Part shown: positions 1 through 32,667 of the stretch, piece after piece | Layout: every line of letters starts with the position of its first letter | How positions within the stretch are numbered: position 1 is the first letter of the stretch | IMG/VR virus record: IMGVR_UViG_3300008113_000807 | Coordinates: 1 to 32,667 of that record | Reading direction: 5' to 3' (one strand) | DNA length: 32,667 bases | DNA from: a virus | Translations under genes and position numbers: made by a program | The notes under the pieces: generated by a model | What the model saw: only the letters and a program-made list of their open reading frames with translations | Databases searched by the model: none | What the model was told of the DNA's origin: nothing

Positions 1-377
1 CCTAAGAAGTCTTGCGGATCATATGAACCAGCATGCCATAAGCCGTGTGTAACTACTGGAATACCCAACAGTTCACTCATGTACTTTAAATTTATGATAC
101 CAGGATGCCAAGCATCAGTAAAGATAAAGTGATCGCCGGGACGAACGGTTCCGTTACAAAATAGCCGGCCCATTTGCTCAACCTGACTAGCCTTGTATAT
201 ATTGGTGCCACCAAAATTAAGAAAAGCCCCAGGAGTAGTGGCTGAAGGAATATCTTCAGGGCCAGATAGAATTTGAACATTGTGTCCTCTCTTTCGTAAG
301 ATTGCAGGCACATGAGTCTTCCACTGACCCGTGTACCTGGTTGATACCGCTTCTAAATCAACGAGAAAAACGGTCAT
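1..377 (-). CDS. Glycosyltransferase-like protein, 3' end outside window (partial)
   Basis: Reading the minus strand from the ATG at 377 gives 125 open codons that run off the left edge. The protein begins MTVFLVDLEAVSTRYTGQW and continues with a Rossmann-like pattern (beta strand, then HVPAILRKRGHNVQILSGP), a GAFLNFGGTNIYK segment and GLWHAGSYDPQDFLG. This resembles the N-terminal half of GT-B glycosyltransferase-like proteins of aquatic T4-like phages, which I recall rather than can verify; the donor-binding half lies outside. The start overlaps the upstream gene by 20 bases. The shorter 73-codon frame at 92-313 is a shadow of this gene. Its target could be phage DNA or a host glycan; nothing here decides. 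Confidence 0.55.
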   Translation of the reverse strand, partial: MTVFLVDLEAVSTRYTGQWKTHVPAILRKRGHNVQILSGPEDIPSATTPGAFLNFGGTNIYKASQVEQMGRLFCNGTVRPGDHFIFTDAWHPGIINLKYMSELLGIPVVTHGLWHAGSYDPQDFL

Positions 378-594
378 TGTTGTTGCCGTTATACTGCGGA
401 CGTGGGTTCTTACCTAGGTAAGGCTTACGCTCACCATTCCACGGCTTCTTAGGCTTAGTGGAATACTCAAAGTCGCGAAAGACCTTTGAGTTACGGTTAT
501 ACAAATCTGCCTCGTTGAAAGGCAGCAAGTTGATCCTGCAAAAATCATGCAGTGCCTCAAGATCGTCAAAAATTTGAACGACTTCTTTTTTCAT
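358..594 (-). CDS. Small basic protein of unknown function
   Basis: A 78-residue protein. The N-terminal half (MKKEVVQIFDDLEALHDFC) looks helical. The C-terminal third is basic and rich in Asn, Pro and Arg (KPKKPWNGERKPYLGKNPR, then NGNNNDRFSR) and is probably disordered and nucleic-acid binding. No family recognised. The start is supported by AGGAAA about eight bases upstream and by its position just after the QueD-like gene. It overlaps the start of the glycosyltransferase-like gene, consistent with coupled translation. Confidence 0.65.
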   Translation of the reverse strand: MKKEVVQIFDDLEALHDFCRINLLPFNEADLYNRNSKVFRDFEYSTKPKKPWNGERKPYLGKNPRPQYNGNNNDRFSR

Positions 595-612
595 CTTAGT
601 ATTTCCTAAAGA

Positions 613-1008
613 TTAATATTTAATAAACGAACCATTTTCTCCGTCCTCGGAGACTTCAATCCAAATCTCACGACCTGGATACTTTTGTGAAATAGTGTCG
701 TACAATTCGTCCGACATCATTTCGCAACTTTTGTGATCTAGCGACAAAACACCTTGTGTGCTAGAATACAGTTTTTCAAGCCATCGCTTGAATTGTATGA
801 ATTCCACATCTCTGTCATTGTGGGTGACACTAAGCCATACCCTAAAATGAAAAATATGGCGATGAGGATTAGCCAAAAACGAAACATCATATTCATCTCC
901 TGTTGCTAAATTTGGATCTGTTGCGGCTGCGGGATATTTGTGAATACCTTCTTTGCGGAAAGTAACCCAAATCATTTTAAGTGGTCTAACGTCTTGTTTG
1001 ATAATCAT
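613..1008 (-). CDS. QueD/6-pyruvoyltetrahydropterin synthase-like T-fold protein
   Basis: The 131-residue form starts at the ATG that overlaps the TGA of the upstream gene (ATGA at 1005-1008); a longer frame opens at 1041 but would overlap 37 bases. The pattern follows the QueD/PTPS T-fold: PHRHIFHFRVWL resembles the HGH zinc-ligand strand, RDVEFIQFK the DF..K segment, LDHKSCEM the LDH motif, SDELYDTI the T.E.LA helix and EVSEDGENG the terminal glutamate strand. The classical N-terminal catalytic Cys and first zinc His are not obvious, so chemistry may differ from queuosine QueD. Located two genes after the TGT-like gene, which fits a 7-deazaguanine role. Function is inferred. Confidence 0.6.
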   Translation of the reverse strand: MIIKQDVRPLKMIWVTFRKEGIHKYPAAATDPNLATGDEYDVSFLANPHRHIFHFRVWLSVTHNDRDVEFIQFKRWLEKLYSSTQGVLSLDHKSCEMMSDELYDTISQKYPGREIWIEVSEDGENGSFIKY

Positions 1009-1517
1009 TTGATAATAGTATCGTTGTTGTACATGTCCCAAGATGTAAACTTGGAACGGTCTTTGAGAGTGTGTAAACTATGTGTCCACACGCCGGGATT
1101 GGTAGAGTTAAAATCTTTGTCGTCAATTTTAATCATGGTGTTATAGTTCCATAGTTTGATATATGGAATTGGTACTCGGATCTGCGGAATAAACATATTG
1201 TAGTCGTTCAAGCCGCCTTCATTAAATTCTTCTACTTGGTTAAGTGGAATATCTAGTGTACACCAAAAACATTTTTCAAGGAAGTGTGTAATCATTTCTT
1301 CCCATGCTTTATGTTCATCATATCCTGTAGGATTAAAACTGTGATTGGCACCGAAGAAAATATGTTTAATATCTCCTAGATGCGATTCGATTACGCTAAT
1401 CGGTTGGATACCAGTAACAAATAGAGTTTCCATACCGTATGTAGGTGTGTGCTCAATTTCTTTACCTTTAAAGAAAATTACTTGTTCAGCAATACCGCTA
1501 TCGTAACTACGTTTCAT
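1005..1517 (-). CDS. Conserved phage protein of unknown function
   Basis: A 170-residue soluble protein starting MKRSYDSGIAEQVIFFKGKE. It has aromatic-rich segments (HSFNPTGYDEHKAWEEM, KCFWCTLDIPL, IPYIKLWNYNTMIKIDD) and ends GVWTHSLHTLKDRSKFTSWD. I recognise the style from T4-like phages of aquatic bacteria but no family or catalytic motif. It sits between the TGT-like and QueD-like genes, and is translationally coupled to the latter by an ATGA overlap, so a role in the same modification pathway is possible. A sigma70-like promoter lies about 50 bases upstream of the start (1566-1595). No strong Shine-Dalgarno is visible. Confidence 0.75.
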   Translation of the reverse strand: MKRSYDSGIAEQVIFFKGKEIEHTPTYGMETLFVTGIQPISVIESHLGDIKHIFFGANHSFNPTGYDEHKAWEEMITHFLEKCFWCTLDIPLNQVEEFNEGGLNDYNMFIPQIRVPIPYIKLWNYNTMIKIDDKDFNSTNPGVWTHSLHTLKDRSKFTSWDMYNNDTIIK

Positions 1518-1565
1518 TTTTTAACTTTGTGTTAGTTGATCTAATTTGTCTTTTGCCGTTTTCTA

Positions 1566-1595
1566 ATTGTACTACATTCGGCATCATTTAGTCAA
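1566..1595 (-). promoter_or_regulatory. Sigma70-type promoter for the 1517/QueD-like operon
   Basis: On the minus strand TTGACT (1595-1590) is followed after 18 bases by TACAAT (1571-1566), each 5/6 to the host sigma70 consensus. It overlaps the last codons of the TGT-like gene and would give a leader of about 40 bases before the ATG at 1517. Confidence 0.5.
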
Positions 1596-3108
1596 ACAGA
1601 TTGGCAAACTGTGTACTAGCATTTACGGTTTTCTTTCCAGTGGCACCTCGAGTTCCAATAATGCTCATCCAAAAGCGACTATAGTCTTTAACCAATTTGT
1701 CAGCAGTTCCCCTATCGCTAGTGGCAAAAATGGCTTCAACAACATCTTTAAAATACAATGCGTCGAATTTTTCTTGTACTAACATAGCAGGAATATTGCC
1801 AAGATCATATTGGCGATTGGCTTCTTGAACAGCATTAATGTGCATCCAAACATTATGGCCCATCATGATAGCATAACTAAATGAATCCCAACTTGTTCTA
1901 TTGCTAACTTTACCCAATTTATTAACATCGGGCATTACAGACCAATGTGCAGGATTATACGGATCTGGATTTGTAATACCAGGTATGGCAGTTCCGGCAC
2001 CGTATATGCAAATTTCTTTCATAGTAACTTGATCTATAACAGGACTAGATTCGAACCTGCTAAAAATGTTATCTTGTACTACTGCATCTTTAAACAGTCT
2101 TGTGTCTGTTGCGTACTTCTTATCGTCTGCACTGGCCTGCATACGATAGACCCATTTAGTACGATCTTCAGTTTCTGTATTAATGTAAATCTGTCCATTA
2201 GCAGTGGCTAAGAAAGGACTGGCACAGTCAAAAGAGATAGTAAAGTTTTCATTATGGTGTTTGCGTACAGCACGTTGAATGTCAGTAAGTAGTACTGCCC
2301 ATTCTAATTTACTTGTGCCCAAGAAGTGCATCCAGTCTTGTTGACCCTTTTCAAGAAGTCCATCAAAGCGTAATGCTACTAATCTTTTTAATACAAGATG
2401 GATGTCGCACATATTCTGTCCACCCATGCCCCAACCGTTAAATGCACGATCGCCGTACTGCTTTGGATCGCAATATTTCTTCATGCGATCATACCAATCA
2501 TCTGCGTCTGCATGATTTTCGCCTTGCAGAACGTTTAGGAATTTACAGTTACCATTTCTATTATTAACAAAATAATCATTGTTAATGTAAGTACCTTGTA
2601 CTGCTTCTGCATAACTGCTGATACCTGTTGCCGCAACACCTGTTGGACTACGAGCCACCCATGCAGGAATATCGAGACCCATGCCATAGTCCATAAGAGT
2701 GTCCATCCAAGTAAGAACTTGTTGACGCTTCTTCATAGCCTTGGGACAATTAGGATCTTTCCAATCAGCAGGCCAAACACCTTTACCGATCTGGAATCCA
2801 CCCGAGTCACCTAGTACCCAACTGGTGCTACGATTTCTATTACGAAACATGTCTTCGCTTTCGTCGACTTTGTTTAAGTCTAAGTTAGCGTGTCCTGCTG
2901 AATACAAGCAATGATCGTAATAGAACATTCCCTTATCGGGTTCGAGATAATTTAATCCTTCGATGCCGTTGGTAAACGACTTGGGAATTCTTGCAGGATC
3001 TACATAGTTACTGTATCGCTGTTTACCGATAAAGGTACTATAGAAACCACTAGTTGCTGGCAAGAAATATGCGTAGTCGTTCTGTGTTGCTGTTAAATTT
3101 TTATTCAT
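1588..3108 (-). CDS. tRNA-guanine transglycosylase-like protein (TGT/DpdA superfamily)
   Basis: A 506-residue protein when started at the ATG at 3108, which follows AGGTGG by nine bases and overlaps the TAA of the upstream gene (TAATG). A frame three codons longer (start 3117) has no room for that ribosome site. TGT hallmarks, numbered from the longer form: LGDSGGFQ at 102-109 (general base D104), FLNVLQGE near 193-200, GWGMGGQ near 228-234, and SFDCASP at 295-301, holding the nucleophile-position D297. GHNVWMHINAVQEAN near 420-435 matches the C-terminal TGT helix. The zinc CxCxxC cluster of bacterial Tgt is absent. TGT enzymes exchange guanine for a 7-deazaguanine base in tRNA; DpdA relatives do so in DNA. 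Which substrate applies here is unknown. Confidence 0.8.
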   Translation of the reverse strand: MNKNLTATQNDYAYFLPATSGFYSTFIGKQRYSNYVDPARIPKSFTNGIEGLNYLEPDKGMFYYDHCLYSAGHANLDLNKVDESEDMFRNRNRSTSWVLGDSGGFQIGKGVWPADWKDPNCPKAMKKRQQVLTWMDTLMDYGMGLDIPAWVARSPTGVAATGISSYAEAVQGTYINNDYFVNNRNGNCKFLNVLQGENHADADDWYDRMKKYCDPKQYGDRAFNGWGMGGQNMCDIHLVLKRLVALRFDGLLEKGQQDWMHFLGTSKLEWAVLLTDIQRAVRKHHNENFTISFDCASPFLATANGQIYINTETEDRTKWVYRMQASADDKKYATDTRLFKDAVVQDNIFSRFESSPVIDQVTMKEICIYGAGTAIPGITNPDPYNPAHWSVMPDVNKLGKVSNRTSWDSFSYAIMMGHNVWMHINAVQEANRQYDLGNIPAMLVQEKFDALYFKDVVEAIFATSDRGTADKLVKDYSRFWMSIIGTRGATGKKTVNASTQFANLFD

Positions 3109-3371
3109 TAAATCCATCCACCTGCTCTAGCGATACCTACTATACCAACTAGTATCCAGAATGCATTTAATAATGTATATGCTGGATCTCTTTTTAGTCT
3201 GGCACAATATGTTAACAGTATAGCATCTAACGTGTTAAAAATCCACACAAACATAAACGGACTAGCGGGACCTAACCATGACACTAAACTAAAACTAATG
3301 ATACGCATAATTACCCCAATCATTTCCATTTGAGGTATGTGCGATTTAATATAATCTAGTATGAATTTCAT
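3108..3371 (-). CDS. Small integral membrane protein
   Basis: An 87-residue protein with two to three hydrophobic segments (about 18-36, 38-56 and 67-84) separated by CARLKRDPAYTLLNA, which gives a positively charged loop. No function recognised; similar small membrane proteins occur in T4-like phages of aquatic bacteria. It is flanked by the sliding clamp gene (two bases away) and the TGT-like gene, whose start overlaps its stop by one base. Confidence 0.7.
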   Translation of the reverse strand: MKFILDYIKSHIPQMEMIGVIMRIISFSLVSWLGPASPFMFVWIFNTLDAILLTYCARLKRDPAYTLLNAFWILVGIVGIARAGGWI

Positions 3372-3373
3372 GA

Positions 3374-4105
3374 TTACTTACTCTGTGCTGGCAAAATGTA
3401 ATTGTATTCAGCAATACCGCTGTCAACAGTGATCTGCATAGCACCAGCATCTGCAATCTTCATTGTGATCTTACCACCCAAGTTCAAGATACTACGAACT
3501 TGTGTAACAGGCCATGACCATGTGTGTTTTAACTTTCCACCAACGTTTGCTTGGAAAACAAACGAACCTGCGTGACTTGCGGCGTCGCCAAAGAATACAA
3601 CCAAGTTGCCGTCTTCTGTACGCACTTGGAATACGCTTTCTTCATTGTGCGCTTCGGCCTGTAACTTCAAACGACCAATGGCATTCATAGTAGGTTCGAA
3701 CTCAACTTCCCAACTTGCGCCTTTGAATTTAACACTTTTCAATTTTTCATTAATGATGTCTGCGTTCATAAAGCGGTAATCGTTTTGAAAGTCACCTGTT
3801 TGATTCTCAAAGTGCAAGCCTGTTGGCACAACAGCGCCATTACGGTCTGCTTCTACAACATTGATCTTGGCATTTTCTTTATACTCGGGATTCTTCAAGT
3901 GTAGATTCAGTTTGTCCAAGTTAGGCATACCGAATGTACCTTTGAATTCAACCACAGGCTTGTGTGCAGTTGCACTAACAATAACACTGCGGTCATCAGC
4001 CATTGATTCAATGCTTGTTGTTTTTGCGTCACCACTTACTTTGACCAATGGCAAAAAGCCTAGGCTGTGTGTATGTGCAACGATGTCTTGTAAAATGTCT
4101 TTCAT
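3374..4105 (-). CDS. 45: DNA polymerase sliding clamp (gp45-like)
   Basis: A 243-residue protein close in length to T4 gp45 (228). The C-terminus MQITVDSGIAEYNYILPAQ is characteristic of phage PCNA-like clamps, and the alternating beta-rich pattern fits the duplicated clamp fold. It should form a ring around DNA, loaded by the gp44-type loader at 29700-30620, tethering the polymerase encoded next upstream. The start has an excellent ribosome site (AAGGAGA, then six bases, ATG). A promoter lies directly upstream (4124-4152), so it can be expressed independently of the polymerase. Confidence 0.92.
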   Translation of the reverse strand: MKDILQDIVAHTHSLGFLPLVKVSGDAKTTSIESMADDRSVIVSATAHKPVVEFKGTFGMPNLDKLNLHLKNPEYKENAKINVVEADRNGAVVPTGLHFENQTGDFQNDYRFMNADIINEKLKSVKFKGASWEVEFEPTMNAIGRLKLQAEAHNEESVFQVRTEDGNLVVFFGDAASHAGSFVFQANVGGKLKHTWSWPVTQVRSILNLGGKITMKIADAGAMQITVDSGIAEYNYILPAQSK

Positions 4106-4123
4106 TATGATCTCCTTAGATAT

Positions 4124-4152
4124 AGTATATAGGTTTTTTTAAGAAAAGTCAA
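4124..4152 (-). promoter_or_regulatory. Sigma70-type promoter for the sliding clamp gene
   Basis: On the minus strand TTGACT (4152-4147), a 17-base spacer and TATACT (4129-4124) lie across the 3' end of the polymerase gene. Six bases after the -10 box the Shine-Dalgarno AAGGAGA begins, so the expected transcript starts at or next to the ribosome site. Confidence 0.65.
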
Positions 4153-6811
4153 ACAATTGGTTAAATGTGTTCTTTTCTTCTGTGCTTGCGATGTCCCAAT
4201 TTAGAACACCAATTAAGTTGTCTAACTTGTTGTCAATAATTGTTTGTTCCATCTCGGTATCATTGAACGGCAGTTCCATGAACCATTTAGGCAAACGCAA
4301 TTCGTCAACAGGATAGGCCACTGATGTAAATCCCAAAGGATTTGGTTTAAGTTTACAGACAATGACTTTCTGCCCGTCTGTAATATTCATGGAATACTTG
4401 TCACCATTCATACGTTTCAAAGTATTCCAATTAATACTAGCCCTCACGTGGCCTGGCATATTTGCCCTTCCACCTTTCTTCTCTTTGGCAGCGTACTCCG
4501 TTACGTTGTTGGCACGTTTCGGACTACCTTTCTCCCAACCAGGACGAGCCTTAAACTCAGTACGGAATTGTGTAATATGATCCAGTACTTGTTCTTGAGT
4601 TGATCCAGTTAGAACTTTTTCAAGCACATCACTCAAGAAGTCTTGAATAAACGCAGGAGTATCTGATCGTTTTAGATCGAGTCCCATTGCTTTAATTTTT
4701 CCCGGTTTACCATCAATATCGCTACGCTTGCCTTCTTTGTCGTAGTAGAGAACTGCGTATCGTTTTTTGGTGATAAACAGTCCTTTGCTTGCAACAATTT
4801 CGCGACCTGCTTTAATGACTTCTCCTCTGCTGGGTGGACAGTGGAATTGTTGTTCCATGAATTTAACAAATGTGCCATTAACTTCTTCTCCGATTTGATC
4901 ATAAAGATTGATAATATTTTCCTTGTTCCAAGGAATAACGCCTGCCTCGATGTCTTTCTTCAGAGTAGTATACGCTGAAAAATAACAAGAGTCTGTGTCG
5001 CCGTAGATAACTGCTTTCCCTACGTGATTATACTCGCCAGTAATAATTTCGTTCACTTTACTGGCCATATGTTTAGCAACTTGTCGACCAACCAATGTAG
5101 TACTTTGTCCAATACGGTTATCAAAGAATCTACAACCCGGATTAAGAATAGCACCATATAAACTATTTAGGTTAATCTTTTTAACCAGTTGTCGTTTATC
5201 CCAGTATTCTTCTTCAATCTTATTTCCTGCCTTGATACAGTCCTTGAGTTTGGCCTGCATTTCTTTACGTTCAGCATACCAACGCTTGAGCAATCCTGAA
5301 ATGATACCTTCTTTTTCATAGGTAAACAATGTGCCGTTGGCACTGAGCATCCAAGGTTGATTGCTGTCAAAAATCAATTTATATACTTCGGCGGCACTGT
5401 GTACAGTACTGTTTCCATCCGACCAATCGATGGTAATTTCGATATCTTTACGCTGTGCCATTACTGCTTCGTATTCATCACTGCCAAACTTACCTTCCCA
5501 AGCAGCCGCAAACGATTTCTTCTTGAGAGTCATCTGCTCATGAATGAATGCTTCAGTCATTGTTTGACGTAGTTGTCCTACAATAGTTTCTGGACCCATG
5601 TTCAATGCACGAATGGCACTGGGGTATAGACTGTTAATGTCCAGCGAGCCAATCCAGTCCTGTAATCCTTCTTTGGGATGAGCAACATACGCACCAGCCG
5701 CATGATTGTCAACAGTATCATCTCGCTTGGGACGATTAGGCACTTGAAAGCCTCTACGATGTGCTTCGTTGATAATGGCCTGTTCAGTTACTGCCACAGC
5801 ACCCATGGTGGTCTGCAACAACACAGTACATTCGTGTGCCAGTTTGTTGGCAAGATCAATAAACTTTAATTTGTCATCTAGTTTGTTTAACAACAATGTA
5901 TCCTGTCTGTTGTAGACAATAAACTTGTGAAAGTCGTTGTTGTACAATTGATCCAGTGTGCCTTCGTAGATAGTTTTGTTCTCGCCAATTTCCATTTCGC
6001 CGATAGCATCCAATCGATATGTGTGACGTTCTTCATAGGTATACTTGCGATAAAGTTCAAGACTATCCAAATGTACACGGCCGTGGAAGTCATATGTCAC
6101 AGCACTCTTACCATACTTTTCATATTCACGACGTTTAGGAAATTGATTCCATAAACAAAATCTACGTGTGTCTTCTTTACTCAGCACTTGTGTAACACGG
6201 TTAACAGTGTAGGGCACGTCATAGCCTTCGCTGTTCCAACCACTGATAATATCAGCATCTTGAATTAAGTCTAAGAATGTTTCTAACATATCTGCTTCGT
6301 TGTCAAACAAATGTGTGTCAGGAATATCAGCAACTAACTTAACTGCATCTTCCATGGTCATGTTTTTAGGAGGCATGGCCAGGGTGATTAACTTGCCCAA
6401 CCATTTTAGGTAAACAGTGATCGCAGTGATTGGCATGAAAGCATCTTCTGGAGTGCTGTAGCCACGTTCCGGATCAAAGTCTACCTCAATGTCGAAGAAG
6501 CAGATGTTTAGTTTTGGTGCATCTTGATTAAGATAATTTTCGCTTAGGTGAACGAAAATGGGATTGATGTCACTTTCATAGAGTTCCTTGCCACTGTTAA
6601 TGGCTTGTTCTTTGCGAAAGTCTTTGGTATTTTTGCATACTATCCTAGTTAGAGGTTCGCCGTAAATGCTGGTGAACTTTCCTTTTTGATCTGGATAGTA
6701 AAATGTATAGCGCACCGGGTGTTCTTTATAAACCCGTTGGCCTTGGTCGTTTCGTTCAACGACTTTGATAATATCATTCTCTCTGTCGAAGAGAGCATCT
6801 ACGTAACTCAT
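4139..6811 (-). CDS. 43: Family B DNA polymerase (gp43-like) with 3'-5' exonuclease
   Basis: An 890-residue replicative polymerase, about the length of T4 gp43 (898). Exonuclease motifs: FFDIEVD (D107, E109), GWNSEGYDVPY (191-201) and YNRQD (D304). Polymerase motifs: A at SLDINSLYPSAI (D391), B at KKINLNSLYGA (544-554), C at YGDTDSCY (D605, D607); a KKRYA element follows. The C-terminus NQLFDFS resembles the clamp-binding tail of RB69 gp43. The start follows AGGAGA by four bases. All catalytic carboxylates are present, so it should be active. The clamp gene lies directly downstream, as in other T4-like replisome clusters. A late-type TATAAATA occurs upstream at 6889. Confidence 0.97.
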   Translation of the reverse strand: MSYVDALFDRENDIIKVVERNDQGQRVYKEHPVRYTFYYPDQKGKFTSIYGEPLTRIVCKNTKDFRKEQAINSGKELYESDINPIFVHLSENYLNQDAPKLNICFFDIEVDFDPERGYSTPEDAFMPITAITVYLKWLGKLITLAMPPKNMTMEDAVKLVADIPDTHLFDNEADMLETFLDLIQDADIISGWNSEGYDVPYTVNRVTQVLSKEDTRRFCLWNQFPKRREYEKYGKSAVTYDFHGRVHLDSLELYRKYTYEERHTYRLDAIGEMEIGENKTIYEGTLDQLYNNDFHKFIVYNRQDTLLLNKLDDKLKFIDLANKLAHECTVLLQTTMGAVAVTEQAIINEAHRRGFQVPNRPKRDDTVDNHAAGAYVAHPKEGLQDWIGSLDINSLYPSAIRALNMGPETIVGQLRQTMTEAFIHEQMTLKKKSFAAAWEGKFGSDEYEAVMAQRKDIEITIDWSDGNSTVHSAAEVYKLIFDSNQPWMLSANGTLFTYEKEGIISGLLKRWYAERKEMQAKLKDCIKAGNKIEEEYWDKRQLVKKINLNSLYGAILNPGCRFFDNRIGQSTTLVGRQVAKHMASKVNEIITGEYNHVGKAVIYGDTDSCYFSAYTTLKKDIEAGVIPWNKENIINLYDQIGEEVNGTFVKFMEQQFHCPPSRGEVIKAGREIVASKGLFITKKRYAVLYYDKEGKRSDIDGKPGKIKAMGLDLKRSDTPAFIQDFLSDVLEKVLTGSTQEQVLDHITQFRTEFKARPGWEKGSPKRANNVTEYAAKEKKGGRANMPGHVRASINWNTLKRMNGDKYSMNITDGQKVIVCKLKPNPLGFTSVAYPVDELRLPKWFMELPFNDTEMEQTIIDNKLDNLIGVLNWDIASTEEKNTFNQLFDFS

Positions 6812-6880
6812 TTTTCTCCTTATGTGATTTGTGGCTCACATATACCAACGTAGTCATTTATGGCTGACTAACCCGTTCTC

Positions 6881-7189
6881 TTATGTATTATTTATAAGTC
6901 TAAGTATTGCCACTATATCAATAGTGACTAACAACAAATAATTAGCAACCATGCCCGTACTTTTGCGAGTCCAAGCGGCCCAGGCAAAAATAGCGCATTG
7001 TGTAATAAACAACGGATAAAGAATTAGAAATGGTGGATTGGGCAATGTCATGCCCATCCATACTGCACAGCCGATACTCATGAACCAAGCAGTGATTTCT
7101 AGAAAAAACCTTAACGGCCATTCTCGATAATCTTGCCTGGCCCACTTATATGTACTGTTTAAAAAATTGGTTAACCAGGTCAAACTCAT
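6881..7189 (-). CDS. Three-pass small membrane protein
   Basis: A 102-residue protein: an N-terminal amphipathic stretch (MSLTWLTNFLNSTYKWARQDYREWP) and three hydrophobic segments at about 28-47, 51-72 and 79-98. WARQDYREWP and WAAWTRKS form conserved-looking charged connectors. I have seen this type next to DNA polymerase or DsbA-like genes in aquatic T4-like phages, but no function is known to me. Translation is coupled to the DsbA-like gene by an ATGA overlap at 7186-7189. Confidence 0.75.
   Translation of the reverse strand: MSLTWLTNFLNSTYKWARQDYREWPLRFFLEITAWFMSIGCAVWMGMTLPNPPFLILYPLFITQCAIFAWAAWTRKSTGMVANYLLLVTIDIVAILRLINNT
6889..6896 (-). promoter_or_regulatory. T4 late-type promoter motif TATAAATA upstream of the polymerase
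   Basis: The minus strand reads exactly TATAAATA, the T4 late promoter -10 consensus recognised by gp55-containing RNA polymerase. It lies 78 bases before the polymerase start, at the 3' end of the membrane protein gene. T4 gene 43 is not classically late, so the match may be accidental or mark extra late expression. Confidence 0.4.
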
Positions 7190-7446
7190 TTGTCCTTGCC
7201 AACAGTGACGATCAGTGTTTCCAAATCGTCAAAGTCGCTGAACACATCGTTCCAATTGCCTTTGTGTGCAATTGAGATGGCTTTGTTGATAAGCGATGGC
7301 TTAATATCTAATTCTTCTGCAACTGCTTTAACAGTTTCTTTCAAACCTTCTGTTAAACTTTCGATCTCGTAGCGAATTTGGACGCCTTCGTTGACTAACC
7401 GTTCTAGTTTTGCTTTTTCTTCAGGACCGTAAGTGCGACTGCTCAT
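7186..7446 (-). CDS. dsbA: DsbA-like small double-stranded DNA-binding protein
   Basis: An 86-residue helical protein: charged coiled coil (PEEKAKLERLVNEGVQIRYE, then ESLTEGLKETVKAVAEELD) followed by a KPSLINKAISIAHKGNW helix-turn-helix-like stretch. Size and the GLKETVKAVAEEL core match the DsbA-like proteins of T4-like phages. T4 DsbA binds dsDNA near late promoters. The match is from memory of the family. The start has AAGGAGA seven bases upstream and a promoter 28 bases upstream (7474-7502), making it first in the operon that leads to the polymerase. Confidence 0.65.
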   Translation of the reverse strand: MSSRTYGPEEKAKLERLVNEGVQIRYEIESLTEGLKETVKAVAEELDIKPSLINKAISIAHKGNWNDVFSDFDDLETLIVTVGKDK

Positions 7447-7473
7447 GAATAGTTCTCCTTAATAACAATAGTA

Positions 7474-7502
7474 ATTGTACACTAACTGCCTATAATAATC
7501 AA
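7474..7502 (-). promoter_or_regulatory. Sigma70-type promoter for dsbA-like / polymerase operon
   Basis: Minus strand TTGATT (7502-7497), 17-base spacer, TACAAT (7479-7474). The leader of about 20 bases contains AAGGAGA before the ATG at 7446. This is the only intergenic gap upstream of the dsbA-membrane-polymerase series. Confidence 0.6.
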
Positions 7503-7520
7503 GCATTACGGCTTATTAAA

Positions 7521-8282
7521 TTAGCCAATCTTGATATTTGATTCGGAAAAGTGCTTAATTACATTTTCTGACATTATTTTATGACCTTGTTCGTTACAAT
7601 GTCCTGTTCCAAACTGATCGGGGTGCTTGCATATGATATCTCTCCAATCTTTTATTAAATTGTTTTGAGATTCAATTGTTGATATCCTAGATGGACTTAT
7701 AAACAGATGTGGTATTTTATGTTTTACTAAAAGTCTATGAGCGGATGTTAGTAAACTGTTATCTATAATTTCTTTAATAGCAGGATCATACAAGTGTGCA
7801 ACATAAAGGTCAACAGCATCTTTATCTTCTGGATTAATTTTACTGTGTAAATGGTTTAAACCGGGAAGCGTTTCTGATATTAGTCTATGTGTTTTGTTAG
7901 TTTTAAATGCTAACTTCCTAGGCACAGGACTAGATTTTCTATATGGTTCGTAATTAAGATAATCTACTTGAGATAAATCTGGGTCCGAAAAAAGTTTGAG
8001 TTTAAAAATACTGTGACTTAACGGAAACGTCACACGGTCGTACCACGTACTAGTTACTAGCACAAATGGTTTATAAAACGGATTAAGTCTAGTTTGATCT
8101 ATTATCTTTTTAATTTGCAAATAGATAACAAAATTACAACAACCACTACGTCCATATACTAGATGTTTTAATCCATAGTGACTTGCTACTAGTCCGCCAA
8201 AACTATGTTCGAATTGAACTTCCGGCTCTAGTCCGTGCCCGACACTAAAACTATCTCCGCATACTGCTAAATGAGTAGTCAT
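7521..8282 (-). CDS. SGNH/GDSL-like hydrolase
   Basis: A 253-residue protein with an N-terminal VCGDSFSVGHGL block (GDS at 9-11, candidate nucleophile S11), a YGRSGCCNF glycine block, a strand VLVTSTWYDRV where block III is expected, and C-terminal GHCNEQGHKIMSENV with candidate catalytic His at 228. SGNH enzymes are esterases or deacylases of sugars and lipids. The Asp that usually sits three residues before the catalytic His is not evident, so activity is uncertain. It is translationally coupled (ATGA) to the 2OG oxygenase gene. Confidence 0.65.
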   Translation of the reverse strand: MTTHLAVCGDSFSVGHGLEPEVQFEHSFGGLVASHYGLKHLVYGRSGCCNFVIYLQIKKIIDQTRLNPFYKPFVLVTSTWYDRVTFPLSHSIFKLKLFSDPDLSQVDYLNYEPYRKSSPVPRKLAFKTNKTHRLISETLPGLNHLHSKINPEDKDAVDLYVAHLYDPAIKEIIDNSLLTSAHRLLVKHKIPHLFISPSRISTIESQNNLIKDWRDIICKHPDQFGTGHCNEQGHKIMSENVIKHFSESNIKIG

Positions 8283-8812
8283 TTCAATTTAATCCAATGA
8301 TACACACTAAAGCGATGTGAGTCGTCGGGTAATTTATTTGGCATCGCATGTACTTGATCAATGTTATTGATCATAAGATAACCACTGTTTACTTTATAAG
8401 GAAACTGATATCTTATAGATCCGTCTGTATTATAGAAGCAAGTGCCTAATGATTTGTCACCTTCTGTGATATAGATTTGCATACCTGCAATAACATGATT
8501 AATTCCATCAATATGTTTATCCATGTAATACCCTGCGGTATCTAGCCAAAAGCCACAATTATCTAATGATACATCGACACCAATTTGCTTTGATAACTCG
8601 CTCATTGATTTATGCGAAATTGATTCTAATCTTCGTAATAGTTTGTCGGCTTTAATATTGCGACGAGTATACACGCCCTGCACCATTATAGGTTCGTATT
8701 TGTATTCAAAGAAGTTTGTTTGATTAATTTGTTCTATGATTTCTTGCGGGTAGAAATCTTCAACTAGGAACAAATTATTTAGACTGTCTACGGGTGTGAT
8801 GTTCATAGACAT
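8279..8812 (-). CDS. 2-oxoglutarate/Fe(II)-dependent oxygenase, prolyl-4-hydroxylase-like
   Basis: A 177-residue protein with the double-stranded beta-helix iron triad: H100 and D102 in YYMDKHIDGINH, H155 in DQVHAMPN, and the 2OG-binding R167 in HRFSVYHW. GMQIYITE and SGYLMINN supply the expected core strands. Such enzymes hydroxylate proteins, nucleic acid bases or small molecules; the substrate here is unknown. The ATG at 8812 overlaps a late-promoter-like TATAAATA; the in-frame ATG at 8806 is an alternative start and would be nearly leaderless from that promoter. Coupling to the SGNH gene suggests a joint role, perhaps on a surface or structural component. Confidence 0.8.
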   Translation of the reverse strand: MSMNITPVDSLNNLFLVEDFYPQEIIEQINQTNFFEYKYEPIMVQGVYTRRNIKADKLLRRLESISHKSMSELSKQIGVDVSLDNCGFWLDTAGYYMDKHIDGINHVIAGMQIYITEGDKSLGTCFYNTDGSIRYQFPYKVNSGYLMINNIDQVHAMPNKLPDDSHRFSVYHWIKLK

Positions 8813-8819
8813 ATTTATA
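8812..8819 (-). promoter_or_regulatory. T4 late-type promoter motif TATAAATA
   Basis: An exact TATAAATA on the minus strand ends at the first base of the predicted ATG of the 2OG oxygenase. Initiation about six bases downstream would fall at the second ATG (8806), giving a leaderless transcript, unless the motif is accidental. Confidence 0.45.
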
Positions 8820-8820
8820 A

Positions 8821-8931
8821 GTGCTCACTTTCGGGATTCCCGGTAGCGAATCGGGCCGTCCCGCGCCAGCAGCCGGCGCACACTACGGTAACAAGTACCG
8901 GTCCTAAGGTGTGTTCTTTAATGTTCTTTGA
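8821..8931. ncRNA. Candidate structured RNA in GC-rich intergenic gap
   Basis: This 111-base gap is far more GC-rich than its surroundings. Read on the minus strand it holds three consecutive hairpins: CGGTA-CTTGT-TACCG (flanked by ACAC...GTGT), GCGCC-7 nt-GGCGC, and a nested GGGA/TCCC plus CCCG/CGGG arm. It lies downstream of the 8932-9681 gene and ends at a late-promoter motif. The strand is undecided because the hairpins work on both. It does not have the features of a tRNA, tmRNA, RNase P RNA or group I intron core, and lacks a T-run expected of a terminator. Function unknown. Confidence 0.4.
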
Positions 8932-9681
8932 TTAGCAGTTCCAACGACGACGGGCTTTGCATATGGCTTTGTCAGGAGTCTTGGCACAACTGATGCTGTG
9001 CATTTTCATTTGTCCACGACTGCGACTGCAATAACTCTTTCTACGCTTAGAAGCCTTACCGCCTTTTTTCAGTTTGCTGGGTTTAGTGGTCACAGCAGTT
9101 TTTAGTTTTGAACCAGGATTTTCTCTGCGGTAAGCATTCACAGCCTTTTGACTCATGCCATCTGTCTTATCTCGCTTATTGGCCTTTTGCCAATCTTCCA
9201 TAATGGGTTCGGAGGTTACTGCAAACACATACAGTTCGTCTTCTGTGAGTGTTTCTAAATCTTCCCAGATCACTTCAGCATCTACGCCATTGTGTTCAGC
9301 CAATCGTTCAATGATCGACTCAATGAGATCAAACTCCTCAGTCATTTGTTCGCTTAAACCAAATCCATCCCGGACAGCGTTCATTAGTTCGCTCACGCTG
9401 GCTTCTGTGGTTGGAAGTGTATCTTGTTCGCCAATATGCGGGTCGCCTTCTTCAACAGTACCCAACGCATAGGTAAACATACTATTGCCTTCATTGTCGA
9501 TAATAACAATGTAAAATTCATCGTCAAGTTGGCCTTTAGTAGAGAACATAAAAGAGCCATCGTCTTTGCGTTGACCTTTCCACCCCATGGCTTTCATTGC
9601 GCTGTTGACTTTGTTAACAACCTCTGGCCAAGGTAATACGTTACCTAACTTTGCTTCTTTGATAAATTCACTTGCTCTCAT
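8932..9681 (-). CDS. Putative capsid-targeted protein with basic Cys-rich C-terminus
   Basis: A 249-residue protein in two parts. Residues 1-9 (MRASEFIKE, then AK) resemble the T4 capsid-targeting peptide and its gp21 cleavage rule (I-x-E before A). Residues 10-160 are acidic (EEGDPHIGEQD, LTEDELYVFAV). The last 85 residues are strongly basic and hold RRKSYCSRSRGQMKMHSISC and DKAICKARRRWNC, a Cys/Arg module I recall from marine phage proteins (a DUF6321-like domain, unverified). AGGAAA lies eight bases before the start. It could be an internal, DNA-associated virion protein; function is not known. Confidence 0.7.
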   Translation of the reverse strand: MRASEFIKEAKLGNVLPWPEVVNKVNSAMKAMGWKGQRKDDGSFMFSTKGQLDDEFYIVIIDNEGNSMFTYALGTVEEGDPHIGEQDTLPTTEASVSELMNAVRDGFGLSEQMTEEFDLIESIIERLAEHNGVDAEVIWEDLETLTEDELYVFAVTSEPIMEDWQKANKRDKTDGMSQKAVNAYRRENPGSKLKTAVTTKPSKLKKGGKASKRRKSYCSRSRGQMKMHSISCAKTPDKAICKARRRWNC

Positions 9682-9853
9682 CTAAGTTTCCTGGTGGGCA
9701 ACAAAATCTAGGATCACACCAATCGTGTTGTGGATTGTAGTCTTGTCCAATGTAGCCAGCATAGGCTAGGCTCATGCCGATGCCATATATGGCTAGCCCT
9801 GTGATAAATTTATTACACAGGGCTGTAAGGGTTTTTTGGAGTGTCATAACCAT
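9668..9853 (-). CDS. Small exported or membrane-anchored Cys-containing protein
   Basis: A 61-residue protein with a hydrophobic N-terminal segment (about 15-33, ending MSLAYA, plausible signal cleavage) and a Cys/Pro-rich tail (DWCDPRFCCPPGN). GAGGAC stands just upstream. It overlaps the next gene's start by 14 bases, usual for this genome. No homologue recognised. A strong inverted repeat (9795-9824) lies inside the coding sequence, so the gene call is less secure than its neighbours. Confidence 0.5.
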   Translation of the reverse strand: MVMTLQKTLTALCNKFITGLAIYGIGMSLAYAGYIGQDYNPQHDWCDPRFCCPPGNLDESK

Positions 9854-9886
9854 CGTCCTCTGGGTATACTGGGTATTGGTCGGGGT

Positions 9887-10321
9887 TCATTTTAATGTGG
9901 CTCGCAACATCCATTGATGTTTTCTGTGTGCATCTTGACGTCCGGCAAGGAAGTCACTGAGTCCGTGCTCTCCTTCACGTTCAGATAATACAAACACCAT
10001 TTTTAAAATGTTGGCAATCTTTTCGCTGTCTTGCAACAGTTCTGCACACATTGCTGTGGCATCGGGTATATTTGTCTCATCTTCTACTTGACTCAACATA
10101 CTGAGTCTTTGGAAACTGGCAGGAGCGTATCCACCCGCTTTGCGAATGTTTTCAGCAAAGGGATCAATGTTCTCGTAGACTTCTTCGTATATACCGCCAA
10201 ACAAGGCGTGGAACTGTTCAAAGAACATTCCTTCTACGTTCCAGTGAAAGTTCTGCGCTTTGATAAAAAACGCATATTCGCTGGCAAACGCTATCTTAAG
10301 GGCTTTTCTTAATTCATCCAT
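9887..10321 (-). CDS. dps: Dps-like ferritin, DNA-protecting iron-storage protein
   Basis: A 144-residue four-helix protein matching Dps in length and motif spacing: FHWNVEGMFFEQFHALF followed by DPFAENIRKAGGYAP. The ferroxidase ligands H26, H38, D53 and E57 are at the canonical spacing (12, 27 and 31 residues from the first His). Dps oligomers oxidise Fe(II) with peroxide and protect DNA. A phage copy might protect injected or packaged DNA from oxidative damage. No strong Shine-Dalgarno; an AATAAATA (one mismatch to the late motif) lies eight bases upstream of the ATG. Confidence 0.85.
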   Translation of the reverse strand: MDELRKALKIAFASEYAFFIKAQNFHWNVEGMFFEQFHALFGGIYEEVYENIDPFAENIRKAGGYAPASFQRLSMLSQVEDETNIPDATAMCAELLQDSEKIANILKMVFVLSEREGEHGLSDFLAGRQDAHRKHQWMLRATLK

Positions 10322-10334
10322 GATACTTTATTTA

Positions 10335-10562
10335 TTATCCTAATAGTTTGGCAGCAACTTCTAGAGCAGAGATCAGTTTAGACTTTAGTACAATGTCATT
10401 TACGTCTTGTTCTAAACTGTCGAATCGACCCAAGTCGGTTAGTAACTCTGCATATTCATCTCGATTAATTTGTCCTGTTTGAAATGCGTTAACATAACTT
10501 TCTAGTAGTTGAGCACGTTCCACGGCCCAAGGACGACCGCTGTTGTGTAGATCTTCTAACAT
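10335..10562 (-). CDS. Small helical protein of unknown function
   Basis: A 75-residue acidic, predicted all-helical protein (ERAQLLESYVNAFQTGQINR, DEYAELLTDLGRFDSLEQDV, LKSKLISALEVAAKLLG). No family recognised. Its ATG overlaps the preceding stop by one base (TAATG), which supports both the call and translation after the upstream frame. It lies immediately before dps. Confidence 0.65.
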   Translation of the reverse strand: MLEDLHNSGRPWAVERAQLLESYVNAFQTGQINRDEYAELLTDLGRFDSLEQDVNDIVLKSKLISALEVAAKLLG

Positions 10563-10819
10563 TACTTGTTTCTCCCCTGCGCCGCTGTGGCAATAGCATC
10601 ACTTTCTTTGATCATGATCTTAACTTTACTTTCACAAAAGAATTTACTTGATCCTTCACGGTCAGCAAGACCTTTAAGAGTAATGTCAAACACTTTAGTA
10701 ATTTTAGTCATGTCTTCATTTTTACGGCTGTCAGAGTATAGTTCAAGCCATTGTACTCGTGTTTGAAGTGACGTCAGTTGTTGTTTTAAAGAAACTAGAG
10801 ATTGAACTGACTGCCGCAC
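10562..10819 (-). CDS. Helical ORF of unknown function, start unclear (possible frameshifted lipoprotein body)
   Basis: The open frame ends at 10562 in a TAATG junction with the next gene, so its 3' part is likely translated. The first usable codon is a GTG at 10819 lying inside the lipoprotein gene in another frame; an ATG at 10711 would give only 49 residues (MTKITKVFDITLKGLADREG). The longer form has a helical, coiled-coil-like segment (SLVSLKQQLTSLQTRVQWLE). Either it is a separate overlapping gene, or a one-base frame change separates it from the lipoprotein signal upstream. Confidence 0.5.
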   Translation of the reverse strand: MRQSVQSLVSLKQQLTSLQTRVQWLELYSDSRKNEDMTKITKVFDITLKGLADREGSSKFFCESKVKIMIKESDAIATAAQGRNK

Positions 10820-10865
10820 ACCCCGAAAGTAAGAACACTAAGGATAACGCAACTAGTCGTTTCAT
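10743..10865 (-). CDS. Short lipoprotein, 40 residues, perhaps truncated
   Basis: From the ATG at 10865, which overlaps the TGA of the upstream gene (ATGA at 10862-10865), the minus strand encodes MKRLVALSLVFLLSGCAAVS followed by a Ser/Thr-rich stretch and a stop at 10743. It has a basic n-region, hydrophobic h-region and a lipobox LSGC (C16), so it should be lipidated and placed in the outer or inner membrane. At 40 residues it is short. The frame at 10562-10819 overlaps its 3' part, so it may be an N-terminus separated from its body by a frame change. Confidence 0.6.
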   Translation of the reverse strand: MKRLVALSLVFLLSGCAAVSSISSFFKTTTDVTSNTSTMA

Positions 10866-12148
10866 TTTTTCGACGCCATCCGTTGTCTAAGCACTCTATC
10901 AGCACCTAGGCTAGGTTTAGGTTTAGATCCAAATGGGTCCATGCCCGCCATGCCTGGAAAATCATTCTTCATTGTCATGTGTCTAACTGTAGTGCTTGTA
11001 ATTTTTCCGTTGGCATCAAATCTAAAGTGATTTTTATATGGTACACCGCAAGTGTTACATTTTGTATCAGGATCAATCTTACTAGTATCATTCTGCGGAG
11101 TATCTCTAGGAGTGTCCATTTCAGCAACTAGGTCTCTAAAATAAGCAATAGACTCTGCAGGTTGTTGTGCTTTTGGCATTACTGGTTTACTCAATCTTCC
11201 TAATGCACCCATTACAGCACTAATGTTTTGTCCAACAGTTTTACCTACTTGACTTGCTTTGTCGAGTAAGTTACTCCACACTGGTTTAAAGGCCTGCATA
11301 AATTCTTCACGTATGCGTATGTCGCTTTCTTGACGACTAACGTCTACACCAGCCTGCATCTTTTCGATAGTAGTCTGTGTTTCTTTATCAATGATAGCCA
11401 ACTCTTTTTGTTTTTCTGTATTGATAACATCTAAACGACTTTGACGTTCGCCTGCGTTATCAATGTTATCAAGTTGCTTAATTTGAATTTGATAATCTGC
11501 TTCTAATTTGGATTTCTTGTATTCGCCCTCAGCAGTGATCTTAATAACTTCTAGTTCATGTGCATGACCTTGTTTAGCCATTTCCAACGACTGGGCACGT
11601 TCTGCTTCGGGTTCTTTACTGTTGCGAACATCAATCTCTACTTTGGCCAAACGCTCCTTGGCTTCTAATTCCATTGCTTGTTGGCGTTCTTTAATTGCCT
11701 GACGTACTTCAATGTCCATTTGTAGCATTGCTTGTGCATCTGCATCTGCTATTTGATTTTGACGAATTAGTTGTTGTACATTTAGATTATGCTGTAATGA
11801 CCCAAGTTGATCGGATTGTTGATTTTGTTGCGCAGTAACTTCTTTATCTCTAATAGACTGCTCCATTTCGCTAACGCTGGGCGTTTGACGCATTAAATCG
11901 TATACAGATTTTTCATGATCTCTAGGAACACCGTAGTCGCGGCTTAGTTTATATTTTTCAAATTCTTTAACGTCGACACCGTCCATTACTAGTTTAACTG
12001 CCCACTCGACATCGCTCTTAGGTTCGGCACCAGCATCTAAATTCTTAAATGCTCTTACAAATGAAGTGATATCGTTAACACGATCTCGTATTGGTTTACC
12101 TGTGTTAGGGTCAAACCTTAATTCTGTTAATAAATCGTTAATTTTCAT
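10862..12148 (-). CDS. Long coiled-coil protein with C-terminal CxxC motif
   Basis: A 428-residue protein. The N-terminus MKINDLLTE is similar to the capsid-targeting-like starts nearby, though the residue after E is Leu, not a small one. Residues about 90-300 are Gln/Glu/Lys-rich coiled coil (EVRQAIKERQQAMELEAKER). Residues 300-330 have a Gly/Ala-rich hydrophobic stretch (GKTVGQNISAVMGALGRL). The C-terminus has CNTCGVPYKNHF, a probable half zinc site. Function unknown; possibly an internal or scaffold-like virion component. Coupled to neighbours through ATGA overlaps at both ends. Confidence 0.7.
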   Translation of the reverse strand: MKINDLLTELRFDPNTGKPIRDRVNDITSFVRAFKNLDAGAEPKSDVEWAVKLVMDGVDVKEFEKYKLSRDYGVPRDHEKSVYDLMRQTPSVSEMEQSIRDKEVTAQQNQQSDQLGSLQHNLNVQQLIRQNQIADADAQAMLQMDIEVRQAIKERQQAMELEAKERLAKVEIDVRNSKEPEAERAQSLEMAKQGHAHELEVIKITAEGEYKKSKLEADYQIQIKQLDNIDNAGERQSRLDVINTEKQKELAIIDKETQTTIEKMQAGVDVSRQESDIRIREEFMQAFKPVWSNLLDKASQVGKTVGQNISAVMGALGRLSKPVMPKAQQPAESIAYFRDLVAEMDTPRDTPQNDTSKIDPDTKCNTCGVPYKNHFRFDANGKITSTTVRHMTMKNDFPGMAGMDPFGSKPKPSLGADRVLRQRMASKK

Positions 12149-13167
12149 TTTTTTCCTGTCGGTACACAGTTGTCCACTGTCTTGCCGCCTTTCTTCTTAG
12201 TGCCCATGCGCTTGTAACCATCCCAGCACACTTTGCCGTCAACACCTTTTTGTTTGGCTTCTGCAAGATTCAAGTAGCCACCCCAATCGTGTACTATTTC
12301 GCCTTCAAAACCCGGTCTATCTTTAAGGGTAACACGATCACCGACTGCTAACCCTGTGCTTCTCGAGACATCGGCTTGTCTTTTTAAATACTCTGCATGT
12401 TCAGGGTCGAGTTCTTCTGCCACACTTTCTTGAGTTTCCGGACCCACTTTATAATACTTTCTTTTTGGATCATATATACCAACTTGACCACTGGCGTTCA
12501 TGGCCATTGTGGCACCGTTAGGCATTTTTTGTGTTGCAAACTTGGCATCAGGATAACGAGCCCGTACTGATTTTTCCCACGAGTCTATTGACACTCCTAG
12601 CGGTTCAACTGTTAATGGATTACCTTCAGACGCATTGTTTTCTGTGGCAGGTGCTCCAGTTACACTTACTTCCCATTTCTTGCCTGTGGACTCGCTCTTT
12701 TTAGCGGCCCAGACTTTTAATTGTTTATAGTGATTTCTTTCAGCCGAGTCGTCAGCATATTGACCACGACCTTTGAATACTTTCCATGGCTTGCCGTTGA
12801 TAGAAACAGCAAAGTTGTTTGGTGGTTCTGTGTTGCCTTCGTCATTTTCTCTTTCTCTACTGCCCATGTCCACACTTGAATCGTAGTCACGTTGATAAGA
12901 GTCACGACGACCTCTATAACCTGCTTCTTCAATTTCAACACCCATCTTGTCATCAAACAATCCGGGTTGCAAAATATCTTTACCAACTGCATGATATGAA
13001 CTCATGAATGCATTGAACTTGGACATCATGTCTTTTAACAACTGTTCATCAGCATTGATTTTAATTTTATCAATGTTGCTCATAACTAGGTCATTGATCT
13101 TGTCAGCATCGATCAAGAAAGTGTTGGCGTCGCCACCAACGCTGTCTGCTTCGAAACTTGTGATCAC
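12145..13167 (-). CDS. Modular accessory protein of unknown function
   Basis: A 340-residue hydrophilic protein. Residues 1-85 look helical (DKINDLVMSNIDKIK). A middle region carries NNFAVSINGKPWKVFKGRGQ and a YPDAKFATQKMPNGATM segment. Near the C-terminus VGDRVTLKDRPGFEGEIVHDW resembles a small SH3-like barrel, and the last 35 residues, AKQKGVDGKVCWDGYKRMG then TKKKGGKTVDNCVP, form a Lys-rich Cys-containing tail of a type I recall in marine phage proteins. LAE before that tail would fit a prohead-protease site. No enzymatic motif. It overlaps both neighbours as ATGA. Confidence 0.65.
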   Translation of the reverse strand: MITSFEADSVGGDANTFLIDADKINDLVMSNIDKIKINADEQLLKDMMSKFNAFMSSYHAVGKDILQPGLFDDKMGVEIEEAGYRGRRDSYQRDYDSSVDMGSRERENDEGNTEPPNNFAVSINGKPWKVFKGRGQYADDSAERNHYKQLKVWAAKKSESTGKKWEVSVTGAPATENNASEGNPLTVEPLGVSIDSWEKSVRARYPDAKFATQKMPNGATMAMNASGQVGIYDPKRKYYKVGPETQESVAEELDPEHAEYLKRQADVSRSTGLAVGDRVTLKDRPGFEGEIVHDWGGYLNLAEAKQKGVDGKVCWDGYKRMGTKKKGGKTVDNCVPTGKK

Positions 13168-14357
13168 AGACTCTTTAGCAACTGCTGACTCTCTAATGCA
13201 GTAACCACTTCTTTGGCAACTTCAACTGACTCGGTCTTCTTAGCAATGGCTTTTTGTAGTCCAGGCGGAAGTTTTTTCTGCTTGTCTGACAGGCCTTTGG
13301 AAGTACTAGGCTTCTTATCAGCGTGGTCATCTTTGCCAGGCTTCTTGTCTGCCCAATTTGGAACACCATCGCCGTCATCGTCTGGCTTCTTGGCCTCGTC
13401 GGTCTTGTTGTCTTTTGTTGGCGGCACTGACGGCGCTGGCTTCTTTTTCTTGAAAGCCGGGTAGCCTGGTGGCACTGGGAAAGAGGCCTCGTCCATGATC
13501 TTGGCAATTTTCTTTTTCTTTTCTTCTGTATTTTCTTTTTTCTTTTTATCTTCTGCGGCTTTCTTAGAGTCAGCGGTTTCACTGACTAGTTTGCCGTCTT
13601 TGTATCTCTTAACAGAACCTGGATTTTTCTTTTCGTAGTCTTTAGTGTCTTGAGCCTGCGCTTTGTCAGCGGCTTTGTCTCCAGCCTTTTCGGCAGCAGA
13701 TTTAGATTTGGCCTGTGACTTTGGTTCAGTGTGCGGTTCATCTGTATACTTGTGTGTACTTGTATGCTTAACACCGGTACGCTTACCGTCTTTGTCATAC
13801 TGTACTTCTGTCTTGCCTTCTGACAATTTCTTTTTGCAATCAGCCACCATTTGCTTTAGTTCTTTCTGGTCACAATCAGGATGCATTTTGCAAATTTCTG
13901 CCACGCTCTTGCCATCCTGACACATTTTTTTAATGTGTGACATTGGAGGACATTTCTTCATCATTGCTTTTTTCTTGGCACTTTCTAACAGTGCATGTAG
14001 TCGTTGTTCGTAGTTCATAGATTCTTCCATATCGGTTATTGGTTTTTCATCGTCTTCCTCAGACACTGTGTTTGCAGAACCCATTTCCGCTTCACCTGTA
14101 ATATCTTCCACACTGGATGCTTGACCGCCACCACCGAATTTCATTTTATATTCCATGTAGTGATATACTGAGTCCAGATAGTCTGCAGATTTAGTAATCT
14201 TGGCCTGTACCCATCCCTCTAGTTCTTGCCCTTCTTGAACCATTTGGAACAGTTTCATGGCGTTTTTGGCAGCACGATACAAGTCTGCACGGGCCATAGC
14301 GCCTTCTCCGTCGCTGGCTTGTGGTGCTTGCATCTGTGGTTTTACTTCGTTCTGCAT
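13164..14357 (-). CDS. Lysine-rich modular accessory protein
   Basis: A 397-residue protein. Residues 20-75 form an ordered helical module (ARADLYRAAKNAMKLFQMVQ, GWVQAKITKSADYLDSVYHY). Residues 136-174 hold five Cys (KKCPPMSHIKKMC, HPDCDQ, VADCKKK). Residues 180-320 are low-complexity Lys/Asp/Ala. DDDGDGVPNWADK at 326-338 is a thrombospondin-type-3-like calcium loop, and SDKQKKLPPGLQKAIAKK near 357-374 is a recurring phage module. AGGAGA stands six bases before the ATG, so it begins a translational unit. The charge suggests DNA association inside the head; function unknown. Confidence 0.65.
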   Translation of the reverse strand: MQNEVKPQMQAPQASDGEGAMARADLYRAAKNAMKLFQMVQEGQELEGWVQAKITKSADYLDSVYHYMEYKMKFGGGGQASSVEDITGEAEMGSANTVSEEDDEKPITDMEESMNYEQRLHALLESAKKKAMMKKCPPMSHIKKMCQDGKSVAEICKMHPDCDQKELKQMVADCKKKLSEGKTEVQYDKDGKRTGVKHTSTHKYTDEPHTEPKSQAKSKSAAEKAGDKAADKAQAQDTKDYEKKNPGSVKRYKDGKLVSETADSKKAAEDKKKKENTEEKKKKIAKIMDEASFPVPPGYPAFKKKKPAPSVPPTKDNKTDEAKKPDDDGDGVPNWADKKPGKDDHADKKPSTSKGLSDKQKKLPPGLQKAIAKKTESVEVAKEVVTALESQQLLKSL

Positions 14358-14378
14358 CTCAATCTCCTGATATAATAT

Positions 14379-15539
14379 TTAGCGTTTAGCAATGCTGCCG
14401 CCGGTCATTAGGTTTCCGCCCTTCATGTCCAGGGCATTAGTACCGGGTTTTTGCATTTTAGCCCGTTTATTCTTATAAACTGCACCCACACCCACCATTG
14501 CTGATGTTGTTGATCCTGCTGAAGCGCCACCCTCACCGTCTTCTTTTACGTGCTCAGGCTTGCCCTTGTGCTTGGTCGCGGCATAGTCTTTAGCAGACTT
14601 TTTACTCATTCCTTTAGCCGCTTTAGCAACTTCTGGACTAGCAGGCTTTTCACCCTTTTTAGCCGCATAAACCATGCCCATGAATTTCTGTTGTGCTTTG
14701 CTTTTTGCTTTTTCAGTTACATAGGTTTCCGCTACACCTTGCTTGCCTTGTGACGAGTTTTCTATCTGCTTAATAGCATCATACAACACCCATTCCAATC
14801 GACTAGTGTATCCTTGTGGGAATGTGGCTTTACCTGTTTGTACCTGTTTGGCTATAGCCCTCAGGCCGGCTAGTTCTTTTACTGTGTTCTGAGCACCTTG
14901 ATCTGGATTATCTCTTAATGCGTTAATGGCATCGTACAATGCTACTTCTAATTGGCTAGCAAATCCTTGCGGGTATTGGGCTTTTCCGGTTTGTATTTGT
15001 TTTACTGTAGATCTTATATTGACTAACGATTGCACAGTGTCATCCCCACCCGAGCCTTCCGCCACACCTTGACCACTTATTCCTTTGAATTCACCAGTGG
15101 CCTTATTGAACAGGCTAAGCCATTGGTTAGATAAGTCAATAAGTTCTTGATCTTTTTTAGGATCTTGTTGTCCCCGGTAGTCTGACCTCATTCTAATACT
15201 ATCAAGTAAATCGAGAAATTTTGAAGCATATTCCATTTCGCGGCGAATCTCCGCCACGCCCTGAAGTTTTCTGCCCGCAAGTTTTGCAAACAAGTCAGAC
15301 CATCCTCTTTTATCGAAAAGTTTATATTGTCTAACCAATTCTTCAACTTTATCAGCCACGCTGAATTTATTATCAGCACCTTCCGCCACTGGCTTCTTAT
15401 GTTTTTCATGCCGCGGAAGAGTCTTGCTTTTATCCTTCATTTTGCCAGCACCGCCCATTTTGGCATTCTTTGCCACAAAATTGCGTGGTTTGGCCGCGGC
15501 AACAGTTTTAGATTCTGTGATAATTTCTATAATTTTCAT
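14379..15539 (-). CDS. Putative capsid-targeted modular protein with tandem repeat and DUF3008-like domain
   Basis: A 386-residue protein starting MKIIEIITE then SK, which fits a capsid-targeting peptide with an I-x-E cleavage site. Four VAE elements stand at module borders (residues 51-53, 95-97, 159-161, 269-271), two of them followed by Gly. Two homologous 44-residue repeats lie at 168-211 and 219-262, both with the QTGKA.(Y/F)PQG core. Residues 277-333 (KAKSKAQQKFMGMVYAAKKG, KKSAKDYAATKHKGKPEH) match the DUF3008-type helical domain. The tail is Gly-rich. ATGA couples it to the ParB-like gene. The architecture suggests a processed virion polyprotein; this is inference. Confidence 0.7.
   Translation of the reverse strand: MKIIEIITESKTVAAAKPRNFVAKNAKMGGAGKMKDKSKTLPRHEKHKKPVAEGADNKFSVADKVEELVRQYKLFDKRGWSDLFAKLAGRKLQGVAEIRREMEYASKFLDLLDSIRMRSDYRGQQDPKKDQELIDLSNQWLSLFNKATGEFKGISGQGVAEGSGGDDTVQSLVNIRSTVKQIQTGKAQYPQGFASQLEVALYDAINALRDNPDQGAQNTVKELAGLRAIAKQVQTGKATFPQGYTSRLEWVLYDAIKQIENSSQGKQGVAETYVTEKAKSKAQQKFMGMVYAAKKGEKPASPEVAKAAKGMSKKSAKDYAATKHKGKPEHVKEDGEGGASAGSTTSAMVGVGAVYKNKRAKMQKPGTNALDMKGGNLMTGGSIAKR
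14754..15038 (-). repeat. Two-copy protein-coding tandem repeat
   Basis: Codons for 44 residues (14907-15038) are repeated at 14754-14885 with a short spacer. Protein identity is about half (QIQTGKAQYPQGFASQLE against QVQTGKATFPQGYTSRLE, then LYDAI in both), while DNA has diverged, so the duplication is old. Confidence 0.75.
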
Positions 15540-16546
15540 TTTTTCTTTCCTCTACGCATATTTAGTTGCCATTGCGCCATACGTCTACGTTCGCCTGTGC
15601 TGGAACCAGCAATCTTTTCTAACTGTCCTAGTGTTGATTTTTTAGGAATACCCACACGTTTGCTAAGACCTTTACGTCCTGGTTTCTTACCATCAGCAAA
15701 GTTCTCCGCCACATCTGGACGGCCTACTTCTTCTACATCTTCAGCAGGAACAAGTTGTGCCGGAATACTTTTTACGCCTACTAATTTATATGCCCAAAAT
15801 CTATGATGGCCATCTAACACTTGATACCCATTCTTGTATTTACGAACCAACAATGGTGGCAACTTGTCACCTTTTTTTAGTCCTGCAACAATCTTTTCAA
15901 CATTGGCTTTACTTTTAGGTTGAGTCATTTTATCATCGGGTTCGAATCCTACTAATTGATTTGCTGGAATGTTTATCACTGGACCTGTCGCTTTATAATC
16001 GCCCACCTCAGCACCGTACCAATTTGGATCAGTACTTAATTTAATTTTGTCTGATGAGTTCTTACTATCAGCAAAGTTTTCTACATTATATCTAGGATCA
16101 GTCTTTTGACGCTTCGTACCTTTAGGCTGATTAGGGTCCACAGGATCAATGTCAGTTGTAGTAAGACCCGTTTTTGCTAAGTTTTTAATGTACTCATGCT
16201 CTTCCTCTTCACTGCCAAACGCAATAATAGTACTAGGAGGCCCTTGACCAAAGTCATGTTTACCAAGTCCATCAAGATTGCTAATGTGTTGCCCTAATTT
16301 ATACCAATCGTATACATCACCAACGTCTACTCTAACTGTGCCCTTGGGCATGGTAGGTTTTGTTTCTGGCCCGTAAGGCACATCATTAACGTGCTTATCT
16401 TCGCCTACACCGCCACCGTCTCCGCCATCTCCACTGTAACCAGTGTTCACACCATACATGCCAAATGGTCCTGGACCATAAGCAGCCCTGCGTGACTTAG
16501 ACCGTTTACGCTTACGACCTTCGCTGACAATTTCGTGCATTCTCAT
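15536..16546 (-). CDS. ParB/sulfiredoxin-like domain protein, putatively capsid-targeted
   Basis: A 336-residue protein. MRMHEIVSE then GR is a capsid-targeting-like start. Residues 10-50 are Arg-rich then Gly-rich (GYSGDGGDGGGVG). Residues 190-270 match the ParB N-terminal/sulfiredoxin fold: VINIPANQLVG, LPPLLVRKYKNGYQVLDGHH then RF, with the DGHHR nucleotide/phosphate motif at 245-249. VENFAD occurs at 155-160 and AENFAD at 280-285, bracketing the domain. The tail ends RRRMAQWQLNMRRGKKK, a recurring phage module. ParB-like domains can be nucleases or CTP-binding; activity here is untested. Confidence 0.7.
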   Translation of the reverse strand: MRMHEIVSEGRKRKRSKSRRAAYGPGPFGMYGVNTGYSGDGGDGGGVGEDKHVNDVPYGPETKPTMPKGTVRVDVGDVYDWYKLGQHISNLDGLGKHDFGQGPPSTIIAFGSEEEEHEYIKNLAKTGLTTTDIDPVDPNQPKGTKRQKTDPRYNVENFADSKNSSDKIKLSTDPNWYGAEVGDYKATGPVINIPANQLVGFEPDDKMTQPKSKANVEKIVAGLKKGDKLPPLLVRKYKNGYQVLDGHHRFWAYKLVGVKSIPAQLVPAEDVEEVGRPDVAENFADGKKPGRKGLSKRVGIPKKSTLGQLEKIAGSSTGERRRMAQWQLNMRRGKKK

Positions 16547-16830
16547 ATCTTCTTTTCCCCAGTCATGTATGGCAAACTAAACCACAACTTGAACCATTCT
16601 GGAGTACCGGGTTTGATATTGTGCTCACGTTCTAGTTCTTGATTGCTCATGCCAGTGGCAGATATGTTACTGCCTTGCATGCCTTTGTATTCGTGCAATC
16701 TTGCTGTATGACCTAACCCTGCAAGATACTGAATAGACTTTATTTCGTGAATAGGATCAGAAGGATCTAGGTAACAATCATCTGAACTTTCTTGATTTAA
16801 GTTTTCACTGGTGATGTTGTATTGCTTCAT
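16543..16830 (-). CDS. Small modular accessory protein
   Basis: A 95-residue protein. The C-terminal part, REHNIKPGTPEWFKLWFSLP then YMTGEKK, is a distinctive module I recall from other marine phage accessory proteins. The N-terminal part (DDCYLDPSDPIHEIKSIQYL) is acidic. No enzymatic motif. It lacks the N-terminal targeting-like peptide of its neighbours. It overlaps neighbours as ATGA at both ends. Confidence 0.65.
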   Translation of the reverse strand: MKQYNITSENLNQESSDDCYLDPSDPIHEIKSIQYLAGLGHTARLHEYKGMQGSNISATGMSNQELEREHNIKPGTPEWFKLWFSLPYMTGEKKI

Positions 16831-18476
16831 ACCTTTTTTAGATTACCCCACTGATCTTTACTAGTAGTATCTCGCTTGGCAATGTCTCTGCCTTTTAGTT
16901 GGTCTTGTCTGCGTTGGTCGCCTGCGGCACGTAGTTTAGCAACTTTGCCATCATCTCTATTGGCTAAGCGACTTGCCGTGTTTGCCATAGCATTACTATC
17001 AGACTCTGACACACCATGTCGTTTCATTAAACTATGAATTTGACTGCCAGGCTTTGCTTTTTGTCCAGATTTTAAAAACGCACGGATCATGCTCAATTCT
17101 TGTTGCTTGCGGTTATCAGAATTGTCACTAGCAGGTTTGGCACCGGTATTGTCATCACTGCGGTCTGACTGAGGTTCGTAGTACCAGCCCATGCCTGCGT
17201 CATCACTGCCTGTGCGTTTTGGATTATCAAATTTGAAATAGGCAATTTGATCTTTACCCCAATAGCCTTTGAACTCGCCAGTGACGTCATTCATATCTTC
17301 ACGATCAAAATGATCTGCTTCAAACTGACTAAAGAAATCTACACTACGACGATACGACTCTGGCTTAGGATACTTGTAAGGATCGTCACCGCCTTCGTCA
17401 TCACCGCCTGAACCAGGAGCAAATTCTTTCAGACCTTCCTTTGCACCCTGTTCGCCTTTGATGGCTGTTAACATTGCACGAGCCACCACACGATCTTTTT
17501 CTTGTTCTTCGTCAGACAATTGTGCGTATGGTATGTTCATTAACTTTTCACGTTGCTGAAGTTTTGCGTCTAGTTTACCAGCAGCCCGTAATTTTTCTGT
17601 GTCATCAAATTGATCTGGGTTTTGTACAAATGCTCTGGCAGTGATATTCCACCCCATGTGAATAGCATTACTAATTGTTTCAATATTGGTGACACCTTTG
17701 TCAATCACCTGTTTAGCATTGGCAGCAGATTTTAAATTTGCTTGCCATCCAAACGTATTACCTGGACTACTACGACCGTAACCATAGGCCTTATCTAATG
17801 CTTCATCACTGATAGTTGCTAATTGTTGAACACTCAACTGTCCTGTGGATTCTGGTACTTTTTTATTGGCTGCTTTTTTAGCGGCCAACCTGTCTTTACT
17901 TATTTTAATTTTATCAAGCGTATCAGCATATGGTAATAGGTATTCTGCCACCAGATCAAAGAATGGTTTGCCATCAACTGGAGTGTCTGCACTAACCCCA
18001 GCGGCTTTGCTAAATGCATCTCTATCACCTTTGATCACAGCATCACGTAGTGCAGTTGCTGAACTCAATCGAGGTGTAGGCTTTTGTTTAATATCTGCAA
18101 AGTTGTAATAGCCATGCTGGCCTTCCTTGCCATTGTACTGTACAATAGTTTTAGTAACCCAGTCTTCGTCAGTTAATGCCAACAATGTTGCCTTGGGATA
18201 CTGTTCGTAAATTTTACTGGCCATTGTTAGCCAACCTGTTTCTGGCATGATATGACTAGCAACTTCTGGCCATACTGCCTTCATTGCTTCTACCTTAACA
18301 TCATAAGGCAAGGGATCCTTTGGACCTACTGTGCTTTGATTAGTGCCAACATACCAGATAGGACTTTGGCTGGCCAATTCCCATGCGGCTTTGTGACCCA
18401 TGTGTGGAGGATTGAAGCGGCCAAATATAATGGCAACTTCATTGGATGGTGCTTCGAATAGTTGTCTTAATCTCAT
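16827..18476 (-). CDS. Nucleotidylyltransferase (NMNAT-like) fused to RyR-like region, putatively capsid-targeted
   Basis: The ATG at 18476 overlaps the preceding TGA (ATGA) and gives 549 residues starting MRLRQLFE then AP, a targeting-like peptide; a start four codons earlier (18488) hides this. Residues 12-190 form a HIGH-type nucleotidylyltransferase: AIIFGRFNPPHMGH (HxGH at 25-28) and RLSSATALRDAV (SSxxxR at 138-144). NMN adenylyltransferases of this family make NAD; phage KVP40 is known to carry NAD genes. Residues 272-340, with GWNITARAFVQNPDQF and NIPYAQLSDEEQEKDRVV, resemble an RyR domain. The remainder is an acidic module and a basic tail (KLRAAGDQRRQDQLKGRD). Substrate not proven. 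Confidence 0.78.
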   Translation of the reverse strand: MRLRQLFEAPSNEVAIIFGRFNPPHMGHKAAWELASQSPIWYVGTNQSTVGPKDPLPYDVKVEAMKAVWPEVASHIMPETGWLTMASKIYEQYPKATLLALTDEDWVTKTIVQYNGKEGQHGYYNFADIKQKPTPRLSSATALRDAVIKGDRDAFSKAAGVSADTPVDGKPFFDLVAEYLLPYADTLDKIKISKDRLAAKKAANKKVPESTGQLSVQQLATISDEALDKAYGYGRSSPGNTFGWQANLKSAANAKQVIDKGVTNIETISNAIHMGWNITARAFVQNPDQFDDTEKLRAAGKLDAKLQQREKLMNIPYAQLSDEEQEKDRVVARAMLTAIKGEQGAKEGLKEFAPGSGGDDEGGDDPYKYPKPESYRRSVDFFSQFEADHFDREDMNDVTGEFKGYWGKDQIAYFKFDNPKRTGSDDAGMGWYYEPQSDRSDDNTGAKPASDNSDNRKQQELSMIRAFLKSGQKAKPGSQIHSLMKRHGVSESDSNAMANTASRLANRDDGKVAKLRAAGDQRRQDQLKGRDIAKRDTTSKDQWGNLKKV

Positions 18477-19624
18477 TGTGGTGTCCACCTTTTTCTTGGT
18501 ACTAGTTTGACATTGCCAAATTGTTTGCCTTGTCCTGCATAGCGTACACGGCCTTCGCCGTTTGTGTCCCAGATATCGCCTTGTTCGCCTTCTATCTGGT
18601 CAATAATTTGATCCTTCATGTCTTGAATCATTTTCACTAGAGTGAATACTGCTTCAAGTGCTTGTGGGTTGGCTGATGTTTTTTCTTGAATCTTTTGTTG
18701 TTTGCCTGGACTAACTTTGCTAGTGGTCAACCAGTTGTTGAAACTTTTTGCACCTAGGCTGTCTAATGCTTTTGCTTTGGCAGTTTGATTAACGTATGTA
18801 TAAATGATATTCTTAAGATCACTTAATCCAGCAGTGTCTGCTAGGAAAGAGTCAATCTGTTGTGCGTGTTGTGCTAGATATTTTTCAACATTATCAACAG
18901 CACCGGTGTCAACGGTCACGGGCTTGGAATTGTATATAGGACCAAGTACTACTAGTTTACTATTACCGTTGAATTGACTAAAGTCACTGATAGGTTTTTG
19001 TGCAGAGTCTGGCATGCCCCATTGCGGAAAGAAAGCATGACCTACAACCATTACATCTGCATTGCCGATACGTTTTCCTAGTTCACTATTTTTGCGTACA
19101 TGATAGCATGTTTGACTTTTAGGATTAGGGCAGAATGTGTACACACCTTCCTTGTCTAACTGCGGACGCTGTAAGAACAATCCATCTGCATAGACAAAGC
19201 CCACAAAGTCTCTAGGAGTACCTTTGTCAAAATAATCATATAAGTTTGCAAACTGATCAGCAAACTGTTCACGGGCTTTTACTTCGTCCGGTGTTTTAGG
19301 ATTGCCTGATTTGTTTACAATAAAATCTTTAATTTCTTCTGGACTAGATGTCTTGGCACCTTTGCTCCAGCCATTGTGTCCGCCTAGTATAAGCGGACCA
19401 TTTTTTGTTTCACGACCCCAATAGATTTGAGGATTACCGTCCCACTTCATACGAATACTTTCTGCGCCTTCTTTACTGGCAAAGTCTTTGATATGGTCTA
19501 GGGCTTCCATTGTGCCTGCACTGCCTTGAAAGAATACTAGATCCTCAAGGTGGTTAAATGCTCGGCCTAATTGTTTAGGCTCAGAGGCCTCGTGCAGTCC
19601 TAAAAATATTTCTCTTAGTCTCAT
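18473..19624 (-). CDS. ATP-dependent ligase-fold protein (adenylyltransferase), putatively capsid-targeted
   Basis: A 383-residue protein beginning MRLREIFLGLHE then AS, a targeting-like peptide with L-x-E cleavage site. IRMKWDGNPQIYWG at 58-70 fits ligase motif I (KxDG, candidate adenylated K60). FVGFVYADGLFLQ resembles motif III and NVKLVPRKRW near 370-380 motif V. A helical insertion fills the region between. These match covalent nucleotidyltransferases (DNA/RNA ligases); I recall a phage family annotated DUF6267 with this pattern. Its polynucleotide substrate is unknown. ATGA couples it to both the upstream Pol-beta-type transferase and the downstream NMNAT-like gene. Confidence 0.65.
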   Translation of the reverse strand: MRLREIFLGLHEASEPKQLGRAFNHLEDLVFFQGSAGTMEALDHIKDFASKEGAESIRMKWDGNPQIYWGRETKNGPLILGGHNGWSKGAKTSSPEEIKDFIVNKSGNPKTPDEVKAREQFADQFANLYDYFDKGTPRDFVGFVYADGLFLQRPQLDKEGVYTFCPNPKSQTCYHVRKNSELGKRIGNADVMVVGHAFFPQWGMPDSAQKPISDFSQFNGNSKLVVLGPIYNSKPVTVDTGAVDNVEKYLAQHAQQIDSFLADTAGLSDLKNIIYTYVNQTAKAKALDSLGAKSFNNWLTTSKVSPGKQQKIQEKTSANPQALEAVFTLVKMIQDMKDQIIDQIEGEQGDIWDTNGEGRVRYAGQGKQFGNVKLVPRKRWTPQ

Positions 19625-20364
19625 ACTAGGCCACTTAATTTCTTAATGCGCTGTAGTTCAGCACTTTCTTGTTTGACTGGCACTTCTTTCCAGTTAGGAT
19701 CTTCTTTAGCCTTGGCCAACAATGCTTGAGCATCTTTTGGAGGCAGTGCATCTAACAAACTTTCCACACTGCCTAACACTGCGGCAGACTTCTTGCCAGT
19801 TAATGCGTTTGCAATTTCGTCCATGTCGTCAGTGACAAACTCGCCCTTCTTGCCATCAGGTGTTCGACTAAACAAGCCTTGCCATGCACTCCACATGTAA
19901 CCTTTTTGTTTAGCAAGTATGGCCATGATAAGTTGTTTGTTAACGCCTTTGTATGGACTGTTTGCTGGAATATTATGTTTGTGAAATTTAGAAACACGTT
20001 CAGCATTGGCACTGACCATAATGTCAACTTGTGCAAATGCGTCATTGACTGGGACACGAACGTGTACATTGATACCGCTTTGTGCTGTTTGCAGACCTTT
20101 GCTGGCAATGTAATCGTTTAAGGCCTTGCGACCCGATTTGGCGTCCTTGGCTTTAAAAAACTCTAGTACGCTGGCTTCATCGACGATAACGTCCATGTCA
20201 CCACTTTGTTTGCCAGGTGTAGGTGTTGCCGCAGATCCAACTGGTATGGCAATGATGCCAGTGCCGTTAAGTGCGTTATTAACAGTTTTTAAAATTGCAC
20301 CAACATCTTTGTGGTCAAATGCAGTGACGTCTGCAAATACGTTTCCGCCTTCAAGCAAAATCAT
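19621..20364 (-). CDS. Pol-beta superfamily nucleotidyltransferase
   Basis: A 247-residue protein with the NTase core: PVGSAATPTPGKQSGDMDVI (GS at 43-44; metal ligands D56 and D58) and the third carboxylate D114 in AQVDIMV. The N-terminus MILLE then GG is a minimal targeting-like peptide. The tail ESAELQRIKKLSGLV is a terminal motif I recall in phage proteins of this group. Such enzymes transfer nucleotides to RNA, proteins or small molecules. It sits in a coupled series with the ligase-fold and NMNAT-like genes, suggesting joint action on nucleic acid ends or cofactors. Confidence 0.72.
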   Translation of the reverse strand: MILLEGGNVFADVTAFDHKDVGAILKTVNNALNGTGIIAIPVGSAATPTPGKQSGDMDVIVDEASVLEFFKAKDAKSGRKALNDYIASKGLQTAQSGINVHVRVPVNDAFAQVDIMVSANAERVSKFHKHNIPANSPYKGVNKQLIMAILAKQKGYMWSAWQGLFSRTPDGKKGEFVTDDMDEIANALTGKKSAAVLGSVESLLDALPPKDAQALLAKAKEDPNWKEVPVKQESAELQRIKKLSGLV

Positions 20365-20702
20365 TGATCTCTCCCGTCATAGTGGCCCTTGGCAATGTTA
20401 TCCTGCTCTTTGCCAAATATCTTTCTAGCCACTGCATCTCTATCAACGTCTGTAAACACTGATTTTGAATTGTCTGGGATATTGAACTTCTTGCAATACA
20501 ATGTTGCAGCCTTGTCTACGCAGGGTCTTAAACATGTATCTTCACAGGCGTGACCTGTTTCTAATTTATGTTTAACTTTTAAAAGTTCGGGGTGCAGTAT
20601 ACGACGATAAAACTTATCATCATTAAGCATATAGAACTCCAGATCATCTAATAGATCTGTGTCTTCTAAGTTGAAACTATCGTCCAATTCTCTAAGTAGC
20701 AT
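20361..20702 (-). CDS. Small acidic protein with Cys pairs, unknown function
   Basis: A 113-residue protein starting MLLRELDDSFNLEDTDLLDD, then EFYMLNDDKFYRRILHPEL, a pattern I recognise from T4-like aquatic phages without a known function. Middle Cys residues (HACEDTCLRPCVDKAATLYC) could bind metal. It is first in the capsid-array operon, preceded by a near-late promoter (20726-20733), and coupled to the NTase gene through ATGA. Confidence 0.7.
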   Translation of the reverse strand: MLLRELDDSFNLEDTDLLDDLEFYMLNDDKFYRRILHPELLKVKHKLETGHACEDTCLRPCVDKAATLYCKKFNIPDNSKSVFTDVDRDAVARKIFGKEQDNIAKGHYDGRDQ

Positions 20703-20725
20703 AGCATGGGTACCCGTTATTAGAG

Positions 20726-20733
20726 TATTTATG
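20726..20733 (-). promoter_or_regulatory. Late-promoter-like CATAAATA upstream of accessory operon
   Basis: Minus-strand CATAAATA matches seven of eight positions of the T4 late consensus. It lies 24 bases before the ATG at 20702 in a true intergenic gap (20703-20749), the only gap before a ten-gene coupled series. Confidence 0.45.
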
Positions 20734-20749
20734 CTATTTTGTATCTAGG

Positions 20750-21400
20750 TTAAATTTCCGAAACTGTGCGTAATTCGTCGACTCTGCGTATTCTATCGCC
20801 TAAAAACAAGTGACACAGGCTAAGAGTTTTTGTATCGGCTACATAAAAATACCCACCTAACCGATAATTATGAGGCATTACTTTTAACTTAGGCAGTTGT
20901 TTAGCCCATCCCTTGAACCCAGCAGAATCGTCAAGGGGGTTAACTGTGACCTTGTACTTGTGTGAATATTCGGGACGTATAATAGTTTTAGGATTGGCCA
21001 GTAGGAAATCTTTAATTTTATCATCCGCAGGCTTTGAAATTTCCTTGACATGATAATCGTAAAGTTCTACGATAGTATCGATATCAGTTTCTTCATTGGT
21101 ATAGAATGACAGTGTAGTGCCTTCTACTCGTATAGTTGAATCTGTTTGTGTTTCTAGCAGTACAGTGAACGCTAAATCTCGATATACTTCATCAAGTCTA
21201 ACTTGAACACGGTTCCACGAATGCCCTACTAGTGTTTCGGTACTACCGTCTCTTAGCATAGTATCTTTATAGGAGTCTAGATACATTCTAGTTTGGTCCA
21301 TATCGTTACCTCTAAAATTACTAGCCAGTGGTGTAATGACAGCAATTTTATAAAGGTAACGATCGAAGAATAACTTTTTAGTCTTCTTGGACAAATACAT
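20750..21400 (-). CDS. Conserved phage protein of unknown function
   Basis: A 216-residue soluble protein: basic N-terminus (MYLSKKTKKLFFDRYLYKIA), an alpha/beta middle and a C-terminal HNYRLGGYFYVADTKTLSLC. No motif recognised. It overlaps the ClpA-like gene by 23 bases and so belongs to the DnaJ-PDF-ClpA operon. Unlike its downstream neighbours it lacks a capsid-targeting-like start. Confidence 0.7.
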   Translation of the reverse strand: MYLSKKTKKLFFDRYLYKIAVITPLASNFRGNDMDQTRMYLDSYKDTMLRDGSTETLVGHSWNRVQVRLDEVYRDLAFTVLLETQTDSTIRVEGTTLSFYTNEETDIDTIVELYDYHVKEISKPADDKIKDFLLANPKTIIRPEYSHKYKVTVNPLDDSAGFKGWAKQLPKLKVMPHNYRLGGYFYVADTKTLSLCHLFLGDRIRRVDELRTVSEI

Positions 21401-23618
21401 TTTCAGCCATTTCTAAATCAATATTACCGTCAACTACGATAATTTTAACTCGACCACCTTGCTTGAGATTACCAAATAACATTGCCCTACTTAATGGACG
21501 TTTGATATCTTTATCAATGACTCGTTGCATTGGACGAGCACCCATCTTTTTATCAAATCCTTTTTCAACCAAGTAGTCAATTGCTTCGTCACTGATGGTG
21601 ACATCGATGCCCTTGTCTTTGACCTGAGTTTTAAGTTCCACTAAGAATTTACCAACAATTTTAATCATTGTGTTCTTGGTCAACTTGCCAAACGTAATAG
21701 TACCGTCTAAACGATTACGGAACTCCGGAGCAAAGAATTTCTTAAGTTCTTTGTCCTCGTAGTCGTTGTCCTGGCTACCAAAGCCAATAACATTCTTGTC
21801 AGCATCTGCCGCACCCAAGTTAGTTGTCATAATCAGCACAACATTACGAGCATCTGCTTCTTTACCATTACTGCCAGTGATCTTACCATTGTCCATGATC
21901 TGCAACAAGATAGTTGACACATCTGGATGGCTCTTTTCAATTTCGTCCAGCAATAGAACACAATGCGGATTCTCTTGCAGTTTAGTAATCAACAAGCCAG
22001 CATTTTCTTCAAAGCCAACATAACCTGGAGGCGACCCAATTAACTTGCTGACACTGTGTTTTTCCTGATACTCGCTCATATCAAAGCGGATCATAGGAAT
22101 GCCAAGTTGTTTGGCCAACTGCTTGGCAGTTTCAGTTTTACCAGTACCTGTTGGACCCATGAATACAAAACTACCAATAGGCTTGTTTTCACTTTTCAAT
22201 CCTGCTTGTGCAACAAGGATCTTATCAACAACTTCGTCAATGGCTTCATCTTGTCCGTAGACTTCTGCTTTGAGATTTTTCTCAAGGTTAACAAGATTAC
22301 TACTTTCACGTTCACTGACTGTTTCTTCAGGAAGGTTAACCATCTTAGAAAGTTCAAATTGAATTTCTTTAACATTAACACTACGTTCAGCGCCTTCGTC
22401 TTTTAAATTAAAGCGACTGCAAGCCACGTCGATCAAGTCAATGGCCTTGTCCGGCAACTTACGATCCGTGATATACTTCACACTGAGTTTAACTGCACTT
22501 TCCACTGCTTCATCACTGATGACAACCTTGTGGTGGTCTTCGTAGTACTTCTTAATACCTTTGAGGATTTCAACAGCCATTTCCTGTGTAGGCTCGTCAA
22601 CTGTAATGCGTTGGAATCTGCGCATGAGCGCACGATCCTTTTCAAAATGCTTGCGATATTCTTCCCAGGTAGTTGAGGCTACAACCTTGATAGTGCCCTT
22701 GCTCAATGCAGGCTTCATCATGTTAGCAAGGTCGTTGCTACTTTGTTGTCCTCCGGCACCGGCACCGCTGATCATGTGTGCTTCGTCAATGAACAACACT
22801 GTTTTGCCTTTGCCCTGTAGTGCCTTTAACACAAGTTTGAAACGCTCTTCGAAGTCGCCGCGATACTTGCTACCAGCCAGCATACTGCTGATATCTAAAT
22901 TATAAACAGTGTAGTCTTTTAGGAACTTGGGAACATTACCATTAACAATGTTGTGTGCTAGGCCTTCTGCAATAGCAGTCTTACCAACACCAGGGTCACC
23001 TACTAGCAATACGTTGTTCTTGGTGCGGCGGCCTAGACCCAGCGCAATTTGTTCCAGTTCAAAACTACGTCCAATAACTGGATCAACTTTATTCTTCTTA
23101 ACACTGTCATTCAAGTTAGTAGTAAATGCACGTAGAGCACGTTCTGCTTGTCCATCAGATGCTTGTTCTTCTTCTCCAGTATCTGTTTCACTGTTGATGA
23201 AATCTCCAAACTTGTCTTTGTCAACTCCGCCGTGGGCAAAATAGTAGACTGCAAAACTGCGTTTTTCACTGAGCATACTTAGGAATACATCTACAAGTTC
23301 AATGCTTTGGCGTCCACTAAACAATACCTGTGTAAACGCACGATTCAACACACGCTCAACGGCCTGTGTTTTCTTGGGCTTGTACTTTCCGGGCACTTCT
23401 ATTTTGATATCATCACATTTGGTCTTGAGATGATGTTCCAGATTAGTTTTAATGTAATCTGCATTTGCACCGTAGTTGCTGATCATTTCGTAGAACTTCT
23501 CTTCGCACATCATGGCAAATGCCAAATGCTCGAGGGTCATGTATTCATGACTAAGTTTCTTACAATCTCCTACAGCCTTTTCAAATACGGCTTGTAGTTG
23601 TTCACTTGGTTCTACCAT
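21378..23618 (-). CDS. clpA: ClpA-like AAA+ unfoldase (Clp ATPase subunit)
   Basis: A 746-residue double-AAA+ protein, like bacterial ClpA (758). It has an N-domain (about 1-140), first Walker A GDPGVGKT (207-214) and Walker B VLFIDEAH (274-281), second Walker A GPTGTGKT (488-495) and Walker B VLLLDEIE (554-561), and PEFRNRLD (631-638). IGF at 611-613 occupies the place of the ClpP-docking loop (IGL in E. coli ClpA); ClpB lacks such a tripeptide. No ClpP is seen in the window, so it may dock to host ClpP. AAAGGAA precedes the ATG. It overlaps the deformylase gene by 17 bases. Confidence 0.93.
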   Translation of the reverse strand: MVEPSEQLQAVFEKAVGDCKKLSHEYMTLEHLAFAMMCEEKFYEMISNYGANADYIKTNLEHHLKTKCDDIKIEVPGKYKPKKTQAVERVLNRAFTQVLFSGRQSIELVDVFLSMLSEKRSFAVYYFAHGGVDKDKFGDFINSETDTGEEEQASDGQAERALRAFTTNLNDSVKKNKVDPVIGRSFELEQIALGLGRRTKNNVLLVGDPGVGKTAIAEGLAHNIVNGNVPKFLKDYTVYNLDISSMLAGSKYRGDFEERFKLVLKALQGKGKTVLFIDEAHMISGAGAGGQQSSNDLANMMKPALSKGTIKVVASTTWEEYRKHFEKDRALMRRFQRITVDEPTQEMAVEILKGIKKYYEDHHKVVISDEAVESAVKLSVKYITDRKLPDKAIDLIDVACSRFNLKDEGAERSVNVKEIQFELSKMVNLPEETVSERESSNLVNLEKNLKAEVYGQDEAIDEVVDKILVAQAGLKSENKPIGSFVFMGPTGTGKTETAKQLAKQLGIPMIRFDMSEYQEKHSVSKLIGSPPGYVGFEENAGLLITKLQENPHCVLLLDEIEKSHPDVSTILLQIMDNGKITGSNGKEADARNVVLIMTTNLGAADADKNVIGFGSQDNDYEDKELKKFFAPEFRNRLDGTITFGKLTKNTMIKIVGKFLVELKTQVKDKGIDVTISDEAIDYLVEKGFDKKMGARPMQRVIDKDIKRPLSRAMLFGNLKQGGRVKIIVVDGNIDLEMAENVFVQED

Positions 23619-24108
23619 TATATTTCCTTTGTCGTTTACGGGCTAAATCTAATTTGAGTCTACTAACTTTAGTTATAAAACAAATACCATCTAGGTGATC
23701 AATTTCGTGTTGAACACACTTAGCATCCATGCCAGTAAGTGTTATTGTACATGATTTTTGATCTTTGTCAAGATAATTCACAGTAATATTGTCGGATCTT
23801 TCTACTTTGATGAATAGTCCTGGAAAACTTAAACATCCTTCTTCGTCAGTGCAGACGCCACTTTGACTGATAATTTCTGGATTAAACATGCCAATGGGCG
23901 TTTGGCCTTTGGGTTGCACAACGATAACTCGCTGATCAAACCCAACTTGATTAGCGGCAATGCCCATACCATTGTATGCTTGCATCAGTGCAGTCATACG
24001 TAGTTCAAGTTCATGCGTATCTACCGTACCATCAAAGTTAAACGGTTCTAATTTTTGTGTCAGTAATATATCGGATTCTAATCTTAGACTAAGATTTTCA
24101 AATTGCAT
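23602..24108 (-). CDS. def: Peptide deformylase
   Basis: A 168-residue enzyme removing formyl groups from nascent protein N-termini. All three signature motifs are present: GMGIAANQ (47-54; family GxGxAAxQ), EGCLSFPG with metal ligand C92, and HEIDHLDG (H134, E135, H138). Deformylases are known in aquatic T4-like phages. AAGGAA lies six bases before the ATG. It overlaps both the DnaJ-like and ClpA-like genes, giving a protein-maturation operon. Confidence 0.95.
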
Positions 24109-24922
24109 ATTTCTTCCTTAACTGTTCAATAAGGACTTTATCTTCTTCAGCAATGTTAACAGGAGTTCTGACATTGATCTTTACGTACATGTTTCCTCGA
24201 ACATTACTTTGTGCTTCGGGTAATCCGTGTCCTTTGCAGTTTATCATTTGACCACTTTGAATTCCCACGGGCACTGAAATTTCTAATTTGCTGTCTGCAA
24301 TAGTGTCCACAGTTACAGTAGTGCCTACCACGGCATCGAACACTGTGATATTTGCCTCCATGACCAAATTGGCTCCGTCCCTTGCAAATCGTCTATCGGG
24401 TAACTCAATGATTTGTGCAATCAAATCTCCACGAGGCATATTAGGAATACTGTCATCACCTAGTCCTTGGTATTTGATTTGATCGCCGTTCCTTACACCA
24501 CGAGGAATTTTGATTTGCAGTGTTTGTTCTTTTCCGCTGGGTAGTCGTATGCTACCCAATACATCCTTGCCTTCAAACACTTCTTTCAAAGTCATTCTAA
24601 CTTGAATAGTGATACTGTTGTTGCGGCGAACCTGTTGTTGCCGACGTCCCATGCCCATGGGGCCAAATCCAAATTGATTGAATATATCTTCAAACCCGCC
24701 CATGTTTCCAGTATTGAATCTATACTCTTGTTGTGGATTATCGTAGGCTGCTTTGGCCTGGGGATCACTGAGTGTGTCGTAGGCAGTTTGGATTTCTTGA
24801 AACTTGGCCGTATCACCACCTTTGTCAGGGTGATGCTGACTGGCTAGTTTTCGATAGGCTTTCTTAATTTGGTCTGGACTAGCATCCCTGCCAACGCCTA
24901 ATGTAGTATAGTGATTGCTCAT
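24098..24922 (-). CDS. dnaJ: DnaJ/CbpA-like J-domain co-chaperone
   Basis: A 274-residue Hsp40. The J-domain spans 3-65 with HPD at 31-33. A short Gly/Phe-like linker ([17 protein letters not shown]) leads straight into the substrate-binding beta domains ([18 protein letters not shown]), without the CxxCxGxG zinc finger, so it is class B (CbpA-like). It should stimulate host DnaK. It is first in the operon with deformylase and ClpA-like protein. The promoter at 24943-24971 gives a leader of about 14 bases with no Shine-Dalgarno. Confidence 0.92.
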
Positions 24923-24925
24923 AGA

Positions 24926-24960
24926 AAAAAGGTATAGTAATTATTATACTATACCTTTTT
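24926..24960 (-). terminator. Hairpin terminator/operator overlapping the dnaJ promoter
   Basis: A perfect 14-base-pair inverted repeat (24926-24939 with 24947-24960, 7-base loop) followed on the minus strand by a run of six T. It could terminate transcription from the lysis cassette, ending 18 bases past the 24978 stop. It also covers the -10 box of the dnaJ promoter, so it could be an operator. Confidence 0.7.
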
Positions 24961-24971
24961 GTGAAAGTCAA
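24943..24971 (-). promoter_or_regulatory. Sigma70-type promoter for dnaJ-def-clpA operon
   Basis: Minus strand TTGACT (24971-24966), 17-base spacer, consensus TATAAT (24948-24943). Transcription would begin near 24936, leaving a leader made mostly of the distal arm of the inverted repeat. Confidence 0.7.
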
Positions 24972-24977
24972 GAAATA

Positions 24978-25193
24978 TTATTTCTTTTTTTCTGGCTCTG
25001 TTTTCTTAACATCTTCAGGTTTGGTACCTTCGTGTTTTTTGTGTACTTTAATTGTTTTGCAAACTTCTTTTTCTTTTCCAGTCTTTGCGTCCTTTTGAGT
25101 CACACAGGCCTTTTTGGTTTTTGGTGCTTCGTCTGCGGCCACAACTGGCATTATAAATGCTGAGGCTAATACTAATGCTAATAATGTTTTCAT
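24978..25193 (-). CDS. Small secreted lysine-rich protein
   Basis: The ATG at 25193 is preceded by AAAGGAG seven bases away and yields 71 residues; a frame seven codons longer would start inside that ribosome site. MKTLLALVLASAFIMPVVAA is a clear Sec signal with AxA-type cleavage before DEAP. The mature part is Lys-rich with two Cys (KKACVTQKDAKTGKEKEVCK), perhaps a disulfide, and ends in KTEPEKKK. Probable periplasmic protein, last in the lysis cassette; function unknown. Confidence 0.75.
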   Translation of the reverse strand: MKTLLALVLASAFIMPVVAADEAPKTKKACVTQKDAKTGKEKEVCKTIKVHKKHEGTKPEDVKKTEPEKKK

Positions 25194-25194
25194 G

Positions 25195-25317
25195 TTATGC
25201 TCCTTTCTTAGCAATCATAGTTTGAATTTTTTCTTGAATAATCTTTGCCCAGAAAGGCTGTGGAAAATTCCATCCTACAAATGCTCCTACTGCTACCCAA
25301 AATAATGTATCTAACAT
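25195..25317 (-). CDS. 40-residue membrane microprotein
   Basis: Between the holin and secreted-protein genes the minus strand encodes MLDTLFWVAVGAFVGWNFPQ, then PFWAKIIQEKIQTM and IAKKGA. AAAGGAA lies seven bases before the ATG, and the stop is placed one base before the next ATG, so it is well embedded in the operon. The N-terminal hydrophobic segment (4-18) should be membrane-inserted and the C-terminal helix is amphipathic and basic. Too short for usual ORF cut-offs. Its position suggests a holin accessory or antiholin. Confidence 0.7.
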   Translation of the reverse strand: MLDTLFWVAVGAFVGWNFPQPFWAKIIQEKIQTMIAKKGA

Positions 25318-25328
25318 AATGTGTTCCT

Positions 25329-25835
25329 TTATAGTTCAGGTTGATCAGGTTGTAATGGCATTGCCTTGCCATTACTGCTCATTGCGGGTTTAGCCGGTGG
25401 CGTTCCAAATCCTGCACTGCTACTAAAGCCGCTAGTTGCTGGCGCTGTAGGAGTTGTTCCCCAACTTGGTGCTGGTGTAAAACTTGTGCTTGGTGCTGGT
25501 GCGCTAGGTGCTGTAACTGCAATTGCTGGTGCTGATGTTTGTGCTCCGCCATTGTTTGCTCCTGCCATTTTTTCTTGTGTACGTCCAAATGCCGCAATAC
25601 CTAATACTGCACCCATTGCAATGTGGAATAAGCCAGCACCCTGTAGTGTTAACGGATTCCATTGTGTTTGTACCGATCCATGAGTAGTTGCTTGTAGCAA
25701 ACTCCATAGTACTGGAAATACTACCATGTCAAACGTACAGACTAACATGTACATCCAGCCCATCATTGGACGCCATTTTGAATTCATCCAATCTTCTTTT
25801 TTTGATTCGCTTGCGCTTTTTACTTCTTCGCTCAT
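25329..25835 (-). CDS. Holin (GTA-type 3TM holin family)
   Basis: A 168-residue protein. After a short charged N-terminus come two long hydrophobic regions (about 22-48 and 62-82) with WRPMMGWMYMLVCTFDMVVF and GAGLFHIAMGAVLGIAAFG, matching the three-TM holin family of gene transfer agents and aquatic phages. The last 80 residues are a flexible Ala/Pro/Ser/Thr-rich tail. Holins permeabilise the inner membrane to release the endolysin encoded three genes upstream. AGGAGCGAGAG precedes the ATG. Confidence 0.8.
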   Translation of the reverse strand: MSEEVKSASESKKEDWMNSKWRPMMGWMYMLVCTFDMVVFPVLWSLLQATTHGSVQTQWNPLTLQGAGLFHIAMGAVLGIAAFGRTQEKMAGANNGGAQTSAPAIAVTAPSAPAPSTSFTPAPSWGTTPTAPATSGFSSSAGFGTPPAKPAMSSNGKAMPLQPDQPEL

Positions 25836-25856
25836 CTCTCGCTCCTTTATATACTC

Positions 25857-26120
25857 TTATTTAACCGTATCAAATATTTTCTTCTGAGTTGTATACCAGT
25901 CGATCCATAAATCTGTTTTGACTCTACATTCGTGATACTGTGCGTAGTTATCTGCAACTACTTCAATTACTTTGCTGAGTTTATCAGTACTTTCTGTAAT
26001 TTTTAAACCAGGGCATGGCGCCATTAGTTCCGCGGGTACATCAGGAAAGTTACGCTGTACTGGTACAGTGCCGCAAGCAGACAACAACAACGCAGAAATT
26101 ATAAGGATTAACTTGTTCAT
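25857..26120 (-). CDS. Outer-membrane spanin lipoprotein (Rz1-like)
   Basis: An 87-residue lipoprotein with signal MNKLILIISALLLSAC (lipobox LSAC, C16) and a mature part, VPAELMAPCPGLKITESTDK, then DNYAQYHECRVKTDLW, resembling phage o-spanins. It should pair with the i-spanin encoded next upstream to fuse inner and outer membranes, which implies a Gram-negative host. The start overlaps the i-spanin stop as ATGA. Confidence 0.8.
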   Translation of the reverse strand: MNKLILIISALLLSACGTVPVQRNFPDVPAELMAPCPGLKITESTDKLSKVIEVVADNYAQYHECRVKTDLWIDWYTTQKKIFDTVK

Positions 26121-26572
26121 TTTTCTGGTCCTTTGGCTGCGCGATTAAGTATGTCTAATGCTTCTACTGGAACTGTACACTGAGCATCGATAATCTTTTC
26201 TTTTTCTACAATAATTTCTTTAATGCGATCTTGAAATACTTTTATTTCTTTAACCTTAGTGATAATCTTTTCTCTAATTACACTATTGGCTTGTTTGCTT
26301 TGTTCTTCGCTGGCTGCAATCTTTGCTTCAAGTTCTTTGACTCGTTCTCTGTAGGCTAGTTCTGTACCATACGCACCATACAAATAAGATCCAACTACTA
26401 GCAAGACCACGCCCGCTATTTCTGCAACAAGTTTATACTGACTGATAATAGGAAACCACTTAATTAACTTGCTGACCACGTATAGGCCAGCACCTGCATA
26501 AAACAGAATATAAGTAAACCAGACAAATATACTATCTGGAATTAAACTCAACATCCATTGCAGTTGCCACAT
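26117..26572 (-). CDS. Inner-membrane spanin (Rz-like)
   Basis: A 151-residue protein with hydrophobic segments at about 13-35 and 47-68 followed by a periplasmic coiled coil (YRERVKELEAKIAASEEQSK, IREKIITKVKEIKVFQ, IIVEKEKI). It ends with CTVPVEALDILNRAAK, a typical phage Rz tail. Two TM segments rather than one is unusual for Rz. Coupled to the endolysin (TAATG) and the o-spanin (ATGA), giving a separated, not nested, spanin pair. Confidence 0.75.
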   Translation of the reverse strand: MWQLQWMLSLIPDSIFVWFTYILFYAGAGLYVVSKLIKWFPIISQYKLVAEIAGVVLLVVGSYLYGAYGTELAYRERVKELEAKIAASEEQSKQANSVIREKIITKVKEIKVFQDRIKEIIVEKEKIIDAQCTVPVEALDILNRAAKGPEK

Positions 26573-27210
26573 TAGTGGGCTCCGAATACATGCAATGCAT
26601 GTTCATAGTGTTTGATACGATCTTCTAGACCAATGTACCCACCGTTGATTTTCTTAGTCATCAACTTGATGTCGCCTAAGTCTGCTTGAGTATTTAGGTT
26701 GTTTGTCTCCCAGAACCAGCAGGCACTTTGTACAGCACCTTCAAATGTCTGTAGATACTCTGCGGCTTCTTCAACAGGAATCTCTAAACTTGCGGCAAAC
26801 CACGAGTAGTTGTCCTTGCCAGTTAATTGAATTAATCCGCGTCCACAGTAGCGGAATCCATCACCGCTGGCTTCGTCTCCGTTGCCCATGCGGCTAGCAT
26901 AGACTCGATTAGCAATGGCTTCTTGCTTGTTAGGTAAGCCGGCATATCGATTAGCAATAGCATCGTCGGGAAAATACTTGGGAAATATTTTACGTAGTGT
27001 TACTGCTTTGTAATTTAAGTTTTCTTTCAGCGCACGAAACCCACCTGACTCGTGAGCGCATTGTGCAATAAATGCAGCCACACGCTGTGGTGTATTAATT
27101 TCGTATTCTGGTAGAATCTCGCTTAGTGCTTCGTACCAGTGATCCATATATGGATTACCGGGAATCATTTGTGCTAGGTGTTGTTTTGTAAAATCAAATG
27201 TAAAACTCAT
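26572..27210 (-). CDS. Endolysin, GH19 chitinase-like muramidase
   Basis: A 212-residue lysozyme-like enzyme. IAQCAHESGGF carries the general acid E54, and LKENLNY holds E63, the second conserved acid; GDGFRYCGRGLIQLTGKDNY is the GH19 signature. No signal peptide, so release depends on the holin. It should cleave peptidoglycan. The start overlaps by one base the stop of the preceding gene. Confidence 0.92.
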   Translation of the reverse strand: MSFTFDFTKQHLAQMIPGNPYMDHWYEALSEILPEYEINTPQRVAAFIAQCAHESGGFRALKENLNYKAVTLRKIFPKYFPDDAIANRYAGLPNKQEAIANRVYASRMGNGDEASGDGFRYCGRGLIQLTGKDNYSWFAASLEIPVEEAAEYLQTFEGAVQSACWFWETNNLNTQADLGDIKLMTKKINGGYIGLEDRIKHYEHALHVFGAH

Positions 27211-27875
27211 TATAGTCGCTCCAATACAAGTGCTTGCCCTTCATTTTCGAAGACCAGTTTGTCTCCAAACTTTGTAATATTATAATCGCCGAAGTATTTA
27301 CATAAAAAAATAACTTCAGCCCATTCATTGACATTAATTTTTTCTTCCAGTGATTCAATCACGCTTGCTCTTGGACCTTGTGTAACTACACGGAAGCGCA
27401 ATAAATCTGCATAGATTTTTTTAATTTCTAGAATATCATCGTCGTTGACACGAACGCTTTCAAACATACTCTTGCTAAAAAACTGGTCATAGCCCAACAG
27501 TTTGTTTTCTGTAATTGTCTGTTCATAGGTATTAGGATCACTAGGAATAACAGTATGCAATGCTTCAATCACTGCTTCTTGACTCTTAAAACTTTTGTGA
27601 TATCGAAATCTAAAACTATCAATGCCTGTTAGTTTGCCAACACCGTAGAGCATGTCAACAATTTGTTCTGATACTTTTGGAGTACGTTGCATTTCAACAA
27701 ACACTCTATACTTGCCATCATCCATTTCACCCGGAGTCATGTCGGCATCTAGCACAAAGTCGTAGCCTTTTTCGATAAACCCTACTAGGTCTTCTGCTGG
27801 TGATTTACTTTCAACAGTGAAACTTAGTACAACAATATCTTTGTCCTCGCCCATTTTTGAAGTATAGTTGTCCAC
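27210..27875 (-). CDS. Conserved phage protein of unknown function; N-terminus probably frame-disrupted
   Basis: The annotated frame uses GTG at 27875 and has no ribosome site; an ATG eight codons in (27854) is no better supported. The same frame stays open upstream for ten codons (reading NLVKHIFE) to an A6 tract, directly after an ATG (27906-27904) that overlaps the upstream stop as TAATG. With one A fewer the gene would start MKNLVKHIFEVDNYTSKMG. The body is acidic alpha/beta (DIVVLSFTVESKSPAEDLVG, EKGYDFVLDADMTPGE, YRVFVEMQRTP). No family function is known to me. Confidence 0.75.
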   Translation of the reverse strand: MDNYTSKMGEDKDIVVLSFTVESKSPAEDLVGFIEKGYDFVLDADMTPGEMDDGKYRVFVEMQRTPKVSEQIVDMLYGVGKLTGIDSFRFRYHKSFKSQEAVIEALHTVIPSDPNTYEQTITENKLLGYDQFFSKSMFESVRVNDDDILEIKKIYADLLRFRVVTQGPRASVIESLEEKINVNEWAEVIFLCKYFGDYNITKFGDKLVFENEGQALVLERL

Positions 27876-27905
27876 TTCAAAAATATGTTTAACTAAATTT
27901 TTTCA

Positions 27906-28454
27906 TTAAGCAACATTCTCTGCTCCTGGTGCTGCCGGTACTGCGGCATCCTGTGCCTGTACTGCTTCGCCTTCTGGCGGTGTAACTAACTCCGGCGCCC
28001 TTTGCTCATTGGCTGGCTCTAATTCGTCCATCATGTTTTGATGGTGTCCGCGGAAAATATCTAGCATTAATTTCTTAGGCATTGTGATTTCAACAACCCA
28101 TATAGGGCTTTCATCTAGTTTGCCTTTCTTTGTGCCAGGACGTATGTCATCTGGTGTTTTAATTTTACGTGGTTGAACTAATGTATCTCGTTTATACTTT
28201 ACACTGCAACCGTACTCGCTTAGTCTCTTAGCGGCTTCTGGATCAGGCATCTTGTCCTTGGGCCACATAAAACTGCATGATACCCAATGACGCTCGACCA
28301 TTGGGCCTGTGACTAATTCTCCGTCACGCCAATTTTCGAACACGTACATGTCTAGTTCGTCAAATACTCGTTCGTAGTCCTTGAGAATCGCAAGGCTGCT
28401 GTTGCTGTTATAAATTGTGTCTATGTTTTCAATGATGTCTAAAATATCGGCCAT
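27906..28454 (-). CDS. Conserved phage protein, possibly virion-related
   Basis: A 182-residue protein: acidic N-terminus (MADILDIIENIDTIYNSNSS), a core of ERHWVSCSFMWPKDKMPDPE, KRLSEYGCSVKYKRDT, DDIRPGTKKGKLDESPIW and VVEITMPKKLMLDIFR, then an Ala/Pro/Glu-rich tail. The core is a pattern I recognise from T4-like phages, without assigned function. AGAGGA is ten bases before the ATG, and a late-type GATAAATA 24 bases upstream. It begins the transcription unit that runs into the lysis cassette. Confidence 0.75.
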   Translation of the reverse strand: MADILDIIENIDTIYNSNSSLAILKDYERVFDELDMYVFENWRDGELVTGPMVERHWVSCSFMWPKDKMPDPEAAKRLSEYGCSVKYKRDTLVQPRKIKTPDDIRPGTKKGKLDESPIWVVEITMPKKLMLDIFRGHHQNMMDELEPANEQRAPELVTPPEGEAVQAQDAAVPAAPGAENVA

Positions 28455-28477
28455 GTTTGTCCTGTCCTCTTCACAAG

Positions 28478-28485
28478 TATTTATC
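28478..28485 (-). promoter_or_regulatory. Late-promoter-like GATAAATA for the lysis operon
   Basis: Minus-strand GATAAATA, seven of eight to the T4 late consensus, in the divergent gap between the 27906-28454 gene and phoH. Late timing would suit the endolysin, spanins and holin downstream. Confidence 0.45.
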
Positions 28486-28586
28486 TAGACGATTTTGATA
28501 TAGTATCAGTTCTGTTTTTGCATTACGTGTTAAATATTCGTGTAGGACCTCTGCGTAGGCCTGCCGTAACAAGCAACGTATCGTCC

Positions 28587-28592
28587 TATAAT
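28587..28592 (+). promoter_or_regulatory. Possible -10 box for phoH
   Basis: A perfect TATAAT stands six bases before AAGGAG of phoH, the same -10 to ribosome-site spacing seen at 4124 and 31079. No good -35 is visible at 16-18 bases upstream, so an activator or chance must be allowed. The rest of the 28486-28611 gap shows nothing firm. Confidence 0.35.
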
Positions 28593-28611
28593 CCCCAAAG
28601 GAGAGCAGTTA

Positions 28612-29349
28612 ATGACGACAAAGAGAGCAAAAAAACGTTTTGCATCCAATGTAAACGTTCTCGAGTTTCAGCAATTCCAACACACACAGCAAGTAAACCT
28701 CCCACAAAAGAAACAGCGAGTACATGTAGTACCGCGCAATCCAAATCAAGAAGAATATCTACAAAAACTACATGATCAAACGAAAAACATAGTTTTCGCT
28801 ATTGGTCCCGCTGGCACCGGAAAAACATTATTAGCGTGCCAAGTCGGAATTAAACTCTTTAAAGAAGGGTTGGTAGATAAGATTGTTATTACTCGTCCAG
28901 CCGTATCGGTAGATGAGGATCTTGGCTTTCTTCCAGGAACACTTGAGCAAAAGATGGCTCCGTGGGTACGTCCAATTATGGATGTATTTGCAGATTACTA
29001 TCATGCAAAAGACATAGAAACTATGATGAAAGAGGGAGTAATTGAAGTTAGTCCATTAGCCTATATGAGGGGTAGGACGTTTAAGAACAGTTATATTATT
29101 GCTGACGAGATGCAGAACGCAACTCAAAGTCAAATGAAGATGCTACTTACACGTTTGGGCGAAGGCTCTAAAATGATTGTGACAGGAGATTTGAGGCAAG
29201 CCGATAGAATAGATGACAACGGCCTGTTGGACTTCTGTAATTTATTAACAGATAAAAAATGTCAGCACATCGACATTCAGCAGTTTGGCACACGTGACAT
29301 TGAAAGACATCGTGCAGTTAGAGAGGTGTTAAAAATTTACGGTGATTAA
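28612..29349 (+). CDS. phoH: PhoH-like ATPase
   Basis: A 245-residue P-loop ATPase with basic N-terminus, Walker A GPAGTGKT (65-72), ITRPAVSVDEDLGFLPG, PLAYMRGRTF and Walker B IIADEMQNAT, all typical of PhoH; the C-terminus keeps TGDLRQADR and RHRAVREVL. PhoH is widespread in marine phages and linked to phosphate stress or RNA metabolism, but its role is unresolved. AAGGAGAG lies nine bases before the ATG. It is the only plus-strand gene and converges on the ferredoxin gene across a terminator. Confidence 0.95.
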   Translation: MTTKRAKKRFASNVNVLEFQQFQHTQQVNLPQKKQRVHVVPRNPNQEEYLQKLHDQTKNIVFAIGPAGTGKTLLACQVGIKLFKEGLVDKIVITRPAVSVDEDLGFLPGTLEQKMAPWVRPIMDVFADYYHAKDIETMMKEGVIEVSPLAYMRGRTFKNSYIIADEMQNATQSQMKMLLTRLGEGSKMIVTGDLRQADRIDDNGLLDFCNLLTDKKCQHIDIQQFGTRDIERHRAVREVLKIYGD

Positions 29350-29373
29350 AAAAGGGCCTTAGGGCCCTTTTTT
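29348..29373. terminator. Bidirectional intrinsic terminator between phoH and ferredoxin
   Basis: An 11-base-pair stem (29348-29358 with 29363-29373; AAAAAAGGGCC / GGCCCTTTTTT) with loop TTAG overlaps the phoH stop codon. Flanking A and T runs give a U-tract on both strands, so it should end both the phoH transcript and the leftward operon. Confidence 0.9.
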
Positions 29374-29379
29374 TTGATT

Positions 29380-29703
29380 TCATTCTTCCAACAAGTTTAA
29401 TTTGTCGGGCTTGTTGTTCCATTCTTCGTGGTCGGGCAATGCTGACTTTTTCTTTGTAATCACAGGCCATTTCAAACTTAATCTTTTATTAAGGTCACGC
29501 CACATGACTACATCAATGTCTTTATTGTTATCTGCAACGATTGCGTCGACGGGGCATTCGGGTACACACACTCCGCAGTCAATACATTCGTCGGGATTGA
29601 TTGCTAGAAAGTTAGGGCCTTCATAGAAGCAATCAACCGGACAAACACTGACACAGTCGGTGTGCTTACATTTAATGCAGTTTTCCGTAACCAAGTATGT
29701 CAT
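29380..29703 (-). CDS. fdxA: 7Fe ferredoxin, FdxA-type
   Basis: A 107-residue ferredoxin with the FdxA pattern: C9, C17, C21, C25 ([18 protein letters not shown]) and C40, C43, C46, C50 ([13 protein letters not shown]), ligands for one [3Fe-4S] and one [4Fe-4S] cluster, plus a non-ligand C12. Length and C-terminal extension ([20 protein letters not shown]) equal proteobacterial FdxA. A low-potential electron carrier; partner unknown, perhaps host reductases. It is coupled to the clamp-loader gene (ATGA) and ends at the terminator. Confidence 0.93.
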
Positions 29704-30620
29704 AGATTGTTGGCTAATCTAATTAATGTTGCCGCAAGATTAATCTCAGAGTCTGCACAAATTGTATGATCTACTAGACCTTGTTTAATAATGAGTACAG
29801 CCTTGTCTTGTTGCTCTTCAGATTCTCCAAACAAGTTGATGTTAGTGTACATCCAACGATAGATCTCTTCCATTTCTTCTGGCCGTGCTTGACTACAAAG
29901 TAGTTTACGTGCATCGCGGATCTTGCCTTTCTTAAACAGATCGACCATTTCAATTTTAAAGTCTTGTGCGCCAGTGTCTCCGCTTTCAGGACTGTGTAAG
30001 GAACCTTCCATACTGTTCATCTGTACCATGTTAATACACTTACGCAAGTCTGGATATGTTGCTTTAACAAAAGTATCCAGCGTGTCAAGATCGAACTCAA
30101 TATTCTCTTCTACTAAGATTGTGGCAACTCTAGCAGTGAACTCTGTTTGATCAACTCGTTCAACGTGGAACCCTTGGCAACGACTGTGGATCGCTGGGAT
30201 AATACGATTAGGATAATTACAAGTAAGAATGAATCGAGCAGTGGTATGATATTCTTCCATAACACCACGCAGTGCGGCCTGTGCATTGGGACTTAGATAA
30301 TCTGCTTCGTCTAGTAGAATAACTTTGAAATCTCCAAATGGAATCATTTGTGCAAAGTTAGTAATAGGAATACGAACTTCATCTACACCGTTGTTACGAC
30401 TACCGTTCATCTCTAGAATGTCCAGTGGGTTTACATCTAACTCATTAAGTAAAATCTTTGCTAGAGTGGTCTTGCCAATACCTGCATTGCCACTTAGTAA
30501 GATATGCGGAATACTTCCGTCTTTGATCCACCGCTGAACTTGTTGACGCTGATGGTCATCTCTAAACACATAACCTTCTATTGTGTTAGGACGATATTTT
30601 TCTACCCATAGTTCTTTCAT
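29700..30620 (-). CDS. 44: Clamp loader ATPase subunit (gp44-like)
   Basis: A 306-residue AAA+ protein. [19 protein letters not shown] is the classic RFC/gp44 start. Walker A is GNAGIGKT (44-51), Walker B LLDEADYL (DEAD at 104-107), and SRC (146-148) supplies the arginine finger. It should load the clamp encoded at 3374-4105. The partner small subunit gp62 was not recognised in this window. AGGAAA precedes the ATG by seven bases. The start overlaps the preceding stop as ATGA. Confidence 0.95.
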
Positions 30621-30838
30621 ATAATTTTTCCTAATCCTAAAAAGATCAATTGTTCTAATTCTGTTTGATAGTCTTGTCCAAGTCTACGCTTTTCGTAAAT
30701 GACTTGTAGTAGTTCTTTGCCGTCACCAAACTCACCTGTTCCAGCGCCACGGCTTTCTAATTCTTCAATTAGGTCGTCTGTTTCAAAATCGCTCAAGTCA
30801 ACATCTACTTCGACTTCTTTGTACATTGTTTTATACAT
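30617..30838 (-). CDS. Small acidic conserved phage protein
   Basis: A 73-residue protein starting MYKTMYKEVEVDVDLSDFET, followed by DDLIEELESRG and a helical C-terminus. Charged and acidic; the VDLSDFETDDLIEEL core is familiar from T4-like aquatic phages but has no function known to me. A second Met at codon 5 is an alternative start. Coupled to gp44. Confidence 0.75.
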   Translation of the reverse strand: MYKTMYKEVEVDVDLSDFETDDLIEELESRGAGTGEFGDGKELLQVIYEKRRLGQDYQTELEQLIFLGLGKII

Positions 30839-30839
30839 A

Positions 30840-31061
30840 TTATTGCATCACTGGTTTTTCAAATGTTTTAACTTTATCTCTGCTGTTGCTGATATTGTCT
30901 ACTATAGCATTATATTCGTCTTCGGACAATGCCGACTTATAAATTGTTAATGCCTGGGCCATCATAATAGCGGCTACTTCCATGGGTCTGTGTTCTACAC
31001 TCATATGGTCGGCAAATTCTAAAAACTTAGAATATAGCCGTTGTAATTTTTCATCGTTCAT
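30840..31061 (-). CDS. Small helical conserved phage protein
   Basis: A 73-residue all-helical protein (LQRLYSKFLEFADHMSVEHR, AAIMMAQALTIYKSALSEDE). Recognised as a recurrent protein in T4-like aquatic phages; role unknown. AGGGAG stands seven bases before the ATG, and the perfect promoter at 31079-31107 makes it the first gene of the unit with gp44 and the ferredoxin. Confidence 0.75.
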   Translation of the reverse strand: MNDEKLQRLYSKFLEFADHMSVEHRPMEVAAIMMAQALTIYKSALSEDEYNAIVDNISNSRDKVKTFEKPVMQ

Positions 31062-31078
31062 AACGTCTCCCTTGTGTT

Positions 31079-31107
31079 ATTATACAGAATAAAAAAGGGC
31101 CTGTCAA
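31079..31107 (-). promoter_or_regulatory. Perfect consensus sigma70 promoter
   Basis: Minus strand TTGACA (31107-31102), exactly 17 bases, TATAAT (31084-31079). The -35 box lies in the loop of the terminator at 31094-31115 and the T-run in the spacer. Six bases after the -10 box comes AGGGAG, so the mRNA should begin at the ribosome site. Probably a strong early promoter. Confidence 0.85.
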
Positions 31108-31115
31108 GACCCTTT
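31094..31115 (-). terminator. Intrinsic terminator after MazG-like gene
   Basis: Minus-strand stem AAAGGG/CCCTTT (31115-31110 with 31099-31094) with a 10-base loop and a run of six T, five bases past the stop of the 31120 gene. It overlaps the promoter of the next unit. Confidence 0.75.
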
Positions 31116-31119
31116 GGTG

Positions 31120-31482
31120 TTATTTTACGAACGGTTTTAAATCCGGCGGTGTCCAACCTACTGGCTTGAGTACCTTACCATCTTCTCGTTTTCGAACCTT
31201 GCCGGTTTCGTGATCAATCTTGGCAAAGTTAGTTTTCATAACTTCTTTCCAAGCACCTTCGGCATCGGCACCCATTGAGTGAATAGCGCCAATAGTCACA
31301 ACCAAAATATCTATCAACGCATCTAGTTGTTCTACACGATCGTTGTCAAGAAGTGCTTGATCGAATTCTTTCTTTTCTTCTTCAATGAGATTAGCGTACA
31401 TAAGATATTGTTGAGGATTACGGTCATCTACAGTTTGATCGCAGGCTCGCATAAACTTCTCTTGATCGCGAAACGGGTTCAT
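31120..31482 (-). CDS. MazG-like/phosphoribosyl-ATP pyrophosphohydrolase-like protein
   Basis: A 120-residue all-alpha NTP pyrophosphatase: EEEKKEF (34-40) and DALIDILV with D54 and D58 form the ExxE...ExxD-type metal site. NFAKIDHETGKVRKREDGKV and a Pro-rich tail follow. Such enzymes hydrolyse (d)NTPs or ppGpp-like nucleotides; marine phages commonly carry MazG types. Exact substrate unknown. Coupled by ATGA to the co-chaperonin gene. Confidence 0.8.
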   Translation of the reverse strand: MNPFRDQEKFMRACDQTVDDRNPQQYLMYANLIEEEKKEFDQALLDNDRVEQLDALIDILVVTIGAIHSMGADAEGAWKEVMKTNFAKIDHETGKVRKREDGKVLKPVGWTPPDLKPFVK

Positions 31483-31865
31483 AGTACCTTACCAAAGTCA
31501 GATAGTGACGGTGCGGCTGCTCCGTCGATAGTTCCAATAATCGCTGTGTCTGGCTTCTCAGTGTCCCACATCATGACACAGTTGTTATCAATTAATCGAA
31601 TTGTTTTCTTTTCACCGGTCTCAGTTTCGATATCGATGCCTCTACTCCAGCGACCGTGTTCTAACAAGATCCAATCCCCAATACCAAACTCTTCTTTGTG
31701 CTCTGGACCAACTGCATATACCTGCGCCCACCGTGGATGGATGCCCCTGTCTTTGCCGTTGTCGCTGGTCAACACAATACCGCTGGCTAGTACTTGCTCT
31801 CCAAAGTCCATGTCGATCACTAGCACTTTGTCTTTGATTGGCTTAATATTACCTGTGACTGCCAT
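31479..31865 (-). CDS. 31: GroES/gp31-like co-chaperonin
   Basis: A 128-residue protein with the GroES beta-barrel: IKPIKDKVLVIDMDFGEQVL at the N-terminus, a mobile-loop region (ASGIVLTSDNGKDR), and WAQVYAVGPEHKEEFGIGDW. T4 gp31 replaces GroES on host GroEL to fold the capsid protein; this protein is longer than GroES (97) and near gp31 (111). The stop/start junction with the upstream gene is TAATG. Confidence 0.85.
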   Translation of the reverse strand: MAVTGNIKPIKDKVLVIDMDFGEQVLASGIVLTSDNGKDRGIHPRWAQVYAVGPEHKEEFGIGDWILLEHGRWSRGIDIETETGEKKTIRLIDNNCVMMWDTEKPDTAIIGTIDGAAAPSLSDFGKVL

Positions 31866-32089
31866 TATTGCCCTTTCGCTTTATCTTCTGCTGCCTTATA
31901 GAAATCTGCTAGAAGTTGCTCACGGGTGCGTGTAATTTTGCCGCCAGGCCCTAGTTCATCCCCTCTAGCGTTGACACGAGCATTTCCTACTGCTGGTGTT
32001 AGTTCGTTCTTTTGACGAAGTAAATCCATGTCAACTGTTCTACCGTTTGATGTTCGGTATGTCTTTTTCTGTGCTGGTTTCATTGCCAT
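31865..32089 (-). CDS. Small basic conserved phage protein
   Basis: A 74-residue protein, with MDLLRQKNELTPAVGNARVN and ARGDELGPGGKITRTREQLL, recognised as a conserved T4-like phage protein of unknown function. Basic N-terminus (KPAQKKTYRTSNGR) and a helical tail. AAGGAGA lies six bases before the ATG. It starts the unit with the co-chaperonin and MazG-like genes. Confidence 0.8.
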   Translation of the reverse strand: MAMKPAQKKTYRTSNGRTVDMDLLRQKNELTPAVGNARVNARGDELGPGGKITRTREQLLADFYKAAEDKAKGQ

Positions 32090-32114
32090 AGCAATCTCCT
32101 TATTATAATAGTAC

Positions 32115-32636
32115 TTATCTCAAAAATTCATGCCAGTCTAATTTATATTTCAAACTGTCAATTTTGTGTACGCCTATAAGATATAGAACGTAACTTGCAA
32201 CACTAGACCCCCTGCCAACTCCCCACACTATATTGTTTTGCCTACAAGTGTCTACAAAGTATTTCATCCAGCGTAGCAAGTCCAACATTTCTCGTTGTTC
32301 AAATGCTGCCAATTCTTCTGCTACTCTGCTAGACTCGGGATCCCAGGGCGGAGTCAGACTAATAACATATTCTTTAATATTCAGTGTTTTGTACTCTTCG
32401 GGCATTAGCCAATCGCCCTGCAGAAGTTTATCAAATGCTTCGGGAGAAATATCTAAGGGACTGTACAGTTGTAATTGTTTATCGCCCACGGCACGGGCTG
32501 TTTCGTTATACTGAATGATTTCAGGATCGGTACCGTCTACTAAAATTTCATCCAAGATATTGATTTGACCTGAGAATAAAATCTCTTCAATATCTTTAGA
32601 ATTGTAAACGGCAATACCTAGATTGTCTATATGCAT
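32115..32636 (-). CDS. DNA polymerase III alpha-like fragment
   Basis: A 173-residue protein whose last 36 residues (IVWGVGRGSSVASYVLYLIG, then VHKIDSLKYKLDWHEFLR) match the GxGRGSxxxSLVxYxLxIT..DPL segment of bacterial DnaE/PolC. The N-terminal part (LSPPWDPES-like SLTPPWDPESSRVAEEL) is also seen in short phage relatives. The catalytic aspartates that follow this segment in DnaE are absent, so it is not a polymerase. It may be a host-replisome mimic or regulator. No clear Shine-Dalgarno. The upstream neighbour lies beyond the window. Confidence 0.75.
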   Translation of the reverse strand: MHIDNLGIAVYNSKDIEEILFSGQINILDEILVDGTDPEIIQYNETARAVGDKQLQLYSPLDISPEAFDKLLQGDWLMPEEYKTLNIKEYVISLTPPWDPESSRVAEELAAFEQREMLDLLRWMKYFVDTCRQNNIVWGVGRGSSVASYVLYLIGVHKIDSLKYKLDWHEFLR

Positions 32637-32667
32637 GTCAACATTTTAGTTGACTTTTATTAAATTG

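Follow-up and report, generated by a model that had tools for sequence, protein, structure and literature searches.

In E. coli, ClpA acts within the ClpAPS complex (PDB 6w1z and 7uiv series; PMC9663308) as a protein with an N-domain and two AAA+ rings, and its flexible IGL loop (residues 610-628, with Leu619 named) docks in the clefts of ClpP (PMC9663308); for ClpX-ClpP, I/L-G-F has been described as the standard docking motif (PMC7112952). Jumbo phages are already on record as carrying ClpA, DnaJ, and a set of Clp proteins (PMC6102473, PMC7824862, PMC12619734). These phages include Agrobacterium phage Atu_ph07 and the RaK2-like phages (PMC6102473; PHROG 4871), in which our searches also identified ClpP and ClpS, and the Moraphages, large aquatic phages described from 24 genomes, in which ClpA is among the core genes (PMC12619734). 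According to a published remark, there are phages that code for ClpS in place of ClpP (PMC7824862). To these reports we add a test of how well the docking loop is conserved, the finding that ClpA, ClpP, and ClpS occur together, a pattern relating the docking loop to the ClpP pocket, and a promoter located within a hairpin.

The window analysed here is the whole of a 32,667-base virus record and hence a fragment; its genes for a family B DNA polymerase, a clamp loader, PhoH, and lysis proteins suggest that it comes from a large T4-related phage. As the first-pass annotation had stated, genes for a DnaJ-like protein, a deformylase, and a ClpA-like protein overlap in one operon (Table 1): the three open reading frames were confirmed on the minus strand, with overlaps of 11 bp (dnaJ/def) and 17 bp (def/clpA), and clpA overlaps the next gene, encoding an orphan phage protein, by a further 23 bp. 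The GroES-like gene placed elsewhere in the window by the same annotation was also recovered (PHROG 931, head morphogenesis; PHROG 3188, GroES), and the takeover of folding, maturation, and degradation that it had proposed is, as a whole, plausible. This gene content resembles that of the Moraphages, in which ClpA is a core gene, DnaJ is frequent, and PolB and PhoH are present, although the paper describing them makes no mention of a deformylase (PMC12619734).

Our preferred reading, to which we assign a probability of roughly 0.6, is that clpA supplies the unfoldase half of a Clp protease encoded mostly by the virus, with a phage ClpP as the usual partner. Six ClpA subunits would unfold selected proteins and feed them into the ClpP barrel, to which the IGF loops would tether the ClpA ring; the gene for this ClpP would usually lie at another place in the phage's own genome (host ClpP may serve too), and a phage ClpS adaptor would often select the substrates. 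The DnaJ-like protein, together with host DnaK, would fold phage proteins and the deformylase would mature them, both being co-expressed early from a sigma70-type promoter.

Table 1. Positions of the operon, its predicted control elements, and the co-chaperonin gene in the window.
Feature	Position	Strand	Description
Orphan phage protein gene, next after clpA	20750-21400	minus	AlphaFold2 model: two ferredoxin-like halves
clpA	21378-23618	minus	746 aa; Pfam AAA, AAA_2, and ClpB_D2-small
IGF codons (ClpA residues 611-613)	21780-21788	minus	Position, alignment, conservation, structure model
def	23602-24108	minus	168 aa; Pfam Pep_deformylase
dnaJ	24098-24922	minus	274 aa; Pfam DnaJ and DnaJ_C
Terminator-like hairpin	24928-24960	minus	GGTATAGTA/TACTATACC, then T6; -10 box in loop
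Putative sigma70-type promoter	24943-24971	minus	TTGACT-N17-TATAAT; upstream of dnaJ; 11/12 consensus positions
GroES-like / T4 gp31-like co-chaperonin gene	31479-31865	minus	Outside the operon; PHROG 931, PHROG 3188

The dnaJ product is predicted to be a J-domain co-chaperone, as it matches Pfam DnaJ (E = 6.4e-22), carries HPD at residues 31-33, and has a C-terminal substrate domain (DnaJ_C). It scored 206 bits against a cut-off of 377.2 for the bacterial zinc-finger DnaJ (TIGR02349), and no zinc finger was found in it; the TIGR02349 match is gapped at that place, and the sequence contains a single Cys. Only one of 23 ClpA-bearing records encodes a DnaK; the partner recruited by the J-protein is therefore probably the DnaK of the host, and a phage-encoded DnaK as general DnaJ partner was rejected on the same count. 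The def product is a predicted peptide deformylase, with 125.9 bits against the TIGR00079 cut-off of 103.95 and all three metal and active-site motifs (GxGxAAxQ, EGCLS, and HExDH). A search of the open-access literature found nothing on phage deformylase or on phage ClpP.

For the clpA product, the features point to a two-ring AAA+ unfoldase of ClpA-type architecture, with an N-domain and two AAA+ modules and without a long middle domain. The PHROG 4871 profile ("ATP-dependent protease") covers residues 5-739 in a full-length match (E = 1.6e-249), Walker A motifs are located at residues 207 and 488, and among solved structures the best matches are those of E. coli ClpA (E = 6e-202); residues 7-727 align end to end with residues 5-734 of E. 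coli ClpA, neither protein having a long middle-domain insertion in the alignment. Unlike E. coli ClpA, the window protein falls in a separate phage clade, stays below the cut-off curated for the bacterial ClpA equivalog (NCBIfam TIGR02639; 892.1 bits against 993.15), and has IGF in place of IGL; its gene shares an operon with dnaJ and def rather than neighbouring clpS. The TIGR02639 cut-off was likewise out of reach for all 24 other phage ClpAs, and we therefore file the window protein in a phage ClpA-like clade rather than as a bacterial ClpA. This clade also holds the ClpAs of Atu_ph07 and the RaK2-like phages, which are only 39-45% identical to that of the window. In a tree built with FastTree, a quick method, and with E. 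coli ClpB as the one outgroup, all phage ClpAs formed one branch (support 100) separate from bacterial ClpA; as judged from sequence, phage ClpA is descended from a ClpA-like ancestor. The clpA genes of four contigs from bacterial MAGs (L096, L097, L098, and L099) were also placed in the phage clade, suggesting that these contigs may be phage DNA binned with bacteria. The top tblastn match, Acinetobacter phage MD-2021a (L093, CAKLQF020000008.1), was dropped as phage evidence: bacterial housekeeping genes surround its clpS-clpA pair, its clpA groups with bacterial ClpA, and the stretch looks bacterial rather than phage.

The tripeptide IGF at residues 611-613, which had been singled out from the start as lying where ClpA binds ClpP, aligns with IGL in the KSIGLIHQDN stretch of E. 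coli ClpA, which places the docking loop at the same position in both proteins. Our alignment sample comprised 80 close viral contigs, contigs found via dnaJ, bacterial genomes, and named phages. Conservation in related phages, the check that the first-pass annotation had called for, was assessed in 60 phage ClpAs less than 95% identical to each other (pairwise identity: median 70%, minimum 42%) and bears that assignment out; the first residue varies only from I to V, GF is invariant, and the columns just before and after are variable. Among 288 tripeptide windows in D2, IGF alone was as conserved with flanks as variable, a rank that was computed after the motif had been inspected, at a position fixed beforehand by the initial finding; going by these alignments, the conservation is not due to chance. 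That the loop is merely inherited from a bacterial ancestor and now unused would accord with the descent of phage ClpA from a ClpA-like ancestor, but is hardly credible for a tripeptide kept amid variable flanks across sequences down to 42% identity. In an AlphaFold2 model of the window ClpA (mean pLDDT 82.6), residues 611-617 form a coil between two helices with pLDDT below 50, the lowest-confidence coil of the model, consistent with a flexible loop as expected of the IGL loop. The conserved tripeptide and the predicted flexible loop together support a ClpA that would be built for docking on a ClpP.

The same observations bear on the proposal that ClpA and DnaJ work without ClpP, either assisting virion assembly or acting on aggregates, in the role of an unfoldase or disaggregase. 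DnaJ is a constant neighbour of ClpA, as would suit a role like that of DnaK-ClpB disaggregation, and a jumbo-phage survey has proposed unfolding or virion-assembly roles (PMC7824862). However, a near-invariant docking tripeptide would be needless without ClpP; the IGF-type motif is common to phage ClpA and bacterial ClpA relatives and is missing at the same position from E. coli ClpB, and the window protein, at 746 aa, matches ClpA end to end rather than the longer ClpB. We consider such a ClpP-independent remodeller quite improbable.

Of the 13 long contigs that belong to the window's clade, 10 carry a ClpP-family gene (PF00574; E down to 5e-84), including G001 and G013, whose ClpAs are 83% identical to that of the window, and 5 carry ClpS. 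Nine of these ten ClpPs closely resemble E. coli ClpP (54-66% identity); the sole ClpP-family gene of G007 is distant (21% identity). No clpP was seen in the 32.7-kb window, itself a fragment, and no ClpP-family gene in three long relatives (G003, G006, and G010), which are all fragments as well; the G003 contig ends beside clpX, and in G012, a relative of G003, clpS and clpP occupy the corresponding place. A stretch of about 5 kb in G012 (L086 record, 12224-17486), a distant relative, holds clpP, clpS, and a clpX-like gene.

Ten complete isolates picked for having ClpA all encode both ClpP and ClpS, the ClpS match of XaC1 being below the family cut-off. As controls we took 11 more large phages; one of them, Serratia phage BF, fetched before its ClpA was known, carries ClpA, ClpP, and ClpS, bringing the complete ClpA-bearing genomes with both partners to 11 of 11. 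Among the ten large control phages without ClpA, none has ClpS and three have ClpP-family matches (full-length in Bacillus phage G, weak in KVP40 and phiR1-37); because the isolates come from few lineages, these 11-versus-10 counts are not independent, and because clpP is not adjacent to clpA, the pairing of ClpA with ClpP rests on co-occurrence. The presence of ClpS together with ClpP in all 11 genomes affects the remark that phages may encode ClpS instead of ClpP (PMC7824862). The Ser-His-Asp triad is intact in all aligned phage ClpPs. Two forms of phage ClpP can be told apart (L191-L194, L202), one of which carries some 10 extra residues after the catalytic His (RVSSGTPG...VQELQFED). A leucyl/phenylalanyl-tRNA-protein transferase (PF03588) was absent from all 23 ClpA-bearing records, and a complete N-degron pathway was rejected on that ground.

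Given ClpP and ClpS in all 11 complete ClpA-bearing genomes and ClpP in 10 of 13 clade contigs, the likeliest partner of the window ClpA is a phage ClpP, and we infer that the genome from which the window derives carries a clpP of its own. With relatives that carry ClpP and often ClpS, these phages probably bring most of their own protein-shredding machine.

The docking interface was compared at 15 residues that we take to line the docking pocket of E. coli ClpP. Where the ClpA loop ends in F, the partner full-length ClpPs keep 8-13 of the 15 E. coli residues, a range that leaves aside the distant second-type ClpPs of G001 (5) and G007 (4); where it ends in M or V (IGM, IGV, LGM, MGM, VGM, and MNM), the partner ClpPs keep 3-7. 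Serratia phage BF, with a VGM loop and 5 of 15 pocket residues, fits this pattern and was added after the pattern had been seen. In the RaK2-like phages, the third residue of the tripeptide is changed (IGM, IGV, and MNM) where the pocket of their own ClpP has diverged. The changed loops all lie within one branch of phages in the tree, and the pattern may thus reflect few events together with general divergence of those ClpPs.

These results weigh against the use of host ClpP that the first-pass annotation had implied, in which phage ClpA would dock on host ClpP and direct it to phage-chosen substrates; any phage ClpP would then do other work. IGF conforms to the I/L-G-F motif known from ClpX-ClpP (PMC7112952), the motif is common to bacterial ClpA relatives, so that host ClpP could accept the phage loop, and the window itself has no visible clpP. 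Yet relatives and all complete ClpA-bearing jumbo phages tested (11 of 11) keep a triad-intact ClpP of their own, and docking on host ClpP alone would not predict that the RaK2-like tripeptides differ where the phage's own ClpP pocket differs; we regard this explanation as unlikely, while granting it some weight. Beyond the preferred reading of a mostly virus-encoded protease, we put forward, tentatively and at somewhat less than even odds, that several jumbo-phage lineages carry a self-contained viral ClpA-ClpP-ClpS protease with a docking interface that co-evolves within the phage and, among the RaK2-like phages, departs from the motif usual in bacteria; such a protease may operate without the host Clp proteins. 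Should this hold, regulated protein degradation would be something that some phages carry out for themselves, the loop and pocket pairs would provide a natural way to test how AAA+ motors stay matched to their peptidases, and there would be a direct route to ask which proteins phages destroy, whether defence proteins, early regulators, or misfolded virion parts.

Gene order around clpA is well conserved. A dnaJ gene is located upstream of clpA in all 81 loci whose contig extends that far, with def between the two in 45, no room for it in 33, and another or an unrecognised gene in three; lysis genes lie upstream in 49 of the 57 loci with 4.5 kb available. The DnaJ-deformylase-Clp order is also present in Sinorhizobium phage Phosso, and DnaJ directly upstream of Clp in Agrobacterium phage Atu_ph07 and in PA5oct; recurrence at 41-45% ClpA identity suggests that the order is old. 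In the sampled RaK2-like phages, by contrast, no dnaJ adjoins clpA, and most of these phages have an altered docking tripeptide.

In 81 of 86 loci, a homologue of the orphan gene after clpA starts no more than 200 bp from the end of clpA. Its product was modelled by AlphaFold2 with a pLDDT of 96 and has confident matches to phage proteins only, one of them in Atu_ph07. It matches no Pfam, PHROG, or NCBIfam family, and the model has no PDB match with E < 0.001; identification as a known adaptor was therefore rejected. The top VIA-align Z score of 5.5 may reflect just the common ferredoxin-like arrangement. The protein is a candidate adaptor or regulator.

The putative promoter upstream of dnaJ, identified by consensus match, was the joint best of the region scan. 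About half of the relatives have a promoter matching 11-12 of 12 consensus positions upstream of dnaJ, and 51% of 61 distinct dnaJ upstream regions contain a promoter better than 95% of shuffles, compared with 0% for the holin gene, 2% for def, 5% for the orphan gene, and 15% for clpA. From the promoter type, we infer early expression of the operon by the host polymerase. A T4-type late promoter (TATAAATA) as the driver of the operon was rejected, since the window contains 35 one-mismatch matches where chance would give 51, and none of the matches near the operon is exact.

The terminator-like hairpin surrounding the -10 box folds better than 300 shuffles in which the promoter boxes were held fixed, and the hairpin was significant in 25 of 35 promoter-bearing sequences under the same restriction, with stem letters that differ and promoter boxes that stay. 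A T run follows the hairpin in the window's clade; other relatives keep a hairpin with a different stem. With the -10 box inside a terminator-like hairpin, one DNA element could both terminate transcription arriving from the lysis side and initiate that of the dnaJ operon. In five records (L021, L033, L048, L060, and L064), the dnaJ start ATG is 5-8 bases past the -10 box, suggesting that the dnaJ mRNA may be leaderless there. A second promoter-like sequence on the minus strand of the window (31079-31107) is an exact TTGACA-N17-TATAAT, with GGCCC and a T run in its spacer, as if a terminator tail had been reused as promoter spacer.
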